Of a stretch of DNA of 64,000 nt, positions 1 through 64,000 are shown piece by piece; position 1 is the first letter of the stretch; every line of letters begins with the position of its first letter. The notes below the pieces were generated by a model that worked only from the letters and a program-made list of their open reading frames with translations, was not told where the DNA came from and did not search any database. The DNA comes from Dehalococcoides mccartyi CG5 (GTDB taxonomy: Bacteria > Chloroflexota > Dehalococcoidia > Dehalococcoidales > Dehalococcoidaceae), in NCBI RefSeq assembly GCF_000830885.1, contig NZ_CP006951.1, forward strand, positions 248,001 to 312,000, written 5' to 3'. A program made the translations under genes and the position numbers.

Positions 1-24
1 GCTTTTTAAAAAGCCCCTTTTGGT
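1..24. terminator. Right part of a terminator hairpin cut by the window edge
   Basis: Bases 1-14 are self-complementary (GCTTTTT/AAAAAGC) and are followed by CCCC and a T-rich stretch. The missing left arm would be GGGG just outside the window. This probably ends the gene to the left. A very similar hairpin follows ppa at 705-725. Confidence 0.55.
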
Positions 25-49
25 TTTTTCAGCCTGAATAAGGTATTAT
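20..49 (+). promoter_or_regulatory. Putative ppa promoter
   Basis: A weak -35 box TTGGTT (20-25) and a -10 box TATTAT (44-49) are separated by 18 bp. The predicted start is about 8 bases before the GGAGG ribosome site at 57-61. This is by eye only. Confidence 0.4.
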
Positions 50-64
50 AAACACGGAGGAAAA

Positions 65-700
65 ATGTTAAGCGATAGTTCAAAGAAAATTAAAAAAGAA
101 GTTGAAGCCATAAACTCTGAGTTCAAGACAATAGTTGGTTGTGGTGAAGCAAAATGCCCTAAACTGAAAAGATTGAGACTGGCAAGTACGCCGGATATTA
201 CTCTGACGGTTATGATAGAAATACCCAAGGGTAGCCGGAATAAATATGAATATGATAAAGAACGCAAGGTAATCAAGTTTGACCGTATGCTTTTCTCGGC
301 TGTCCATTATCCCAGTGATTACGGTTTCATTGTGGATACTTTGGCCGAAGACGGGGACCCCCTTGATGCCTTGGTTTTAGTTTGGGAGCCTACCTTTCCC
401 GGTTGTATGATAGAAACTAAACCGGTGGGGCTTTTCAAAATGTACGATGAAAAAGGCCCGGATGCCAAGTTATTGTGCGTACCCATTGGTGACCCGCACT
501 TTAACTTCATTCGTGACCTTTCGGATGTGCCTCCCCACCTGCTGAAGGAAATATTCCATTTCTTTAACATATATAAAGAGCTGGAATCCAAAAAGACAGG
601 TGTTGAAGGTTGGGAAGACCGCGAATCAGCCATTAAGACTTACTGGGAGTCTCACCAGAGGTATCTGGATACACTTAAAGACACAAAAAAAGTGAAATAA
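65..700 (+). CDS. ppa: Inorganic pyrophosphatase (family I)
   Basis: Soluble PPase hydrolyses pyrophosphate released by tRNA charging and nucleic acid synthesis. The family signature DGDPLDALVL is present with metal-binding Asp at about residues 96, 98 and 101, and EIPKGSRNKYEYD lies at about 52-64. At 211 residues the protein carries an N-terminal extension of roughly 20-30 residues relative to the usual bacterial enzyme, which typically begins near the EIPxGS strand. The start at 65 is supported by GGAGG at 57-61. The internal Met near residue 50 has no ribosome site. It is monocistronic and convergent with proS. Confidence 0.95.
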   Translation: MLSDSSKKIKKEVEAINSEFKTIVGCGEAKCPKLKRLRLASTPDITLTVMIEIPKGSRNKYEYDKERKVIKFDRMLFSAVHYPSDYGFIVDTLAEDGDPLDALVLVWEPTFPGCMIETKPVGLFKMYDEKGPDAKLLCVPIGDPHFNFIRDLSDVPPHLLKEIFHFFNIYKELESKKTGVEGWEDRESAIKTYWESHQRYLDTLKDTKKVK

Positions 701-704
701 TAAA

Positions 705-725
705 AAGGGGCTTTTAAAGCCCCTT
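705..725. terminator. Bidirectional terminator between ppa and proS
   Basis: Inverted repeat AAGGGGCTTT/AAAGCCCCTT is followed by AAATTTT on the plus strand and preceded by an A-run that serves the minus strand. It lies between the convergent ppa and proS. Confidence 0.8.
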
Positions 726-765
726 AAATTTTATCTGTTATATAGATTTATACCGGTCAGAGGGG

Positions 766-2475
766 TTATAAATCACTCTCTGATTTGATGGTGGCTATTA
801 CCCTTTCCACTATACTATCCAGCGGAACAAGCTCGGATTCCTTGTTTCGGCGGAGTTTAAATTCCACCCCGCCCTTATCCAGATTGCGGGGGCTGATAGT
901 CAGCCTGAGGGGTATGCCCAGCAGGTCTGCATCGTTAAATTTAACCCCGGCTGTAAGCTCACGGTCATCAAACAGCACTTCAATGCTTTTGGCTTCCAGT
1001 TCTTTATATATTTTTTCAGCGCTTTCGCGGACAACGGGGTTATCCAGAAAAAGCCCGCAGATATACACCTGATACGGGGCAATTGGCATAGGCCAGATAA
1101 TACCTTTTTCGTCATGGTTTTGCTCTATGGCGGCGGCCAGCAGCCGTCCTACCCCCATACCGTAGCAACCCATAATAATGGGGTGGCTGACACCCTCTGC
1201 GTCAGTGAAGTTTGCCCCGAAACGTTCGGAAAGGAATGTCCCCAGTTTGAAAATATGCCCCACTTCCACCCCCCGTTTGGAGGCGAAAGTACCGTCACAG
1301 AAGGGGCAGGCCGAGCCTTCGGCAGCCAGAGCAATATCCGCCATTTTATCCGCCCTGAAATCCCGCCCGCAGTTGACGTTTTTCAGGTGAAAGCCGTCTT
1401 TATTGGCACCGGCTACGAAGTTAGAGCCGTTTTCAACAGAGTCATCTGCAACTATCAGGATATTTTTTAAGCCTACCGGTGATGCCGAACCTGCCACTAC
1501 TCCGGCGGCCTTGACTTCACCGTCTTCCGCCAGACGCAGGTCATTGCACTTAAGCAGGTTTTTAAGCTTTACCTCGTTTATATCCAAATCTCCCCGAATA
1601 ACAGCCATTACAAACTTGCCGTCTGCCATATAGAAGACCGCTTTGAGGGTGTTTTCAGGTTTGACCGCAAGAAAACGGGCTACGTCTGAAATAGCTTTCT
1701 GTCCGGGAGTGGCTACTTCTTCCAAATCTTTCAGGGTTTCTTTGGGCAGGGTTTTCTTTTTGAATACAGCTTTTTCGGCATTGGCGGCGTAGCTGCATTT
1801 CGGGCAGTAGATGATACTGTCTTCACCGCTTTCAGCTACAATCATAAACTCATGTGAGGCCTTGCCGCCTATAGCTCCGCTGTCCGCGTCTATCACCATA
1901 GATTCCAGACCGCAACGGCGGTAAACACTTTCGTAGGCCTGTTTCATGGTCTGATAGCTGTCATCCAACCCTTCGGGGCTGGCGTCAAAGCTGTACATAT
2001 CTTTCATAATAAATTCACGTACCCGTATCAATCCGCCGCGGGGGCGGGGTTCGTCACGGAACTTGGCCTGTATCTGGTAAAGCCGCTGAGGCAGGTCACG
2101 GTAACTCTGGATATAGCGGCTGGCGAGGTCAGTTATTACCTCTTCATGGGTAGGTCCAAGCACCAGATTACGGTCTTTGCGGTCTTTCAAATGGAAAAGG
2201 GTCTGCCCGAAGGGGGCTTCACGTCCGCTCTGCTGCCATATTTCCACCGGCTGAAGTACCGGCATGGCCAGTTCCTGACAGCCTGTCTTATTCATTTCCT
2301 GCCGTATAATGTTTTCAATTTTCTGGATAGAACGCCAGGCCAGAGGCATAAATGAATACACTCCGGCGGTCAGCTGGGCTATCATGCCCGAACGCAGAAG
2401 CAACTGGTGGCTTATCGTTTCGGCATCTGACGGGATTTCACGCTGGGTTTTGCCAAATAACCTGGAATAACGCAT
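766..2475 (-). CDS. proS: Prolyl-tRNA synthetase, bacterial type
   Basis: Class II synthetase that charges tRNA-Pro. At 569 residues it has the full bacterial form. Class II motif 2 (FRDEPRPRGG, then REFIMKDMYSFD) lies at about 138-165. The editing (INS) domain occupies roughly 230-400, and motif 3 (GMGVGRLLAA) lies near 440-450, followed by the anticodon-binding domain. The ATG at 2475 has an AGGAGC ribosome site 7 bases upstream. It is the last gene of the long minus-strand operon that starts at rpsB. A 93-base gap separates it from ispG, so an internal promoter is possible. Confidence 0.96.
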   Translation of the reverse strand: MRYSRLFGKTQREIPSDAETISHQLLLRSGMIAQLTAGVYSFMPLAWRSIQKIENIIRQEMNKTGCQELAMPVLQPVEIWQQSGREAPFGQTLFHLKDRKDRNLVLGPTHEEVITDLASRYIQSYRDLPQRLYQIQAKFRDEPRPRGGLIRVREFIMKDMYSFDASPEGLDDSYQTMKQAYESVYRRCGLESMVIDADSGAIGGKASHEFMIVAESGEDSIIYCPKCSYAANAEKAVFKKKTLPKETLKDLEEVATPGQKAISDVARFLAVKPENTLKAVFYMADGKFVMAVIRGDLDINEVKLKNLLKCNDLRLAEDGEVKAAGVVAGSASPVGLKNILIVADDSVENGSNFVAGANKDGFHLKNVNCGRDFRADKMADIALAAEGSACPFCDGTFASKRGVEVGHIFKLGTFLSERFGANFTDAEGVSHPIIMGCYGMGVGRLLAAAIEQNHDEKGIIWPMPIAPYQVYICGLFLDNPVVRESAEKIYKELEAKSIEVLFDDRELTAGVKFNDADLLGIPLRLTISPRNLDKGGVEFKLRRNKESELVPLDSIVERVIATIKSESDL

Positions 2476-2568
2476 TTTGTAAGCTCCTTGTAAATAACGG
2501 CTTGCCGAGAAGGATTATACCCTAAAATCATCTGCCAAAGAAGCCTGAAGACGGATAGCGGACACAAG

Positions 2569-3615
2569 CTACAGGGAGGCTATCTCCCGTAACAGGGCAT
2601 CTACCAGCTCATCTTCGGGGACTACGGCAATTTTTTCGCCCTTGCGGAAGAGCAGTCCCTGTCCTTTGCCGCAGGCTATGCCCAAATCAGCCTCTTTGGA
2701 TTCGCCGGGGCCGTTTACGGCACAGCCCATTACCGCTACCCTGATAGGCTTGTCTATTTTGTTTAAAGCCTCCTGTACCCGTGAGGCAATACCCACAATA
2801 TCCACCTCGGTTCTGGAGCAGGTGGGGCAACTGACCAGTATCGGGCCGCGCTGCCTGAGGTTAAGGCTCTTTAGTATTTCATAAGCGGCAAATACTTCTT
2901 CCTGAGGTGGGGCAGTCAGGGAAACACGGATAGTATCCCCAATGCCCATGTAAAGCAGATTGCCTATTCCCACCGCACTCCGCACCAGACCCGTTTTAGG
3001 CGTACCCGTTTCGGTAATGCCCACATGCAAAGGGTAGGGTATGAGAGAGGCTATCTGTGTGTAGGCCTCAATAGTGGTGGGTACATCAAAGGCCTTCAGT
3101 GAAACCTTAATCAGGCCGAAATCCAGGCCTTCCAGTATCTTTATATGTCCCATGGCGGCCTTGACCATCTTTTGGGCAATGGTGAGCTCTGGGGGCAGGT
3201 CTTTGGGCAGGCTGCCGGCGTTTACCCCAATGCGTATCGGTATTTCCCTTTCTTTAGCGGATTTGACCACCGCTTTAACCCGCTCCGGGTCACCGATATT
3301 GCCGGGATTGAGCCTGAGGCCGTCTACTCCGGCCGAAAGTGAGGCCAGTGCCAGACGGTAATCAAAGTGGATATCTGCCACTATGGGTATTTTGACTTTC
3401 GGGCGGATAGATTTCAGGGCAGAGGCGGCTTCCATATCCGGTATAGCCAGGCGGATTATCTCACAACCGCATTCTTCCAGCTCTTTTATCTGGGCGATGG
3501 TAGCCGGGATATTGCGGGTATCTGTTTTAGTCATGGACTGGACTGATATCGGGGCACTGCCCCCGATAGTCAGATTCCCCAGTCGGATTTCGGTACTTTG
3601 TCGCCGCGTAATCAT
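2569..3615 (-). CDS. ispG: 4-hydroxy-3-methylbut-2-enyl diphosphate synthase
   Basis: Penultimate step of the MEP isoprenoid pathway. This is a [4Fe-4S] enzyme that converts MEcPP to HMBPP. It is 348 residues long, with an N-terminal TIM barrel (RRQSTEIRLGNLTIGG, SVQSMTKTDT) and a C-terminal cluster domain. The cluster cysteines are visible in SCPTCSRTEVD (about 265-275) and MGCAVNGPGE (about 299-308). It sits with dxr, rseP and cdsA in the rpsB-proS operon. Confidence 0.96.
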   Translation of the reverse strand: MITRRQSTEIRLGNLTIGGSAPISVQSMTKTDTRNIPATIAQIKELEECGCEIIRLAIPDMEAASALKSIRPKVKIPIVADIHFDYRLALASLSAGVDGLRLNPGNIGDPERVKAVVKSAKEREIPIRIGVNAGSLPKDLPPELTIAQKMVKAAMGHIKILEGLDFGLIKVSLKAFDVPTTIEAYTQIASLIPYPLHVGITETGTPKTGLVRSAVGIGNLLYMGIGDTIRVSLTAPPQEEVFAAYEILKSLNLRQRGPILVSCPTCSRTEVDIVGIASRVQEALNKIDKPIRVAVMGCAVNGPGESKEADLGIACGKGQGLLFRKGEKIAVVPEDELVDALLREIASL

Positions 3616-3650
3616 ATTTTACAGCCTCTTAGCAGAGAGTATAACAGAAT

Positions 3651-4688
3651 TTAGTTGCCGGCAATGCGTATAATATCCTGAAAGGTTACAGTCAGCATAA
3701 GCCCTATCAGCAGGAAAAACCCAATCATATGGATAAGGTTTTCAACCTTGGGAGAGATGCGTCTGCCGCCCCGTATCCATTCAATAAATACAAAAAATAT
3801 CCTTCCGCCGTCAAGGGCTGGCAGGGGAAGCAGGTTGATAATAGCCAGATTCAGGCTGAGGAAAGCGGTAAACTCCAGCAGTGGGCCAACCCCGGCCCGT
3901 GCCACGTCCCCGGTCATTTGGGCAAGACCCACCGGTCCAACTACATCAAAAGGAACACTGCCCATGATAAGCCCCAGTATGGAGTTTTTAAACAGCACCA
4001 GAGTTTCAAAGTTTTGCTTTACGGAAAGGGGTATAGCCTTGAGTACAGATTCACTTTCGCTGGTTATCTGGTAGTCCAGAGTCTGCAAAGAAATACCCAC
4101 CGGGCCTTCACCCGCAGGGGGTTGCCAGCGGGGGGTCAGGCTGACGGTGCTCTGGGTTTGGTCAGCATGGAGTACTGTTATTTCTATAGATTGACCCAGA
4201 TTCAGCTGGGATGCACGGGAAAATTCGGCGGTATTGCGTATTTCCTGACCGTTTATGCTTAGAATGGTATCGCCCGTTACCAGCCCGGCTTCGGCGGCGG
4301 GGGAATTCGGCACTACTTCCTCAACATTTACTCTGCCCACCAGCACGTCATGCGGCACTATCAGGGCAAAAGCAAACAGTATAATGGGTAAAATGGCATT
4401 TACCAAAGCCCCGGAACTGAAAAAGAGCAAGCGTTTCCCGGCGCTTTTTGAAGAAAGGCCTTTATTATTTACCGGGTCATCTTCTACTTTTACGAAGCCG
4501 CCCAGAGGAAGCCAGTTCAGGGTATACTCGGTTTGCCCGAATTTGCGTCCGAATATCCTGGGGGGATAACCAAACCCGAATTCTTCTACCTTGACCCCAA
4601 TGGCTTTGGCCGTAAAGAAATGGCCAAGCTCATGGGAGATGACTACTATTGAAAATATAATCAGAAAAGAAACAACGGTTAACAGCAT
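3651..4688 (-). CDS. rseP: RseP-type site-2 (PDZ) intramembrane metalloprotease
   Basis: Membrane zinc protease that cleaves anti-sigma factors or signal peptides within the bilayer. The zinc motif HELGH lies at about residues 19-23 in the first membrane segment, followed by GYPPRIFG and LNWLPLGGFVKV. A PDZ domain occupies about 115-195 (PNSPAAEAGLVTGDTILSI). The second active-site motif LPLPALDGGR lies at about 290-300. Length (345) is normal. It abuts dxr (4689) without a gap. Its natural substrate cannot be told from the sequence. Confidence 0.93.
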   Translation of the reverse strand: MLLTVVSFLIIFSIVVISHELGHFFTAKAIGVKVEEFGFGYPPRIFGRKFGQTEYTLNWLPLGGFVKVEDDPVNNKGLSSKSAGKRLLFFSSGALVNAILPIILFAFALIVPHDVLVGRVNVEEVVPNSPAAEAGLVTGDTILSINGQEIRNTAEFSRASQLNLGQSIEITVLHADQTQSTVSLTPRWQPPAGEGPVGISLQTLDYQITSESESVLKAIPLSVKQNFETLVLFKNSILGLIMGSVPFDVVGPVGLAQMTGDVARAGVGPLLEFTAFLSLNLAIINLLPLPALDGGRIFFVFIEWIRGGRRISPKVENLIHMIGFFLLIGLMLTVTFQDIIRIAGN

Positions 4689-5822
4689 TTAGAAATTACC
4701 TGCCAGTTCAGTTACTTTTTGGCGCGCCCAAGCATCTGCGGCCAAAATATCATCAATATCCGGCTTGGAAACCGGCTGATGGGCATCTAATACTTTGGCT
4801 ATCAGTTCGGGTATCTGCCCGAAGCTTATTTTACCCTTAAGGAACAGATCTACAGCCACTTCGTCTGCGGCACATAATGCCGCCGGAAATGTTTTTCCTT
4901 CTTCTCCGGCTGATATCGCCAGACCCAGACAGGGGAATCTGGTCATGTCCGGCATTTCAAAATCCAGTTTGCCCACTTCCGCCCAGTTAAGGCGGGGCAG
5001 GGTATGGTTGACCACTCTTTCGGGGTAAGTCAGGGCATATTGAATCGGGAAACGCATATCCGGGCATGAAAGCTGGGCCTTTAAACTGCCGTCTGCAAAC
5101 TCCACCATGGAGTGGATAATGCTCTGGGGGTGGATAACCACCTGAATATTCTGTATGTGCATATCAAACAGCCAGCGGGCTTCTATTATTTCCAGACCTT
5201 TGTTCATCAAACTGGCCGAGTCTATGGTAACTTTAAGCCCCATTTTCCATGAGGGGTGCTTCAGTGCTTGTTCGGGGGTGACTTTATCTATTTCGTTTTT
5301 AGTCAAAGAACGGAAAGGTCCGCCGGAGGCGGTCAGTATAATTCTGGAAGGGGGTGTAACCTCACCTGACAAACATTGCCAGATGGCACTGTGTTCACTG
5401 TCTACTGGTAGTAGTTTAGCTTTATTTTCCCGTACAATACCGGTTACTATTTCACCGGCGGAAACCAGAGACTCCTTGTTGGCCAGAGCTATTACCTTAC
5501 CGGCTTTAGCAGCCGCAAGTACCGGCTGTAAACCGGCACCGCCGGGAGTGGCCACTACTATTACGTCTGCTTCGGGCAGGGCGGCCATTTCCTCCATAGG
5601 AATGAAGCGGGAATTGCAGGCACTTTCCTTATGGCAGTCACGGCAGTATATATATTCAGGACGGAATTCACCAGCCTGTTCTTTTAGCAGATTGACATTT
5701 GCTCCGCCAGCCAGCCCCAGTACCTTGAAGTGGTCTGGCAGTGAACGGATAACTTCAAGAGTCTGTCGGCCGATAGAACCGGTAGACCCCAGTATGACAA
5801 CTTTCTTTATTGAATGAACCAT
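4689..5822 (-). CDS. dxr: 1-deoxy-D-xylulose 5-phosphate reductoisomerase
   Basis: First committed step of the MEP pathway: NADPH-dependent conversion of DXP to MEP. The NADPH motif GSTGSIGRQTL lies at about 12-22. The family block from ANKESLVSAG (about 116) through PVDSEHSAI and TASGGPF is intact, as is KMGLKVTIDSASLMNKGLE. Length (377) is normal. The start overlaps the end of cdsA by 16 bases, which implies coupling. Together with ispG here and ispE at 34.4 kb it shows a MEP route. Confidence 0.96.
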   Translation of the reverse strand: MVHSIKKVVILGSTGSIGRQTLEVIRSLPDHFKVLGLAGGANVNLLKEQAGEFRPEYIYCRDCHKESACNSRFIPMEEMAALPEADVIVVATPGGAGLQPVLAAAKAGKVIALANKESLVSAGEIVTGIVRENKAKLLPVDSEHSAIWQCLSGEVTPPSRIILTASGGPFRSLTKNEIDKVTPEQALKHPSWKMGLKVTIDSASLMNKGLEIIEARWLFDMHIQNIQVVIHPQSIIHSMVEFADGSLKAQLSCPDMRFPIQYALTYPERVVNHTLPRLNWAEVGKLDFEMPDMTRFPCLGLAISAGEEGKTFPAALCAADEVAVDLFLKGKISFGQIPELIAKVLDAHQPVSKPDIDDILAADAWARQKVTELAGNF

Positions 5823-6610
5823 ATCACGTAGTAGTATACCACTATACCGGTAAAAAGCAGGCTGTCCAGACGGTCCATTATTCCGCCGTGTCCGGGTATC
5901 AGATTCCCGGAATCCTTGCAGTGCATATTGCGTTTAAATAGAGATTCGGCAATATCGCCGGTTTGTCCGGCTACGCTGACCAGAAGACCCAGTAGCATAG
6001 CTATAAACATATTTATAGGTAAGCCCATCAAGTCAGCAAAAATAGGGGCGACTATAATGCTGAATACCGCACCGCCTACAGCTCCCTGCCAGCTCTTGTT
6101 AGGGCTGATGGAAGGTGCCATTTTTTGTTTTCCAAAACGGCTGCCTATAAAAAAGGCCATAGTATCCGTGGCAGAGGTGAGTATCAGTGTCCAGAGTACC
6201 CACTCCCGTCCCATGGGCAGTTCGCGCAGGGCTACCCAGAAACTGGCCAGCAGACCAATGTAAATTACCCCGGATAGTGTCCAAGCCCAGCGGGGAAAGG
6301 CGTCTGTACGGTCTTTCAGGGTAAGCAGGTAGATAAGTGAAGTCAGGCTGAAAGAGCCCAGCAGAAACGGCAAAATGCTTTCTATCTGTAGATGGGGGCT
6401 GATTACAATAAGCATACCCCAGAAAATTCCCAGTGCCTTAAAGGGCTGGGATTTAAGGTATACGGTAACTGCATTGTAAAATTCGTTTAAAGCCAGGGCT
6501 ACTACTACCGCCATAGCCAGTGTCAGCCAGGCTATGGGTTGGTCAACCCAGATAACCACCAGTGAAATCAGAGCCAGCAGGCACCCGCTTAAGATGCGTT
6601 TTTTTAACAT
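5807..6610 (-). CDS. cdsA: Phosphatidate cytidylyltransferase (CDP-diglyceride synthase)
   Basis: Makes CDP-diacylglycerol from phosphatidic acid and CTP for phospholipid synthesis. It is a multi-pass membrane protein of 267 residues with about 7-8 hydrophobic segments. The C-terminal CDS signature is recognisable as SPNKSWQGAVGG, then GDIAESLFKRNMHCKDSG and PGHGGIMDRLDSL. It lies 3 bases after uppS and overlaps dxr, the standard order in many bacteria. Confidence 0.94.
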   Translation of the reverse strand: MLKKRILSGCLLALISLVVIWVDQPIAWLTLAMAVVVALALNEFYNAVTVYLKSQPFKALGIFWGMLIVISPHLQIESILPFLLGSFSLTSLIYLLTLKDRTDAFPRWAWTLSGVIYIGLLASFWVALRELPMGREWVLWTLILTSATDTMAFFIGSRFGKQKMAPSISPNKSWQGAVGGAVFSIIVAPIFADLMGLPINMFIAMLLGLLVSVAGQTGDIAESLFKRNMHCKDSGNLIPGHGGIMDRLDSLLFTGIVVYYYVIWFIQ

Positions 6611-6613
6611 AAA

Positions 6614-7324
6614 TTATAAACCACCGAATCGTCTCTGCCTCTGGTTAAAAGCAGAGATAGCCCGGTCAATTTCTTTCTCGCCAAAGTCTGGCCACATTAC
6701 TTCCGAAAAATACAGCTCGCTGTAGGCAGATTGCCACAGGAGAAAATTGGAAAGCCGTATTTCGCCGCCGGTGCGGATAATCAGGCCTGCTTCAGGTATG
6801 CCTGTGGTAAACAGGTATCCAGCAAAAAGCTCTTCGCTTATTTTATCAGGTTCTATCCCGTCTTTAACCAGCTTTTTTACCGCCTGAATAATTTCATCAC
6901 GCCCGCCGTAGTCAAAAGCCAGCGAGAGGGTCAGGCCGGTATTTTGGCTGGTTTCGGAGAGTAAACTCTCCAGTTTATGCTTGAGCATAGCGGGCAGTTT
7001 ATCCAGATGCCCCAGATGCCGCAAACGGATGTTATTTCCCGCAAGCTCCGGGATATAAGATGACATAACATCATTTATCAGGCCGAAAAGGCCTTTTATT
7101 TCAGCATCGGGGCGTTTCCAGTTTTCAGTGGAAAAACTGTAGAGGGTGACATATTTGACCCCCAGCGAACTCAGGTGGCGGATAACCCGTCTGGCGTTTT
7201 CCAGACCGGCTTTGTGCCCTTCTAAACGGCTAAGGCCGCGGCGTTCTGCCCAGCGGCCGTTTCCATCCATTATTATGGCTATGTGGTCAGGGGGAGTATT
7301 ATTTATTGTAGCTGTTGTGTCCAA
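6614..7324 (-). CDS. uppS: Undecaprenyl diphosphate synthase (cis-prenyltransferase)
   Basis: Makes the long cis-polyprenyl diphosphate carrier. The motif IIMDGNGRWAERRGL with catalytic Asp lies at about 18-32. GHKAG follows, then YSFSTENWKRP and the C-terminal IRTGGEIRLSNFLLWQSAYSELYF. Length (236) is typical. Dehalococcoidia are generally described as lacking a peptidoglycan wall, so its lipid product may serve glycan transfer. That last point is background knowledge and not visible in this sequence. Confidence 0.95.
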   Translation of the reverse strand: MDTTATINNTPPDHIAIIMDGNGRWAERRGLSRLEGHKAGLENARRVIRHLSSLGVKYVTLYSFSTENWKRPDAEIKGLFGLINDVMSSYIPELAGNNIRLRHLGHLDKLPAMLKHKLESLLSETSQNTGLTLSLAFDYGGRDEIIQAVKKLVKDGIEPDKISEELFAGYLFTTGIPEAGLIIRTGGEIRLSNFLLWQSAYSELYFSEVMWPDFGEKEIDRAISAFNQRQRRFGGL

Positions 7325-7388
7325 GATAAAAACCTCTACCGCAACAGGAGGTTGCCGGACTATCCAGAGTTTGCCGGGGAATGAGGGG

Positions 7389-7946
7389 CTAAACTTGCCT
7401 CAGTTCAGCTTCTTTATCTGCCCCAAGCTTGTCAGCCTTGGCAATAAAGTTATCCGTAATCTTCTGGAGCTGGTCAGAGCCGCGTTTCAGGTCGTCCTGG
7501 GAGATTTCCTTGGCCTTTTCCAGTTTCTTCATTTCATCCATAGCATCACGGCGGACATTTCTCATGGCTATTTTGTCTTCTTCCAGCCGCTTGTTGACTA
7601 TTTTAATCATTTCCTGGCGGCGTTCTTCAGACAGGGGGGGGATATTCAGACGGATAATATTGCCGTCATTATTGGGCATAAGACCCAAATCAGATTTCAT
7701 AATAGCTTTCTCAATGGCCGAAAGGCAGCTTCTGTCCCAAGGTTGGATAGTAATATAACGGGGATCAGGGGCAGATATATTAGCCAGATGATTGATGGGA
7801 GTGGGTACGCCTGCGTATTCTACCCGGATATGCTCAACCAAGGCCGGTGATGAACGCCCGGTACGGATACCTGACAGTTCCTGTAGAAGAACATCAAGTG
7901 AAGCAGACATCTTTTTTTCAGATTTTTGTAAAATTTCGTTTATCAT
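7389..7946 (-). CDS. frr: Ribosome recycling factor
   Basis: Splits post-termination ribosomes together with EF-G. At 185 residues it has the expected length and a three-helix-bundle/insert pattern. Conserved stretches are LSGIRTGRSSPALVEHI (about 24-40), INHLANISAPDPRYITIQPWD, the hinge block NIIRLNIPPLSEERRQEMIK, and RRDAMDEMKKLEK. It starts 1 base after the pyrH stop. Confidence 0.96.
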   Translation of the reverse strand: MINEILQKSEKKMSASLDVLLQELSGIRTGRSSPALVEHIRVEYAGVPTPINHLANISAPDPRYITIQPWDRSCLSAIEKAIMKSDLGLMPNNDGNIIRLNIPPLSEERRQEMIKIVNKRLEEDKIAMRNVRRDAMDEMKKLEKAKEISQDDLKRGSDQLQKITDNFIAKADKLGADKEAELRQV

Positions 7947-7947
7947 T

Positions 7948-9191
<1,244 letters not shown>

Positions 9192-9215
9192 TTTATTAAC
9201 TCCAGTGTTTATTAT

Positions 9216-9953
9216 TTAACCGGCAGTTTCGGCCTGAGCTTCACCGGTGGTTTCAACTTCGGTAACCTTCATGGCATTCTGGGCTTCTATCACGGCATCA
9301 GCCATTTTAGAGCAAATCAGTTTGATAGCCCGCATAGCATCATCGTTAGAAGGAACGGGATAGTCAACTTCGTCAGGGTTGCAGTTGGTATCAACCATAG
9401 CTACCAGAGGAACACCCATGCGTTTGGCTTCAGCCATGGCAATCTTTTCCTTGATAGGGTCTACTACAAAGATGACATCCGGCAGGCGGGTCATTTCCTT
9501 GAAGCCGCCCATAGTGCGGTTCAGACGGGCAATTTCCTCACCCAGTTTCTGAGCTTCTTTTTTGGGCAAACGGCTAAAATCACCCCTGGCCTGCTGGTCT
9601 TCCAGCCGTACCAGATAATCAATCCGTGACTGAATGGAGTGGAAATTGGTTAAAATACCACCTGTCCAGCGCTGATTGATAAAATACATGCCGCATCTCT
9701 TGGCTTCTTCAGCCAAAATTTCCTGGGCCTGTTTTTTGGTACCAACAAAAAGAACCTTACCGCCATCACTGACAACCTGGTTAATGTAATTGCAGGCTTT
9801 GTCCAGCATGACTACGGTCTTTTCAAGGTCAATAATGTGAATACCGTTGCGTTTGGTGAAGATATATTTCTTCATCCGCGGATGCCAGCGGCTGGTCTGG
9901 TGACCAAAATGTGCCCCGGCTTCCAGAAGCTCTTTAATGTTTGTAGTTGGCAA
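9216..9953 (-). CDS. rpsB: 30S ribosomal protein S2
   Basis: Small-subunit protein and first gene of the operon. HFGHQTSRWHPRMKKYIFTKRNGIHIIDL (about 16-45) and FVGTKKQAQE are diagnostic, and the C-terminal half contains the block beginning PDVIFVVDPIKEK. The start is TTG at 9953 (residues MPTTNIKELL), chosen because GGAGGGG lies 7-8 bases upstream. It has its own promoter at 10019-10047. Confidence 0.96.
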   Translation of the reverse strand: MPTTNIKELLEAGAHFGHQTSRWHPRMKKYIFTKRNGIHIIDLEKTVVMLDKACNYINQVVSDGGKVLFVGTKKQAQEILAEEAKRCGMYFINQRWTGGILTNFHSIQSRIDYLVRLEDQQARGDFSRLPKKEAQKLGEEIARLNRTMGGFKEMTRLPDVIFVVDPIKEKIAMAEAKRMGVPLVAMVDTNCNPDEVDYPVPSNDDAMRAIKLICSKMADAVIEAQNAMKVTEVETTGEAQAETAG

Positions 9954-10018
9954 GCTCTATCCCCTCCTAGTTAGTTAAAAACCATTTAATAGCTATATTT
10001 ACATGATGATAACACAGA

Positions 10019-10047
10019 AGTATAACACAAGCCTAATTAGCCAGCAA
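10019..10047 (-). promoter_or_regulatory. rpsB operon promoter
   Basis: On the minus strand, -35 TTGCTG (10042-10047) and -10 TATACT (10019-10024) are spaced 17 bp apart. A TG dinucleotide gives an extended -10 (TGTTATACT). The expected leader is about 58 bases. Confidence 0.75.
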
Positions 10048-10074
10048 CACCGTTTTCGGTGAAGGGACGGCTAA
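10037..10074. repeat. Two-part hairpin upstream of the rpsB promoter
   Basis: The outer arms TTAGCC (10037-10042) and GGCTAA (10069-10074) enclose a perfect CACCG-TTTT-CGGTG hairpin (10048-10061). It overlaps the rpsB -35 box and lies downstream of purQ. It could be a purQ terminator (without a long T-run), an operator, or both. A second inverted pair AGCTACG/CGTAGCT brackets about 10075-10137. Confidence 0.5.
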
Positions 10075-10137
10075 AAGCTACGCTTAATGTAATATATTTA
10101 ATACAAAAACCAAATACAACGGCTATATTTCGTAGCT

Positions 10138-10905
10138 TCAAACTTCGCGCGCCCATTTTACGGCATTGGTAAATATTTTCAGCCCGTCGCCTTCTTTTTT
10201 CAGACCTTCCCCTGTCCAGCGCGGGTGCTGACTGCCCCGTACAAACCGCTCCGGGTGTGGCATCAGGGCAAATATCCGCCCGCTTTCGTCTGCAATGCCG
10301 GCAATATCCATCAGGGTACCGGCCGGGTTTGCCGGGTAGGGGGCGTTGCGTTTACCGTCTTTGTCGGTGTAATAAACTGCTGAATTCAGTTTATTTATTA
10401 CCTCCGGGCTGCCAAGCAGTTTGCCTTCGCCGTGGGCTACCGGCAAATACAGCCGGTCTAGGCCTTGGGTAAATACACAGGTGGAAAAGGGGTTTACCGA
10501 AAGGTAAGTCCAGCGGCATTCAAAGCGGCCGGAGTTGTTGTCTGTAAGGGTTATTTTTTGGCCATCTTTCATAGGGCCCGGCAGTATGCCGGTTTTTACC
10601 AGTGTCTGAAAGCCGTTGCAGATACCGATAATAAGCCCGCCGCTTTCGTGAAAACGGCTTATTTTTTCACCCAGTTTTAGGCGTACTTCATTAGCCAGTA
10701 CCCGTCCTGCTCCCAGGTCATCACCGTAACCGAAGCCGCCGGGGAATGCCATTATCTGAAATTCGGATAAAAGCGAGGGCTTGGCCAATAGTTCATTTAT
10801 GTGCACCAGCTCTGTTTCAGAGCCCGCCAGTTCAAAAGCATAAGATGTCTCAACATCACAGTTAGTACCGGGTGTGCGAAGTATCATGGTTTTTACTTTA
10901 CTCAT
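10138..10905 (-). CDS. purQ: FGAM synthase glutaminase subunit PurQ
   Basis: Class I glutamine amidotransferase that supplies ammonia to PurL in purine synthesis. The nucleophile Cys is in GICNGFQTL (about 96-104), and the His-Glu pair is in the PHPERF motif near residue 217. At 255 residues it is somewhat longer than B. subtilis PurQ. It lies 6 bases after purL, as expected for the partner subunit. Confidence 0.94.
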   Translation of the reverse strand: MSKVKTMILRTPGTNCDVETSYAFELAGSETELVHINELLAKPSLLSEFQIMAFPGGFGYGDDLGAGRVLANEVRLKLGEKISRFHESGGLIIGICNGFQTLVKTGILPGPMKDGQKITLTDNNSGRFECRWTYLSVNPFSTCVFTQGLDRLYLPVAHGEGKLLGSPEVINKLNSAVYYTDKDGKRNAPYPANPAGTLMDIAGIADESGRIFALMPHPERFVRGSQHPRWTGEGLKKEGDGLKIFTNAVKWAREV

Positions 10906-10911
10906 TTTTAC

Positions 10912-13773
10912 CTACCAACGCATCGGCCTTTGCCAGGCCTCTTTCAGTTCACTAACCGGGGTGTTTAAAAGAATTTCTTTGCCATCTCGTCCGGTTATTT
11001 CCAAGCTTGGTTCAGACATAACCTCACCAACCAGCCCGAAATCACACCCTGACATTAGCTTTTCAAATTCAGCTTGATGTTTGGGGGCAACCTCTACTAG
11101 AAAACGGCTGTTGGACTCTGAGAAGAGGATGTAATCTTCCCGGTCTATCTTTTCAGCCAGAGGAACGTCTGCCAGATGGATGTGCGCACCCAGCTTGCCG
11201 CTGAAGGCCATTTCGGCTGCGGCCACTCCCAGTCCCCCTTCGGACAGGTCATGGCAGGCGGCAACCAGCCCTCTGGCGGTAGCGCAAGATAGAGCTTGCA
11301 TGTTTTCTTTGGCACGCTTGGCATTGACTGCGGGGGCGCGGTTGCCAATGAAGCTGTGGTTCTTGAAGTAATGCGAACCGCCCAGTTCTTCGGCAGTTTT
11401 ACCCACAATATAAATAAGGTTTCCGGCTTTTTTAAAATCCATACTTATGGCCTTGTCGCCATCTTCCATTACCCCTATGGCTGAAATAAGCAAGGTATGG
11501 GGAATGGTAATCAGTTTATCTTCATAACGGAATTCGTTGTTAAGGCTGTCTTTGCCTGAAATAAAGGGTGTTCCAAAAACCAGAGACAGGTCATGGCAGG
11601 CCTGGCAGGCACGCACCAGATCCCCCAAGCTTTCGGGGCGGCTGGCGTTGCCCCAGCTGAAGTTATCCAGCAGGGCTACCCGTTCCAGATTGCCGCCCAC
11701 AGCAATAATCTGCCGTAAGGCTTCGTCTATGGCTGAAGCGGCCATATTGTAGGCGTCTACATCAGCATAGCTGGGGTTAATACCGTTTGAAATTACCACC
11801 GCTTTCTTTGAGCCAAGTACCGGGCGGATAACGGCGGCGTCACCCGGTCCGTCATTTTCAGCCCCCACCATGGCTTTCAGGACGCTTCCGCCCTGAACCT
11901 CATGGTCATACTGGCGGATTATCCACTCACGGCTACATACATTCCAGTGGGAAAGTATGTTTTTAAGTTCAGTTTCAAAATCTTTCGGGCAGTCAAAATC
12001 TGCTTCGGGGTGGCGGGTTTTATGGTGAGTTGCCCTTAGTTCCAGTTGAGGTCGCCCGTTATGCAGGAAGTTCATTTGAAGGTCGGCCACTTGATGGTCC
12101 TGATAGAAAAGTTTAAGGTGGCGGTCGGATGTAAATTCACCTATAACCGAAGCCTCTACCCCTTCGCTTTCAAACAGGGCTAAAATTTCCCCGAGTTTTT
12201 CTTTATTTACAGCCAGAAGCATGCGTTCCTGGCTTTCAGATATCCATATTTCAGAGTAGGTCAGGCCGGAGTATTTCAAGGGGACTTTATCCAGATAGAT
12301 TTTTACTCCGGTAGATTCGGCCATTTCGCCTACCGCAGAGCTTAAGCCCCCGCCGCCGCAGTCCGTAATGCGGACAAACAGCTCACGGTCGCGGGCTTGA
12401 AGCAAAGTGTCCAGCATCCGTTTTTCTACAATGGCGTTGCCTATCTGGACAGCCGTAAAAGACAGCTCGGTTGAGCGGTCATTCAGTTCACCGGAGGCAA
12501 AGGTAACCCCATGGATGCCGTCACGGCCGGTACGTCCGCCAATCAGTACCACCAGATCACCGGCGGACTGTTTGCCCGGCAGGGCATATTTCTTAGGTAT
12601 AAGGCCTATGGTTCCGCAGTAAACCAGCGGGTTAGCGGTGTAGCGTTCATCAAAGAGCACCGCTCCGTTAACAGTGGGTATACCCATGCGGTTGCCGTAA
12701 TCTGCCACACCTGAACGTACCCCTTTGAAAACGCGGCGGGGATGGAGTACCCCCGGAGGCAGTTTGTCTTCGGCCAAATCCGGCGGGCCGAAACAGAATA
12801 CATCTGTATTAGCGATAGGTTTGGCGGCAAGTCCGGTACCCAGTATGTCACGGATTACCCCGCCAATTCCGGTAGCGGCACCGCCGTAAGGCTCAACCGC
12901 TGAAGGGTGGTTATGGGTTTCAGCTTTGAAGCAGACCCCCCATTCGTCATTAAACTCTATCACCCCGGAGTTATCTACAAAAACAGATAAACACCAGGGC
13001 TTGTTAAGCTCGGCGGTGGCTTTGGCTATAGTCTGCTTAAGCAGGTTATTTATAATCTGGCCGTCGTAATCCAGCATGGCTTTAAAGGTTTTATGGCAGC
13101 AGTGTTCGCTCCAGGTTTGGGCCAGAGTTTCCAGCTCAGCATCAGTGGGTGCCCGTCCCAGTTTCAGGTAATGCTCATAGATAACGGAAAGCTCCTGATG
13201 GCTTAAGCTGTATTCTTTGCCCAGTGACGCCATGTTATCCTTCAGTTTTTCGGCCAGCAGGTCAATTTTCTTAAGTTTAAACGTATACTCCGGGTTGGGA
13301 GGGAAGGGATTTGAACTGCTGGTAACCACGTGCTGGACAATGGGGTTTATAAGTAGCTTGTTGCCGATGGTTTTCAGTTCATCAGCTGAAATCTCGCCCT
13401 TAAGCAGGTAGCGTTTGGCTGTTCGGGCGGCAGTTATGCCTTTTATACCCAAATCCGAAATGGCTTTGAGTATGGTTTCCTGCACCGGGTCGGTCACTCC
13501 GGCGTTATAGGTAACTTCTATAGCCGAAAACCCGTCAGCTTCGGCTAGCGGACAGTTGGCATCGTATTTAAAGGTTTGGATTATTTGGTCTGAAAGAAGC
13601 TCCCCGGATATGGTCAGCACTTCACTGTCTGAAAGGTTTCCCTCCAGCCAGTAAACATCTATCACTCTTACTTCAGAAACTGAGGTTATACCAAGGTCTT
13701 GTATATCATGGCAAACACCGTTACCTTTGGGATCCGGCCACTCCGGTTTCAGGGAGACTTCTATTCTATGCAC
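10912..13773 (-). CDS. purL: FGAM synthase PurL with a tandem PurS-like N-terminal region
   Basis: Catalytic subunit that converts FGAR to FGAM. At 953 residues it is about 200 longer than stand-alone small PurL. The extra N-terminus shows two PurS-like units by eye. Unit 1 is residues 2-70 (IEVSLKPEWPDPKG, then LGITSVSEVRVID) and unit 2 is residues 82-150 (IEVTYNAGVTDPVQ, then LGIKGITAARTAKRYLL). A linker helix region and the PurL core follow (TWSEHCCHKTF near 225, ETHNHPSAVEPYGGAATGIGG, GGGGLSSAVGEMAEST). No separate purS is present. The glutaminase is the separate purQ. Confidence 0.94.
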   Translation of the reverse strand: MHRIEVSLKPEWPDPKGNGVCHDIQDLGITSVSEVRVIDVYWLEGNLSDSEVLTISGELLSDQIIQTFKYDANCPLAEADGFSAIEVTYNAGVTDPVQETILKAISDLGIKGITAARTAKRYLLKGEISADELKTIGNKLLINPIVQHVVTSSSNPFPPNPEYTFKLKKIDLLAEKLKDNMASLGKEYSLSHQELSVIYEHYLKLGRAPTDAELETLAQTWSEHCCHKTFKAMLDYDGQIINNLLKQTIAKATAELNKPWCLSVFVDNSGVIEFNDEWGVCFKAETHNHPSAVEPYGGAATGIGGVIRDILGTGLAAKPIANTDVFCFGPPDLAEDKLPPGVLHPRRVFKGVRSGVADYGNRMGIPTVNGAVLFDERYTANPLVYCGTIGLIPKKYALPGKQSAGDLVVLIGGRTGRDGIHGVTFASGELNDRSTELSFTAVQIGNAIVEKRMLDTLLQARDRELFVRITDCGGGGLSSAVGEMAESTGVKIYLDKVPLKYSGLTYSEIWISESQERMLLAVNKEKLGEILALFESEGVEASVIGEFTSDRHLKLFYQDHQVADLQMNFLHNGRPQLELRATHHKTRHPEADFDCPKDFETELKNILSHWNVCSREWIIRQYDHEVQGGSVLKAMVGAENDGPGDAAVIRPVLGSKKAVVISNGINPSYADVDAYNMAASAIDEALRQIIAVGGNLERVALLDNFSWGNASRPESLGDLVRACQACHDLSLVFGTPFISGKDSLNNEFRYEDKLITIPHTLLISAIGVMEDGDKAISMDFKKAGNLIYIVGKTAEELGGSHYFKNHSFIGNRAPAVNAKRAKENMQALSCATARGLVAACHDLSEGGLGVAAAEMAFSGKLGAHIHLADVPLAEKIDREDYILFSESNSRFLVEVAPKHQAEFEKLMSGCDFGLVGEVMSEPSLEITGRDGKEILLNTPVSELKEAWQRPMRW

Positions 13774-13776
13774 TTT

Positions 13777-14658
13777 TTACCAACCCCGCTGGGAAATAAG
13801 TTTATCGGGATCTATCTGTTTAATATCCAGACCGGGCATGGCATCACCCAGACCCTTAGATACCTCAGCCAGTATTTGGGCATCTTTATAGTGGGTCACA
13901 GCCTTTACTACTGCTTTGGCCATGGCCGAGGGGTTTGATGATTTAAATATACCTGAGCCCACAAATACCCCGTCAGCCCCCAGTTGCATCATCAAGGCCG
14001 CATCGGCCGGGGTAGCTACTCCGCCGGCGGCAAAGTTCACTACCGGCAGTTTGCCGGTCTTATGAAGTTCAAGCACCAATTCCAGAGGTGCATTTATCTC
14101 TTTGGCATAAGCGGACAATTCGTCAGGTGACATGGACTGTACCCTTCTGACAGAGCCCATAACGGAACGCATATGCCTTACCGCTTCCACAATGTTGCCG
14201 GTACCGGCTTCGCCTTTGGTGCGTATCATAGCCGCACCCTCGCCAATCCGCCTTAGGGCTTCGCCCAGATCACGGCAGCCGCAGACGAAGGGGACTTTAA
14301 AGTTATGTTTCCAGACGTGGAAATTTTCGTCAGCTGGGGTAAGCACTTCGGACTCGTCAATGTAGTCCACCCCCATGGATTCCAGTATTTGGGCTTCCAC
14401 AAAATGGCCGATACGGCACTTGGCCATAACGGGTATGCTGACTACTTTCATAATCTGCTCGATAATAGTGGGGTCTGCCATGCGGGCTACCCCGCCGGCC
14501 GCTCTGATATCCGAAGGTACGCGTTCCAGTGCCATAACGGCACAGGCACCTGCTTCCTCTGCTATTTTAGCCTGTTCGGGGGTAGTTACATCCATAATTA
14601 CCCCGCCCTTCAGCATTTGGGCCAGGCCAGATTTTACTTTGAAAGTACCGGTTTCCAT
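13777..14658 (-). CDS. pdxS: Pyridoxal 5'-phosphate synthase subunit PdxS
   Basis: Makes PLP from ribose 5-phosphate, glyceraldehyde 3-phosphate and ammonia. It is a highly conserved TIM barrel of 293 residues. The substrate Lys is in [10 protein letters not shown] (about 78-87), and [18 protein letters not shown] and [19 protein letters not shown] are also present. Its usual glutaminase partner PdxT is not adjacent. Instead pdxS heads an operon with purL (3-base gap) and purQ. Ribosome site GGGGAGA lies 6 bases upstream of the ATG at 14658. Confidence 0.97.
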
Positions 14659-14673
14659 ATCTAATCTCCCCTG

Positions 14674-14734
14674 AGGGCGCTTTCCGCCCTGTCCTATTCG
14701 GCTATATTCTACTATTTATGCCCCTTTGGGGCAA
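14674..14734 (-). promoter_or_regulatory. pdxS-purL-purQ promoter, with inverted repeat and leader hairpin
   Basis: On the minus strand, -35 TTGCCC (14729-14734) and -10 TAGAAT (14706-14711) are spaced 17 bp apart. A perfect inverted repeat TGCCCC-TTT-GGGGCA (14719-14733) overlaps the -35 and spacer, as an operator might. The short leader holds a hairpin AGGGCG/CGCCCT (14674-14690) right before the ribosome site. Confidence 0.6.
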
Positions 14735-14787
14735 ACATAATCGCAATATTATTACTGCACTCACCTGTTAATAAGGTTTAGTCTTTG

Positions 14788-14796
14788 TGCTATACT
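14788..14796 (+). promoter_or_regulatory. Extended -10 promoter for the Rieske-like gene
   Basis: TGCTATACT at 14788-14796 is an extended -10 element. A weak TTAATA lies 17 bp upstream (14768-14773). Transcription would begin about 14803 and leave a leader of about 40 bases. Confidence 0.6.
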
Positions 14797-14842
14797 TTTG
14801 TAATCAAAAGGCAAATTTTCAAGTAAAAACAGGGAGGATTTG

Positions 14843-15241
14843 GTGAATATTTTCAAAGCTATAATGGGTATGTGTGATACCTCGCCTTTAGCTGATGATG
14901 TCTGGAGTTTAATGGATAGCCAGATTGCTCTTGATTTAGCCAAAGTGCCGGCGCTGTCTGAAAAGGGCGGGGCAGGTTACATGGCGGGTAAGGGGCTTGC
15001 AAAACCGGTGCTGGTAGTCCGCGGTCAAGATAACAATCTTTATGCCTACGAAAATGCCTGTCCCCATGGCGGACGCAAAATTGACCCCATGCAGGGTGAA
15101 GCCAAACTCCGCTGCTGCAGTGTAAACCACTCTACTTTTGATTATAACGGCAAGGTTCTTTCCGGACCTGCCCAGCATAAGCACGAGCTAAGGCGTTTGC
15201 TGACCAGCCAAGCGGACGGCAAGCTTCTTATCAGTGTCTAA
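14843..15241 (+). CDS. Rieske-like ferredoxin-type protein with non-canonical second motif
   Basis: Small soluble protein (132 residues) with the layout of a Rieske [2Fe-2S] domain in its C-terminal two thirds (LYAYENACPHGG, LLISV). The first cluster motif CPH is normal (C73, H75). In the second motif the family expects C-x-x-H-G-x-x-F. Here the residues are C92-S-V-N95-H96-S-T-F99, so the usual His position is Asn and the His is one place later. A TTG at 14840 is also in frame, but GTG at 14843 lies 5 bases after GGGAGG and fits better. Partner and role are unknown. Confidence 0.75.
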   Translation: MNIFKAIMGMCDTSPLADDVWSLMDSQIALDLAKVPALSEKGGAGYMAGKGLAKPVLVVRGQDNNLYAYENACPHGGRKIDPMQGEAKLRCCSVNHSTFDYNGKVLSGPAQHKHELRRLLTSQADGKLLISV

Positions 15242-15300
15242 TATTCAGGTTTAAAAAGGCTCTGCGGAACTGCTCTTGGTAGTGACGGAAATATCCGTTA

Positions 15301-15309
15301 TGCTATACT
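15301..15309 (+). promoter_or_regulatory. Extended -10 promoter for tRNA-Thr
   Basis: TGCTATACT ends at 15309, ten bases before the tRNA 5' end. No convincing -35 box is seen at 17 bp. Confidence 0.6.
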
Positions 15310-15318
15310 ATTGCCTGC

Positions 15319-15393
15319 GCCAGCGTGGCTCAGAGGTAGAGCAGCGGTTTCGTAAACCGCCGGTCGGAGGTTCGAATCCTCTCGCTGGCTCCA
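15319..15393 (+). tRNA. tRNA-Thr (anticodon CGU)
   Basis: The acceptor arms GCCAGCG (15319-15325) and CGCTGGC (15383-15389) pair fully. The anticodon arm is GCGGT-TTCGTAA-ACCGC with anticodon CGT. The T arm contains GGAGG-TTCGAAT-CCTCT. Discriminator U and CCA (15391-15393) are encoded. It reads the Thr codon ACG. Confidence 0.95.
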
Positions 15394-15421
15394 TTCATTT
15401 TTGATGAGGTATGAAGCTAGA

Positions 15422-16192
15422 ATGAGCAAATTTATAGACAGGCTTAAGAACGTATCCAAGGGCTATGTGCGCCCTATGGGTTTTAATGCAGTTGCCTCTG
15501 CTCCCCAGCCCAAAATGTTGCTGGCGGTGGAACTGGGCATTGAAGATTTGACTGCCAAAGAAGTATTTGGCGGGGCAGATGTAGTACTTCTTTCCACCGG
15601 CAAAACCGGTGCCAAAAAACTGAAAGAAGCCGCCGGTTTACTGGGAGATACCGTCTGGGGCGTAATGCTGGGTGATAAAGCCGATGAAGCTGAAAAGATG
15701 GCCAAGGCCGGTGCTGATTTTGTGGTTTTCAGCCCTGATGCCGAGGTATCGCCTTTAACCGCTCTTGAAAAGACCGGTAAAATAATCATGCTGGAAAATA
15801 ATCTGACTGATTTTATGATAAGGGCGGCGGATTGTCTGTCAGTGGGGGCGGTTATTGTAGACGGCCAGCCGGATGTTTTGTCTCTCAGCTGGCGGAAGAT
15901 TATGCTCTATCAGCGTTTTGCAGATATCCTGTCAAAACCCTTTTTGGTAAGGGTAAGTGCAAATATCAGTTTGCCGGAGCTTCAGGCACTCTGGGCTTTG
16001 GGTATAGATGGCGTACTGACAAATGGCAGTGAAGGCTTAAGCGGGCTTCGCACCATTATAGACGGGGCAGAGTGGGCGGCCAAACGCAAGCGCGGACATA
16101 TGAGCGCCATTGTGCCTTCCATAAAAATGCCTGCTTCCGAATCAGTCTCCCCTGAAGAGCCCGAAGAACCTGACGAAGATGATGAAGAATAG
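15422..16192 (+). CDS. Uncharacterised protein with barrel-like pattern and acidic tail
   Basis: 256 residues, function not recognised. The core alternates short hydrophobic strands with helices (LLAVELGIED, ADVVLLSTGK, VWGVMLGDK, GADFVVFSP, GKIIMLENN, VGAVIVDGQ, PFLVRVSANI, GIDGVLTNGS), which resembles a (beta/alpha)8 barrel. The last 15 or so residues are almost all Glu/Asp/Pro. No membrane segment or Cys cluster is seen. The start at 15422 gives MSKFIDRL. In-frame TTG/ATG codons at 15401 and 15404 lie before the GAGGT ribosome site. It is 28 bases downstream of tRNA-Thr and convergent with the GuaB3-like gene. Confidence 0.75.
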   Translation: MSKFIDRLKNVSKGYVRPMGFNAVASAPQPKMLLAVELGIEDLTAKEVFGGADVVLLSTGKTGAKKLKEAAGLLGDTVWGVMLGDKADEAEKMAKAGADFVVFSPDAEVSPLTALEKTGKIIMLENNLTDFMIRAADCLSVGAVIVDGQPDVLSLSWRKIMLYQRFADILSKPFLVRVSANISLPELQALWALGIDGVLTNGSEGLSGLRTIIDGAEWAAKRKRGHMSAIVPSIKMPASESVSPEEPEEPDEDDEE

Positions 16193-16224
16193 CGCCCTGT
16201 TTTAAGGTTGGGTTTGAGCTAATA

Positions 16225-16252
16225 AAAAAGGCCGGTTTTAACCGGCCTTTTT
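16225..16252. terminator. Bidirectional terminator
   Basis: Perfect inverted repeat AAAAAGGCCGGTT (16225-16237) and its complement (16240-16252) with T-runs on both strands. It lies between the convergent unknown gene and the guaB3-like gene. Confidence 0.9.
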
Positions 16253-16270
16253 GTTTTATACAGAATATTT

Positions 16271-17416
16271 TTACTGACACTTGGAGAGCTGGTAGCTTTT
16301 ACCCTCGGTGGTAATAGCCGGAGCAATAACCATTTCAACCTGCTGCATTTCGCGGATATTGGAAGCACCGCAGACACCCATAGATGTCTTGAGGGCGCCC
16401 ACCAGGTTTTGGGTTCCGTCAGTAACGGAAGTGGGGCCGAACAGAATCTGTTCCAAGCTCCCGGTAGTGCCCACCTTGATACGGGTACCTCTGGGTAGTG
16501 AGGGGTGAGGGTGAGACATGCCCCAGTGGTAACCCCGTCCGGGGGCTTCGGTAGCCTTGGCAAACGGTGAACCCAGCATGACGGCATCAGCACCTGCACA
16601 GATAGCCTTGCAGACATCACCGCCTTTTTTGAAGCCGCCATCGGTAATGATAGGCACATAACGGCCGGTTTCTTTATAGTAAGTTTCGCGGGCGGCGGCA
16701 CAATCCATGCTGGCGGTAATCTGGGGAACGCCAATGCCCAAAACCTCACGTGAAGTGCAGGCGGCACCCGGGCCAACGCCTATTATTACGCCGTGAACGC
16801 CGGTACGCATAAGCTCAAGGCAGGCCTGATAGCTGACGCAGTTGCCTACCAGTACCGGGACTTTAATCATCTTTACAAATTCTTCAAAAACCAGCCCGTG
16901 GCTGCTCTTGGAGACGTGGCGGGCTGAAGTAACAGTGGAGGCTACAGATATAATATCCGCTCCGGCCTCAACTGCTACGGGGGCCAGCTTTTTGGCATTG
17001 GCAGGCATCAGGGAAACGGCACAGATGCCACCTTTGGCCTTTATTTCGCTTACCCGCTTGGAAATCAGGTGTTCCTTAATAGGCTCGGCAGTATAAACCT
17101 TCTGCATGAAGGAAGTTACTTCATCAATGGGCTTGGATATAATCTGGTCCAGAATTTCCTGAGGATTTTCATAACGGGTATAAATACCCTCCAGATGCAA
17201 GACGGACAAGCCGCCCATTTTGCTCATGGCAACAGCGGTATCCACATTGGTTACGGCGTCCATGGCAGAAGCAATAAACGGAATAGAGAAGTTAATGTCG
17301 CCGATTTTAAAATCAACTTCTACCTGTTCGGGGTTAACTGTTAACCCGCCGGGGACAATGGCTACCTCGTCAAAGCCGTAGGTACGCCTGAGGGTTTTAA
17401 ATTCTGGTACTGTCAT
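16271..17416 (-). CDS. GuaB3-family IMP dehydrogenase-related protein
   Basis: TIM-barrel protein of the IMPDH/GMP reductase superfamily. At 381 residues it lacks the CBS (Bateman) insert of standard GuaB and matches the GuaB3 size class. Visible family motifs are IPFIASAMDAVTN (about 45-57), the catalytic Cys loop GVGPGAACTSREVLGIGVPQ (about 223-242), and ITDGGFKKGGDVCKAICAGADAVMLGSPFA. IMP oxidation versus another related reaction cannot be decided by eye. Ribosome site AAGGAGAG precedes the ATG at 17416. Confidence 0.85.
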   Translation of the reverse strand: MTVPEFKTLRRTYGFDEVAIVPGGLTVNPEQVEVDFKIGDINFSIPFIASAMDAVTNVDTAVAMSKMGGLSVLHLEGIYTRYENPQEILDQIISKPIDEVTSFMQKVYTAEPIKEHLISKRVSEIKAKGGICAVSLMPANAKKLAPVAVEAGADIISVASTVTSARHVSKSSHGLVFEEFVKMIKVPVLVGNCVSYQACLELMRTGVHGVIIGVGPGAACTSREVLGIGVPQITASMDCAAARETYYKETGRYVPIITDGGFKKGGDVCKAICAGADAVMLGSPFAKATEAPGRGYHWGMSHPHPSLPRGTRIKVGTTGSLEQILFGPTSVTDGTQNLVGALKTSMGVCGASNIREMQQVEMVIAPAITTEGKSYQLSKCQ

Positions 17417-17443
17417 CTCAGCTCTCCTTACTATTAAACATGA

Positions 17444-17473
17444 ACTATATCAGAGCCGGCAAAGTCAAGTCAA
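17444..17473 (-). promoter_or_regulatory. Promoter of the guaB3-like gene
   Basis: On the minus strand, TTGACT (17468-17473) and TATAGT (17444-17449) are separated by 18 bp, with TG giving an extended -10 (TGATATAGT). A second TTGACT overlaps at 17463-17468. Confidence 0.65.
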
Positions 17474-17577
17474 GGCAAGATATTCATTTCTATTATAACC
17501 CTGAGTCAGGTTGAAAAGTAGATAGTAATCTATGACGGGTTTTGTTTGTCAGTTGCTTTTTAGGGGAGTGATGCTTG

Positions 17578-17670
17578 ATGCCGTATACCGAAATATTTGG
17601 TATTATTACTAATTGGGTGGGTTTGAACTTGGCAGCCAGTTTAGCCTTTGGGCTTATTCTGCTACAATAA
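17578..17670 (+). CDS. Possible 30-residue hydrophobic small protein
   Basis: Very short frame of 30 codons starting ATG at 17578 with AGGGGAG (17562-17568) upstream. The C-terminal half is strongly hydrophobic (NLAASLAFGLILLQ), consistent with a single membrane helix. It ends 7 bases before rsmI. It could equally be non-coding leader, because the likely rsmI promoter lies inside its 3' end. Confidence 0.25.
   Translation: MPYTEIFGIITNWVGLNLAASLAFGLILLQ
17660..17668 (+). promoter_or_regulatory. Extended -10 promoter placed for a leaderless rsmI mRNA
   Basis: TGCTACAAT at 17660-17668 is followed by only 9 bases before the rsmI ATG. Transcription would start at or within about 3 bases of the start codon. 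Confidence 0.5.
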
Positions 17671-17677
17671 TAAGGTT

Positions 17678-18502
17678 ATGGCTTTATATGTAGTAGCAAC
17701 ACCCATCGGCAACCTGGAGGATATCACCCTCCGGGCGCTTCGGTTGCTTTCCGAAGTAAAGCTGATTGCGGCTGAGGATACCCGCCACACCCGTAAACTG
17801 CTTTCTGCCCATAATATAAAAACGCCCCTGACCAGTTATTTTGAGCATAACCGCCTTTCAAAGCTGGATTATATACTAGAGGTTCTAAGGGAAGGGGATG
17901 TGGCTTTGGTCTCTGATGCCGGCATGCCCGGTATTTCAGACCCCGGTTATGAGCTTATCAAAGCCGCCCACGAAAACGGCATAAAGGTTGTGCCTGTACC
18001 GGGGGCTTCGGCGGTGATAACGGCGGTGGCGGTATCCGGGCTGGATTCCGGCAGTTTCAGCTATCTGGGTTTTTTGCCGCGCCAGAAAAGCGAACGCAGG
18101 AAAGCCCTTTCTGAGGTAGAGATGCTTGGGGCAAGCATTGTGATACTGGAAGCGCCCCACCGTTTGCAGGGTTGTTTACTTGACATAAAAGAAGTACTGG
18201 GAGACCGCCAGATATCTGTCTGCCGTGAACTTACCAAAATATACGAAGAAATATTTCGTGGCAGTATTAGCCAATCTATCAGCCATTTTAGCCAGCCAAG
18301 GGGTGAATTTGTGCTGGTGGTGGAGGGTAACAGGCAAATTCCGGCTCAGCCCGAACTGACAGGTGATATAATAAGTGAACTTGGGCTGTTAAAAAAACAG
18401 GGCAAGTCAGCCAAAGAGTCAGTGGCTCTGGTTAGCCAAAAAAACGGGCTTTCTAAAAAAGAAATCTATCGGGCTTGGCTTAAAATTGACAAGGCCTTAT
18501 AA
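17678..18502 (+). CDS. rsmI: 16S rRNA 2'-O-ribose C1402 methyltransferase
   Basis: SAM-dependent tetrapyrrole-methylase-fold enzyme that modifies 16S rRNA. The N-terminus LYVVATPIGNLEDITLRAL, then AAEDTRHTRKLL (about 31-42), VALVSDAGMPGISDPG (about 80-95) and PGASAVITAVAVSG are diagnostic. Length from ATG 17678 is 274 residues. An upstream in-frame TTG at 17648 adds residues that do not match the family. There is no good ribosome site, and the mRNA may be leaderless. Confidence 0.94.
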   Translation: MALYVVATPIGNLEDITLRALRLLSEVKLIAAEDTRHTRKLLSAHNIKTPLTSYFEHNRLSKLDYILEVLREGDVALVSDAGMPGISDPGYELIKAAHENGIKVVPVPGASAVITAVAVSGLDSGSFSYLGFLPRQKSERRKALSEVEMLGASIVILEAPHRLQGCLLDIKEVLGDRQISVCRELTKIYEEIFRGSISQSISHFSQPRGEFVLVVEGNRQIPAQPELTGDIISELGLLKKQGKSAKESVALVSQKNGLSKKEIYRAWLKIDKAL

Positions 18503-18526
18503 TAGGTAAAATTTGCGAGGTGTTTC

Positions 18527-18742
18527 ATGAGGAGAGGATGTATTTCACTGGGAGAGGTAGTTTGCACCGGTTGCAACAATACTGTTCCCTATCCTGAACG
18601 TTATCTGGCGGTAGATGAAGAAAACGGCAAAGAAGTAGATAAAGGAACTACCGTTCATTATTGCGTGGAATGTGCCCTGAAGAAAGGGTATGCCAGCTAC
18701 AAAGAAGAAAAAGGCGAGAGAATTCTAACCTTTCTGCCCTGA
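18527..18742 (+). CDS. Small CxxC/CxxC putative zinc-binding protein
   Basis: 71 residues, not assigned to a named family. It has two pairs of cysteines, CTGC (about 13-16) and CVEC (about 46-49), separated by 29 residues that include YPERYLAVDEENGKEVDKGTTVHY. This resembles a treble-clef or ribbon zinc site. It sits between rsmI and metG with short gaps and is probably cotranscribed with them. Confidence 0.8.
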   Translation: MRRGCISLGEVVCTGCNNTVPYPERYLAVDEENGKEVDKGTTVHYCVECALKKGYASYKEEKGERILTFLP

Positions 18743-18750
18743 GGATATAA

Positions 18751-20412
18751 ATGAGCGAACGAATATTTATTGGTGTGGCTTGGCCTTACGCCAACAGCCA
18801 GTTGCATCTGGGGCATGTTGCCGGCGCTTATCTGCCGGCAGATATTTTTGCCCGTTATCACCGCACCCGTGGTGACGAAGTGCTTATGGTATCCGGTTCG
18901 GATATGCACGGTACTCCCATTACCATCAGGGCGGAACAGGAAGGCATCACTGCGGCCGAAGTGGCTGAGCGTTACCACCAGCGGTTTATGGCCTCGTGGC
19001 CGAAGCTGGGCATAAGCTGGGATTTTTATACTTCAACTGCCACTGCCAACCATGCCCGAACCGCTCAGGAAATGTTCCTTAGCTTGTACGAAAAAGGTTA
19101 TATTTATAAAAATACGGTTTGCCAGCCGTTTTGCTCACACTGCAACCGTTTTTTGCCTGACCGCTATGTGGAGGGGACTTGCCCCCACTGCAAATATGAA
19201 GGTGCCCGCGGTGACCAGTGTGACAACTGCGGCAAACCCTTAAATGCGGCCGAGCTTTTGAATTTCCGCTGTAAAAACTGCGGCAATCCACCTGAATTCC
19301 GGGAGACTGAACACTTCTTCCTGAAACTATCGGCATTTGAAGAAGAACTTATCCGCTGGGTGGAGACCAAAACCCACTGGCGTACCAATGTATTAAATTT
19401 TACCCTGCGTTATTTGAAAGAAGGTCTGAAAGACCGGGCTATTACCCGTGATTTGGACTGGGGCGTGCCTTTACCCCTGCCGGGTTACGAAGGCAAGCGC
19501 CTGTATGTTTGGTTTGAGGCTGTCATCGGCTACCTGTCCGCCAGTAAAGAATGGGCGGCTTCCAAAGGCCAGCCTAATGCATGGCAGAAGTACTGGGGCG
19601 TAGATACCAAGAGCTATTACTTTATAGGCAAGGACAATATCCCGTTCCATACCATTATATGGCCGGCTATGCTGATGGGCAAGGGCGGGCTGAATCTGCC
19701 GTATGATGTGCCTTCAAACGAATACCTGACTACCGAGTCACAGAAATTTTCCAAGAGCCGCAATAATGCCATCTGGGTGGATGATGTACTTTCCCGTTAC
19801 GGCGTGGACACATTGCGTTATCTGCTTTCGGCCAATATGCCCGAAAGTTCGGATACGGATTTCTCGTGGAGGGAATTTGTCCGCCGCAACAATGATGAGC
19901 TGGTAGCCACTTACGGCAATCTGGCTCAGCGTGTTTTGACCATGGTCTGCCGCAATTATGACAATAAAGTGCCGGAATACGGCGAGCTGGATGAACGTTC
20001 CCTTACGCTTATTGAAAAAACTGCCGCTATGCTTTGTGAAACTGATAAAGCCCTGTATAACTGTAATTTCCGCGAGGCAATAAGGCTGGCTATGGCACTG
20101 GCTCAGGAGGCAAACCGCTATCTGGATGAAAAGGCCCCCTGGAAAGAAATAAAGGTGGACAAAGCCGCCGCTGCCCGCAGTTTATACGTGGCCATGGTGG
20201 CACTTTCCGGCCTTCGGGTGGCTTTCTACCCGTTCTTGCCGGAGAGTTCGGGACGCCTAAGCACTTATCTTGGTTTCGGGTCTGAATTGGAAAAAGAAGG
20301 CTGGATACTTAAAATGCCGGTGGTCGGGCAGGAACTGACCCCGCCGGAGCCGCTTTTCAAGAAGCTGGAAGATTCGGTTGTGGAAGAAGAGACTGCCCGT
20401 ATGGGGCTTTAG
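18751..20412 (+). CDS. metG: Methionyl-tRNA synthetase
   Basis: Class I synthetase. The HIGH-type motif appears as LHLGH (about 18-22) and the KMSKS-type motif as KFSKSRNN (near 330). The connective-peptide insert carries four Cys knuckles (CSHC, CPHC, CDNC, CKNC at about 131-172), the two-zinc pattern. At 553 residues it lacks the C-terminal EMAP-like tRNA-binding extension of longer forms. It starts 8 bases after the small zinc protein. Confidence 0.96.
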   Translation: MSERIFIGVAWPYANSQLHLGHVAGAYLPADIFARYHRTRGDEVLMVSGSDMHGTPITIRAEQEGITAAEVAERYHQRFMASWPKLGISWDFYTSTATANHARTAQEMFLSLYEKGYIYKNTVCQPFCSHCNRFLPDRYVEGTCPHCKYEGARGDQCDNCGKPLNAAELLNFRCKNCGNPPEFRETEHFFLKLSAFEEELIRWVETKTHWRTNVLNFTLRYLKEGLKDRAITRDLDWGVPLPLPGYEGKRLYVWFEAVIGYLSASKEWAASKGQPNAWQKYWGVDTKSYYFIGKDNIPFHTIIWPAMLMGKGGLNLPYDVPSNEYLTTESQKFSKSRNNAIWVDDVLSRYGVDTLRYLLSANMPESSDTDFSWREFVRRNNDELVATYGNLAQRVLTMVCRNYDNKVPEYGELDERSLTLIEKTAAMLCETDKALYNCNFREAIRLAMALAQEANRYLDEKAPWKEIKVDKAAAARSLYVAMVALSGLRVAFYPFLPESSGRLSTYLGFGSELEKEGWILKMPVVGQELTPPEPLFKKLEDSVVEEETARMGL

Positions 20413-20427
20413 TATTTACCAGGAGGC

Positions 20428-21408
20428 ATGGTTTTGTTGAAACTTAGCTCTATCTACGCACCTATAAACGAAGGCCTCAAAGGGGTTGAGGACGAATTTA
20501 AACTGGTATCCGAAAGCCGCAAGAAGTCTTTTCCCGAAATGGCGGAAATGCTGGACTATATTCTAGTAGGGGGCAAGGTGCTCAGACCGGCGCTTTCCAT
20601 GCTGTCTGCCATGTGCTTCGGTGCCGGCATAAAAAAAGTATTGCCGTTGGCTACATCTTCCGAAATGCTTCACATAGCAACACTGGTGCATGATGACGCT
20701 ATTGACAAGGCTGATACCCGCCGCGGACGCCGGACAGTTAACGCTGTCTGGGGGCTGGAGAAGGCTATACTTTTAGGAGATTTCCTGTTTGCCCATGCCG
20801 CCGAAACAGCGGCTGAAACCGGCAATATGGGTATAGTCACCCTGTTTTCCCAAACCCTGCAGATAATTGCCTCCGGAGAGCTTAAACAGGCTTATGCCAG
20901 TTTTAACCCTGACCAGAGCTATGAAAACTATCTGGAAAGAATATCCGGCAAGACGGCTGCCCTTTTTGTAATGGCTACTAAGGGCGGGGCTATACTGGCG
21001 GATGCCTCACCGTCTGACGAAGAGATAATGCGTTCTTACGGCTATAATCTGGGCTTAAGTTTCCAGATAGTAGATGATATACTGGATTTTGTGGGTAATG
21101 CCAAGGATATGGGCAAACCGATAGGTTCAGACCTGAATAACGGCACAGTTACTTTGCCGGCCCTGCTCCTGATGGATCGTTATCCGGATAATAACCCCAT
21201 CAAGGATATGCTTAATGCTACTGACCGTATCCCTCATGTTGCCAAAGCAGTTGAGATGATAAATTCATCAGATATCATAGACCTTAGTTATAAAGAGGCT
21301 AAACGCTATGCTGATTTGGCCTGCCGAAATTTGTCACAGCTGCCTAAAACGGCTGCCCGCGAATCTCTCTACCAGCTGGCCGAATTTATAGTTGAACGTA
21401 AAAACTGA
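20428..21408 (+). CDS. Trans-polyprenyl diphosphate synthase (long chain)
   Basis: Elongates allylic diphosphates with IPP to a long all-trans chain. The first Asp-rich motif appears as LVHDDAIDKADTRRG (about 88-102) and the second as FQIVDDILDFVGNAKDMGKP (about 212-231). Length (326) fits octaprenyl/heptaprenyl-type synthases, but chain length cannot be read by eye. The GGAGG at 20422-20426 is only 1 base from the ATG at 20428. The in-frame TTG at 20434 is better spaced and may be the real start. This enzyme is the natural chain supplier for the UbiA-type transferase at 31.1 kb. Confidence 0.92.
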   Translation: MVLLKLSSIYAPINEGLKGVEDEFKLVSESRKKSFPEMAEMLDYILVGGKVLRPALSMLSAMCFGAGIKKVLPLATSSEMLHIATLVHDDAIDKADTRRGRRTVNAVWGLEKAILLGDFLFAHAAETAAETGNMGIVTLFSQTLQIIASGELKQAYASFNPDQSYENYLERISGKTAALFVMATKGGAILADASPSDEEIMRSYGYNLGLSFQIVDDILDFVGNAKDMGKPIGSDLNNGTVTLPALLLMDRYPDNNPIKDMLNATDRIPHVAKAVEMINSSDIIDLSYKEAKRYADLACRNLSQLPKTAARESLYQLAEFIVERKN

Positions 21409-21422
21409 CGAGGAGACTCAAG

Positions 21423-21617
21423 ATGAAATTGCTTGTAAATATTCTAGCCCTTATTCTGGTTGTCTTTGTCCTTACCCATTTGCGTGAAATCTGGAATTGG
21501 CTGAAGGTATTTTTAAACGTAAAAACTGACAAGGAGACTCAAGATGAAATTAATGGGTTGTCTGGGAAGTATTCTAGCCCTTATTGTGATTATCTTTGTC
21601 CTAACCCACCTGGGTGA
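21423..21617 (+). CDS. Micro-ORF copy 1: small membrane protein whose stop was lost by duplication
   Basis: 64 codons. The first 31 or so (MKLLVNILALILVVFVLTHL, then REIWNWLKVF) form a single predicted membrane helix with an aromatic basic tail, and match copy 2. The remaining residues are translated from the duplicated intergenic DNA and from copy 2 in another frame, so they are probably not an evolved domain. Ribosome site AGGAG lies 8 bases before the ATG. No family recognised. Confidence 0.5.
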   Translation: MKLLVNILALILVVFVLTHLREIWNWLKVFLNVKTDKETQDEINGLSGKYSSPYCDYLCPNPPG

Positions 21618-21651
21618 AATCTGGGATTGGCTGGAAGGCATTTTTGCCTGA
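21544..21651 (+). CDS. Micro-ORF copy 2: 35-residue single-helix membrane protein
   Basis: 35 codons starting with MKLMGCLGSILALIVIIFVL and then THLGEIWDWLEGIFA. One membrane helix is followed by an amphipathic Trp-rich tail. It is shared with copy 1 as the pattern LALI-FVLTHL-EIW-WL. AAGGAG lies 8 bases upstream. The frame differs from copy 1 because the duplication unit is 121 bp. Conservation of the protein pattern despite nucleotide change suggests it is translated. Confidence 0.55.
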   Translation: MKLMGCLGSILALIVIIFVLTHLGEIWDWLEGIFA

Positions 21652-21695
21652 CGGGCGGGTATTCTTTTATAGACGTAATTTTATAGATGCAAACA

Positions 21696-21725
21696 AAAAA
21701 GCCACCTTTTCAGGGGTGGCTTTTT
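21696..21725. terminator. Bidirectional terminator before ftsH
   Basis: Stem AAAAAGCCACC/GGTGGCTTTTT with an 8-base loop. It has T-runs for both the plus-strand metG cluster and minus-strand ftsH. Confidence 0.9.
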
Positions 21726-21743
21726 GATTAGGGCAATATTGAT

Positions 21744-23570
21744 TTAAGTAGATTCAGCTATTGGAAGTTCACCTGTAAACAGGCTTTCCAGCTCAACCCC
21801 TTCCAGAGTTTCTTTTTCTACCAGTTTTTCGGCAATGAACTTCAGACGGTTTTTATTTTCGGTCAGTATTTTCCTAGCTTTCTGGTGGGCTTCTTCAATC
21901 AACCCATGAACCTCATCGTCAATCATGTCAGCTATTTTCTCGCCGTAATCTTTTTGCTCGGATATTTCGCGTCCCAAAAAGACCATTTCTTCTTTGTTGC
22001 CAAAGGTGCGCGGCCCCAGTTTGTCACTCATACCGTAGCTGGTGACCATTTTGTGGGCAATATCGGTAGCCCGTCGCAGGTCATCTGAAGCACCGGTGGA
22101 GAGTTCTTTAAAGGTCAGTTCTTCTGCAACATAGCCGGCTAGAAGCCCGGCCATCATGCCCTTGAACTGGGAACGGGTCATCAGGTAGCGGTCTTCAGTG
22201 GGCAACTGGCGGGTATGCCCCAGCGTCATGCCTCTGGCCACAATTGATATCTTGTGGACGGGGTCAGCACCCTGCACCAACCGAAGTACCAGCCCGTGTC
22301 CGGTTTCGTGGTAAGCGGTTACTTCTTTTTCCTGGGTGCTTATGCGGCGGCTCTTGCGTTCAGGCCCTGCAATAACCCGGTCAATAGATTCCTCAAGGTC
22401 TTCGGTTTCAATTACCTTGCGGTTTTTACGGGCGGCCAGTATGGCGGCTTCGTTAAGAAGGTTTGCCAAATCTGCACCTGAAAAACCGACTGTCTGCTTG
22501 CCCAAATTTTCCAGGTTAACCGTATCTGCCAGAGGTTTGCCCTTGGCATGGATTTTTAGTATGGCTTCACGTCCGGTTATATCCGGCTTGTCCAGCACTA
22601 CTCTGCGGTCAAAACGGCCGGGACGGAGCAGGGCCGGGTCAAGTATATCAGGACGGTTGGTTGCCGCCACTACTATTACACTGGTATCGGTATCAAACCC
22701 GTCCATCTCCACCAGTATCTGGTTAAGGGTCTGTTCCCGTTCGTCATGTCCGCCGCCCAAGCCTGCGCCGCGCTGGCGTCCGACAGCATCTATTTCGTCT
22801 ATGAAGATAATGCAGGGGGCATTCTTTTTAGCCTGATCAAACAAATCACGTACTCTTGAAGCACCTACACCCACAAACATTTCTACAAATTCACTGCCGC
22901 TTATAGAGAAGAAGGGTACGCCTGCTTCTCCGGCAATAGCCTTGGCCAGCAGGGTTTTACCTGTACCGGGAGGTCCTATCAGCAAAATACCCTTGGGAAT
23001 GCGGGCACCCAGTGCCTGAAACTTCTCACGGGATTTCAGGAATTCAACAACTTCGCCTACTTCCTGTTTGGCTTCATCTACCCCGGCCACATTGGCAAAG
23101 GTGATGGTGGGCTTGTCCATATTGAAGAGTTTGGCCTTGGACCGGCCGAATGAAACAGCCTGATTGTTGGCGCCCCTTGCCTGGGTGAAGATGAAGATAA
23201 GCAGACCGCCGAATATCAGGAAGGGCAGATAGGTAAGAATCATAGTGCCCCAGTCCAGCCCGCCCGCCGGCTGGATATTTACCTTGACATCAGTCAGGTC
23301 CAGACCTTCAATGTCGTAAATACTGGCAATGTATTCCTTTACGGTGGACAGTTTTGTGCCGTCAGTGGTAGTTACCTCTATGGTTTCGCTGTCAACTGTA
23401 ATTTCGGCAATCTTGTGTTCCTGAGACAGGGTTATTATCTGGCTCAGAGGCACTTCCTCCGGTTTCTGGGCATTCGGCACCAGAAACGAAAAGATTGCTA
23501 TGATAGCCACCAGCATCACGACATAAATAATGGTGCTGCGTTTCCAATTTGAATTCATTTGGTACCTCAA
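21744..23570 (-). CDS. ftsH: ATP-dependent zinc metalloprotease FtsH
   Basis: Membrane AAA+ protease. It has two N-terminal membrane segments (about 14-31 and 107-127) with a small external domain between. Walker A GPPGTGKT is at about 203-210, Walker B appears as [18 protein letters not shown] follows, and the zinc motif HETGH lies near 421-425. Length (608) is normal. The ATG at 23570 has GAGGT upstream, and the promoter is at 23602-23610. Confidence 0.97.
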
Positions 23571-23601
23571 AATTTCATGTAATAAGGGACATATTAAGTA
23601 A

Positions 23602-23610
23602 ATTATAGCA
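23602..23610 (-). promoter_or_regulatory. Extended -10 promoter of ftsH
   Basis: On the minus strand TGCTATAAT (plus-strand positions 23602-23610) is a consensus extended -10. The leader to the ATG is about 25 bases and contains a ribosome site. Confidence 0.75.
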
Positions 23611-23629
23611 TATAAGGATTTTGGCGTCT

Positions 23630-24460
23630 TTAGGCCAGAGAGAAGTAGGTCTCTTTCAGGAGCAGGGCATCTTCTTCTATATTAGGGCTTTCACATATTA
23701 CCAGCCCTGCACAGCCCCTGTCTCTCAGAGCCAGCAGCAATTCTTTGTAATTGAAATCTGAATCAGCCAGATTCAGGTGCTGTTTTTCCCCTCTGGGAGA
23801 GTAGTCTATGCCCGAAACGTGTATATGCATATTTAGAACTGCGTTTTCACCCAGATAGTCAACCATGGTACTTAACATAAAGCTGAACTCTGAATAGGAG
23901 TTGTATTTACCGGTACGGGCATGATAGTGGGAAAAATCTATAGTCGGCAATAGGCCGGGTATTTCACTGCACAGTGCCATAGTCTCTTTCAGGTCTCCGA
24001 ACTGGGTCACCTTACCGCTTACCTCGGGTCGAAGGGTTATATCAAAGCCTTCTTCCTGAAGACGGCTGGCAACAGGGCGGATATTATCCCGTATGGATTC
24101 GTAGGCAGCAGAAGGCGAGTCTGTCAGGTAAAAACCGGGGTGAAATACCAGTGACCCTGCCCCGCAGAGGTGAGCCATTTTGGCAGACTGGTAAAGCAGG
24201 TGCTGGCTCATTTTGACTTTATTTTCTTCAACTGCATTAAAGTTCAGATAGTACGGGGCATGGGCAGACAGTTTTATACGCAGAAGATCCGAAAGGATTC
24301 TGACCGGGTTGGTATCCGGGGCTTTCATATATACCCCGCGGACAAATTCTATTTCCATGCCGTCCAGCCCCAGTTCCGCCACCCTGTGAATTCCATTCTG
24401 GGTGGTGTGTTTGGGGGTGGAGTAGGGAATGCCGGCGGTGCCGAAAAGTAAACCTGCCAT
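23630..24460 (-). CDS. Endonuclease IV/xylose-isomerase-like TIM barrel protein
   Basis: 276 residues from the ATG at 24460 (MAGLLFGTAGIPYSTP). The pattern fits the AP-endonuclease-2 superfamily: GLDGMEIEFVRGVYM, LSAHAPYYLNF, GAGSLVFHPGFYL, RPEVSGK, TIDFSHYHAR, NMHIHVSGI and CESPNIEEDALLLKETY. His/Glu/Asp residues at metal positions are plausible. DNA repair (Nfo-like) or a sugar-phosphate isomerase role cannot be separated by eye. There is no ribosome site, and an extended -10 box lies 8 bases upstream, so the message is likely leaderless. Confidence 0.85.
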   Translation of the reverse strand: MAGLLFGTAGIPYSTPKHTTQNGIHRVAELGLDGMEIEFVRGVYMKAPDTNPVRILSDLLRIKLSAHAPYYLNFNAVEENKVKMSQHLLYQSAKMAHLCGAGSLVFHPGFYLTDSPSAAYESIRDNIRPVASRLQEEGFDITLRPEVSGKVTQFGDLKETMALCSEIPGLLPTIDFSHYHARTGKYNSYSEFSFMLSTMVDYLGENAVLNMHIHVSGIDYSPRGEKQHLNLADSDFNYKELLLALRDRGCAGLVICESPNIEEDALLLKETYFSLA

Positions 24461-24468
24461 AGAGGTTA

Positions 24469-24477
24469 AGTATATCA
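24469..24477 (-). promoter_or_regulatory. Extended -10 promoter for a leaderless mRNA (AP-endonuclease-like gene)
   Basis: Minus-strand TGATATACT sits 8 bases before the ATG at 24460, and no Shine-Dalgarno is present. Confidence 0.6.
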
Positions 24478-24543
24478 GATATGTCCGGTATTTAAAAAAC
24501 CGCAGGCCTGTTTTGCCCGTATTACAGACCTCAAAGGGTTGTA

Positions 24544-24552
24544 TGCTATACT
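24544..24552 (+). promoter_or_regulatory. Extended -10 promoter of rsfS
   Basis: TGCTATACT at 24544-24552. The predicted start is about 24559, giving a 20-base leader with GGGGAGG. Confidence 0.65.
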
Positions 24553-24579
24553 TAAAACAGATTTTTGGGGAGGATACAC

Positions 24580-24924
24580 TTGGAATCAATAGATATTGCC
24601 CGGCAGATGGTAAGCATGGCCAGTGAGAAACAGGCTGAAGATATAGTCCTTCTGGACGTCAGGGAACTGGTTAGTTACTGTGATTATTTTGTGCTGATGA
24701 GCGGTGCTTCAGGCCGCCAGCTTTCGGCTATTGCAGATGTAGTTGAAAAGACCTTGAAACCCCTTAAAATAGGCCCGCGCCACCGTGAAGGTGACGCGGA
24801 TTCAGGCTGGATACTTCTTGATTTCGGCGGAGTGATTGCCCATATATTCACTCCCGAAATACGCAGTTACTACAAGCTGGACCGTCTCTGGGAGAATGCC
24901 CCCAAACTGGTTGCTATACAGTAA
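24580..24924 (+). CDS. rsfS: Ribosomal silencing factor RsfS
   Basis: Binds L14 of the large subunit and blocks subunit joining in slow growth. 114 residues from TTG 24580, chosen because GGGGAGG lies 6 bases upstream. Family blocks are DIVLLDVRELVSYCDYFVLMSGAS, the REGDADSGWILLDFGGVIAHIF stretch, and YYKLDRLWENA. It ends one base before the ndk stop on the opposite strand. Confidence 0.95.
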   Translation: MESIDIARQMVSMASEKQAEDIVLLDVRELVSYCDYFVLMSGASGRQLSAIADVVEKTLKPLKIGPRHREGDADSGWILLDFGGVIAHIFTPEIRSYYKLDRLWENAPKLVAIQ

Positions 24925-25353
24925 CTAACGGCGGTCGTAGTTTACCAGTTCGCTTTCGCTGAAAAACAGGCTTATTTCATGTTTGGCATTTTCAGCTGAG
25001 TCTGAGCCGTGAACAGTATTCTGCTCTATGTTTATACCCAAATCTCCCCTTACAGTACCCTTTTCAGACTTGGCAGGGTCAGTAGCACCCATAGCTTTGC
25101 GCATTTTTTCAACGGCATTTTCGCCCTCAAAAACAGCGGCTGTAATAGGGCCGGAGGTGATGTAAGTGACTAAATCCTTGAAGAAGGGGCGTGCCCGATG
25201 GGGGGCATAGTGTTTGTCAGCCAGAACAGCATCCATCTGGAGCATCCGCAGTCCGATTAGTTTTAATCCCAGTTTTTCCATTCTGCCCAGAATTTCACCG
25301 GACAGACCGCGGTTAACGCCGTCAGGCTTAACCAGTAAAAGTGTTCTTTCCAT
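24925..25353 (-). CDS. ndk: Nucleoside diphosphate kinase
   Basis: Balances NTP pools by phospho-His transfer. LLVKPDGVNRGLSGEI (about 5-20) and the active His in the NTVHGSDSAENAKHEI block (about 113-128, His 116) are present. 142 residues is typical. It is the last gene of the thiL-tsaE-tsaB::HAD-ndk operon. Its stop abuts that of rsfS with no intergenic base. Confidence 0.97.
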   Translation of the reverse strand: MERTLLLVKPDGVNRGLSGEILGRMEKLGLKLIGLRMLQMDAVLADKHYAPHRARPFFKDLVTYITSGPITAAVFEGENAVEKMRKAMGATDPAKSEKGTVRGDLGINIEQNTVHGSDSAENAKHEISLFFSESELVNYDRR

Positions 25354-25362
25354 ATTTCTCCT

Positions 25363-26733
25363 TTATTTAGCGCCGGGTGAACCTATAAAACCGGCTATAT
25401 CTTCTACACCAATTTTGCCGAGGGTGTCAACTATCAAATCGGCCTCTTTTAGGGTCTCTGGTTGCTGGCTGTTGGTAACAGCCAGGCACTTCATGCCGGC
25501 TTTTTTAGCCGCTTCCACCCCGCCGGGTGCGTCTTCTATAACCAGACACTCCTCCGGTCTGGCACACAGTCTGGCGGCCGAAAGCAAAAATACCTGCGGA
25601 TTTGGCTTGCCCTTGGTAACATCCTTTTCGCTGATTGTGGCCAGAAAGTAGTCACCTATACCCAGCTTGGTCATAACCAGCTTGATATTAGCCAGCGGTG
25701 CCGAAGACGCAATCGCCATCCGGTAGCCGGCCGCTTTCAGGGATTTTAGCAAATCCATTACGCCGGGAAATATTTTTATATCCTGTCCGGCATATTCACG
25801 GAACAGGTGTTCCTTGCGGTCAGCCAGAGTGTGGATAATATCCGCCTCTGACTTTTCCCCCAGTACAGAGTAAATTATCATATCATTTCGCAAACCGAAG
25901 GTGCGGTAAAAATCTGCTTCGGAAAAAGTGTAACCCATTTCAGTAAAAGTAGTCTGCCATGCCCTGAAATGGAGAGGGGCGGAATCTGCAATCACTCCGT
26001 CCATATCCCAGATAACCGCTTTGTTTTGGGAAAGCGGCAGTCCAGTGGGGTGTTTTCGGGGGGATATCTGGGGGCGGCGCAGATAAAGCGGCTGCAGACC
26101 GGCAGAATTATCTGTAAGGCCGTCTTCAATCCTCTTTTTAGCCAGCCTTGCCAGCGATACTGCCCTTGAGGGGCGTATATCTGCCGGGGCAAATACTGTT
26201 TTTTTGTCCCCAAGCAGGGTTTTGAGTTCGGTCTGGACGGTTTGGCTTATCGGCCCGCAGATAACACAAGGTTCGGTTATTTTAGCGGCTAAATCAGCCA
26301 GATTGGTGATATGGGGTTTAATCTCTTCTTTTAAATCTGCTCCGTTTTTAGTATAAGCTCCCGCAGCATATTCCTGCTGTCCCGAAGGCAGCAGTGCCCA
26401 TACCGTAAGCCCGCTTGCCAGATATGGGTATGCAGCCAGTTCCAGCGTGCCGATACCGCACAGAGGTATATCAAGAGTGTAGGCCAGGCTTTTGGCAGTG
26501 CTGAGGCCTATCCTCAGGCCGTTAAAACTGCCCGGCCCGATGGAAACCGCAATGGCGGTGGCATCTTTAAGGCTAAGCCCTGCAGACTCAAGCAGCCAGT
26601 CCAGCCGGGGCAACAGCTCCACAGTCTGGTTCTGGTGGCTAAGCCAGTTGTACTGGGCAACTATTTCATTATCTCTAAGTATAGCCAGCCCGGTATCCGG
26701 GGTGGCGGTATCAATGGCTATTAAAACCGGCAT
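25363..26733 (-). CDS. TsaB (t6A synthesis) fused to a HAD-family phosphatase/mutase
   Basis: 456 residues with two complete domains. Residues 1-221 are TsaB (YeaZ): IAIDTATPDTGLAIL, SIGPGSFNGLRIGLSTAKSLA (64-84) and the terminal LQPLYLRRP. TsaB works with TsaD and TsaE to make t6A37 on ANN-reading tRNAs. After a linker, residues 237-456 are a HAD hydrolase of the beta-phosphoglucomutase type: DMDGVIADS (nucleophile D243, acid D245), SSAPLAN (motif II), KGKPNPQVF (Lys) and VIEDAPGGVEAA (acidic motif). There is no frameshift or internal ribosome site at the junction. It overlaps tsaE by 23 bases. Confidence 0.92.
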   Translation of the reverse strand: MPVLIAIDTATPDTGLAILRDNEIVAQYNWLSHQNQTVELLPRLDWLLESAGLSLKDATAIAVSIGPGSFNGLRIGLSTAKSLAYTLDIPLCGIGTLELAAYPYLASGLTVWALLPSGQQEYAAGAYTKNGADLKEEIKPHITNLADLAAKITEPCVICGPISQTVQTELKTLLGDKKTVFAPADIRPSRAVSLARLAKKRIEDGLTDNSAGLQPLYLRRPQISPRKHPTGLPLSQNKAVIWDMDGVIADSAPLHFRAWQTTFTEMGYTFSEADFYRTFGLRNDMIIYSVLGEKSEADIIHTLADRKEHLFREYAGQDIKIFPGVMDLLKSLKAAGYRMAIASSAPLANIKLVMTKLGIGDYFLATISEKDVTKGKPNPQVFLLSAARLCARPEECLVIEDAPGGVEAAKKAGMKCLAVTNSQQPETLKEADLIVDTLGKIGVEDIAGFIGSPGAK

Positions 26734-27202
26734 CCTTTACCCTCTGTGCAATCTCATTTAACAGCTCTTCATAGCGGATACCCCAGGCAGACAGGGTCAG
26801 TTTCCGTGTATCATCATCCAGATAGGCTATCTCTATCTGCAGATTTTCCGGGGGCAGCAGCTCATTGGCTTTGTCAGCCCACTCTACCACAGTTACTCCG
26901 CTGCCATAAAAATAGTCTTCCAGACCCAGTTCTTCTATCTCTTCACTCAGGTCCAGACGGTATAAATCTATATGGTACAAAGGTAGACGCCCGTACATTT
27001 CGCGGGCCAGCACAAACGAAGGACTCAAGGCATTTTCGGTAATATCCAGCCCCTTTGCCAATCCTTGGGTCAGGTTCGTTTTGCCTGCTCCAAGGTTTCC
27101 CACCAGGAAGATAATATCCCCGGCTGATGCCAGTTCACCTATTATCTTTCCCAGATCCTGGGTTTGCTGGGTACTGTGACTCACCAGTTCAAGTTGGTTC
27201 AT
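26711..27202 (-). CDS. tsaE: tRNA threonylcarbamoyladenosine biosynthesis ATPase TsaE
   Basis: P-loop ATPase of the t6A system. Walker A GNLGAGKTNLTQGLA lies at about 37-51, SPSFVLAREMYGR and HIDLYRL follow, then GVTVVEWADKA (about 102-113). 163 residues. The start overlaps the thiL stop by 4 bases. The 3' end overlaps tsaB::HAD, so the two t6A subunits are translationally coupled. Confidence 0.94.
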   Translation of the reverse strand: MNQLELVSHSTQQTQDLGKIIGELASAGDIIFLVGNLGAGKTNLTQGLAKGLDITENALSPSFVLAREMYGRLPLYHIDLYRLDLSEEIEELGLEDYFYGSGVTVVEWADKANELLPPENLQIEIAYLDDDTRKLTLSAWGIRYEELLNEIAQRVKDAGFNSH

Positions 27203-28209
27203 TTCGGTTTTTTAAAATGCTCCCAGCCGTTCTTTTCCGGCTGAAGGGCCCTCCCATCTTTATCCACTAGTTTTAGTTCCTCCGGTTTACCCGGAATAAT
27301 TTCGCCTATGATAGTAACCGGTATATGGCTCTGCACCGATATTTGCTCTATCACCTTGGCAGAGGCGGTAAATAATAGTTCGTAATCTTCACCCCCGTAG
27401 AGTGCCATGTTTTGGGCCTGCAAAGGGTAACTGAGGCGCAGGCTGGGATGGAGTGGCAGTTTATCAAGCTCTATTCTGGCACTTACCCGGCTCTGCCTGA
27501 GTATATGCCCAAGGTCAGTCACCAGCCCGTCGCTTATATCTATACAGCAATGGACGCCCTCGTTGACCAGTAACCGGGCTTCATTAATACGCGGTTCAGG
27601 GCGGTAAAAAGAGCGGTAAAATATCCGGCGGCTTTCATCTGTAACTTCGGTTTGGTTTAAAAGCATATCCAAACCGGCAGCAGCGTTGCCCAGATAACCG
27701 GTAACGGCTATTTTTTGTCCTGCCTGAGCGGCATTTCTGGTAAGCAGGCAGGACGGGTTTTCCGCCGAACCCAGCAGGGTAATAGCCAGATTTATAATAG
27801 AAGACTGGTTGGTATCCCCGGCTATTATTACAGTCTGGTATTTGTTAGCCAGACTGTACATAGCGTTATAGCAGTCTGTTACGCTGGAAACCAGAGTATC
27901 CGGCGGCAGGTCAATATTCACTACGGCATACTGGGGGAGCCCGCCCATGGCGGCAATATCGCTCATGTTTATAGCCAGCGCTTTGTAACCCAGATCTACC
28001 CAATTAAGCATGCTTCGGTTGAAATGTACGTTTTCAATCAGGCTGTCTACGGTGACCAGCTGGTATCCCCGGGGGAGAAAAACAGCGGCATCATCACCAA
28101 TGTCCAGTATCAGGTTTTCACGGGCAGGGGTATTTTCATCAGGCTTTTGGTGCAAAAGAATGTTCAGTCTGTCTATCAGCTGGCATTCGCCTATGTCAGA
28201 AACCTTCAT
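27199..28209 (-). CDS. thiL: Thiamine-monophosphate kinase
   Basis: Last step of thiamine diphosphate synthesis. It has the AIR-synthase/PurM-like fold. Metal-binding blocks appear as LDIGDDAAVFLP (about 30-41), NMSDIAAMGGLPQ (about 81-93), AGDTNQS, CIDISDGLVTDLGHI and LYGGEDYELLFT. 336 residues. It is the first gene of the operon. An extended -10 box lies 9 bases before the ATG and no ribosome site is seen, so it is probably leaderless. Confidence 0.94.
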   Translation of the reverse strand: MKVSDIGECQLIDRLNILLHQKPDENTPARENLILDIGDDAAVFLPRGYQLVTVDSLIENVHFNRSMLNWVDLGYKALAINMSDIAAMGGLPQYAVVNIDLPPDTLVSSVTDCYNAMYSLANKYQTVIIAGDTNQSSIINLAITLLGSAENPSCLLTRNAAQAGQKIAVTGYLGNAAAGLDMLLNQTEVTDESRRIFYRSFYRPEPRINEARLLVNEGVHCCIDISDGLVTDLGHILRQSRVSARIELDKLPLHPSLRLSYPLQAQNMALYGGEDYELLFTASAKVIEQISVQSHIPVTIIGEIIPGKPEELKLVDKDGRALQPEKNGWEHFKKPK

Positions 28210-28218
28210 AATGCAGAG

Positions 28219-28227
28219 ATTATACCA
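28219..28227 (-). promoter_or_regulatory. Extended -10 promoter for a leaderless thiL operon mRNA
   Basis: Minus-strand TGGTATAAT (consensus -10) lies 9 bases upstream of the thiL ATG at 28209. CTCTGCATT between them is not a ribosome site. Confidence 0.7.
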
Positions 28228-28329
28228 TTTTTTAGCTGATGCCTGCAGTGCCGGAAATAGCCATTTTGTAAAATTTACGGGGCGGTTTCTCAGGTTTGGC
28301 TTACGTATGGGTTGCGAAGGGGTTTAACC

Positions 28330-28358
28330 TTGACAATTAATACATTGAGGAATATGAT
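28330..28358 (+). promoter_or_regulatory. Near-consensus sigma-70 promoter of the methyltransferase/cyclase/prenyltransferase cluster
   Basis: TTGACA (28330-28335) and TATGAT (28353-28358) are spaced exactly 17 bp apart. It is one of the strongest promoters in the window. The expected start is about 28365, giving a leader of about 135 bases to the first ATG at 28501. Confidence 0.85.
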
Positions 28359-28371
28359 TGGTCTTTGAAAT

Positions 28372-28452
28372 CGCCATCAATATGGCGTTTTTATTTGGCA
28401 CTTACTCAAAAAAGCTGAGTTTTGTCATTGTTTAACTCTCCGTTTCAATGAC
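28372..28452 (+). promoter_or_regulatory. Structured leader with a terminator-like hairpin (possible attenuator)
   Basis: Seven or so bases after the predicted start lies the hairpin CGCCAT-CAAT-ATGGCG (28372-28387) followed by TTTTT. This is an intrinsic-terminator shape inside the leader. A second inverted repeat GTCATTG/CAATGAC (28424-28430 and 28446-28452) follows. The ribosome site AAAGGTGAT is at 28487-28495. Attenuation or a small aborted RNA is possible. The first repeat could instead be an operator. Confidence 0.5.
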
Positions 28453-28500
28453 TTCAGATATAGTATACATCTAAATAAATGCTTCAAAAGGTGATAGCTG

Positions 28501-29277
28501 ATGAGTAGTTTGGCCGAAGCGCCTATCCAGGACCCCGGATTTGATTCTGAAGAGGCGCATAAACGTAAACAGTACATGGTTGACTTGTTCGTAGTTCAAG
28601 CAAAAAACTATGATTTCCACGATGATGTCTTCGGGCTTTATGCCCACCGTTTCTGGATGCGGACCGTTCTTAAAATAATCGGCAAGTTTATGAAAGGCCG
28701 TACCAGCACCAAAATGCTTGATTTGGCCTGCGGCACCGGTTTTGTCACTTTCAATACAGCCCGGAACTTTGAGAATATTGACATAGATTCCTTTGATATC
28801 AGCCCGGATATGCTGGCGGTTGCCAAGGAACGCTATGAAAAATATTTCAAGGGGCGCAGTATCAAGTTCTGGCAGGGTGATGCCGAAGTTCCCTTTGGCG
28901 AAAATAAATACGACCTGATAACCACCAGTTTTGCTTACCGCAACTTTGCCAACAAAGGGCTGGCTACCGAGAACGTTTTCCGCGCTCTTAAGCCGGGTGG
29001 TTTGTTTATTATTCAGGACCTTACCAAACCCGAACACCATCCCATGCGCGGGTTGTATATATTCTATATGAAGTACGTTTTGCCTTTGTTCACCAGCATC
29101 TTGGGTACTGAAAAATCAGCTGCCCGCTGGCTTTATAAATCTGCCATGATGATGCCCACTAACGGGCAGATTGCTAAACTGATGGAAAGCAAGGGCTTTG
29201 AAAAATGCCAGTACAAGAGTTTGTCACTGGGTATTGCCTGCGTAATCTGGGGCTTTAAACCGGAGAAATCAGAATAA
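28501..29277 (+). CDS. UbiE/MenG-like C-methyltransferase, paralogue 1
   Basis: 258 residues. Class I SAM methyltransferase with the UbiE (COG2226) layout. The N-terminal block QAKNYDFHDDVFGLYAHRFW (about 33-52) corresponds to the usual A-x-x-Y-D-x-x-N and H-R-x-W signature. The SAM loop LDLACGTGF is at 73-81, the post-I region DIDSFDISPDMLAVAK follows, and LTKPEHHPMRG is near 174-185. Known UbiE/MenG enzymes methylate polyprenylated quinone precursors. The true substrate here is unknown. It is the first gene of a five-gene cluster with the AroB-like cyclase and a UbiA-like transferase. Confidence 0.85.
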   Translation: MSSLAEAPIQDPGFDSEEAHKRKQYMVDLFVVQAKNYDFHDDVFGLYAHRFWMRTVLKIIGKFMKGRTSTKMLDLACGTGFVTFNTARNFENIDIDSFDISPDMLAVAKERYEKYFKGRSIKFWQGDAEVPFGENKYDLITTSFAYRNFANKGLATENVFRALKPGGLFIIQDLTKPEHHPMRGLYIFYMKYVLPLFTSILGTEKSAARWLYKSAMMMPTNGQIAKLMESKGFEKCQYKSLSLGIACVIWGFKPEKSE

Positions 29278-29278
29278 A

Positions 29279-30046
29279 ATGAGCAGTATAAATGTAAGTG
29301 TGAAAGACCCCGGCTTCGAGTCTGAAGAGGCTCAGGCCCGCAAGCGTTATATGCTCCAGTTGTTTGGCTTTCAGGCTAAACACTATGACCTGCACGATGA
29401 CATTATGGGTATGGGTATTCACCGCCGCTGGGGCAAAGAGATGGTTCTGGAGATACTGACTTATACCCGCAACATGCCGCAGGTAAAAATGCTGGACCTT
29501 GCTTGCGGTACCGGTTTTGTTACCTTCAATACCCTGCGGTACATGAAAAATGTGGATATAGACGCCTTTGATATTACTCCTGAAATGGTAGAAGTGGCCA
29601 AAGGCCGTCTCAAGAAAAATTTTGCGGATCGCAGTGTGAAATTCTGGGTGGGTGATGCCGAAATACCCTACGGAGACGCCAAGTACGATGTTATAGGTAC
29701 CTGCTTCGCTTTCCGCAATTTTGCCAATAAAAATTTGGCTGCGGCTAATATTTTCAAGGCACTAAAACCGGGTGGTCTGCTGGTTCTGCAAGATATGACC
29801 AAACCTGAAAAACAGCCTATGCGAGGTATTTATCTCTTTGCCTTGAAAAATCTGATGCCCGTAATGGCACGGATAATCGGCACGGAAAAAAAGTCTGCCC
29901 GTTATCTGGCAAACTCGGTGCTGGCCATGCCCAGCAACGCTGAGATAACTGCCATATTGCAGAATCAGGGTTTTATAAATATCAAATCCCGCTATCAAAG
30001 CGGCGGTATGGGTACACTTACAGTGGCCTATAAGCCGGAGAGTTAA
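29279..30046 (+). CDS. UbiE/MenG-like C-methyltransferase, paralogue 2
   Basis: 255 residues, starting 1 base after the paralogue 1 stop. It shares the unusual N-terminal block PGFESEEAQARKRYM (PGFDSEEAHKRKQYM in paralogue 1), QAKHYDLHDDIMGMGIHRRW, the SAM loop LDLACGTGF (72-80) and MTKPEKQPMRG. The two proteins are clearly a tandem duplicate that has diverged. The C-terminus differs most, so they may act at different carbons or on successive intermediates. Confidence 0.85.
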   Translation: MSSINVSVKDPGFESEEAQARKRYMLQLFGFQAKHYDLHDDIMGMGIHRRWGKEMVLEILTYTRNMPQVKMLDLACGTGFVTFNTLRYMKNVDIDAFDITPEMVEVAKGRLKKNFADRSVKFWVGDAEIPYGDAKYDVIGTCFAFRNFANKNLAAANIFKALKPGGLLVLQDMTKPEKQPMRGIYLFALKNLMPVMARIIGTEKKSARYLANSVLAMPSNAEITAILQNQGFINIKSRYQSGGMGTLTVAYKPES

Positions 30047-30047
30047 A

Positions 30048-31142
30048 ATGGGTAAAGTGGATACACTGGCTTATGACATTGGCAATAACCGTACCCGTCA
30101 CGTATATATAGGCAGTGGCATACTGGATAGCCTGCCTGGATGTGCCCGTGAATTGAATGCGGACAAGTTTTTTATTATTACCGATTCCAATCTTGAAAAT
30201 ATCCTCAAGGATAAAATCAAGAACTTGCTTGCCGGCGTGGCTGAAACCCATATTTTGGCTTTCCCTGCCGGTGAAGCCTCCAAGACATTGTCTACGCTGG
30301 AAGATATCGGCTCCAAAATCCTTGACCTCAGGGCTACCAAGTCCAGCGTTATTGTCTGTCTGGGGGGTGGGGTAGTAGGAAATCTGGGAGGCCTTACCGC
30401 AGCTCTCCTTTTCCGTGGTCTGCGCTTTTTCCATATACCTACCACCATGGTTGCCCAGATAGATAGTGCTATTGGTCAAAAACAGGCCGTGAATTACAAA
30501 ATGGGCAAGAATCTGTTCGGTCAGTATTATGCCCCCGAGTTTGTTTTTATAGACTTTGATTTTCTGCGTACTTTGCCCGAACGCCAGATACGGGCCGGTT
30601 TGGCCGAATCTGTAAAACACGGCTTGTGTCAGGAATCCACCTTTTTTGACTATATAGAAGAACATGCCGGTGATTATTCGCCGAAGGTGATAGACTATAT
30701 TTCCCGCCATACCATAGAGCTTAAACTGGAGCTTCTGAAGATTGACCCCTTTGAGGGCAAGCTTGATCCCCAGCTGGAGCTTGGGCATACCATAGGCCAT
30801 GCGGTAGAGATTATTAAAAACGGTCAGCTTCTTCACGGTGAATCCATTGCCATTGGCATGGTGGCGGAAGCCGCCCTTTCCTGTGAGATGGGTTATATGA
30901 AACCTGAACTGGCCGCCAAAATAGAGCGTATTTTCAAGAAGCTGGGATTGCCGACCCGCATTCCGGCAGATGTTCCTCTGGAGGGCGTGCTGGAAGCCCT
31001 TCGCTATGACAACAAACGCCGTACTGCCCGTACAGACTTCTTTCTGCTTGAAGATTTTACCCGTTTCCACAAAGAAAATGGTAAAATAGGTACTAAGGTT
31101 TCTGAAGAGGTTTTGAAGAAGGTTCTTGAAAGCGCTTACTAG
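30048..31142 (+). CDS. AroB-family sugar-phosphate cyclase (3-dehydroquinate synthase-like)
   Basis: 364 residues. It has the NAD-dependent cyclase fold of the dehydroquinate synthase superfamily. Zinc ligands are present: Glu187 (GLAESVKHG), His247 (LELGHTIGH) and His263 (LLHGES). The NAD loop reads GGGVVGNLGGL, with Asn112 where dehydroquinate synthases have Asp. The substrate loop reads DSAIGQKQAVN (139-149) in place of the usual DSSIGGKTGVN. As I recall, the KQAVN form resembles 2-deoxy-scyllo-inosose synthases, so the product may not be dehydroquinate. The start ATG is 1 base after paralogue 2. Confidence 0.82.
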   Translation: MGKVDTLAYDIGNNRTRHVYIGSGILDSLPGCARELNADKFFIITDSNLENILKDKIKNLLAGVAETHILAFPAGEASKTLSTLEDIGSKILDLRATKSSVIVCLGGGVVGNLGGLTAALLFRGLRFFHIPTTMVAQIDSAIGQKQAVNYKMGKNLFGQYYAPEFVFIDFDFLRTLPERQIRAGLAESVKHGLCQESTFFDYIEEHAGDYSPKVIDYISRHTIELKLELLKIDPFEGKLDPQLELGHTIGHAVEIIKNGQLLHGESIAIGMVAEAALSCEMGYMKPELAAKIERIFKKLGLPTRIPADVPLEGVLEALRYDNKRRTARTDFFLLEDFTRFHKENGKIGTKVSEEVLKKVLESAY

Positions 31143-32046
31143 CGAACGTCCGGGTTTTCAGGACTGGATACAGGCCGCCCGCCTTAAGTTTTTACCTCAG
31201 GGTGTAATGCCGGTGGTAATAGCCGGCGCTTTAGCCTTTTCCGAGGGTACCTTTAATGTGGCCAATTTTATAGTGGCTTTTTCAGCTGCTGCAGCTGTCC
31301 AGATAGGTCTTACCATGTTCAACGATACCCTTGATTATGTTTATGGTACTGACTGCAAACCCATAGATGCCAAAAACCCTTTCTCCGGAGGGAGCGGGGT
31401 ATTTACCTGCGGCCTCATAAAACCCCGCCAGTCTCTGATGGTTATCTTTGGGCTGTATCTCTTTGCCCTGATGTGTGCCATTTACATGGCGCTGGACATG
31501 GGTTGGGGAGTTATGTGGATTGCCATTATCGGAGCGACTATTTCCATACTCTATTCCGCCAAACCTCTACGTTTGGCCTACCACGGCTTGGGCGAACTTG
31601 TGATGCTTCTTGGATACGGACCGGTTCTAACCGCTTGGGGTTATTTTGTCCACACCGGCATGGTTAGCTGGGATGTGCTTCTAATAGGTGTCATACCGGG
31701 TTTATGCATGTGGACCATGATACTTATCAATGAGATACCGGATTACGAAGAAGACCGGGCAGCCGGAAAACGTAACCTGACATATCGGTTAGGGCCTAAA
31801 AATGCCAAAAATCTGTTTATTATTTCACTGGTAGCTCTGTATGCCTATATACTGGCGCTTGTTTTTAGCGGGGTGATGCCGCCACTCTCTGCCATAGCCT
31901 TAGGCGGTATTCCTCTGGCAGTTATGGCCGTCAGGATTGCCCACCGCTATTACGATGACCCCATAAAGGTAGCCATGGCCAATAAATTGATGGTCATAAT
32001 ATATTCGGTCACAACTGCTACGGTGGCCATAGGGATGTTGACATAA
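31126..32046 (+). CDS. UbiA/MenA-family prenyltransferase
   Basis: 306 residues, about eight to nine membrane helices. Attaches a polyprenyl chain to a ring acceptor in the membrane. Asp motif 1 is NDTLDYVYGTD (66-76) followed by the family GGSGV element (88-92). Asp motif 2 is NEIPDYEEDRAAGKRNL (202-218). The spacing is closer to MenA-type than to UbiA proper, by eye. The start is TTG 31126 inside the end of the cyclase gene, with AAGG just upstream, so translation is coupled. Acceptor unknown. Confidence 0.85.
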   Translation: MKALTSERPGFQDWIQAARLKFLPQGVMPVVIAGALAFSEGTFNVANFIVAFSAAAAVQIGLTMFNDTLDYVYGTDCKPIDAKNPFSGGSGVFTCGLIKPRQSLMVIFGLYLFALMCAIYMALDMGWGVMWIAIIGATISILYSAKPLRLAYHGLGELVMLLGYGPVLTAWGYFVHTGMVSWDVLLIGVIPGLCMWTMILINEIPDYEEDRAAGKRNLTYRLGPKNAKNLFIISLVALYAYILALVFSGVMPPLSAIALGGIPLAVMAVRIAHRYYDDPIKVAMANKLMVIIYSVTTATVAIGMLT

Positions 32047-32648
32047 TGGTAGCGCCCAGTTTTTTTGAAAAAGTTGCCCCGGTATACGAATTTTTAACCC
32101 GTATGTTTATGCTGGGCACATTTGAAAGTGCCCGTAACCGTATGCTGAACGAAGATACCTCTGAATTTAGTGTGTTAGACCTTTGCACCGGTACCGGATA
32201 TATTGCTAACAAGATAGAGGCGAAGCGGATTGTGGGGCTGGACCAGTCTGTTCAGATGATGGCTCTTAATGACCGCACTAAACGCCCCAATAAAACTCTG
32301 GTGCGGGGTAATGCTTATCACCTGCCTTTTGAGGATGGGGAGTTTGAGCGTATTTATTGCTCCAGCGCCAGCCATGAATTCAAATTGTTTGGCAAGGTAC
32401 TGGCAGAATGTTTCCGCACCCTGAAGCCCGGTGGTAAAGTGGCTATTTATGATATTTACCAGCCCAAAAACAAATTTTATTCCCTGATAGTCAATACTAT
32501 TTACCGTTATCCTGTTGAGCACAATATTATGTGGGTGCATACTCTGGAGGAATGGCGGAAACTTCTAACCGAAGCCGGTTTTGAGGTGGAGGAACTGGAA
32601 GCAGTCAGAGGGGTATTTGTATTTGTGCGGGCCGTAAGACCTGCTTAA
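32046..32648 (+). CDS. SAM-dependent methyltransferase (third of the cluster)
   Basis: 200 residues, class I methyltransferase. The SAM loop LDLCTGTGYIANKI lies at about 44-57, with GLDQSVQMMALN, LPFEDGEFERIYCSSASHEF and TLKPGGKVAIYDIY. It begins with SFFEKVAPVYEFLTR, a short version of the UbiE N-terminal signature. The ATG shares its first base with the last base of the UbiA stop codon (TAATG), so the two are tightly coupled. It is the last gene before a terminator. Confidence 0.85.
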   Translation: MVAPSFFEKVAPVYEFLTRMFMLGTFESARNRMLNEDTSEFSVLDLCTGTGYIANKIEAKRIVGLDQSVQMMALNDRTKRPNKTLVRGNAYHLPFEDGEFERIYCSSASHEFKLFGKVLAECFRTLKPGGKVAIYDIYQPKNKFYSLIVNTIYRYPVEHNIMWVHTLEEWRKLLTEAGFEVEELEAVRGVFVFVRAVRPA

Positions 32649-32674
32649 ACAAATAAAGGTTAGATATATATTAC

Positions 32675-32700
32675 AACAGGCTTCTTTGGAGCCTGTTTTG
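32675..32700 (+). terminator. Terminator of the methyltransferase/cyclase/prenyltransferase cluster
   Basis: Stem AACAGGCT (32675-32682)/AGCCTGTT (32690-32697), 7-base loop, followed by a T-rich stretch (TTGTTTTG). Confidence 0.85.
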
Positions 32701-32742
32701 TTTTGTCCTCAATAAAGATAGCCAAAAATGGACAGTGCCCCC

Positions 32743-32770
32743 TTAACAAATTACGCCCTTATGGTATCAT
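32743..32770 (+). promoter_or_regulatory. Promoter for a leaderless phosphoesterase mRNA
   Basis: TTAACA (32743-32748) and TATCAT (32765-32770), 16 bp spacer, extended by TGG. The ATG at 32776 is 5 bases downstream. Confidence 0.6.
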
Positions 32771-32775
32771 TAGGG

Positions 32776-33507
32776 ATGCGTTATGCGGTGATGGCGGACA
32801 TACATGCTAATCTGGAGGCTTTAAATGCCGTACTGGAAGATGCCTATAAACGTGACGCTACCGAGATATGGTGTTTGGGAGATATTATAAATTACGGCCC
32901 TGACCCGACAGCCTGTCTGGAAATTCTGATGAACCACAAACATTTGGCAGTAGCCGGCAACCATGACCTGGCAGTAGCCGGCAAGATAAACCACTCCCTG
33001 TTTGAACTGGAAGCCGCCCGTTGTCTGGCATGGACCAGAAGCCAGTTGTCTTCAGACATGATTGATTACCTGGCTGTATTGCCCGAAATGCTTATCGTGG
33101 GTGATTTTAGCTTGGTACATGGCAGTCTCAAACGACCGGTGTGGGATTATATTACTACCCCTCAGCTTGCATCCGAGAATTTCGGTCTTATGCGGACGCC
33201 TTATTGTCTGGTGGGGCATACCCATATGCCCTATGTATTTACTACCGGCCAAAACGGGATCTGCCGCGGTATGCCCCTAATGGCAGGGAGTATGCAGCCT
33301 CTTCGCCAGACAAATCTTATCATAAATCCCGGCAGTGTCGGCCAGCCCAGAGACGGCAACCCGCAGGCCAGTTATGGTATTTACAATGATGAAGCCCGCA
33401 CTTTCTGCCTTTACAGGGTAGCTTATAACATTCCTGCTACCCAAAAGAAGATGCAAAAAGCCAAATTACCCCCGTTTTTATCAGCACGATTGAGCAAAGG
33501 GCGTTAA
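32776..33507 (+). CDS. Calcineurin-like metallophosphoesterase (YfcE/MJ0936 type)
   Basis: 243 residues from ATG 32776 (MRYAVMADIHANLEALN). Metal-binding motifs of the family appear in order: ADIHAN (D and H), CLGDIINYGPDP, AGNHD, VHGS and GHTHMPY, then INPGSVGQPRDGNP. It probably cleaves a phosphodiester, but the substrate is not indicated. An in-frame ATG at 32728 lies before the promoter and is unlikely. It is followed closely by rsmA. Confidence 0.9.
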   Translation: MRYAVMADIHANLEALNAVLEDAYKRDATEIWCLGDIINYGPDPTACLEILMNHKHLAVAGNHDLAVAGKINHSLFELEAARCLAWTRSQLSSDMIDYLAVLPEMLIVGDFSLVHGSLKRPVWDYITTPQLASENFGLMRTPYCLVGHTHMPYVFTTGQNGICRGMPLMAGSMQPLRQTNLIINPGSVGQPRDGNPQASYGIYNDEARTFCLYRVAYNIPATQKKMQKAKLPPFLSARLSKGR

Positions 33508-33518
33508 ATCTTTATAAT
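33490..33518 (+). promoter_or_regulatory. Promoter of rsmA
   Basis: TTGAGC (33490-33495) and consensus TATAAT (33513-33518), 17 bp spacer, inside the end of the phosphoesterase gene. Transcription would begin within a few bases of the rsmA ATG at 33527. Confidence 0.65.
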
Positions 33519-33526
33519 AGGGGTAC

Positions 33527-34402
33527 ATGGAAAAAGATGTGCCTCTGTTAGTTGCCAGCGCCCCCTCGCTTATGGCTCAGGCCAAAGAGATGATGGAGGG
33601 CTATACCCTGAAAGCCCGCAAAGGGCTGGGGCAGCATTTTTTGATAAGTCAGGGTGTGCTGAACAAAATACTTGCGGCCGCAGATTTGAAACCGACCGAT
33701 ACGGTTATTGAAGTGGGCCCCGGTCTTGGGGCATTGACTGAAGAACTCCTGAAAAGAGCCGGACAGGTGATAGCGGTAGAGCTGGATGACAAGCTTATAG
33801 ATGCTCTGACCGAAAAATTTAAAGGCTACCCCAATTTCAGGCTTATCCATTCGGATATACTTAAAACCAGCCCTGAAGAGATATTGGGTCAAGATGTTCC
33901 TTACAAGCTGGTAGCCAACCTGCCTTATTACATTACTTCAGCTGTACTCCGCCAGTTTCTGGAAGCAAAACTCAAGCCGGAATCAATGGTGGTCATGGTC
34001 CAGAAGGAAGTAGCCAAAAACATAGTTGCCAAAACAGGGGATATGGGGCTTTTGACCCTGAGCGTTCGTTTTTATGGCAACCCTTCACTGGTATCGGTTG
34101 TGCCGGGCGGGGCTTTTTATCCCCCTCCGGAAGTAGATTCAGCTATAGTAAAGATTGTTATCCCTCAGACAACCATTATGGAAGGGGTGTCTGAGGTTGA
34201 TTTTTTCAAACTGGCCAGAGCCGGTTTTGGTACCCGCCGCAAAACACTGCTTAATGCACTTGCACAGGGACTTGGCATATCCAAACCGGTTATATTGTCA
34301 CTATTAAACGGGGCAGGTATAGACCCTGCCCGCCGGGCAGAGACTTTGAGCATGGAGGAATGGAAAAAGTTATGCCTGGAATATGCGGGCAACCCATGCT
34401 GA
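33527..34402 (+). CDS. rsmA: 16S rRNA adenine dimethyltransferase (KsgA)
   Basis: Dimethylates A1518/A1519 of 16S rRNA. 291 residues, of which about 30 at the N-terminus precede the conserved ARKGLGQHFLISQGVL (about 30-45). The SAM loop VIEVGPGLGALTEEL lies at about 60-74, the catalytic motif NLPYYITSAVLR near 130, and the C-terminal helical domain contains GTRRKTLLNAL. AGGGG lies 3 bases before the ATG, though the promoter placement would make the mRNA nearly leaderless. Confidence 0.95.
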   Translation: MEKDVPLLVASAPSLMAQAKEMMEGYTLKARKGLGQHFLISQGVLNKILAAADLKPTDTVIEVGPGLGALTEELLKRAGQVIAVELDDKLIDALTEKFKGYPNFRLIHSDILKTSPEEILGQDVPYKLVANLPYYITSAVLRQFLEAKLKPESMVVMVQKEVAKNIVAKTGDMGLLTLSVRFYGNPSLVSVVPGGAFYPPPEVDSAIVKIVIPQTTIMEGVSEVDFFKLARAGFGTRRKTLLNALAQGLGISKPVILSLLNGAGIDPARRAETLSMEEWKKLCLEYAGNPC

Positions 34403-35250
34403 CATTGCTGGCTCCTGCCAAAGTCAACCTTAGTCTGGAAGTGCTATACCGCAGAAAAGACGGATACCATGAATTGCGAAGCATTATCCAGTCTCTAAGC
34501 CTGTGTGACCGCCTGTCTTTCAGCCCTTCTAAAACGGTACATATAAGTTCAGACAGCCAGGACTGGCAGGCTGACCTTAGTTTGGTTTCAAAAGCAGTGG
34601 AACTGTTTAGTGAAAGATGCGGGCAGAACACAGGGGTAAACCTGAAAATAGCCAAACGTATTCCACTGGTTTCCGGGCTGGGGGGAGACAGTTCGTGTGC
34701 GGCGGCTGTTTTGAAAGGACTTAACAAGCTTTGGGGGTGCGGTTATCCCTGCTGGCGTTTGATGGAGATAGGTGCAGAGCTGGGTTCTGACGTGCCGTTT
34801 TTTATAATGGGCGGTACGGCCATGATGGAAGGGCGGGGAGAAACAGTAACTCCTCTGCCTACCCTTACTCAAATGTGGGCGGTTTTACTGGTGCCGGCGC
34901 TTGATATGCCGGCTGATAAAACTGCTGCCCTTTACCGAAATTTGCGCCCGGATAGCTTTACCAGCGGAGAGATAAGTGACAAGCTGCTGGAAAGTATTTG
35001 TCAGGGTAAGCTCAGCCTCAGCCTTTGTTTTAACGCCTTTGAGAAAGTAGCTTTTGAGCTTTTCCCCGAACTGGTCAAATACCGCTGGCAGTTTCTGGAA
35101 GCAGGGGCTTACCAGATATCTTTAGCCGGGGCAGGACCGACCCTGTTCACCCTGCTTAAAGATAAAAACACTGCTGAAAAGATATACCATAACCTGTGCC
35201 AAAAAGGGCATCAGGCCTATCTGGTGTCCACTTTAGGGCCGCTGGATTGA
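34396..35250 (+). CDS. ispE: 4-diphosphocytidyl-2-C-methyl-D-erythritol kinase
   Basis: GHMP kinase of the MEP pathway. 284 residues from ATG 34396 (MLTLLAPAKVNLSLEVL). KDGYHEL, the glycine-rich ATP loop SGLGGDSSCAAAVL (about 89-102) and GAGPTLFTLL near the C-terminus are present. Upstream in-frame ATGs at 34360 and 34372 are possible. The 34360 ATG has GGAGG only 1 base away. The family begins at LLAPAK, so I prefer 34396, which overlaps the rsmA stop by 7 bases. Confidence 0.92.
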   Translation: MLTLLAPAKVNLSLEVLYRRKDGYHELRSIIQSLSLCDRLSFSPSKTVHISSDSQDWQADLSLVSKAVELFSERCGQNTGVNLKIAKRIPLVSGLGGDSSCAAAVLKGLNKLWGCGYPCWRLMEIGAELGSDVPFFIMGGTAMMEGRGETVTPLPTLTQMWAVLLVPALDMPADKTAALYRNLRPDSFTSGEISDKLLESICQGKLSLSLCFNAFEKVAFELFPELVKYRWQFLEAGAYQISLAGAGPTLFTLLKDKNTAEKIYHNLCQKGHQAYLVSTLGPLD

Positions 35251-35276
35251 AAAACCCGGTCGGGGTATTATATAAA
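35247..35276 (+). promoter_or_regulatory. Rubrerythrin promoter
   Basis: TTGAAA (35247-35252) and TATAAA (35271-35276), 18 bp spacer, starting at the ispE stop codon. Confidence 0.6.
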
Positions 35277-35305
35277 GATATACAAATATCAAGGAGGTGT
35301 TTTTA

Positions 35306-35803
35306 ATGCCCAGTTCCGAAAATTTGAAATCTGCTTTTGCCGGTGAGAGCCAAGCAAACCGCAAATATCTTTTTTTTGCCGATAAAGCCGAAAAAGAGGG
35401 TTTTGCCCATGTAGCCCGTTTATTCAGGGCTGCGGCCGAGGCTGAAACTGTGCATGCCCGAAACCACTTTAACGTCTTAAAAGGAGTGGGAAATACAGCT
35501 GCCAATCTGGAAGAGGCGGTTGCGGGTGAGAGTTATGAATTTACCAGTATGTATCCGTCCTTTATAAAAGAAGCCGAAACTGAAGGAAACTCAGCGGCAC
35601 TGCTTAGCTTTAATCACGCCAACAAGGTAGAAAAAATCCACCACGGTTTGTTTGATGAGGCACTGAAAGAAGTAAAATCCGGTACCCGGGCTGAAGACCA
35701 GGTCTATTATGTATGTCAGGTTTGCGGCAATACCGTGCCGGGTGCGGCACCTGCCCGCTGTCCCATATGCGGTGCGCCTGCCTCCAGCTTCAAGTTAGTC
35801 TAG
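35306..35803 (+). CDS. rbr: Rubrerythrin (diiron peroxidase with rubredoxin tail)
   Basis: Oxidative-stress protein of anaerobes that reduces hydrogen peroxide. 165 residues. The ferritin-like N-terminal domain carries the Glu/His ligands (AFAGESQANRKYLFF, EAETVHARNHF, EAVAGESYEFTSMYP, ANKVEKIHHGLF). The C-terminal rubredoxin-like iron site has CQVCG (about 139-143) and CPICG (about 152-156). The start at 35306 has GGAGGTG 8-9 bases upstream. It is monocistronic. Confidence 0.96.
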   Translation: MPSSENLKSAFAGESQANRKYLFFADKAEKEGFAHVARLFRAAAEAETVHARNHFNVLKGVGNTAANLEEAVAGESYEFTSMYPSFIKEAETEGNSAALLSFNHANKVEKIHHGLFDEALKEVKSGTRAEDQVYYVCQVCGNTVPGAAPARCPICGAPASSFKLV

Positions 35804-35814
35804 CTTAATCTTCT

Positions 35815-35864
35815 TTATAAAACAGATTGGGGAAGTGATATCACTTCCCCAATCTGTTTTATAA
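35815..35864. terminator. 50-bp perfect palindrome, bidirectional terminator
   Basis: Every base from 35815 to 35839 pairs with 35864 down to 35840, with no loop and no mismatch. The centre is GTGATATCAC. It lies between the convergent rubrerythrin and small zinc protein genes and has A/T ends suited to termination on both strands. The arms are far longer than needed for a terminator. Confidence 0.85.
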
Positions 35865-35881
35865 GACTGTTTGGACTAAGG

Positions 35882-36133
35882 TTAGGCAAGAAAAATATCT
35901 TCCGGTTTTACCGCAAACTCTTTCCCGCAGGTACTGCAGCAGAAAAGCACCCGTTCTACCACGTTGTCCTTACGGTCAATGCGGGATACAGTTCCGTCTC
36001 CGCCGTCATTGGGGCAGCTGGCACAAATTATATATCTAAAACCGGTTTCGGGGTCACGGGTGGAAACCATACCTTGTGACAGGAGTTTATTGGTTAATGC
36101 CAGGTCTTTTTTTATTTGCAATGTCAGCTCCAC
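35882..36133 (-). CDS. Small Cys-rich protein, possible zinc ribbon
   Basis: 83 residues from GTG 36133. Function not recognised. Two Cys groups, CASC (about 37-40) and CCSTC (about 64-68), are 23 residues apart with an acidic/basic stretch between, consistent with one zinc site. The N-terminal helix is MELTLQIKKDLALTNKLL. No close operon partner is seen (the K+ channel starts on the same strand 74 bases upstream). Confidence 0.7.
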   Translation of the reverse strand: MELTLQIKKDLALTNKLLSQGMVSTRDPETGFRYIICASCPNDGGDGTVSRIDRKDNVVERVLFCCSTCGKEFAVKPEDIFLA

Positions 36134-36206
36134 TTTTTTATTTACCCAATCAGTATATACCCATAAGGTCTGTGAAGATATTTTTATGCCAGATTAACCT
36201 CAAGGT

Positions 36207-37016
36207 TCAGGTTTTTGGTATCTCCTGACCGCAGGTGGGGCAGATATGTTCATGAATTTCTTTTTTATTTTGGAATTCTTCCAGTAATCCGGCAGACAAA
36301 ATGGCGGTAGGTAATGCAAAAGTGGCCAGCCCCAGTATGGATATTATACTGGTCAGAAGCTTTCCGAGTGCGATAATGGGGTAGATATCACCGTAGCCTA
36401 CAGTAGTCATGGTCATAACAGCCCACCACATGGAATCAGGTATGTTTTTAAACACTTCCGGCTGGGCAGGGTTTTCCACAAAGTACATCAGGCTGGAAGT
36501 AAAGATAATAAGCAGCAGGATAATGGCAAAAGATATTATCAGGGCTTCTCTGCGTTCGCGGAGCACGTTTAGAATCATGCGGGAGGTTTCGTTAAAACGT
36601 TTCAAATGTCCCAAACGGAATAACCGTAAAAGCCGCAGGGTTCTCAAGAAACGCAGGTCTACGTGTATAAGGAATGGCAGGTAGAAGGGCAGTATAGCCA
36701 GCAAATCCGTCAGTGCCAGCGGAGATACGGCAAAACGTATCCGGCCGGTAAAAGGGTGGGAATACTTTGGTTCAACGGTACAGCTCCAAACCCGTAAAAT
36801 GTACTCCAGACTGAATACCGCTACTGAAAATATCTCAAAGCCGAAGAGCAGGTCATGATAATCCCGGCCAATAGTATCTACCGAACCAAGTATAACCGCC
36901 AGCACATTTAAACAGATGAGGCTGATAATAAACCAGCTGATAAACCGGCGGGGCTGGCTGTCAAAGCCGAAAGTAAGCAGGTTATGAACCTTTTTCATTA
37001 GATTATACTTGGTCAT
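36207..37016 (-). CDS. Voltage-gated-type potassium channel
   Basis: 269 residues with six membrane segments. S4-like arginine ladder: LRFLRTLRLLRLFRLG (about 121-136). The pore loop has selectivity filter TVGYGD near 210-215. The C-terminus ends in HEHICPTCGQEI, a lone CxxC with a nearby His, unusual for this family. No large RCK domain is present. The ATG overlaps the end of the CCA-adding-type gene by 14 bases. The in-frame Met at codon 7 is an alternative. Confidence 0.9.
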   Translation of the reverse strand: MTKYNLMKKVHNLLTFGFDSQPRRFISWFIISLICLNVLAVILGSVDTIGRDYHDLLFGFEIFSVAVFSLEYILRVWSCTVEPKYSHPFTGRIRFAVSPLALTDLLAILPFYLPFLIHVDLRFLRTLRLLRLFRLGHLKRFNETSRMILNVLRERREALIISFAIILLLIIFTSSLMYFVENPAQPEVFKNIPDSMWWAVMTMTTVGYGDIYPIIALGKLLTSIISILGLATFALPTAILSAGLLEEFQNKKEIHEHICPTCGQEIPKT

Positions 37017-38259
37017 CGGCCTGTCTCCGTTTTACATAATCTATTTCGTCTGTTCGGCTGGGAATCTTTCCGTCCAGTTTCAGATTGAGCAGTTCGGCAA
37101 GTACTGTCTTGATATCCGGGCCGGGTGCAAAACCCAGTGTGAGCAGGTCTGTTCCTTTTAGACATGGCTTTATGCCTGATAATTCTTCCTGAAAAAGCAT
37201 CAGGTGTTTTCTGACAATCGGGTTATCGTTAGCGATATTAAATGCCTGTCTGGCCTCTTTTTTACACTTCACCAGTATGCCGTACAATCGGCTGGGACTA
37301 AGGTCAACCCTGCCCAGTTCTGCCAGATGTTCAGCTAGGCATTGGTAGTCCCGCAGGCATGCCGAGATATACTTGCTCAGGTGCAGACCGGTTATCAAGG
37401 CTTCTGCCTGAGGTTTATCCAGACGTACCGAAAGCAGGCAGAGGTATATTTCGGGAGATACATTTTCGCCGTACATATTTCTGGCTTCGGCAAATTTGTC
37501 TGCCGGCCAATTATCAGCCTTTATAAACGGCAGGCTGTTTTTCAGAACACCTGTTTCCTCTGCCTTGAGTAAAATATTCTCAGGTTTGGCTTCCTTAAAA
37601 ATGCATTCCATTTCATACCGCAACCTGTCGGCACCTATCAAAGGTATCAGCTGGGCGTCACGCTGAAGCAGGGTCAGGGTCTCGCTTGAGATATCGAAGC
37701 CAAGGCGCTCTGAATAACGCAAAGCCCGCCAGATGCGGCTGGGGTCATCCCTGAAGCTTTTGGGGTGGAGTACGCTAAGTTTATGCTGTTTAAGGTCTGT
37801 AAGCCCGTTGTAGGGGTCTACAAGGCAACCGAAATCTTGGGGGCTCAGGCTTAGGGCCATAGCATTTATTTTGAAGTCACGGCGAAACAAATCTGCCTTG
37901 ATATCGCCTTCAAGTACCTCAGGCAGTTTACCCGGGTCAGGGTAAAATTCATTTCGGGCAGTGGAAATATCCAGTTTGAAGCCGTTTATATCTGCCGAAA
38001 GGTTGTTGAAACGGGGGTGAAGGGTGGCTTTATAATTAAATCCCTCAAGCAGGCCTTGCCCAAACTTTATGGCGTTGGCTGCAAGCACCAGGTCCGCATC
38101 TTTCGGGGTTTTATTCAGCAGGAAATCCCGTACCAGCCCGCCCACAAGATAAAGATGCAGGTTTTGGCTGGCGGCAAGTTCAGCTGCATGCAGAATAAGC
38201 CGGTTTATTTCCGGTGGCAAGCGGTTTTTTAAAAAACTCTTTAGCTCTTCCGCATTCAT
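37003..38259 (-). CDS. CCA tRNA nucleotidyltransferase/poly(A) polymerase family protein
   Basis: 418 residues, class II nucleotidyltransferase. The catalytic motif is LVGGLVRDFLL with PKDADLVLA (about 40-62), then RRDFKINAMALSL (about 148-160), LVDPYNGLTDL and RIWRALRYSERLGF. It would add or repair the tRNA 3' CCA. No clear HD domain motif is seen in the C-terminal half. Both tRNAs in this window already encode CCA, so a repair role is plausible. A consensus extended -10 lies 9 bases before the ATG, so it is probably leaderless. Confidence 0.9.
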   Translation of the reverse strand: MNAEELKSFLKNRLPPEINRLILHAAELAASQNLHLYLVGGLVRDFLLNKTPKDADLVLAANAIKFGQGLLEGFNYKATLHPRFNNLSADINGFKLDISTARNEFYPDPGKLPEVLEGDIKADLFRRDFKINAMALSLSPQDFGCLVDPYNGLTDLKQHKLSVLHPKSFRDDPSRIWRALRYSERLGFDISSETLTLLQRDAQLIPLIGADRLRYEMECIFKEAKPENILLKAEETGVLKNSLPFIKADNWPADKFAEARNMYGENVSPEIYLCLLSVRLDKPQAEALITGLHLSKYISACLRDYQCLAEHLAELGRVDLSPSRLYGILVKCKKEARQAFNIANDNPIVRKHLMLFQEELSGIKPCLKGTDLLTLGFAPGPDIKTVLAELLNLKLDGKIPSRTDEIDYVKRRQADDQV

Positions 38260-38268
38260 TTACGGCCA

Positions 38269-38277
38269 ATTATAGCA
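38269..38277 (-). promoter_or_regulatory. Extended -10 promoter for a leaderless mRNA (CCA-adding-type gene)
   Basis: Minus-strand TGCTATAAT with 9 bases to the ATG at 38259 and no ribosome site. Confidence 0.7.
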
Positions 38278-38297
38278 CAGCTTTCTGTCTGATTTTA

Positions 38298-38326
38298 TTG
38301 CCGAGAAGGACAGTTACTGGTATCAT
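38298..38326 (+). promoter_or_regulatory. Promoter of the ABC-2 exporter genes
   Basis: TTGCCG (38298-38303) and TATCAT (38321-38326), 17 bp spacer, with TGG extension. The leader to the ATG at 38340 would be only about 7 bases. It is divergent from the leaderless minus-strand promoter at 38269-38277. Confidence 0.6.
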
Positions 38327-38339
38327 TTTAAGTAATTTT

Positions 38340-39257
38340 ATGAATACTCATGCTATAAAGGTTTCCAATCTGGTTAAAAGGTACAAAGACTGCACTGCTC
38401 TGGATGGACTAAGTCTGGAAATAGAGCAGGGGGAATGCTTTGGGCTTTTAGGGCCAAACGGGGCGGGTAAAACCACTCTGGTGCGTATACTGACTTCACT
38501 TTCGCCTTCAGATTCGGGAAAGGTGGAGGTAATGGGACTTGATCTGTCCCACCATCTGCGGCAGATAAAAGCTATGTTCGGGGTGATACCCCAGCTGGAC
38601 AATCTGGACGCTGAACTTTCGGTAACCGAAAATCTGGTTACCTTTGCCCGTTTCTTTGACATAAAACCGGCTGATGCCCGCCAGAGAGCAGCTGACATAC
38701 TGAAACTTTTCAAACTGGAGCAAAAGGCCAATTCCGAGGTAAAAGCCCTTTCAGGCGGTATGCGGCGGCGTTTGCTGCTGGCCCGGGGGCTTATAAATAA
38801 CCCCAGCATTATTATTCTGGACGAACCCTCGGTGGGTCTTGACCCCCAGTCCAAGTATCTGGTTTGGCAGAAGCTGAAGGAATTTAAAGCCAATGGCATA
38901 ACCCAGTTACTCACCACCCAGAATATGGACGAAGCGGCTGTGTTGTGTGACCGTATAGCTATAATGCATCAGGGCAAAGTACTGGATATGGATACCCCCA
39001 AAGGGCTGGTGGACAGGCATGTAGGCCAGTGTCTTATTGAGATAGAAGTTCGCTCTGGTGAGCATGAGACCATAACAGCTGAATGCATACGCCGCGGGCT
39101 GGATTTTGAAGATTCCGGTTTGATTATACAGGTATTCCGCTGCGGTGAAGATAACCTGCTAGATGAACTGAAAGCACTTGGCTGGAATGTATGGCAGCGG
39201 ATAGGTACTCTGGAAGATGTATTTTTACGCCTGACCGGAAAGGGGCTGGTGGAATGA
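38340..39257 (+). CDS. ABC-2 type exporter, ATP-binding subunit
   Basis: 305 residues from ATG 38340. Walker A GPNGAGKTT lies at about 39-47, the signature LSGGMRRRLLLARGL near 138-152, and Walker B IIILDEPSVGLDP near 160-172. It resembles the NodI/drug-export (DrrA-like) group with a C-terminal regulatory tail. The substrate is not predictable. The stop overlaps the permease start (ATGA). Confidence 0.93.
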   Translation: MNTHAIKVSNLVKRYKDCTALDGLSLEIEQGECFGLLGPNGAGKTTLVRILTSLSPSDSGKVEVMGLDLSHHLRQIKAMFGVIPQLDNLDAELSVTENLVTFARFFDIKPADARQRAADILKLFKLEQKANSEVKALSGGMRRRLLLARGLINNPSIIILDEPSVGLDPQSKYLVWQKLKEFKANGITQLLTTQNMDEAAVLCDRIAIMHQGKVLDMDTPKGLVDRHVGQCLIEIEVRSGEHETITAECIRRGLDFEDSGLIIQVFRCGEDNLLDELKALGWNVWQRIGTLEDVFLRLTGKGLVE

Positions 39258-40021
39258 ACTGGCCTACTTACCGTGCCTTTTATATGTGGCTCAGGAACTA
39301 CAACGTTTTTATCCGTTTGTTCTGGTCTATAGCGCCGGGGTTTGTTATTGAGCCGGTAGTGCTTCTGGTAGCGCTGGGTTTTGGTTTCGGGTCATTTATC
39401 GGGGATATAAACGGCCAGCCCTATATGGAGTTTATTATACCGGGTGTTATTGCCAGTTATGCCATGACCAGTGCTACTTTTGAGTGCACATATAACGTCT
39501 TTTTCCGTATGGATTACCGGAAAACCTATGATTCCATACTGGCTACCCCTATGAACGTGAGTGATGTTGTTACCGGTGAGGTTTTATGGGGAGCCACCCG
39601 TTCCATCATAACAGCCTGCATTATTCTGCTGGTTGCGGCGCTGTTCGGCATTATCCATTCACCGTGGGCACTGCTGGCACCCATATTTGCGGTGCTTGAG
39701 GGCATTATGTTTGCCAGTATCGGCATTTTCTTTGCTTCCATCGTACCTTCCATATACAGTTTCAATTATTATTTTACTTTGTTTATCGGTCCCATGACTT
39801 TTTTCAGCGGAGCTTTTTTCCCTGTATCCAGCTTTCCGGAAGCGGTTCAGGTTATTTCGAATGTCGTACCCCTTACTCCGGCGGTCAGCCTTATTCGGGG
39901 AGCGGTTAGCGGTGACTTTAGCGGGGTAAATGTGGTAATCTCGTTGCTGGCGGTTATAGGGGTATCGGCGGCTTTTTATATAGCCACTCTTTTTAGTATG
40001 AAACGCCGGGTTATGGAATAA
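39254..40021 (+). CDS. ABC-2 type exporter, permease subunit
   Basis: 255 residues with six predicted membrane helices of the NodJ/ABC2 type (WSIAPGFVIEPVVLLVALGFGFG, PGVIASYAMTSATFECTYNVFFRM, FFSGAFFPVSSFPEAVQ). The ATG at 39254 overlaps the ATPase stop by 4 bases, so the pair is coupled. Likely exports a lipid, glycan or drug-like molecule. Confidence 0.92.
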   Translation: MNWPTYRAFYMWLRNYNVFIRLFWSIAPGFVIEPVVLLVALGFGFGSFIGDINGQPYMEFIIPGVIASYAMTSATFECTYNVFFRMDYRKTYDSILATPMNVSDVVTGEVLWGATRSIITACIILLVAALFGIIHSPWALLAPIFAVLEGIMFASIGIFFASIVPSIYSFNYYFTLFIGPMTFFSGAFFPVSSFPEAVQVISNVVPLTPAVSLIRGAVSGDFSGVNVVISLLAVIGVSAAFYIATLFSMKRRVME

Positions 40022-40070
40022 CTCTAATATAAATATGTCCGGTTTTGGATAATTTGCAAAGGAGCCAAAG

Positions 40071-40622
40071 ATGAAGGTAGTTGCCCTGGTGGGCATGCCG
40101 GGGGCGGGTAAGACCGAAGCCTCGCGTATGTTCAGTAAAAACGGTTTTATACGGATACGCTTCGGAGATGTTACTGATGAAAAACTCCGCGAGCTGGGTT
40201 TGCCCCTGAATGAAGAAAATGAACGCAAGGTGAGGGAATCACTCCGCAAGCAGTACGGTATGGAAGCCTATGCGGTGCTGAACCTTAGCCGTATTGATGA
40301 AAACCTGAAAAACGACAATGTGGTAGTAGACGGGCTGTATTCATGGGAAGAGTATAAATTTCTTAAAAGCTACTACAAAGAAAAGCTGATAGTGGTCGCC
40401 ATATCTTCCTCACCCTCTACCCGTTACTCCCGTTTGTGCGAAAGGGCTGATCGCCCCTTGAACTATGATGATGCTGTTTCCCGTGATTACTCTGAGATAG
40501 AAAATATAAACAAGGCCGGGCCGATTGTAATGGCGGATATTACAGTTTTGAACGAACTGGACTTGAAAGACCTTGAAAAGCAAGTAAAGAAACTTGGCCT
40601 TGAACTGCGAGCAGACGCATGA
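40071..40622 (+). CDS. P-loop nucleotide kinase-like protein (dephospho-CoA kinase-like, UPF0200 type)
   Basis: 183 residues. Walker A GMPGAGKTEASRMF lies at about 8-21. IRFGDVTDEKLRELGLP, VVVDGLYSWEEY and the region SPSTRYSRLCERADRP resemble the archaeal UPF0200 group of small kinases. Substrate unknown. It overlaps the following deaminase by 4 bases (ATGA), which hints at a nucleotide role. AGGAG precedes the ATG. Confidence 0.8.
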   Translation: MKVVALVGMPGAGKTEASRMFSKNGFIRIRFGDVTDEKLRELGLPLNEENERKVRESLRKQYGMEAYAVLNLSRIDENLKNDNVVVDGLYSWEEYKFLKSYYKEKLIVVAISSSPSTRYSRLCERADRPLNYDDAVSRDYSEIENINKAGPIVMADITVLNELDLKDLEKQVKKLGLELRADA

Positions 40623-41092
40623 GCCGCCCAAATGTAGATGAATACTTTCTTAAGATAGCGGCAGTGGTAGCCGAACGTTCCACCTGTGTCCGCCATCACG
40701 TCGGGGCAGTAGCCGTAAGGGACAAACATATTCTTTCCAGCGGTTACAACGGTGCGCCGGCTGGTCTGACGGATTGTCTGGAACTGGGTTGCTTACGTGA
40801 CCAGAACGGCATTCCTTCGGGTACCCGCCATGAGATTTGCCGGGCGGTGCATGCCGAACAGAATGTTATTATTCAGGCGTCTCTGCATGGCACCAGTCTG
40901 GAAGGGGCAACTGTTTATGCCACTCACACCCCTTGCGTGCTGTGTGCCAAAATGCTGACCAATGCCCGTATAAAACGCTATGTCAGTTACGGCAAATACG
41001 CGGATGATTCGTTTATAGATATGTTTAAACAGGCGGGTATCGAGGTGGTTATCAAAGATCGTCCTCCGTGTGTAGTGGAATATCTGGACTAA
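40619..41092 (+). CDS. dCMP deaminase family protein
   Basis: 157 residues, zinc-dependent deaminase fold. The catalytic HAEQNVI (about 81-87) and the Cys pair in TPCVLCAKM (about 102-110) are present, with the N-terminal VAERSTCVRHHVGAVAVRD and SGYNGAP typical of dCMP deaminases (ComEB type). It would supply dUMP for thymidylate. Coupled to the small kinase upstream. Confidence 0.9.
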   Translation: MSRPNVDEYFLKIAAVVAERSTCVRHHVGAVAVRDKHILSSGYNGAPAGLTDCLELGCLRDQNGIPSGTRHEICRAVHAEQNVIIQASLHGTSLEGATVYATHTPCVLCAKMLTNARIKRYVSYGKYADDSFIDMFKQAGIEVVIKDRPPCVVEYLD

Positions 41093-41179
41093 GAAGTATA
41101 AAAAGTGGTCAATATTTCAGAATAGTAAAACCGGTATGGCAGTGTTACAATTAATATATACCAATGTGAGTTAAAATAT

Positions 41180-42085
41180 TTGGTAGCAAAAGTAATAGTT
41201 AACCCGGTGGCTGGGGCAAGGTCCACCGAACAAAAATGGCCGCATATCAGCAGGCTTATGCGTGATATGGGCTTTTCTTATGATTTTCAATATACTGAAA
41301 GCCAGGGGCATGCTATAGAGATTGCCCGTACCGCCGCTCTAAACGGATATCCCTATCTGGTAGCAGTGGGTGGTGACGGTACTATTAACGAAGTAGTCAA
41401 CGGTATCCTTACCGCCAGCCAAGACCAAAAAACCCTGATGGGAGTGGTGGATACCGGTACCGGCAATGATTTTGTGCGTTCACTGGGTCTTGACGGAAAC
41501 TATCTTCATTCCTGCCAGCATTTGCTTAGCTCCAAACACACTCAGGTAGATGCCGGCTTGGTGACTTTCCAAAAAGATGGCCGAAAGGTCAGCCGTTTCT
41601 TTGTAAACGGGGCAGGGGTGGGGTTTGATGCCGAAGTGGCGGCCGCTACCGAACATATGCCCAAAGCTCTGGGCGGGACTATCCCGTTTGTAATGGCTCT
41701 GGCTAAAACTCTGGTTGGCTATCGCAACAAGACCATAGATATTAGGCTGGATACAGATGACTATACCCGCCGTGTTTTAAGCGTAATTGTAGCTAATGGC
41801 AGTTATTTCGGGGGTGGCATGAAAATCGCGCCGTCCGCCCTTATTACTGATAGCCGGTTTGATGTAATAACTCTGGGTGATGTAAACAAGCTGGAAATCC
41901 TGCAAACCTTCCCCAAGATTTACAAGGGTACTCATATTACCCATCCCAAGGTAAAAACCGAACATGCCCATTTTGTCAGTATTTCCTCCGGAGAGGGGCT
42001 GTACCTTCAGGCAGACGGCGAGCTTTTAGGCAAGACTCCGGCTACCTTTGAGGTATTGCCTCAGGCTCTCACCATGGTCTTCTGA
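41180..42085 (+). CDS. Diacylglycerol kinase-type lipid kinase (YegS/DgkB family)
   Basis: 301 residues. VIVNPVAGARST at the N-terminus, the nucleotide loop VGGDGTINEVVNGIL (about 64-78) and GTGNDFVRSLG (about 92-102) are diagnostic, and the C-terminal part carries LYLQADGELLGKTP. It would phosphorylate diacylglycerol or a related lipid, fitting with cdsA in the same window. The start is TTG 41180. The ribosome site is weak. An extended -10 (TGTTACAAT) ends at 41151. Confidence 0.9.
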   Translation: MVAKVIVNPVAGARSTEQKWPHISRLMRDMGFSYDFQYTESQGHAIEIARTAALNGYPYLVAVGGDGTINEVVNGILTASQDQKTLMGVVDTGTGNDFVRSLGLDGNYLHSCQHLLSSKHTQVDAGLVTFQKDGRKVSRFFVNGAGVGFDAEVAAATEHMPKALGGTIPFVMALAKTLVGYRNKTIDIRLDTDDYTRRVLSVIVANGSYFGGGMKIAPSALITDSRFDVITLGDVNKLEILQTFPKIYKGTHITHPKVKTEHAHFVSISSGEGLYLQADGELLGKTPATFEVLPQALTMVF

Positions 42086-42155
42086 TTAAAGCCCCTAGTC
42101 TATTTGTTCTTTTGCCAGACTCCAGCATTATCCGTTTAATATTCGGCTGTACATC

Positions 42156-42668
42156 TTAGTTTTTGTTTTCGTTTTGATAAATGCCGCAGTAACCGCCGGT
42201 TTCGGCATTAAGCTTGAAAAATACCAGCTGAATCAGGCGGGTGTTTCGTTCCAGTATCAGCCCGGCCGGATTATAAACTACCAGCAAAGACTCGCTTCGG
42301 CCGGAGTAGCCTGCATCCCAGACGGCAGTATTGACAGTACAGCCGCTGCGTAAAAGTGATGAGCGTGGGGTGGCCAGTGCCATTACATCTTTGGGGATAT
42401 TGACTACCTCGTTGTAGACTACAGAGTAAATACCCGGCATCAGTTTTATCTGGTTATTATGGTCAAACTCAAGCGGGTTATTTACAGGCAGTCTACGGCG
42501 GGCATTGTCGGTGGGCAAAACACCTTCGCCTTCCAGACTGCGTACCTGTTTCAAACTCAAATCAAACCCGTTTGGCTGAAGCTGGTTTTCCAGATCAGGG
42601 TAATCTTCCAGCAGGGGTTTAGCTGACTTTATGAGGCGGAGTATTTCTTCTTTGGCTAGAGCCGACAT
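42156..42668 (-). CDS. dUTPase/dCTP deaminase-fold protein
   Basis: 170 residues. The trimeric dUTPase/DCD pattern is seen in QPNGFDLSL, MALATPRSSLLRSGCTVNTAVWDAGYSGRSESLLVV (about 99-133) and IQLVFFKL. I cannot tell dUTPase from dCTP deaminase by eye. The ATG at 42668 has GGGAG about 8 bases upstream. An in-frame GTG at 42683 lies before that site. It is convergent with the lipid kinase, and no clear hairpin is seen in the 70-base gap. Confidence 0.85.
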   Translation of the reverse strand: MSALAKEEILRLIKSAKPLLEDYPDLENQLQPNGFDLSLKQVRSLEGEGVLPTDNARRRLPVNNPLEFDHNNQIKLMPGIYSVVYNEVVNIPKDVMALATPRSSLLRSGCTVNTAVWDAGYSGRSESLLVVYNPAGLILERNTRLIQLVFFKLNAETGGYCGIYQNENKN

Positions 42669-42756
42669 AGGCGTTTCTCCCACATATTATTTAAGTGAAT
42701 TTAACACAATACAGTCACTTCGGCAAATTTATTTTGGCGTTAACATAAAAAAGCAC

Positions 42757-42786
42757 TTGACACTGTGCTACTATTTATTGTATACG
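42757..42786 (+). promoter_or_regulatory. Promoter of the zinc-ribbon gene
   Basis: Perfect -35 TTGACA (42757-42762) and a -10-like TATACG (42781-42786) at 18 bp. The leader is about 90 bases. I see no strong structure in it. Confidence 0.5.
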
Positions 42787-42881
42787 TATTAAAGCTAGCT
42801 TGGTTCCGAGGCGGTTAATTGGGAGTCTGTGTCCATAAACTGCGCTGGAAACAAAGCAATTTATATCAAGGAGGTGCAGTC

Positions 42882-43169
42882 ATGGCACAGGACAAAACTT
42901 TGGTCTGTCGTGATTGCGGCAATGAGTTCATTTTTACCGCCGGTGAGCAGGAATTTTATGCTTCCCGCGGTCTGAAAAATGAACCCAAACGCTGTCCTAC
43001 ATGTCGTTCCGCTCGCCGCTCTGAAAACAGGGCAGAAGGTGGCGAAAGAAGGACATATGAAGTAGTGTGTGCCGCGTGTGGCGTTCAGACAACCGTTCCC
43101 TTTGAGCCTACTGAGGGCCGCCCGGTTTATTGCAAGGACTGTTACGCTAAAACAAAAGAAAGCGAATAG
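42882..43169 (+). CDS. Zinc-ribbon protein (two CxxC pairs)
   Basis: 95 residues from ATG 42882, with AAGGAGGTG upstream. Probable zinc-ribbon: CRDC (about 9-12) with CPTC (about 38-41), then CAAC (about 63-66) with CKDC (about 82-85). This gives two zinc sites. Proteins of this kind occur in many Chloroflexi and are annotated only as zinc-ribbon domain proteins, possibly nucleic-acid binding. It is monocistronic with a strong ribosome site. Confidence 0.85.
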   Translation: MAQDKTLVCRDCGNEFIFTAGEQEFYASRGLKNEPKRCPTCRSARRSENRAEGGERRTYEVVCAACGVQTTVPFEPTEGRPVYCKDCYAKTKESE

Positions 43170-43196
43170 AGCCTCTTTTTTAACCCGGTAAAATCA

Positions 43197-43250
43197 AATA
43201 CAGACTCATACTTTAAGAATTTTCTGGTGAGTACGGGTCTGTATTATTTT
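43197..43250. terminator. Bidirectional terminator
   Basis: Arms AATACAGAC (43197-43205)/GTCTGTATT (43237-43245) with partial inner pairing (TAC/GTA), then ATTTTT. It lies between the convergent zinc-ribbon and ABC ATPase genes. Confidence 0.75.
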
Positions 43251-43256
43251 TCGGGG

Positions 43257-44018
43257 CTAGGAGTTATGCAGGATTTTAGACAGAAAGAGCTTGGTTCTTT
43301 CATGTTTGGGGTTAGTGAAAAATTCATTCGGGGGGGCACTTTCCACTATCAGGCCTTCGTCCATGAAAATTACCCTGTCAGCCGCTGCTCGGGCAAAACC
43401 CATTTCGTGAGATACCACTACCATAGTCATACCCTCTTTGGCCAGAGTGGTCATTACGTCCAGAACCTCTTTTATCATTTCAGGGTCAAGGGCGGAAGTC
43501 GGCTCGTCAAAAAGCATTATCTGGGGATTCATGGCCAGAGCTCTGGCTATGGCTACCCGCTGCTGCTGGCCGCCTGATAGCTGAAGGGGAAAGGCATGAG
43601 CCTTGTCCGGTATGCCCACCTTCTTTAACAGGTCTGCCGCATTCTCCGCGGCTTCCTCTTTGGTACGTTTCCTCACCTGGCACTGAGCTAAAGTTATGTT
43701 GTCAATAACCTTCAGGTGGGAAAACAGGTTGAAGGACTGAAAAACCATGCCTACCTCACGGCGGACATGATTGATATTTTCGGTGGTGTCAAGGGTAATG
43801 CCGTCTACGGTTATTTTGCCTGAATCATATTCTTCCAAGCGGTTTATACAGCGTAACAGGGTAGATTTACCCGAACCCGAAGGGCCGATAATGACCACTA
43901 CTTCGCCTTTTTTTACTTCAAGGCTTACCCCGCGCAAGGCCTGAACCCGCCCAAAATGTTTTTGGATGTTTTCAATCTTGATAATGGGTTGTTCTGCAGA
44001 AGTTTGTTTTTTGTTCAT
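43257..44018 (-). CDS. Polar amino-acid ABC importer, ATP-binding subunit (GlnQ/HisP type)
   Basis: 253 residues from ATG 44018 ([18 protein letters not shown]). Walker [10 protein letters not shown] lies at about 45-53, signature [15 protein letters not shown] near 148-162, and Walker [15 protein letters not shown]. It ends with the family's [10 protein letters not shown] and P-x-x-x-F-x-N-P elements. It overlaps the permease stop by 1 base. It is the third gene of a binding protein-permease-ATPase operon. Confidence 0.95.
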
Positions 44019-44851
44019 TATCTTGAAAACGCAGTTTTCTTTTCTATGTAGTTTATCAGACGGCTGGACAGGAGCGTAAGTATCAGGTAGAGCAGGGCAA
44101 TCATACTCCAAACCTCAATGGGGTTGAAATTGGTAGCGGTAAATTCACGCCCCAGCCTTACCATATCAGCTACGGCTACGGTAGATACCAGTGAAGTGTC
44201 CTTTAGGAGTGAGATAAATTCGTTACCCATGGGGGGCAAGATCACCCTGAGTGCCTGCGGCAGTATTATAAACCGCATTGCCTGAGTATGACTCATGCCA
44301 AGGCTGCGGGCCGCTTCCATTTGCCCTTTGGGAATACTCTGGATGCCTGCCCGGTAAATTTCGCTCATATAGGCGCCGTAGCAGAAGGTCATACCCCAGA
44401 TAGCCATCACAATGGGGTTGGCCTGATAGTTCAGCATCGGTCCGAAATTCAGGGCTTGCCCTATGGTCTGGATTATTACCGGGAAGGCAAAATACCACCA
44501 GATAAGCTGAACCAGCAAGGGAATTCCGCGTACAATTTCAACATAAAATGTGGCTATGCCGCGGATTAAAGTATTCTGAGATAAACGCCCCAGACCGCCG
44601 AATAACCCCAAAATAAGCATCAGGAAATAAGATACAACGGCAACCAGCACCGTAATCCCGATACCTACCCATACGTACTTGAAAATATCCAGAAAAGGGT
44701 CAGGCTGAAACAGCATCAGACCGCCCGCCAGAGCAAAAACCCCGGCTACCAACCACCACCATGGATCCATCCGGTTAGATGGTTCAGCCCCTGGTATGAG
44801 GGCTATTTTTTCAGGCGGCTTAATCTTGTTTTCTGCCATTTCTCCATACAA
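44018..44851 (-). CDS. Polar amino-acid ABC importer, permease subunit (HisM/GlnP type)
   Basis: 277 residues. A hydrophilic N-terminus of about 30 residues is followed by a first hydrophobic helix and the HisM-type domain: [25 protein letters not shown] and the coupling-loop EAA motif [29 protein letters not shown]. The family usually works as one or two such permeases. Only one is encoded here, so it may homodimerise. Confidence 0.94.
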
Positions 44852-44891
44852 GAGAGGGGGCTTTTGAAGCCCCCTCTGTAGTTCTTAACGA

Positions 44892-45665
44892 TTATGGATT
44901 CAAGTTCCACTTGGCTATAAGCTGGTCAAGCGTACCGTCTGCAATGACGGCTGCCAGACCCAGATTAATCCTGGCCAGGATTTCTGTTTGGCCTTTAGCT
45001 ACGGAAATGCCGTAGTATTCGTCAGTGAAAGCAGTACCCACCTTCTTGAGTTTGTCGGGGTTAGCATTTACATAATCTATGGCTACCGGGTTGTCGCAAA
45101 TAACGGCGTCAATCTGGCCGTTGATAAGGTCCTGGAAAGCCAAACCAATTTCATCGTATGATTTTACAGTAGCGTTAGCTATTTTTTGGGCCTCAAAAAA
45201 TCCGGTAGTGCCGGTTTGGGCCGCAACCCTTTTACCGGTCAGGTCATCATGGCTCAGGATAGTGGTATTGGTTTTCTGTACGCAGACCATCTGGCCGGCG
45301 TTAAAATAGGGTTCAGAGAAGAGCCATTTTTCGAGACGGTCGGGGAGAATGGTGATTGAGGAAATGGCTACTTTATACTGACCGGTAGCCATACCTGCCA
45401 GTAAGGCATCCCAAGCCACATTCTGGAAGGTGACTTCCAGGTTGGCCTTTTCGGCAATAGCTTTCATCAGGTCTATATCAAAACCCTCTATAGCATGAGT
45501 TTGTTCATTAACATACTCAAAGGGCGCCCAGGTGGCATCGGTTACTACGGTAATCTGTAGTGTGGCAGTGCTGTCGTCAGTGTCATCAGTAGAGCTTTGG
45601 CAGCCAGAGAACAGCAATGCGCTGGACAGGAGCAGAGTCATAAGGATAGTACTTAAGCGCTTCAT
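44892..45665 (-). CDS. Polar amino-acid ABC importer, lipoprotein substrate-binding subunit
   Basis: 257 residues. A lipoprotein signal with lipobox LLFSGC lies at about 17-22. SBP_bac_3 pattern: VVTDATWAPFEYVN, IEGFDIDLMKAIAEKANLEVTF, GMATGQYKVAISSITILPDR, GTTGFFEAQ and AVICDNPVAIDYV. It is anchored outside the membrane to feed the permease. AGGAGG precedes the ATG. Ligand unknown, probably an amino acid. Confidence 0.95.
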   Translation of the reverse strand: MKRLSTILMTLLLSSALLFSGCQSSTDDTDDSTATLQITVVTDATWAPFEYVNEQTHAIEGFDIDLMKAIAEKANLEVTFQNVAWDALLAGMATGQYKVAISSITILPDRLEKWLFSEPYFNAGQMVCVQKTNTTILSHDDLTGKRVAAQTGTTGFFEAQKIANATVKSYDEIGLAFQDLINGQIDAVICDNPVAIDYVNANPDKLKKVGTAFTDEYYGISVAKGQTEILARINLGLAAVIADGTLDQLIAKWNLNP

Positions 45666-45794
45666 CTTTCCTCCTAGATTTATTAAGCTAATTCAAAGCC
45701 TTCTAAAGAGATGCAGATTAAAAAGATTACGAGGAAAGTCTACAATATTTACGGCCATGTGTCCATGTTTTTTTAGGGTTTGCTTTGAAAAATA

Positions 45795-45842
45795 ATGCCC
45801 GACCGGGAGGTATCTGTAGCTGAAAACCACCCGGCAGGGCAT
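45795..45842 (-). terminator. Terminator after degV
   Basis: Long hairpin: ATGCCC/GGGCAT, then CCGGG/CCCGG, then GGT/ACC, separated by small symmetric mismatches (45795-45811 with 45826-45842). On the minus strand it is followed by ATTATTTTT. Confidence 0.8.
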
Positions 45843-45864
45843 ATATTATTATATTTAACGGCTG

Positions 45865-46704
45865 CTAATTTGAGCGGGTGGCTACGAAAAGAGTGCCCGG
45901 ACCTGCATGTACGCCCAGAGCAGCTCCTAGTCTGGATATTACTATCTGTTTACGCGGGAAAAACTCTGCCAGTCGGTCTGCCAAGGCCACTGCTTCATCA
46001 GGGGTGGTGGTGTAAATAACTGATAAACCGGCAATATTTTTTACCCCGGCCGTAAATTCGGTAAGCTTTTCCATACCCTTGCTGCGGCTTCGTACCTGTC
46101 CGGCAGGTAAAAGCTCCCCGTTCCCTACAACCAAAACCGGTTTAACCGAAAGGAGTGATCCCAACAGGGCTTTGGATTTACCTATACGCCCGCCCAGAGC
46201 CAGATACTTAAGCGTATCAAAGAAGCCCATCATCTGGATTTTTTCTACCGAACTGCGTACCGTATCGGCCACTTCCTTAAGATTTTTGTCTGAGGAAGCC
46301 ACTTCTGCCCCCAGTAGCCCTAGCAGTCCCAGCCCCATGGAAACCGAACGTGAATCTATAACTTCTATCGGGGGGGCGTCCTTGCCAAGCAGTTTTTTCG
46401 CCTGAATAGCGGAGTCATAAGTGCCGGAAAGCTTGGAAGAAATATGGATGGAGACAATCCCGTCGCAAGTGGGTGCCAGCTCCCTATATACATCTATAAA
46501 ATCCTGAGGTGATGGCTGTGAGGTATTGGGGTGAACCGATTCTGTCTGGAGTCTTTCAAAGAACTGGTCCTGGGTTATTTCCACCCCGTCTTTCAAGGCT
46601 TTTTCTCCAAAGCGGACGTACAGGGGGACGATGGTTATTCCCAGAGATTTTGCCAGTTGGGGAGGTATATCAGCTGTGCTGTCCGTAACAATCTTGATGT
46701 TCAT
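45865..46704 (-). CDS. DegV family fatty-acid-binding protein
   Basis: 279 residues. IVTDSTADIPPQLAKSLGITIVPLYVRF at the N-terminus, TSQPSPQDF and IHISSKLSGTYDSA are typical, as is the C-terminal domain with LGVHAGPGTLF. DegV/FakB proteins bind fatty acids and present them to the kinase FakA. No fakA is next to it. GGAGG precedes the ATG at 46704. The upstream region holds a second, unused-looking strong ribosome site (see 46779-46798). Confidence 0.93.
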   Translation of the reverse strand: MNIKIVTDSTADIPPQLAKSLGITIVPLYVRFGEKALKDGVEITQDQFFERLQTESVHPNTSQPSPQDFIDVYRELAPTCDGIVSIHISSKLSGTYDSAIQAKKLLGKDAPPIEVIDSRSVSMGLGLLGLLGAEVASSDKNLKEVADTVRSSVEKIQMMGFFDTLKYLALGGRIGKSKALLGSLLSVKPVLVVGNGELLPAGQVRSRSKGMEKLTEFTAGVKNIAGLSVIYTTTPDEAVALADRLAEFFPRKQIVISRLGAALGVHAGPGTLFVATRSN

Positions 46705-47159
46705 ATTAAATCTTCCTCCGATAATTGCACTAATACCATCTGGTGTATTCCGGAAAACCCCCGGGAAATGTACCCGCCTTAGCCCATCTGACCTCCTTGG
46801 AGTTCTGAGTAAAAGTGGTTGGTGTCTGTTAAGACTGCGTAAACTTTATAATGTTTATAGTTTCTTATAAAACATAAAAAATGTCAACTCCGGATAAAAC
46901 TATAATTCCTGGTATATGTGTTAAAAAGACCCAAAGTTTTGCGGATTTAAATAGCAGACAGGTAAAAATAGGCATGAGTTGGCAGGTTAAAACGGGGGAA
47001 ATAAATTTTAACTGGGTGTAGGATTATTTAATAATGATGATTTGGATTATGCTGTATTGCATTTTCAAAAGATAAAAATGGCAAGCAGGTATGGTTTGGA
47101 TAGATGATTTTTTTGGGGAATATAAAATAAAGTGATGAAAGACGGGAGGGGTAAATAAT
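46705..47159. other. 455-base intergenic region upstream of degV
   Basis: No convincing protein gene. On the minus strand it contains the degV leader, with an early strong ribosome site followed by ATG GGC TAA (46779-46798), the imperfect inverted repeat ATGTTTATA/TATaAAACAT (about 46848-46873) and a TTGACA at about 46881-46886. I could not place a matching -10 at a good distance. The part nearer the tRNA (46900-47159) is AT-rich and shows nothing I can name. Confidence 0.4.
46779..46798 (-). promoter_or_regulatory. Strong ribosome site with a two-codon ORF in the degV leader
   Basis: Minus-strand AAGGAGGT (46791-46798), then CAG, then ATG GGC TAA (46787 down to 46779). It lies 75 bases upstream of the degV start, which has its own GGAGG. 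Confidence 0.4.
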
Positions 47160-47234
47160 TGGTGGCAGCGGGTAGATTTGAACTACCGACCAAGGGCTTA
47201 TGAGTCCCCTGCTCTGCCACTGAGCTACGCTGCC
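47160..47234 (-). tRNA. tRNA with CAU anticodon (tRNA-Ile2 or elongator tRNA-Met)
   Basis: Acceptor GGCAGCG/CGCTGCC with A73 and encoded CCA. D arm GCTC/GAGC. T arm GGTAG-TTCAAAT-CTACC. The anticodon loop is CTCATAA. The anticodon stem GGGGA/GCCCT has an A-G mismatch next to the loop and lacks the three G-C pairs of initiator tRNA. The arm resembles E. coli tRNA-Ile2 (lysidine-modified) more than elongator Met, from memory. Confidence 0.85.
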
Positions 47235-47419
47235 ACTAAAGACGTATTGTAAAATCTGCAAGGAGTATTTGTCAAATATTCCAAAAGCCGGGGTAAGGCG
47301 CAGTATAATCAGCCTGTAAAGGTATCCAAGGGTATTTGGGGTTAAAATTTGGCAAATATGCAAGCTGGCAAGGTATAGGGCTTTTAAAAAGGACTGAAAA
47401 GTGTTAGATTTTGGTGTTG

Positions 47420-47441
47420 TTTTAGCGTTTTATGCTAAAAT
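47420..47441 (+). promoter_or_regulatory. corA promoter with inverted repeat over the -10
   Basis: Extended -10 TGCTAAAAT (47433-47441). A perfect inverted repeat TTTTAGC (47420-47426)/GCTAAAA (47434-47440) with a 7-base loop overlaps it and could be an operator. Confidence 0.5.
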
Positions 47442-47474
47442 AGCAGCGTTGAGAATAAACTTTGGGAGCGTACT

Positions 47475-48425
47475 ATGGCGCTGACTCAAGTTAAAAATAA
47501 TACTTCAAATATAGAATCAATTACTTATGGCAACCTTACCTGGATAAATATTGAAAACCCGCAAGAGGTTGATACCGAGTATTTGGCGGCTAACTATCCG
47601 TTCCACCCGCTGGACCTTGATGATGTACTGTCACGCCGTCAGCGGCCCAAGGTTGACGAATACAACGAGTATCTATTTTTTGTGCTCCACTTCCCGTTTT
47701 ATAATAAGGAACTGCGGACTACTGTGCCGGCTCAGCTTTCGGTATTTATCGGGGGGAACTATCTTATCACCCTGCATACCGGCAATCTGAAACCACTGGT
47801 AAAGCTTTATCGTGAAATGGAGCTGGATGAGAGTTCCCGCCCTGAATATTTTGACCATGGTTCAGGTTTTTTGATGTACCGCATTGTTGACAGGTTGGTA
47901 GACTATTGTCTTCCCATTACTGTAAAGCTGCTGGATAATCTGGAAGAAGTGGAAGATGACATTTTTGCCGGTTCTAACAGTGACCTTAATATTGTCAAAG
48001 ACATTGCCCTGCTCAGGCGGGATATTATTGCCACCCGGCGGATTATCTGGCCGATGAGGGCGGTCATTGGTTGTTTGGAAAATAAGCTCAGAAAATTTAT
48101 AAATCAGGATATGTCTGTTTATTTTGGAGATATGACAGACCACATGGATAAAATATGGGATACTCTAGACGAGACTAAAGAGGTCATAGAGGGCTTAAGC
48201 TCCACCTTTGACTCCATGTCTTCCCACCGGACTAATCGGGCTATGCGTATTTTAACCATTGTGGCTACCATTTTGCTGCCGTTTACTATGGTAGCCAGCA
48301 TCTTCGGCATGAACATCCCCCTGCCTTTTCAAAACTCGGAGAATGCCATTTACTTTGTGGCGGTTATTACAGCTATTATTGTGAGCTTGATGCTGTACAT
48401 GTTCCGCCGTGTCCGCCTTATTTAG
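47475..48425 (+). CDS. corA: CorA-family magnesium/cobalt transporter
   Basis: 316 residues. A long soluble N-terminal domain, a helical stalk (about 150-245), then two C-terminal membrane helices. The pore motif GMN appears as IFGMNIPLPF at about 274-283. The N-terminal block LTWINIENP and HPLDLDDVLSRRQRPKVDEY is family-typical. GGGAG lies upstream of the ATG. Confidence 0.95.
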   Translation: MALTQVKNNTSNIESITYGNLTWINIENPQEVDTEYLAANYPFHPLDLDDVLSRRQRPKVDEYNEYLFFVLHFPFYNKELRTTVPAQLSVFIGGNYLITLHTGNLKPLVKLYREMELDESSRPEYFDHGSGFLMYRIVDRLVDYCLPITVKLLDNLEEVEDDIFAGSNSDLNIVKDIALLRRDIIATRRIIWPMRAVIGCLENKLRKFINQDMSVYFGDMTDHMDKIWDTLDETKEVIEGLSSTFDSMSSHRTNRAMRILTIVATILLPFTMVASIFGMNIPLPFQNSENAIYFVAVITAIIVSLMLYMFRRVRLI

Positions 48426-48446
48426 TTCTGCCGGAGAAAAATTGTT

Positions 48447-49106
48447 ATGAATGTTTCCAGCCGCCTGCTCATTGTAAGTGGTTTGTATATTACTTGCCTT
48501 ATTACCGCTAATCTTATAGCGGTGAAAATTATTGCCTTGGGAGACGTATTTCTGCCGGCGGCGGTGATAGTGTTTCCTTTCAGCTATATCTTCGGAGACG
48601 TCCTGACCGAGGTTTACGGTTTCCACTGGGCACGGCGGATTATCTGGCTGGGCTTTATCTGTAACCTTATTTTCGTAGTCTTTGTGGCTCTGGGTCAGGT
48701 ACTGCCGGGTGCGCCTTTCTGGGAAGGGCAGGCGGCTTATGAAACCATACTTGGTTATACTCCCCGGATTTTGCTTGCCTCGTTTTTAGGGTATCTGGTA
48801 GGTGAATTTGTAAACTCGTTCATTATGGCCAAGCTGAAACTGCGGACCAAGGGGCGTTACCTCTGGCTGCGTACCATTGGTTCTACTCTGGCGGGGCAAG
48901 GGCTGGATACTTCCATATTTATTATGGTGGCTTTTCTGGGTACGCCGGTATTTGTGCCGATGATGATACTCTATCACTGGGGTTCAAAAGTGCTTATTGA
49001 AGCAGTAGCCACACCCCTTACTTACAGGCTGGTAAATTATCTGAAAAAGGCTGAAAACAGCGACCACTTTGATACAGCTACCAATTTCAGCCCTTTCAAG
49101 CTTTAG
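48447..49106 (+). CDS. Queuosine precursor transporter (YhhQ/DUF165 family)
   Basis: 219 residues with about six membrane helices. Family signatures: ITANLIAVKII, VFPFSYIFGDVLTEVYGFHWARRIIWLG, FWEGQAAYETILG and RTIGSTLAGQGLDTSIFI. Known members import preQ0/preQ1 or related bases for tRNA queuosine synthesis. It lies 21 bases after corA. Confidence 0.9.
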   Translation: MNVSSRLLIVSGLYITCLITANLIAVKIIALGDVFLPAAVIVFPFSYIFGDVLTEVYGFHWARRIIWLGFICNLIFVVFVALGQVLPGAPFWEGQAAYETILGYTPRILLASFLGYLVGEFVNSFIMAKLKLRTKGRYLWLRTIGSTLAGQGLDTSIFIMVAFLGTPVFVPMMILYHWGSKVLIEAVATPLTYRLVNYLKKAENSDHFDTATNFSPFKL

Positions 49107-49126
49107 ACAGGGGTCAAGGTACAAAG

Positions 49127-49903
49127 GTGGAAATAGTATTTTTAGGTGCTCATAATTGCGAAACCAAAACCACCCGCCCCAGTTGCCTCATGCTTTCCGG
49201 CGGGGTGGTGCTGGACGCAGGTGCTATTACCGGAAGCCTGACATTAGACGAACTCTATAGCCTGAAAGCGGTTATTTTAAGCCATGCCCATTATGACCAC
49301 ATAAAAGATGTGCCGCTACTGGCTATGAATTTGGCTTACGGCTTGAAAAGTGTGGATATTTACGGCAGTCAGGCCGTTGAAGAAGTAGTCACCAAGCCGC
49401 CTTTTTCCGGCGGTTTTTACCCTGATTTTTTTACCCGCCCGCCCTCTGCTCCGGCTTTGCGGTTTAATAAGATTACCCCCGGTTTGGAATTTGACTGTCA
49501 GGGTTACCGTATATTGCCGGTATCTGTCCCTCATTCCAGAGATACCACCGGTTTTTGGGTAAAAGACTTAAACGGGCATTCGTTTTTTTATACCTCGGAT
49601 ACAGGGTCTGGTCTGGGGGCTGTCTGGGAACAGGTTAACCCCGAACTGCTTATTATTGAACTGACCATGCCGAACAAACTCACTGAGCTGGCTTTAACCT
49701 CCAAGCACTTGTCACCTGAGCTTTTGGAGACGGAGCTTTTACTGTTCAGGGAGATGAAAGGTTATCTGCCCCAAATAGTTACCCTTCATACCACGCCGTT
49801 GTTCGAAGAAGAGATTAAAACTGAAATACAGGCAGTAGCGGATAGATTGGCTGCTGACATATTTATGGCCAGTGAAGGGCTGAAACTCCGTCTGGGAGAA
49901 TAG
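49127..49903 (+). CDS. Metallo-beta-lactamase-fold hydrolase (class II cAMP phosphodiesterase-like)
   Basis: 258 residues. The metal motif SHAHYDHIKDVPLLA lies at about 52-66 (HxHxDH), with later His/Asp in PVSVPHSRDTTGFWV, FFYTSDTGSG and VTLHTTP. The N-terminus VEIVFLGAHNCETKTTRPSC resembles the class II cyclic-nucleotide phosphodiesterase group. The start is GTG 49127 with AAAGG just upstream. Substrate unknown. It is 2 bases from the Mut7-C gene. Confidence 0.85.
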   Translation: MEIVFLGAHNCETKTTRPSCLMLSGGVVLDAGAITGSLTLDELYSLKAVILSHAHYDHIKDVPLLAMNLAYGLKSVDIYGSQAVEEVVTKPPFSGGFYPDFFTRPPSAPALRFNKITPGLEFDCQGYRILPVSVPHSRDTTGFWVKDLNGHSFFYTSDTGSGLGAVWEQVNPELLIIELTMPNKLTELALTSKHLSPELLETELLLFREMKGYLPQIVTLHTTPLFEEEIKTEIQAVADRLAADIFMASEGLKLRLGE

Positions 49904-49905
49904 GT

Positions 49906-50409
49906 ATGTTTGCTGTCTCTGAGCCGCCGCGTTTTCTGGTTGACCAGAATGTGGGGAAACTAGCTGTTTACCTGAGAATGCTGGGTTTTGATGCCCGCCG
50001 TTTTGGCAACGGGTCTGACCGTCAGCTTCTTTCCGAAGCCCTTGCCGAGGGGCGGGTAATACTTACCCGTGATCATCTGCTTAGGGAAAGGCGGCTGGTT
50101 AAAAAGGGTAATTTAAAGGTTATGCTCTTTGAAATCGAAGTGGCGGAAGACCAGCTTCGGCAGCTTTTGTCGGATATGGCGCTGCATTCGTTTATATTAC
50201 CTTTCAGCCGTTGCATAGAGTGCAATTATCCCCTTTATCCCGTCATGAAAGAAACCCTGTCTGAAAAAGTGCCTCCGTATGTTTACCAGAACCAGACTGA
50301 GTTCAAAGAGTGCCATCACTGCGGGCGGGTTTTCTGGAAGGGAAGCCACTGGCAGGCCATGCAGGAAGTATTAAACAGACTGGGTGTTGATAATAACCCC
50401 TCTTGCTGA
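49906..50409 (+). CDS. Mut7-C RNase domain protein (PIN-like plus zinc ribbon)
   Basis: 167 residues. The N-terminal half has FLVDQNVGKLAVYLRMLGFDARRF and the acidic positions of a PIN-like nuclease (Asp in VDQN, ILTRDHLLRERRL). The C-terminal half has the zinc knuckle CIECNYPL (about 105-112) and CHHCGRVFWKGSHW (about 131-144) of the Mut7-C family. Ribonuclease activity is inferred from the family only. Confidence 0.88.
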   Translation: MFAVSEPPRFLVDQNVGKLAVYLRMLGFDARRFGNGSDRQLLSEALAEGRVILTRDHLLRERRLVKKGNLKVMLFEIEVAEDQLRQLLSDMALHSFILPFSRCIECNYPLYPVMKETLSEKVPPYVYQNQTEFKECHHCGRVFWKGSHWQAMQEVLNRLGVDNNPSC

Positions 50410-50445
50410 TAAACTCGTCTTAGCCTTAGCGAAAGCTGGTAGGAA

Positions 50446-51984
50446 ATGGAAATAATCTCAAGCGTCCAAATGCGCCAGATAGAAGATGCCTGCCTGAAAC
50501 AGGGCATTAGTACCGAAACCCTGATGGAAAATGCCGGCAGGGCGGTGGCTGTGTTTGCCCGCCATCTGCTGGAAGAGCAAAATGGCTGTCGGGTGCTGAT
50601 ACTGGCGGGTGCGGGCAATAACGGGGGTGACGGGCTGGTTGCCGGACGTTATCTGCGGAGCTGGGGTGAAAAGGTAAGCATATTTGTGCCTTTTATAGAT
50701 ACCCCAAAAGGCAAAACCGTTCAAGGCTGTTTGGAAGCCTCAGGTGATATATTTGCAGGTTTAGCGGAACTTGAAGAGCATCTGGCGGATGCAGATTTGG
50801 TAATAGATGCTTTGCTGGGTACAGGCGTAAACCGCCCGCTTGAAGGCATTTATAAAGAAGCTCTGCAAATGACAGCAAACGTTAGAAATACCAGACCAGA
50901 GATGCAAGTGCTGGCCGTAGATTTACCCTCCGGTTTAAATGCTGATACCGGGCAGGCGGATGATGCTTGCCTAAAGGCGGACTTTACACTTTCGCTGGGC
51001 ATTGCCAAGCAAGGGCTTTTTACCCACCGCGGGCTGGAATTAAGCGGGGCGGTTTCGGTGGCGGATATCGGCATACCGCCTGAACTGACAACCGATATCC
51101 AAGCCGTTTTGATTGAAAAAGACTGGGCAAAGAGTGTTTTGCCTGTTCGTTCCCCCCATGCCAACAAGGGCAGTTTCGGGCGGGTGATGATTGTAGCCGG
51201 GAGTGACCGTTATATAGGGGCGGCCATACTAGCAGGGAGTGCCGCTATGCGTGTTGGTGCGGGCTTGGTTACACTGGCTTTGCCGAAAAGTTTGACCGGA
51301 GCAGTAGCGAGCAGAATACCTGAAGCTACTTATCTGCCTTTGCCTGAAGTATCCTCCGGTACTGCAGATAACTCTGCTGCACGCCTTGTCCTGAGTGAAC
51401 TGGGTAAATATGATGTACTCCTTATAGGGCCGGGTCTGGGTCAAACCGGGTATTCCGCCAGACTGGTTACCGAAGTGCTCTCAAACCTGCCCGTGGGGCT
51501 TAAGGTTATAATAGACGCAGATGCATTAAATATACTTTCAGCTATCCCGGATTGGTGGCTGGAATATAAATTTGATGCGGTACTCACCCCGCATCCGGGT
51601 GAAATGGCCCGTCTGGCAAAAACTACCACCGAGGCTGTTCAGTCTGACCGTTTCGGGCTTTGCCAAAAGTTTGCCTGCAAATGGGGCAAGACGCTTATCC
51701 TGAAAGGTGCCGGGACAATAGTGACATCACCGCAGGGGGAAACCCTGTGCAATCCGGCGGCTAACCCTGTGCTGGCTTCAGCCGGTACGGGTGACGTACT
51801 TGCCGGAATAATAGGCGGTCTTTTGGGGCAGGGCGTAAGCCTTTTTGAGGCGGCAGGACTGGGAGTTTACCTGCACTCTCTGGCCGCAGAAGCATTGCGG
51901 AGTGAGATAGGTGATGCCGGTGTACTGGCTTCGGATTTGCTGTTAAAATTGCCTGTGGTTATAAAAGGATTGAAACAGGACTAA
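50446..51984 (+). CDS. nnr: Bifunctional NAD(P)H-hydrate epimerase/ADP-dependent dehydratase
   Basis: Repairs damaged (hydrated) NAD(P)H. 512 residues. The N-terminal epimerase domain carries ENAGRAVAVFA, AGNNGGDGLVAGRYL (about 55-69) and DALLGTGVNRPLEG. The C-terminal kinase-like dehydratase starts near 220, with ANKGSFGRVMIVAGS, LLIGPGLGQT, DADALN, LTPHPGEMARL, KGAGTIV and ASAGTGDVLAGIIGGLLGQG. It is followed 3 bases later by coaX. Confidence 0.95.
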   Translation: MEIISSVQMRQIEDACLKQGISTETLMENAGRAVAVFARHLLEEQNGCRVLILAGAGNNGGDGLVAGRYLRSWGEKVSIFVPFIDTPKGKTVQGCLEASGDIFAGLAELEEHLADADLVIDALLGTGVNRPLEGIYKEALQMTANVRNTRPEMQVLAVDLPSGLNADTGQADDACLKADFTLSLGIAKQGLFTHRGLELSGAVSVADIGIPPELTTDIQAVLIEKDWAKSVLPVRSPHANKGSFGRVMIVAGSDRYIGAAILAGSAAMRVGAGLVTLALPKSLTGAVASRIPEATYLPLPEVSSGTADNSAARLVLSELGKYDVLLIGPGLGQTGYSARLVTEVLSNLPVGLKVIIDADALNILSAIPDWWLEYKFDAVLTPHPGEMARLAKTTTEAVQSDRFGLCQKFACKWGKTLILKGAGTIVTSPQGETLCNPAANPVLASAGTGDVLAGIIGGLLGQGVSLFEAAGLGVYLHSLAAEALRSEIGDAGVLASDLLLKLPVVIKGLKQD

Positions 51985-51987
51985 GTT

Positions 51988-52779
51988 ATGAATAAACAAG
52001 CTGCCACAGAAAAACTTGTTGCCGTAGATATCGGCAATACCAGCGTAAATATAGGTATATTTGAGGGTGAACAACTGCTGGCAAACTGGCATTTGGGTTC
52101 AGTTGCCCAGCGTATGGCTGACGAATATGCCAGCCTGCTTTTAGGTCTTTTGCAGCATGCGGACATACAGGCGGGAGAGCTAAACCGTGTAATTATGTGC
52201 AGCGTTGTGCCGCCCCTGACCACTACTTTTGAGGAAGTGTTTAAAACCTATTTCAAGGCTACACCTTTGGTAGTGGGTGCAGGTATCAAGAGCGGGGTTA
52301 AGATACGCATGGATAACCCGCGTGAGGTTGGGGCTGACCGCATAGTAAATGCCGCTGCCGCCAGAGTGCTTTATCCAGGGGCGTGCATAATAGTGGATAT
52401 GGGCACAGCTACCACTTTTGATACTCTTTCGGAAAGCGGGGAATATATAGGCGGGGCGATTGCACCAGGTATTGCCACTTCGGCTCAGGCCATTGTGGAG
52501 AAAACTTCAAAACTGCCCAAGATTGAAATAATCCATCCCGCCAAAGCCATCGGCTCCAACACTGTTTCGGCTATGCAGTCAGGGGTGTATTTCGGTTATA
52601 TAGGGCTGGTGGAGGAGCTGGTCAGGCGGATTCAGGCTGACCTGGGGCAGAAAGCCAGAGTGGTGGCTACCGGCGGTTATGCCTCACTGATAGCCGAAGG
52701 CAGCCGTATTTTTGATATAGTCCGCCCGGACCTTACCCTTCAGGGGCTCAGGTTTATTTACCAGATGAATAAGGTTTAG
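51988..52779 (+). CDS. coaX: Type III pantothenate kinase
   Basis: First step of CoA synthesis. 263 residues, ASKHA fold. VAVDIGNTSVNIGIFEG (about 11-27), DNPREVGADRIVNAAAA (about 108-124), the IIVDMGTATTFDTL phosphate loop (about 134-147) and GGAIAPGI are present. Next to coaBC, so pantothenate to phosphopantetheine is encoded in one place. Confidence 0.95.
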   Translation: MNKQAATEKLVAVDIGNTSVNIGIFEGEQLLANWHLGSVAQRMADEYASLLLGLLQHADIQAGELNRVIMCSVVPPLTTTFEEVFKTYFKATPLVVGAGIKSGVKIRMDNPREVGADRIVNAAAARVLYPGACIIVDMGTATTFDTLSESGEYIGGAIAPGIATSAQAIVEKTSKLPKIEIIHPAKAIGSNTVSAMQSGVYFGYIGLVEELVRRIQADLGQKARVVATGGYASLIAEGSRIFDIVRPDLTLQGLRFIYQMNKV

Positions 52780-52881
52780 TGATTTTTATATATTAAAATA
52801 GGAAACGTATGGAACGGCAGCAGCTATCCTTCCGGTTAAAACATCTTGTGAAGGGGGCTTGCCGGGGGAGTGCAGACGGAT

Positions 52882-54063
52882 ATGAATAAAGAACAGACGG
52901 TAGTTCTGGGGATAACCGGCAGTATTTCTGCCTATAAAGCGGGGGATATTGCCTCCAAGCTCCTTGCCGAAGGGTATACAGTAAAAGCGGTTATGACCGA
53001 AGATGCCTGCCGCTTTATATCCCCCCTGACCATTCGGACTCTCAGCCACCAGCCGGTAGTGACCAGTATGTGGGATATAAACTCCGAATACAGCGTGGAG
53101 CATGTCTCTCTGGCAGAGGAAGCAGACGTTATTCTAGTAGCTCCGGCTACCGCCAATATTATTGCCAAACTGGCCTGTGGACTGGCGAATGATATGCTTT
53201 CGGCTACTATTCTGGCCTGTAAATCACCGGTCATAATAGCCCCGGCTATGAATGACAATATGTACTCAAACCCCATCACCCAGCAGAATATTTCAAAGCT
53301 GAAGGAATGGGGTTTTATATTTGTAGAACCGGAATACGGCCGTCTGGCTTCGGGTAAAACGGGGCAGGGCAGGCTGGCTTCACTGGATAAAATACTGGGT
53401 TCAGTTACTCAGGTATTGGCTAAAAGCGGCCCTTTGGCGGGTAAAAAGCTGGTTATCAGCGCCGGTGGCACCCGCGAGCCGGTTGATCCGGTGCGTTATG
53501 TGGGTAACCGCAGTTCCGGCAAGATGGGGTATGCTCTGGCTGAAGAAGCCGTCAGACGGGGTGCCAGCGTCAGGTTGGTTTCGGGTGTTACCGACAGGCC
53601 TGTATCTTTTGGAGTTGACATAAAATACACCGAAACTGCGCTGGAGATGTTTGCTGCCCTTAGAGAAGCAGTCAAAGGGGCAGATGCTTTGATAATGACA
53701 GCCGCAGTTGCGGATTACCGTCCGGAAAAACCAGCCGTGGACAAGATTAAAAAGGGGGCTGAGGGGCTTGATTTGCATCTGGTGGCCAACCCGGATATAT
53801 TAGCTTCCCTGCAGGGTGATTTTATAAAGGTGGGGTTTGCGGCTGAAAGCCGTGACCTTATGATAAATGCCGTTAAAAAAATGACTGACAAAAATCTGGA
53901 TATAATAGCGGCTAACGATATCAGCCAGCCGGATAGCACCTTTGGTTCAGATACTACCCGCCTGACTCTCTTCTTTAAAAACGGCCGGGTAGAGGAATTG
54001 CCGCTTTTAAAGAAACAGGAAGCGGCCGCCAGACTCCTTGATGAAATTTCAGGTTTACTTTAA
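52882..54063 (+). CDS. coaBC: Phosphopantothenoylcysteine decarboxylase/phosphopantothenate-cysteine ligase
   Basis: Bifunctional CoA enzyme. 393 residues from ATG 52882. The CoaC flavin domain shows LGITGSISAYKAGDIASKL, the catalytic His in VEHVSLAEEADVILVAPATAN and the PAMNDNM clamp. The CoaB domain begins near 182 (LVISAGGTREPVDPVRYVGN), with SSGKMGYALAEEA. An in-frame GTG at 52870 overlaps the GGGGGAG ribosome site and is not the start. Confidence 0.95.
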   Translation: MNKEQTVVLGITGSISAYKAGDIASKLLAEGYTVKAVMTEDACRFISPLTIRTLSHQPVVTSMWDINSEYSVEHVSLAEEADVILVAPATANIIAKLACGLANDMLSATILACKSPVIIAPAMNDNMYSNPITQQNISKLKEWGFIFVEPEYGRLASGKTGQGRLASLDKILGSVTQVLAKSGPLAGKKLVISAGGTREPVDPVRYVGNRSSGKMGYALAEEAVRRGASVRLVSGVTDRPVSFGVDIKYTETALEMFAALREAVKGADALIMTAAVADYRPEKPAVDKIKKGAEGLDLHLVANPDILASLQGDFIKVGFAAESRDLMINAVKKMTDKNLDIIAANDISQPDSTFGSDTTRLTLFFKNGRVEELPLLKKQEAAARLLDEISGLL

Positions 54064-54150
54064 AACTTGATTTAATACGCCCAAAATAGGATTATATATT
54101 TCAAGTCAAATGCGGGTTGTTATCTAGCCGCTGTTTGTGAGGTAATTAGT

Positions 54151-56793
54151 ATGGCTCAGTGTTCCGATTTGCCTGAAATGGCTAAGGCTTATGAAGCCGC
54201 CGAGGTTGAGAAAAAATGGTATCAGTACTGGATGGAAAAGAGCTACTTTAAGCCAAACCCGAATTCAGACAAGAAACCATTTGTTATAATCATGCCCCCG
54301 CCTAATGTTACCGGGGAGCTCCACCTTGGGCACGCCCTGACTGCTACGCTGGAAGATATCATGATCCGCTGGCACCGTATGCAGGGTGAGCCGACTTTAT
54401 GGCTGCCGGGTGTAGACCATGCCGGCATTGCCGCTCAGGTAGTAGTGGAACGGGAACTGGCCAAGCAAGGTAAAACCCGCCAACAGCTGGGACGGGAACT
54501 TTTTTTAGAGAAGATGTGGGAGTGGGTTAACCCCTGCCGTGAAAAAATCCGCCATCAGCATATGCGTCTGGGGGCTTCGTGTGACTGGGACCGGGAGACC
54601 TTTACTCTGGATGCAGGCCCGGTCAAGGCTGTACGTGAGATATTTACCAACCTTTATGAAAAAGGGCTTATTTACAAAGGTGAACGAATAATCAACTGGT
54701 GTCCCCGTTGTGGTACCGCTGTTTCAGACCTTGAGGTAGACCACAAAGATTTAGCCGGGCATATCTGGCACTTGCGTTACCCTCTGGAAGATGGAAGCGG
54801 GTTTGTAACGGTGGCAACCACCCGGCCTGAAACCATGCAGGGGGATACGGCAGTTGCCATTCACCCGGATGATACCAGATACGCAGGCATGGTGGGCAAA
54901 AATGTGGTTTTACCTATTATGAACCGCCGCATACCCGTTATTGCAGACGAAGCGGTGGATATGGCTTTTGGTACGGGTGCAGTCAAGGTTACGCCTGCCC
55001 ATGACCCCAATGACTTTGAAATGGGGCTTCGCCATAATCTGCCTATGATTACCATTCAGAACCGTGATACCACTATGAATGAAAATGCCGGCCCGTGCAG
55101 TGGCATGACTGCCAAAGCCTGCCGTGAGTATGTGGTTTCAGAGATGAAATCACTGGGTCTGCTGCTTAGGATAGAAGATTACATCCACTCTGTGGGGCAT
55201 TGCCAGCGCTGCAGTGCCGTTATTGAACCCATGGTCAGCAAACAGTGGTTTGTGAAAATGGAACCCTTAGCCAAACCGGCTCTGGAGGCGGTAAACAGCG
55301 GGCGTATCCAGATACTGCCCGAAAGGTTTAACAAGGTCTATCAGAACTGGATGGAAAATATCCGTGACTGGTGTATCTCGCGCCAACTCTGGTGGGGGCA
55401 CCGCATACCTGTCTGGTACTGTCCCTGCGGGGAGATGATAGTTGCCAAGGTGGATCCCACAGTCTGCCCCAAATGCGGCGGCACCGAGCTGGAACAAGAC
55501 CCTGATGTGCTGGATACCTGGTTTTCATCCGGGTTATGGCCGCATTCCACTCTGGGTTGGCCTGACCAGACCGAAGACCTGAAACGCTTTTACCCCGGTA
55601 CTGTCATGGAAACGGCTTACGATATCATCTTCTTCTGGGTGGCCCGCATGATTGTAATGGGTATGGAAGATATGAATGAGGTGCCCTTCCGTACTGTATA
55701 CCTGCACGGTTTGATACGCGACGACAAGGGCGAAAAGATGAGCAAAACCAAGGGGAATGTAATAGACCCGCTAAAGGTTATTGACCAGTATGGTACAGAT
55801 GCCTTGCGGTTTGCAGTTACTTTCGGTACTTCTCCGGGCAACGACTCAAAGCTGGGGCAAACCAAGCTTGAAGCCGCCCGTAACTTTGCCAATAAACTCT
55901 GGAATGCCAGCCGTTTTGTCATAATGAATCTGGGTGAGGCAAAAGAACTTACACCAGAAGCTGAATTACCCCTTGAAGACCGCTGGATAATCAGCCGTAT
56001 GAACAGGGTGACAGCAGATGTCACCCGCCTGATGGAGGAATTTCAGTTTGGCGAAGCCCAGAGGGTTTTGCAGGATTTTATCTGGGGTGAATTTTGTGAC
56101 TGGTACATAGAGCTTGCCAAAGTACGGCTGCGTGATGAAGCGTCTGTCTCGCCCCGCCCGGTATTGGTTAGGGTTCTTTCCAGCATTTTGCGTTTATTGC
56201 ACCCCTATATGCCTTTTATTACTGAAGAACTCTGGAGTTATTTGAGGCCATACCTGCCTGAATCTCTTCGGGAAACGGACATTATAGTTGCCCCTTATCC
56301 GGCGGCAGATAAAACCTGTTTTGATGAACAGGCTGAAAGCGTTATGGGCAGTCTGGTTGAAATAGTCCGTTCGCTCCGTAATCTGCGGGCAGAACATAAT
56401 GTAGAAATCTCCCGCTATATACAGGCGAATATTTATGCAGGGGATATGGCAAGTGTTCTTGGGAATTACCTGGGGGCGGTAGAGACCCTTTCCCGCGCCA
56501 GACCGGTAAATATCCTGCCCGGCCACTATAGCGGGGCGTCTACTGCCACTGAGGTGGTTCTGGTGCTAAACGGAATTGAAGTGGTGGTGCCCATGTCCAC
56601 TATGGTAGACCTTGAGGTAGAGGCCAAGCGGGTAAAAGCGGAGATTTCCGAACTGGAAATCCAGATAGAACGGCTTTCTACCCGGCTTTCAGATGAGCAG
56701 TTCCTTGCCAAAGCGCCTCAGGCGGTGGTGGACAAGGAACGTATTAAGCTGGAAGGTTATATAGAGAAAGTAAGCCGCCTTAAATCAGCTTAG
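54151..56793 (+). CDS. valS: Valyl-tRNA synthetase
   Basis: Class I synthetase, 880 residues. PPPNVTGELHLGHAL (HIGH motif, about 48-62), the editing domain with ATTRPETMQGDTAVAI, a zinc knuckle region (CPCG and CPKCGG near 425-450), the GEKMSKTKGNVIDP motif near 530, and a C-terminal coiled coil (about 810-878) are all present. GAGGT lies 8 bases before the ATG. It ends 4 bases into the opposite-strand histidine kinase stop region. Confidence 0.96.
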   Translation: MAQCSDLPEMAKAYEAAEVEKKWYQYWMEKSYFKPNPNSDKKPFVIIMPPPNVTGELHLGHALTATLEDIMIRWHRMQGEPTLWLPGVDHAGIAAQVVVERELAKQGKTRQQLGRELFLEKMWEWVNPCREKIRHQHMRLGASCDWDRETFTLDAGPVKAVREIFTNLYEKGLIYKGERIINWCPRCGTAVSDLEVDHKDLAGHIWHLRYPLEDGSGFVTVATTRPETMQGDTAVAIHPDDTRYAGMVGKNVVLPIMNRRIPVIADEAVDMAFGTGAVKVTPAHDPNDFEMGLRHNLPMITIQNRDTTMNENAGPCSGMTAKACREYVVSEMKSLGLLLRIEDYIHSVGHCQRCSAVIEPMVSKQWFVKMEPLAKPALEAVNSGRIQILPERFNKVYQNWMENIRDWCISRQLWWGHRIPVWYCPCGEMIVAKVDPTVCPKCGGTELEQDPDVLDTWFSSGLWPHSTLGWPDQTEDLKRFYPGTVMETAYDIIFFWVARMIVMGMEDMNEVPFRTVYLHGLIRDDKGEKMSKTKGNVIDPLKVIDQYGTDALRFAVTFGTSPGNDSKLGQTKLEAARNFANKLWNASRFVIMNLGEAKELTPEAELPLEDRWIISRMNRVTADVTRLMEEFQFGEAQRVLQDFIWGEFCDWYIELAKVRLRDEASVSPRPVLVRVLSSILRLLHPYMPFITEELWSYLRPYLPESLRETDIIVAPYPAADKTCFDEQAESVMGSLVEIVRSLRNLRAEHNVEISRYIQANIYAGDMASVLGNYLGAVETLSRARPVNILPGHYSGASTATEVVLVLNGIEVVVPMSTMVDLEVEAKRVKAEISELEIQIERLSTRLSDEQFLAKAPQAVVDKERIKLEGYIEKVSRLKSA

Positions 56794-57863
56794 GAAGCCG
56801 GCTTTGTATCCGGATTGGTAGTAGGTACTTCGGCAATTACGGTAGTGCCCTGTCCGGGGTGGGTAAGTATATGTATATGCCCGCCAATAAGCTGGGCGCG
56901 TTCATGCATACCTGCCAGCCCTAGTTTGCCGTTTTGAGCCAGATTATCAGTCTGTTCCGAAAGGTTAAACCCCTTTCCATTATCCTGAATGGTCAGCAAA
57001 ATGGCTTTGGGTTTGAATTCCAGTTCCAGCCTGACCCAGGTGGCCAGCGAATGTTTGCGGATATTATTAAAGGCTTCCTGGGCAATGCGGAAGATAAGCA
57101 GCTGGATTTCGGCTGTCAGCTCTACTTCACGCCCTTTTACGTTTGATTCTGTATGTATCTGCCCGTCCTGTGCCAGTTTCTCGGTCAGCCATTCCAGAGC
57201 AGGTATCAGCCCCAGGTCATCAAGTATACGCGGACGCAGGTCTTGGGCTATCCGCCGTAGGCTTTCAAGTGCCTCTTCAGACTGGGTGCGCAGGGCGTCA
57301 AGCTGGGGTTTGCAGTCTGCAATATCACGTTCAGACTGTTTGCTCAGATTATCTATCTTTTGCATCAGCAGTAAAAGCAGGGGGGCTACTTCGTCATGGA
57401 GTTCACGGGAGATGCGTTTGCGTTCAGCTTCCTGTGCCCGTATAACATCCTGAACGAATGACTTCATGTTTTGCTGGCGGCGAAGTTCTTCGGTAATATC
57501 ACGGGCTATGTTTTGAAAACCAAGTACTTCGTCAGCTGATTTTACCAGTGTAGTTGCCATACGCAGTACCGCCACCGAGCCGTCATGGCGGCGGATTTTT
57601 TGCTCGTAAGGCATTTTTACTTCTTCACCAACGGCTATACGGGAATTCATATCCATTATCTGGTCATATTCAGAGGCAGTAGTCAGCAGGTCTTTCAGGT
57701 TTTTCTGTTTAAGCTCGGTTCGGGTATAACCGGTCAGTTCGGCTGATGCCCGGTTGGCATATACAATATGCCCTTTCCGGTCATAAAACCAGATAGCATC
57801 AGAGGCATTTTCAAATAAGCAGCGGTGGCAGAGTGCCGGCGGTTTAAAGCGTGTTTCGGTCAT
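56790..57863 (-). CDS. Soluble PAS-domain histidine kinase (NarX/HisKA_3 type)
   Basis: 357 residues with no membrane helix. A PAS domain spans about 17-130 (FENASDAIWFYDRKGHIVYANRASAELTGY, QNIARDITEELRR). The HisKA_3 dimerisation helix holds the phospho-acceptor H156 in ISRELHDEVAPLL. The HATPase domain shows EAFNNIRKHS (N box), IQDNGKGFN (G1) and GLAGMHERAQLIGG (G2). C12 and C15 precede the PAS domain and could bind metal or act as a redox switch. It overlaps its response regulator by 20 bases. Signal unknown. Confidence 0.93.
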   Translation of the reverse strand: MTETRFKPPALCHRCLFENASDAIWFYDRKGHIVYANRASAELTGYTRTELKQKNLKDLLTTASEYDQIMDMNSRIAVGEEVKMPYEQKIRRHDGSVAVLRMATTLVKSADEVLGFQNIARDITEELRRQQNMKSFVQDVIRAQEAERKRISRELHDEVAPLLLLLMQKIDNLSKQSERDIADCKPQLDALRTQSEEALESLRRIAQDLRPRILDDLGLIPALEWLTEKLAQDGQIHTESNVKGREVELTAEIQLLIFRIAQEAFNNIRKHSLATWVRLELEFKPKAILLTIQDNGKGFNLSEQTDNLAQNGKLGLAGMHERAQLIGGHIHILTHPGQGTTVIAEVPTTNPDTKPAS

Positions 57864-58542
57864 AGCCGTCTATCCCCTGAGGTACATCTTCCAGCATTAC
57901 ATAACCTTCGCGAAAGCCTTTGACAATGGCTTCGGTGCGGCAACTGCAGCGCATTTTGTTGAATATATTTGAAAGGTGGGCTTTTACTGTCCGCATGGAC
58001 AGAGTCAGTTTATCAGCAATTTCGCGGTTACTCAGGCCTTTTGATGCCAGCTGGAGTATTTCAATCTCACGCGGGGAGAGTTGGCCGCGGACTTTATCTT
58101 CGTCAGATTCCTTGCTCACATTTACTACCCGTTCCAGCAGTTTTCGGGTGGCAACTGAATCCAGTACGGATTCGCCGGCTTTTATAGCTCTGATAGCCCC
58201 CACAATCTCGTCGCTTTTCGCACTTTTCAGCAGGTAACCGCTGGCTCCGGCTTCAAGCAAACCGAGTATATAGCGGATATCACTATAGGCCGTAAGTATT
58301 AGGATACAGGTGGAAGGGTTATTTTTCTTGATAAGTTTGGTTGCTTCCACCCCTGTCAGTCTGGGCATGACTATGTCCATAAGGACTACGTCCGGTTTGA
58401 GCTGGGCTACCATATCAACCGCTTCTTGCCCGTCTCCGGCTTCGCCGATTACTTCTATGTCTTTTTCCTGACTTAACAATCGGCTCATACCTTCCCTAAG
58501 GACTGCATGATCATCAGCTATCAAGACTTTGGTTTTCGCCAT
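57844..58542 (-). CDS. NarL/FixJ-type response regulator
   Basis: 232 residues. The receiver domain has acidic pair D10/D11, phospho-acceptor D56 (VVLMDIVMP), Thr in LILTAY and Lys in LLKSAK. The C-terminal LuxR-type HTH (about 155-210) shows LSPREIEILQLASKGLSNREIADKL and TVKAHLSNIFNKM. It is first of the regulator-kinase pair. GGAGG precedes the ATG. Two Cys (CSC) follow the recognition helix. Targets unknown. Confidence 0.95.
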   Translation of the reverse strand: MAKTKVLIADDHAVLREGMSRLLSQEKDIEVIGEAGDGQEAVDMVAQLKPDVVLMDIVMPRLTGVEATKLIKKNNPSTCILILTAYSDIRYILGLLEAGASGYLLKSAKSDEIVGAIRAIKAGESVLDSVATRKLLERVVNVSKESDEDKVRGQLSPREIEILQLASKGLSNREIADKLTLSMRTVKAHLSNIFNKMRCSCRTEAIVKGFREGYVMLEDVPQGIDGYDRNTL

Positions 58543-58600
58543 GTTAAGCCTCCGTAAGTGGGGAATTAGTACTGTTAAATGATTGTATTATATCTTTAGG

Positions 58601-58609
58601 ACTATAGCA
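58601..58609 (-). promoter_or_regulatory. Extended -10 promoter of the two-component pair
   Basis: Minus-strand TGCTATAGT (plus positions 58601-58609), about 58 bases upstream of the regulator ATG. A TATAAT at 58587-58592 is an alternative. Confidence 0.45.
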
Positions 58610-58644
58610 ATATATCATTTGGTGAAATACTTGAATTAACCGAA

Positions 58645-59328
58645 TTAGTTGGATTTTTGCTGAAGCCGCCGGGCATATTTTTTGAGGTAGTTCAAAGATT
58701 TATTGGTATCCGAAGCTACTCTGGCTTTTTCGCTGTGCAACAGTCGGTATTTAAACAGCCAGTAGGTAAACTCTTTGAGTTGATGGATTTTTATGGTACC
58801 GGTTTTGGAGTAACGTTTTTCACGGCGGAACTGGTCCAGCATTTCGTCATGGGTACGTTCATAAAGCTGGACAAAGGCTTCATCTATAACCGTGCCTTCC
58901 CTTCGTACTCCCAGTGAACGGTGTTCTTTGCGGACGTCACTCTGGGTAACTACCAGCAGTGCTTCTTCTACAGTAATGCCGTAAAAGTAGTTAAGGTATT
59001 GGCGGTAACGTACTTCTCCCAGAAATGCCAGCAGTTCATCAGCAGTAAGCTCCTGCGGGGCAATCCCCTTGAAAAGAAGGTTATCCCGTTCTTGGGCGGG
59101 TATGAGATCTTCCAGTTCACGGCTGAAGCGCTCAAACAGGAGTATCAGGTCCAGTGCTTCGCCGCCAATCAGATACTGGTAATGGCGGCCGTCATATTCT
59201 TCGCTATCCAGCGGCCAGACAGCTACCGCTTCCAGCAGGGCAGGATACCACGCCTGCCCCTTTTCTATGGCTGCCCTGAGGCGGGCAATAACCAATTCCG
59301 GGGTTTGTCCGTTTAATATTTCAGTCAA
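58645..59328 (-). CDS. Uncharacterised protein downstream of secA
   Basis: 227 residues, not recognised. Predicted soluble and mostly helical, with many charged residues. Stretches such as EYDGRHYQYLIGGEALDLILLFERFSRELEDL and TVIDEAFVQLYERTHDEMLDQFRREKRYSKTGTIKIHQLKEF stand out. The C-terminus is strongly basic (KKYARRLQQK). It lies 24 bases after secA on the same strand and is probably cotranscribed. A link to secretion or nucleic acid binding would be guesswork. Confidence 0.8.
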   Translation of the reverse strand: MTEILNGQTPELVIARLRAAIEKGQAWYPALLEAVAVWPLDSEEYDGRHYQYLIGGEALDLILLFERFSRELEDLIPAQERDNLLFKGIAPQELTADELLAFLGEVRYRQYLNYFYGITVEEALLVVTQSDVRKEHRSLGVRREGTVIDEAFVQLYERTHDEMLDQFRREKRYSKTGTIKIHQLKEFTYWLFKYRLLHSEKARVASDTNKSLNYLKKYARRLQQKSN

Positions 59329-59352
59329 CTAATTTATCCGTTTGCCAAGTGG

Positions 59353-62211
59353 CTATTTGCCGCAGCATTTCTTGTATTTTTTCCCGCTGCCGCAGGGGCA
59401 GGGGTCATTTCTACCTATTTCCTTGGCAGCGGGAGTGGTGGATTGAGTAGCCGCTTTGGCAGAGACGCCGGGTATGGCCGCAGCGGGTGCGGCGGGCAGG
59501 GGTTTTTGCTGCTGTACCGGGCGGGAAGCAGCTTTGGCAGTAGCCGATTCGGTTTGATGCTGAATCTGTATACCAATCCGGTAAATATTGTGAACTACGT
59601 CATGTTTGATAGTTTCCAGCAATTCCTGAAAACGTACATGGCCTTCGTTCTTATAGGCGATAAGGGGGTCACGCTGGGCAAAAGCCTGCAAGCCGATTTC
59701 CCTTCTCAGGTTTTCCATAATGGTCAGGTGTTCCACCCAGAGTGAATCCAGAGTGTGAAGCATGATAATCCGTTCAAGCAGTCTCATAGAGCCCGCTCCG
59801 GTTTCATCTTCTTTTTTCTGGTAAAGCTCTTCGGCAGTGCGGGTGAGCAGGTCGGTTATTTCTTCCTGAGAAAGTTTAGCCAGCGCTTCTGCATTTATCT
59901 CGGCGGGCAGGGTAAAAATGCCGTTAAGGTGGGTGACAAGCCCATCCAGATTCCATTCTGAAGAGTCGTATCCCCGGGTATGTTCGGCAGTCTGGGTTAT
60001 TATTTCTTCCCGAATCATATCCAGTATGTTGGATTTCAGGTCTGCCCCGGAGAGTATCTTGCGGCGTTCTGCATAGATGACTTCGCGGTGCTTGTTTACT
60101 ACGTCATCATATTCCACCAGGTGTTTGCGTACGTCAAAATGGTACCCTTCCACCCGTTTTTGGGCATTTTCCAGAGTGCGGCTGACCAGACCGTTTTCTA
60201 TGGGGGTGTTTTCGTCCATGCCGGCCCATTCCATTATGCCCTGTATGCGTTCACTGCCGAACCGGCGCATAATATCATCATCCAGCGCTACATAGAACCG
60301 CGAAGAACCGGGGTCTCCCTGTCGGCCTGAGCGTCCCCTAAGCTGGTTGTCAATCCGTCTGGATTCGTGGCGTTCTGTACCTATTACGTGTAAACCGCCG
60401 GCTTCCAGCACCTGCTGGTGGTGTGCTTGCCACTCGTTATAGACTTTGGCGTCATCTTTAGTTGGTTCTTTGCCACCCAGCAGTATATCTACACCGCGTC
60501 CGGCCATGTTGGTAGCTACAGTTACCGCACCGGGTTTGCCGGCTTCGGCTACTACCTGAGCTTCCTTTTCATGCTGTTTGGCATTCAGTACCTTGTGTTC
60601 AATCCCTTGCCTTTTCAGCATGTTTGAAAGCATTTCAGAGTTTTCAATGGAAACTGTGCCAACCAGTACCGGGCGTCCCAGTTTACGCATTTCGTCAATT
60701 TCATTGACCACGGCCTTGAATTTGGCGGATTGGTCTTTATATATCTGGTCGCCGTAGTCTTCACGAACGGCGGGTTTGTTAGTGGGGATAATAACCACTT
60801 CCAGTTTATAAATCTTGGAAAATTCCTCCGCTTCAGTAGCGGCGGTGCCTGTCATGCCGCAAAGTTTGCGATACATGCGAAACAGATTTTGAATGGTTAC
60901 CGTGGCATAGGTCTTGCTTTCCTGCTGTACCTTTACATGTTCTTTGGCTTCGATAGCCTGATGCAAGCCCTCGGAGTAACGCCGTCCCAGCATCATGCGG
61001 CCGGTGAACTCATCAATAATGATAATTTCACCTTCTTTGACTACATACTGGTGGTCTTTCTTATAAAACTCTTTGGCGGAAAGAGCATTTCGCAGGTGGC
61101 GGATAAGCGGGGCATTCTGGGGGTCATACAGGCTGTTGCCCTTCATGACGCCTTCGCGTGAAAGCAGTTTCTCCACATTTGCCCAACCATCTTCGGTCAG
61201 TTCAGCATTGCGGTCTTTCTCATTTATCTCATAGTCTTTTACGGCTACCAAACGGGGAGACAGGCGGGCAAATACATCGTACAGTTTGCCTGCCTCGGTA
61301 TCCGGGGCGGAGATGATAAGAGGTGTACGGGCTTCGTCTATAAGCAGGTTGTCAATTTCATCTACTATGGCATAGTTCATATCCCGCTGAACACACTGGG
61401 CAAGGTCCGGCCGCAGGTTGTCACGCAGGTAATCAAAACCGAATTCGGTAGAAGTTCCGTAAGTAATATCCGCTTTATAGGCCTCTTGCCGTGAGATGGG
61501 GCGGAAGTGCGTCCATGGGTCACCGGGTATTTCCGAGGTATAGTCAGGGTCAAACAGGCGTGAAGGCAGTTCTTCAGTAGGGGTTTGCATGGGATAAATA
61601 CTGGAAACGCTAACCCCCAGTGCGTGGTAAACAGGTCCCATCCAGTAGGCATCACGTCTGGCCAGATAATCATTCACAGTTACCAGATGCACGCCTTTTC
61701 CCAGCAGGGAATTAAGATAGAGGGGCAGGGTAGCAACCAGTGTTTTACCTTCACCGGTACGCATTTCGGCTATCTTGCCGTGGTGGAGTACCATACCGCC
61801 GATAAGCTGAACATCATAATGCCTTAGGCCGATAGTCCGGCGGGAAGCTTCTCTGACAGCGGCAAAGGCTTCAGGGAGTATTCCGTTCAGAGCGGTATTC
61901 TCTTTAGCGGAAAGGTCTTTATTTAAAGACTCCAGTTTGGCTTTAAGGCGGCTTTGTTTGCTGTTGTCGGCTATCTTCTGGGCTTCGGCTAGTTCAGCAG
62001 TGGTACTGGTTATATCTTCCTGAATACCTGCCGTAGTAGTTTCAAAAGTATTTTTCAGGCGTGCCCTGAATTCAATGGTTTTAGCCTTTAGGGCTTCGTC
62101 ACTCAGGGTGGTGAATGAGTTTTCAAGCTGGTTTATTTTGTCTACCAGCGGTTCAAGTGCCCGGATCTCTTTTTCGTTTGAGTCTCCGAAGCTGGAAAAG
62201 AATTTAAACAT
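59353..62211 (-). CDS. secA: Preprotein translocase ATPase SecA
   Basis: Motor of the Sec pathway. 952 residues. LRHYDVQLIGGMVLHHGKIAEMRTGEGKT (Walker A, about 128-156), VNDYLARRDAYWMG, Walker B with VDEIDNLLIDEARTP, and ATNMAGRGVDI with the arginine-finger block GRSGRQGDPG are present. A roughly 35-residue segment (about 210-245) after SSIYPMQ is an insertion relative to E. coli. The C-terminal zinc tail CPCGSGKKYKKCC is complete. It follows prs by 3 bases. Confidence 0.97.
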   Translation of the reverse strand: MFKFFSSFGDSNEKEIRALEPLVDKINQLENSFTTLSDEALKAKTIEFRARLKNTFETTTAGIQEDITSTTAELAEAQKIADNSKQSRLKAKLESLNKDLSAKENTALNGILPEAFAAVREASRRTIGLRHYDVQLIGGMVLHHGKIAEMRTGEGKTLVATLPLYLNSLLGKGVHLVTVNDYLARRDAYWMGPVYHALGVSVSSIYPMQTPTEELPSRLFDPDYTSEIPGDPWTHFRPISRQEAYKADITYGTSTEFGFDYLRDNLRPDLAQCVQRDMNYAIVDEIDNLLIDEARTPLIISAPDTEAGKLYDVFARLSPRLVAVKDYEINEKDRNAELTEDGWANVEKLLSREGVMKGNSLYDPQNAPLIRHLRNALSAKEFYKKDHQYVVKEGEIIIIDEFTGRMMLGRRYSEGLHQAIEAKEHVKVQQESKTYATVTIQNLFRMYRKLCGMTGTAATEAEEFSKIYKLEVVIIPTNKPAVREDYGDQIYKDQSAKFKAVVNEIDEMRKLGRPVLVGTVSIENSEMLSNMLKRQGIEHKVLNAKQHEKEAQVVAEAGKPGAVTVATNMAGRGVDILLGGKEPTKDDAKVYNEWQAHHQQVLEAGGLHVIGTERHESRRIDNQLRGRSGRQGDPGSSRFYVALDDDIMRRFGSERIQGIMEWAGMDENTPIENGLVSRTLENAQKRVEGYHFDVRKHLVEYDDVVNKHREVIYAERRKILSGADLKSNILDMIREEIITQTAEHTRGYDSSEWNLDGLVTHLNGIFTLPAEINAEALAKLSQEEITDLLTRTAEELYQKKEDETGAGSMRLLERIIMLHTLDSLWVEHLTIMENLRREIGLQAFAQRDPLIAYKNEGHVRFQELLETIKHDVVHNIYRIGIQIQHQTESATAKAASRPVQQQKPLPAAPAAAIPGVSAKAATQSTTPAAKEIGRNDPCPCGSGKKYKKCCGK

Positions 62212-62214
62212 GGT

Positions 62215-63189
62215 TTACTCCATTTGCATCTGATCGTACATCTCTCCGATGGAATTACCGGTATGTATCCGGTAAATAGCCTCACCGATGAGAGGAGCGA
62301 TGGAAAGAACAGTTATTTTATCTATTTTTTTCTGGGGAGTGAGGGGTATTGAGTCAGTTACCACCAGTTCCTTTATGGGGGAGGTGGCAATGCGCTGGAT
62401 AGCCGGGCCGGAAAGCACCGGGTGGGTGGCACAGGAATATACTTCTTTCACCCCTTTGCTTATAAGTATATTTACGTTGCCTACCAGTGAGCCGGCAGTA
62501 TCTATTTCATCGTCAAAGGTCAGGGCGTTTTTACCCTCTACATCACCGATGATATTTATGGTTCTGGTTATGTCGTTATTGCCCATGCGTCTTTTTTCAA
62601 TAATCGCCAGAGGGGCATCCAGTTTGGCGGCAAAGTCACGGGCTTTTTTGGAGATGCCTACATCTGTGGCTACGACCACCAGATCCTTTATGTTCTTTTT
62701 CTTGAAATAGTTAGCCAGCAGGTTTTCAGCGGTCAGTTCGTCAACCGGCATATTGAAAAAGCCCTGTATCTGGGGGGCATGCAGGTCTACGGTCAGTATA
62801 CGGCTGGCACCGGCGGTGGTCAAAAGGTCGGCTACCAAACGGGCGGTAATGGGTACTCTGGGCTGGTCTTTTTTGTCAGTACGGCCATAACCGTAATAAG
62901 GCAAAACTGCGGTAATTCTCTCTGACGAAGCCCGTTTCAGGGCGTCCATCATAATAAGCAGTTCCATAATGCTCTGGTTTACGGGTGAGCAGGTTGGTTG
63001 GATAACGTAGACATCTTTCTGGCGGACGCTTTCCTGTATGCGGACGAATATGTTTTCGTTTGAAAACTGGAAAACTTCGCATTTGCCCATCTGAACCTTC
63101 AGGTATTCTGCTACCGCCTTGGCCAGATCAGGATTTGCATTGCCGGTGAAGATTTTCAGTTCTTCTGTCAAATTGCCGTTAACCAACAC
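62215..63189 (-). CDS. prs: Ribose-phosphate pyrophosphokinase
   Basis: Makes PRPP for purines, pyrimidines, His and NAD. 324 residues. FTGNANPDLAKAVAEYL at the N-terminus, QPTCSPVNQSIMELLIMMDALKRAS, PYYGYGRTDKKDQPRVPITAR, the PRPP-binding loop in TFDDEIDTAGSLV (about 224-236) and DLHAPQIQGFF are present. It lies between glyA and secA in the minus-strand operon. Confidence 0.96.
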   Translation of the reverse strand: MLVNGNLTEELKIFTGNANPDLAKAVAEYLKVQMGKCEVFQFSNENIFVRIQESVRQKDVYVIQPTCSPVNQSIMELLIMMDALKRASSERITAVLPYYGYGRTDKKDQPRVPITARLVADLLTTAGASRILTVDLHAPQIQGFFNMPVDELTAENLLANYFKKKNIKDLVVVATDVGISKKARDFAAKLDAPLAIIEKRRMGNNDITRTINIIGDVEGKNALTFDDEIDTAGSLVGNVNILISKGVKEVYSCATHPVLSGPAIQRIATSPIKELVVTDSIPLTPQKKIDKITVLSIAPLIGEAIYRIHTGNSIGEMYDQMQME

Positions 63190-63204
63190 GTCCGTTCCCC
63201 CTTT

Positions 63205-64000
63205 TTATATATCTATGCCGGGTACAGGGAATTTGCGGCAGAGGTGAATTACCTCGGCCAGTACCTGTTTTTCTACGTCTTCGTTACCTATGTTTTTAAG
63301 TACCTTGCCAATCCAGCCAACAGTCTGGCGGATTTCAGCCGGACCAAATCCGCGGCTGGTTGCTGCCGGGCAGCCCAGGCGTATGCCTGCCGGTACGTTG
63401 GCAGTTTGGTTTTCGGCAAAGGGTACGGTATTGCGGTTGATTACAATGCCAGCTCTGCGCAGTGCCAGCTGGGCGTCATAACCGTTTACCCCTATGGGGC
63501 TTAAGTCTACCAATACCAGATGGTTGTCGGTACCGCCTGAAACCAGGCGGAGTCCCAGCTTGCGTAGTTCCTCAGCCATTACCTGGGTATTCTCAAGAGT
63601 TTTTTTCTGGTAAGTGACAAAACCGGGCTGCATGGCTTCCTGAAAAGCCACTGCTTTAGCGGCAACTACCTGCATAAGAGGTCCGCCCTGCATTACCGGA
63701 AATACTGCCTGGTCAATAGCTTTGGCGTATTGCTCTTTGCAGAGTATAAAGCCGCCGCGCGGGCCGCGCAGGGTTTTATGGCTGGTAGAGGTAACCACAT
63801 CAGCGTATGGCACTGGTGAAGGATGAAGCCCGGCGGCTACCAGACCGGCAATATGGGCGATATCCACCATCAGTTTGGCGTCCACCTTGTCACAGATAGC
63901 CCTGAAACGTTCAAAATCCAGTATTCGGGGATAGGCTGAAGCACCGGTCACAATCATGCGGGGGCGATGTTCCATAGCCAGTTTTTCCAGATTATCATAG
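63205..64000 (-). CDS. glyA: Serine hydroxymethyltransferase, C-terminal part (5' end outside window)
   Basis: PLP enzyme that converts serine to glycine and one-carbon units. The frame is open to the window edge (residues YDNLEKLAMEHRPRMIVTGASAYPR at the cut). About 265 residues are visible of an expected 415 or so. The PLP lysine block VTSTSHKTLRGPRGGFIL is present (Lys in HKT), as are MQGGPLMQVVAAKAVAF and GVNGYDAQLALRRAGI. The PLP is presumably supplied by the pdxS route. Confidence 0.95.
   Translation of the reverse strand, partial: YDNLEKLAMEHRPRMIVTGASAYPRILDFERFRAICDKVDAKLMVDIAHIAGLVAAGLHPSPVPYADVVTSTSHKTLRGPRGGFILCKEQYAKAIDQAVFPVMQGGPLMQVVAAKAVAFQEAMQPGFVTYQKKTLENTQVMAEELRKLGLRLVSGGTDNHLVLVDLSPIGVNGYDAQLALRRAGIVINRNTVPFAENQTANVPAGIRLGCPAATSRGFGPAEIRQTVGWIGKVLKNIGNEDVEKQVLAEVIHLCRKFPVPGIDI

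Follow-up and report, generated by a model that had tools for sequence, protein, structure and literature searches.

A conserved five-gene operon of Dehalococcoides mccartyi CG5 encoding a DOIS-type cyclase, a MenA-like prenyltransferase and three methyltransferases, and its possible role in the synthesis of a prenylated ring lipid

The window analyzed in this work (64,000 nucleotides of the Dehalococcoides mccartyi CG5 genome, contig NZ_CP006951.1, positions 248,001 to 312,000 of the forward strand) contains five intact open reading frames, all on the plus strand, which span positions 28501-32648 (Table 1) and are separated, in gene order, by 1, 1, -17 and -1 bases, the 17-base overlap being the one between CYC and PT. 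The first-pass annotation of this stretch had described five tightly coupled genes, with gaps of 1 base or overlaps, coding for two UbiE/MenG-type methyltransferases, an AroB-family cyclase, a UbiA/MenA-type prenyltransferase and one more methyltransferase; the coordinates of the open reading frames agree with this description, and all five proteins score over the Pfam cut-offs of the families assigned. It had also placed a near-consensus promoter and a terminator at the two ends of the cluster, and both are present, the picture having to be corrected in that an additional, terminator-like hairpin (28368-28391) lies within the leader, just 3' of the promoter. The promoter region (28329-28360) is identical at 30 of 32 positions in three species, vs 71% for the region 28210-28328, the promoter being kept in the two congeneric species aligned with D. 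mccartyi; the sequence around the terminator can also be aligned among the three species. A second, 7-bp hairpin of the leader (28424-28430/28446-28452) has invariant arms and a variable loop. The folding z-score of the leader is -1.65, an Rfam search with it gave no match (including no known riboswitch), and it is possible that its hairpins represent a candidate attenuator.

Table 1. Genes and predicted signals of the operon (positions within the window).
Feature	Position	Strand	Description
Promoter	28330-28358	+	sigma-70-like, TTGACA-17-TATGAT, 11/12 match
5' leader	28361-28500	+	conserved, 86% identity across three species
MT1	28501-29277	+	SAM methyltransferase, UbiE/COQ5-type, predicted C-methyltransferase
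MT2	29279-30046	+	SAM methyltransferase, UbiE/COQ5-type; paralogue of MT1
CYC	30048-31142	+	DHQ_synthase-family (AroB-family) protein, DOIS-type cyclase (from sequence)
PT	31126-32046	+	UbiA-superfamily prenyltransferase, MenA-like; TTG start
MT3	32046-32648	+	small SAM methyltransferase; O-methyltransferase activity predicted
Terminator	32675-32697	+	intrinsic; 10-pair stem followed by a T-run

The co-occurrence of the five families in other genomes, proposed earlier as a check, was borne out: the five genes have been conserved together, the operon being complete in 12 of the 14 CYC-positive genomes and interrupted by contig ends in the remaining two. The complete operon is present in all the Dehalococcoides-like and Dehalogenimonas-like genomes searched and, within contig limits, also in two additional families of the order, and it is retained where the flanking genes differ between genomes. 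Its genes are under strong purifying selection, with dN/dS values of 0.03-0.10 (MT1 0.03-0.10, MT2 0.04, MT3 0.03), mostly lower than those of the adjacent housekeeping genes thiL, rsmA and ispE. Outside the order, a wide search of genomes with two peptide patterns taken from CYC retrieved a single relative (37-38%), encoded next to an NRPS gene of a Clostridia MAG.

According to its residues and phylogeny, CYC is not a dehydroquinate synthase (DHQS), and there is good support for assigning it to the cyclases of the 2-deoxy-scyllo-inosose synthase (DOIS) type. Residues Q146, D240 (not R), E244 and N112 occur in 10/10 orthologues tabulated, four discriminating positions match BtrC and three other DOIS sequences, and no DHQS, aminoDHQS, EEVS-type or EboD sequence in the comparison carries the DOIS fingerprint. 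Both residues of the DHQS carboxylate site, Arg264 and Asn268 (A. nidulans numbering), are substituted in every CYC orthologue, by Asp and Glu, respectively (10/10). The tree of the AroB paralogue and known cyclases, suggested in the first-pass annotation, groups CYC with DOIS (support 100/99), and three other placements were rejected by AU tests: next to the DHQS sequences as a whole (p=0.0003), next to EEVS/EboD (p=0.008) and next to the aroB sequences from the same order (p=0.0006), the last result also leading us to reject a duplicate of the native gene. CYC scores 283.4 bits against the NCBIfam aroB equivalog, under the cut-off of 305; TIGR04425 (AroB-related phospholyase) was also discarded, the score being 198 vs 400 bits and the Chloroflexota member of that family retaining DHQS-type residues. 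The CYC model (pLDDT 79.6) superposes on 2gru with Z 37.8 and rmsd 2.6 over 354 residues; DHQS structures match it equally well (Z up to 40.2), and the fold cannot separate DOIS from DHQS. A separate canonical aroB lies elsewhere in the genome, inside a complete aro operon, so that CYC is not required for chorismate.

DOIS-type enzymes are otherwise known from aminoglycoside antibiotics. CYC and DOIS (BtrC and relatives; PDB 2d2x, 2gru) belong to the same clade and share the fingerprint K-Q-A/G-V-N, the Glu at the N268 position, the lack of R264 and the Asn of the GGGxxGN motif; in contrast to DOIS, CYC has Asp at the R264 position, is not embedded in an aminoglycoside cluster, has no aminotransferase, glycosyltransferase or radical SAM gene among its neighbors and is associated with a prenyltransferase and methyltransferases. 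To our knowledge, this would be the first DOIS-type cyclase known to lie outside antibiotic-type clusters, within a core metabolic operon.

PT, the single UbiA-family protein of the genome (1 UbiA match; PF01040, 96 bits), has kept both Asp-rich motifs (NDTLD and DYEED), the catalytic Asp being invariant in 11 orthologues. It matches E. coli MenA (30%, E=5e-17), had no significant match to either UbiA or EboC, and falls under the MenA equivalog cut-off (137.6 vs 264 bits; TIGR00751, 65.4 vs 102.15); from these comparisons we classify it as a MenA-like prenyltransferase of the UbiA superfamily. MT1 and MT2, about 51% identical to each other, score 155.5 and 131.1 bits against PF01209 (curated cut-off 20.1); the TIGR01934 cut-off (158.35) is reached by MT1 (160.3), with MT2 just short of it (151.7), and both are far under every menaquinone/ubiquinone methyltransferase equivalog cut-off. 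The solved structure closest in sequence to MT2 is that of COQ5 (4obw). Characterized members of the UbiE/COQ5 family C-methylate quinol rings, and a C-methylation role is predicted for MT1 and MT2. MT3 (PF08241, 61.8 bits) is weakly related to MenG/UbiE, and an O-methyltransferase role is predicted for it. The absence of men/mqn ring-forming genes, previously noted for the window, extends to the whole 1.36 Mb genome as regards MenB and MqnA/D (PF02621).

We suggest, with a probability of roughly 0.45, that the operon specifies a short, O2-independent route which starts with a hexose phosphate and ends in a ring lipid bearing prenyl and methyl groups, the likeliest product being a carrier of the benzoquinone type. 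According to this proposal, CYC would convert glucose 6-phosphate (or a close relative), with NAD+ and a metal, into 2-deoxy-scyllo-inosose, which two beta-eliminations of water, either spontaneous or catalyzed by an enzyme encoded outside the operon, would turn into 1,2,4-trihydroxybenzene, i.e., a para-hydroquinone with one additional hydroxyl. PT would then attach a polyprenyl chain to a ring carbon, MT1 and MT2 would C-methylate the two leftover carbons, and MT3 would O-methylate the extra hydroxyl. On such a ring, exactly three carbons and a single surplus hydroxyl are available, which is the number of sites that the prenyltransferase, the two C-methyltransferases and the O-methyltransferase would fill; the fully substituted product would be a methoxy-dimethyl-polyprenyl-1,4-benzoquinone. 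We infer in this way the substrate, the dehydrations, the order of the steps, the choice between C- and O-methylation, the chain length and the redox function, together with aromatization and the quinone nature of the product; regiochemistry and O- versus C-methylation go beyond what a sequence can tell. The outline drawn earlier (sugar phosphate, ring, prenylation, methylations) thus gains support from the DOIS-type active site and phylogeny, the conservation of the unit and the purifying selection, whereas the type of product is still conjectural and no dehydratase or aromatase is encoded within the operon. A PF01261 TIM-barrel gene 4 kb upstream was considered as an inosose dehydratase and set aside, being endonuclease IV-like and showing no link to the operon.

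The operon might instead lead, without aromatization, to a prenylated and methylated cyclitol lipid with a structural or protective role in the membrane rather than a redox one, PT alkylating a 2-deoxy-inosose-type cyclitol at an enolized carbon or oxygen and the three methyltransferases capping hydroxyls. We regard this as rather unlikely, although a serious competitor. Characterized members of the MenA and UbiE/COQ5 families act on aromatic quinols, and the resemblance of PT, MT1 and MT2 to them argues against such a product. The evidence for a DOIS-type cyclase applies equally to a cyclitol lipid, and the lack of a dehydratase in the operon and the failure to detect quinones in D. mccartyi (PMC10772276) are in agreement with it, as are the precedents of a cyclase clustered with a UbiA-family enzyme. 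One of these is the ebo operon, which likewise combines a sugar phosphate cyclase (EboD) with a UbiA-superfamily prenyltransferase (EboC) and has a predicted isoprenoid-cyclitol product; the other is the BE-40644 cluster (EEVS and a UbiA-family farnesyltransferase), where a sugar-phosphate-derived ring is dehydrated and then prenylated by a UbiA-family enzyme (PMC5133447). The latter differs in starting from sedoheptulose 7-phosphate (EEVS) and in leading to an actinobacterial secondary metabolite. An ebo-type cluster was rejected: EboD belongs to a separate cyclase clade and has S7P-type residues, the match of PT to EboC is not significant, EboA/B/E/F are absent from the operon, and three methyltransferases are present.

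Organisms that possess only MenA and MenG and live on exogenous DHNA exist. It might be supposed, then, that PT and the UbiE-like methyltransferases salvage an exogenous or unknown quinol precursor (e.g., DHNA from partner bacteria), CYC making an unrelated cyclitol; the likeness of PT to MenA and of MT1 and MT2 to MenG, as in the end steps of menaquinone synthesis, and the absence of MenB and MqnA/D would fit this idea. We consider it unlikely: CYC lies inside the operon, overlaps PT and travels with the other four genes (apart from the two contig-end cases), PT and the methyltransferases are under all the MenA/MenG equivalog cut-offs, and two UbiE paralogues plus MT3 exceed the methyltransferase needs of menaquinone. 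Moreover, growth without quinone addition has been reported (PMC10772276).

A further alternative concerns the first step. CYC carries Asp (D240) where DOIS sequences carry Gly/Ala, a small deviation which implies that glucose 6-phosphate may not be its substrate, and the branch leading to CYC is long in comparison with DOIS (0.9). The enzyme might act on another sugar phosphate, such as sedoheptulose 7-phosphate or another hexose 6-phosphate, giving a ring with an extra carbon or altered oxygenation and a similar later route; this appears quite improbable, in that the EEVS residues Met, Asp and Pro (positions K250, N268 and H275) are absent from CYC and the EEVS/EboD placement is rejected. 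The alternative raised in the first-pass annotation, a MenA/MenG-like remnant, here taken as non-functional and accompanied by a redundant DHQS, owes its appeal to the labels menA, menG/ubiE and aroB that database families would assign, and is very hard to reconcile with intact motifs, the low dN/dS, the conserved operon and a cyclase that has lost the DHQS carboxylate-site residues and does not group with DHQS.

As to the proposed benzoquinone-type carrier, models of organohalide respiration in Dehalococcoides describe a unique chain that works without quinones (PMC10772276, PMC6005880). Dehalococcoides and Dehalogenimonas are described as not synthesizing quinones (PMC5736913), which, like the failure to detect quinones in D. 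mccartyi (PMC10772276), counts against such a carrier; the title of White et al. 2005 (a reference in PMC2930330) names ubiquinone-8 in Dehalococcoides. Among the papers searched, none ties Dehalococcoides to UbiA or 2-deoxy-inosose. If the chemistry is confirmed, the operon would represent a new way of making a quinone-like membrane lipid. Tentatively, a quinone ring might be derived from a hexose phosphate via 2-deoxy-inosose, with neither chorismate nor O2-dependent hydroxylation, providing a benzoquinone for organohalide respirers that keep the quinone site of complex I. Isoprenoid quinones would then have one more biosynthetic origin, and a hitherto unseen benzoquinone would occur in bacteria described as quinone-free. 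A possible reading of the operon is that its genes make up an entire short pathway to a prenyl-benzoquinone with every ring position substituted, which renders the long-standing question of a mobile lipid carrier testable.

The complex I operon of this genome (11 subunits) keeps the quinone-head His and Tyr, both of which are lost in its hydrogenase-type paralogues, and this complex has no known partner; complexome analysis did not detect it (PMC6005880). Complex I occurs in 99 of the 137 members of the order lacking CYC vs 12 of the 14 CYC-positive ones (Fisher p=0.36); being common in CYC-negative relatives, it is no specific pointer to the product of the operon, and we discarded it as such, retaining it as weak support. 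A quinone-site-like pocket has been predicted in OmeB, too (PMC10772276).

The five genes, two UbiE/COQ5-type methyltransferases (MT1 and MT2), an AroB-family cyclase (CYC), a UbiA-family prenyltransferase (PT) and a third methyltransferase (MT3), lie on the single 1.36 Mb contig of the source genome and are separated, from MT1 to MT3, by 1, 1, -17 and -1 bases. The first-pass annotation had described tightly coupled genes of these families bounded by a promoter and a terminator, and the ORF coordinates, the gaps, the Pfam scores and both signals bear this out.

Features of the operon and its boundaries (window coordinates)
Feature	Position	Strand	Evidence
MT1	28501-29277	+	Pfam UbiE/COQ5, above cut-off
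MT2	29279-30046	+	Pfam UbiE/COQ5, above cut-off
CYC	30048-31142	+	Pfam DHQ synthase, above cut-off
PT	31126-32046	+	Pfam UbiA, above cut-off
MT3	32046-32648	+	Pfam Methyltransf_11, above cut-off
Promoter	28330		11/12 match
Terminator	32675		10-pair stem

We regard the identity of CYC, judged from its sequence, as strong: in function it is probably (about 0.8) like a 2-deoxy-scyllo-inosose synthase (DOIS) rather than like a 3-dehydroquinate synthase (DHQS). A second AroB-family gene is embedded in a full shikimate operon (DAHP synthase-like gene, aroB, dehydratase, dehydrogenase, kinase, aroA-like and aroC-like genes, as named from their sequences), so that CYC is not needed for chorismate. The alignment set 10 orthologues of CYC beside four DOIS (the solved BtrC fragment and three plasmid-record sequences, two annotated as DOIS), one DOIS-like gene of a Clostridia MAG, DHQS of several lineages, two sedoheptulose 7-phosphate cyclases, EboD, TIGR04425 and one cyclase read as aminoDHQS because its cluster also has a DAHP synthase and a shikimate dehydrogenase. 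At every group-separating position the orthologues match DOIS: the active-site Lys is followed by Gln (KQAVN), Arg264 is lost, Glu replaces Asn268, and GGGxxGN has its Asn. The Arg and Asn at 264 and 268 are retained in DHQS and aminoDHQS, and three sites are occupied by Met, Asp and Pro in the sedoheptulose phosphate cyclases. CYC keeps the metal ligands and the remaining catalytic residues. Arg264 helps to bind the carboxylate of DAHP, so its loss suggests that the substrate is a sugar phosphate devoid of a carboxylate.

The maximum-likelihood tree, a comparison of the AroB paralogue already proposed in the first-pass annotation, groups CYC with DOIS (support 100/99). AU tests rejected three other placements: with EEVS/EboD, the sedoheptulose 7-phosphate cyclase types (p=0.008), with the order's own aroB (p=0.0006) and with DHQS as a whole (p=0.0003). 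In its predicted structure CYC shows the fold of the family, but structures of DHQS and DOIS are equally close to it, so that the fold does not discriminate. As for other cyclases, a DOIS-like one (L052:5914-7053, Clostridia MAG; 37-38% to CYC) adjoins a large NRPS gene, an aminoDHQS-like one (L062:5971-7547, Streptomyces plasmid) adjoins a type II dehydroquinase, and a Chloroflexota genome of the same class (G162, locus L072) encodes a protein of TIGR04425 (AroB-related putative phospholyase) that scores above cut-off and has DHQS-type residues.

The cyclase search retrieved CYC orthologues (64-100% identity, every other match being at most 38%) in 14 of the 151 genomes of the order, that is, 3/3 of the genus, 8/8 of the family's second, Dehalogenimonas-like genus and three from two other families; at the class level, only 12 of 393 genomes carry CYC. 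The order MT1-MT2-CYC-PT-MT3 recurs in all 14 surroundings, save two short contigs ending within or just past PT. In the second genus all the neighbouring genes are different, so that this linkage cannot be put down to passive synteny. The 17-base CYC-PT overlap is retained across lineages. Two second-genus genomes have an extra 0.4-0.5 kb between PT and MT3 (L044:9215-9641 and L045:9841-10336), one of these insertions holding a 121-aa ORF. Between species of the genus, the operon genes have a dN/dS of 0.03-0.10; for thiL, tsaE, rsmA and ispE, the neighbours that could be read, it is about 0.08-0.13. The five genes are not decaying.

PT is the sole UbiA-family protein of the genome. It resembles MenA (30% to that of E. 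coli, E=5e-17), scores below every MenA equivalog cut-off and has both Asp-rich motifs invariant; neither E. coli UbiA nor EboC of a Deinococcus ebo cluster is significantly similar to it. The UbiE/COQ5 paralogues MT1 and MT2 share about 51% identity, COQ5 being the best solved-structure match of MT2, and MT3 is small and divergent. The absence of men/mqn genes, previously stated for the window, extends to the whole genome for MenB and MqnA/D. Within the order, MenB occurs in 4/151 genomes and PF02621 (MqnA/D family) gives only weak matches in 9, none of them CYC-positive.

In the most likely route, CYC would act on glucose 6-phosphate to give 2-deoxy-scyllo-inosose. This cyclohexanone has four hydroxyls and one CH2, and the two hydroxyls that lie beta to its ketone could both leave as water. 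The mass balance is C6H10O5 - 2 H2O = C6H6O3. The dehydrated ring would tautomerise to 1,2,4-trihydroxybenzene, i.e., a para-hydroquinone with one extra hydroxyl, with three free carbons and a spare hydroxyl. The prenyltransferase, the two UbiE-type (C-methylating) enzymes and the third methyltransferase of the operon would be exactly enough to fill these four positions, and the product would then be a methoxy-dimethyl-polyprenyl-1,4-benzoquinone of formula C(9+5n)H(10+8n)O3. Since the ring oxygens would come from the sugar, O2-dependent hydroxylation would be unnecessary, and such a route suits a strict anaerobe. Families, fingerprint, tree, conservation, selection and absence of the tested menaquinone genes are established at the sequence level; we infer the substrate, both dehydrations, the step order, the redox role and whether a methyl group goes to O or to C. 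Aromatisation is the weakest step because none of the five genes encodes a dehydratase. The initial reading of ring formation, prenylation and methylation is partly supported, and the DOIS-type cyclase and the conservation of the unit sharpen it; the full quinone pathway is plausible, at somewhat less than even odds.

D. mccartyi is reported to grow without quinones and to be unaffected by HQNO, and no quinones were detected in its membranes (PMC10772276); Dehalococcoides and Dehalogenimonas, according to a second paper, "do not synthesize quinones" (PMC5736913). The genome encodes an 11-subunit complex I, devoid of NuoEFG (L065:5558-15409, within G000:C1:724000-742000), whose NuoD retains the quinone-head His and Tyr (H20, Y69), both lost in the two hydrogenase-type NuoD paralogues, and the OmeB model has a quinone-site-like pocket (PMC10772276). 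Complex I and this pocket support a quinone weakly, since the same NuoD occurs in most CYC-negative relatives too (Fisher p=0.36) and a complexome study did not detect complex I (PMC6005880).

There is precedent for a sugar phosphate cyclase and a UbiA-type prenyltransferase in one cluster, both in the ebo operon and in that for BE-40644 (PMC5133447), and the present operon is similar to these in outline. However, its cyclase belongs to a clade other than that of ebo, PT does not match and EboB/E/F are not in the operon, so that ebo membership was rejected. In the literature searched, no paper was found that connects 2-deoxy-inosose with prenylated lipids or with Dehalococcoides; the operon would be categorically new only if a quinone product were proven.

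Lastly, the 5' leader of the operon (28361-28500) is conserved and looks like an attenuator, with a terminator-like hairpin immediately 3' of the promoter and a second one with invariant arms and a variable loop; an Rfam search of this leader gave no match. A metallophosphoesterase gene conserved in the genus (32728-33507) lies immediately past the terminator, and one ORF of 456 aa (25363-26733) appears to join a TsaB-like protein to a HAD-type phosphatase/phosphomutase domain.
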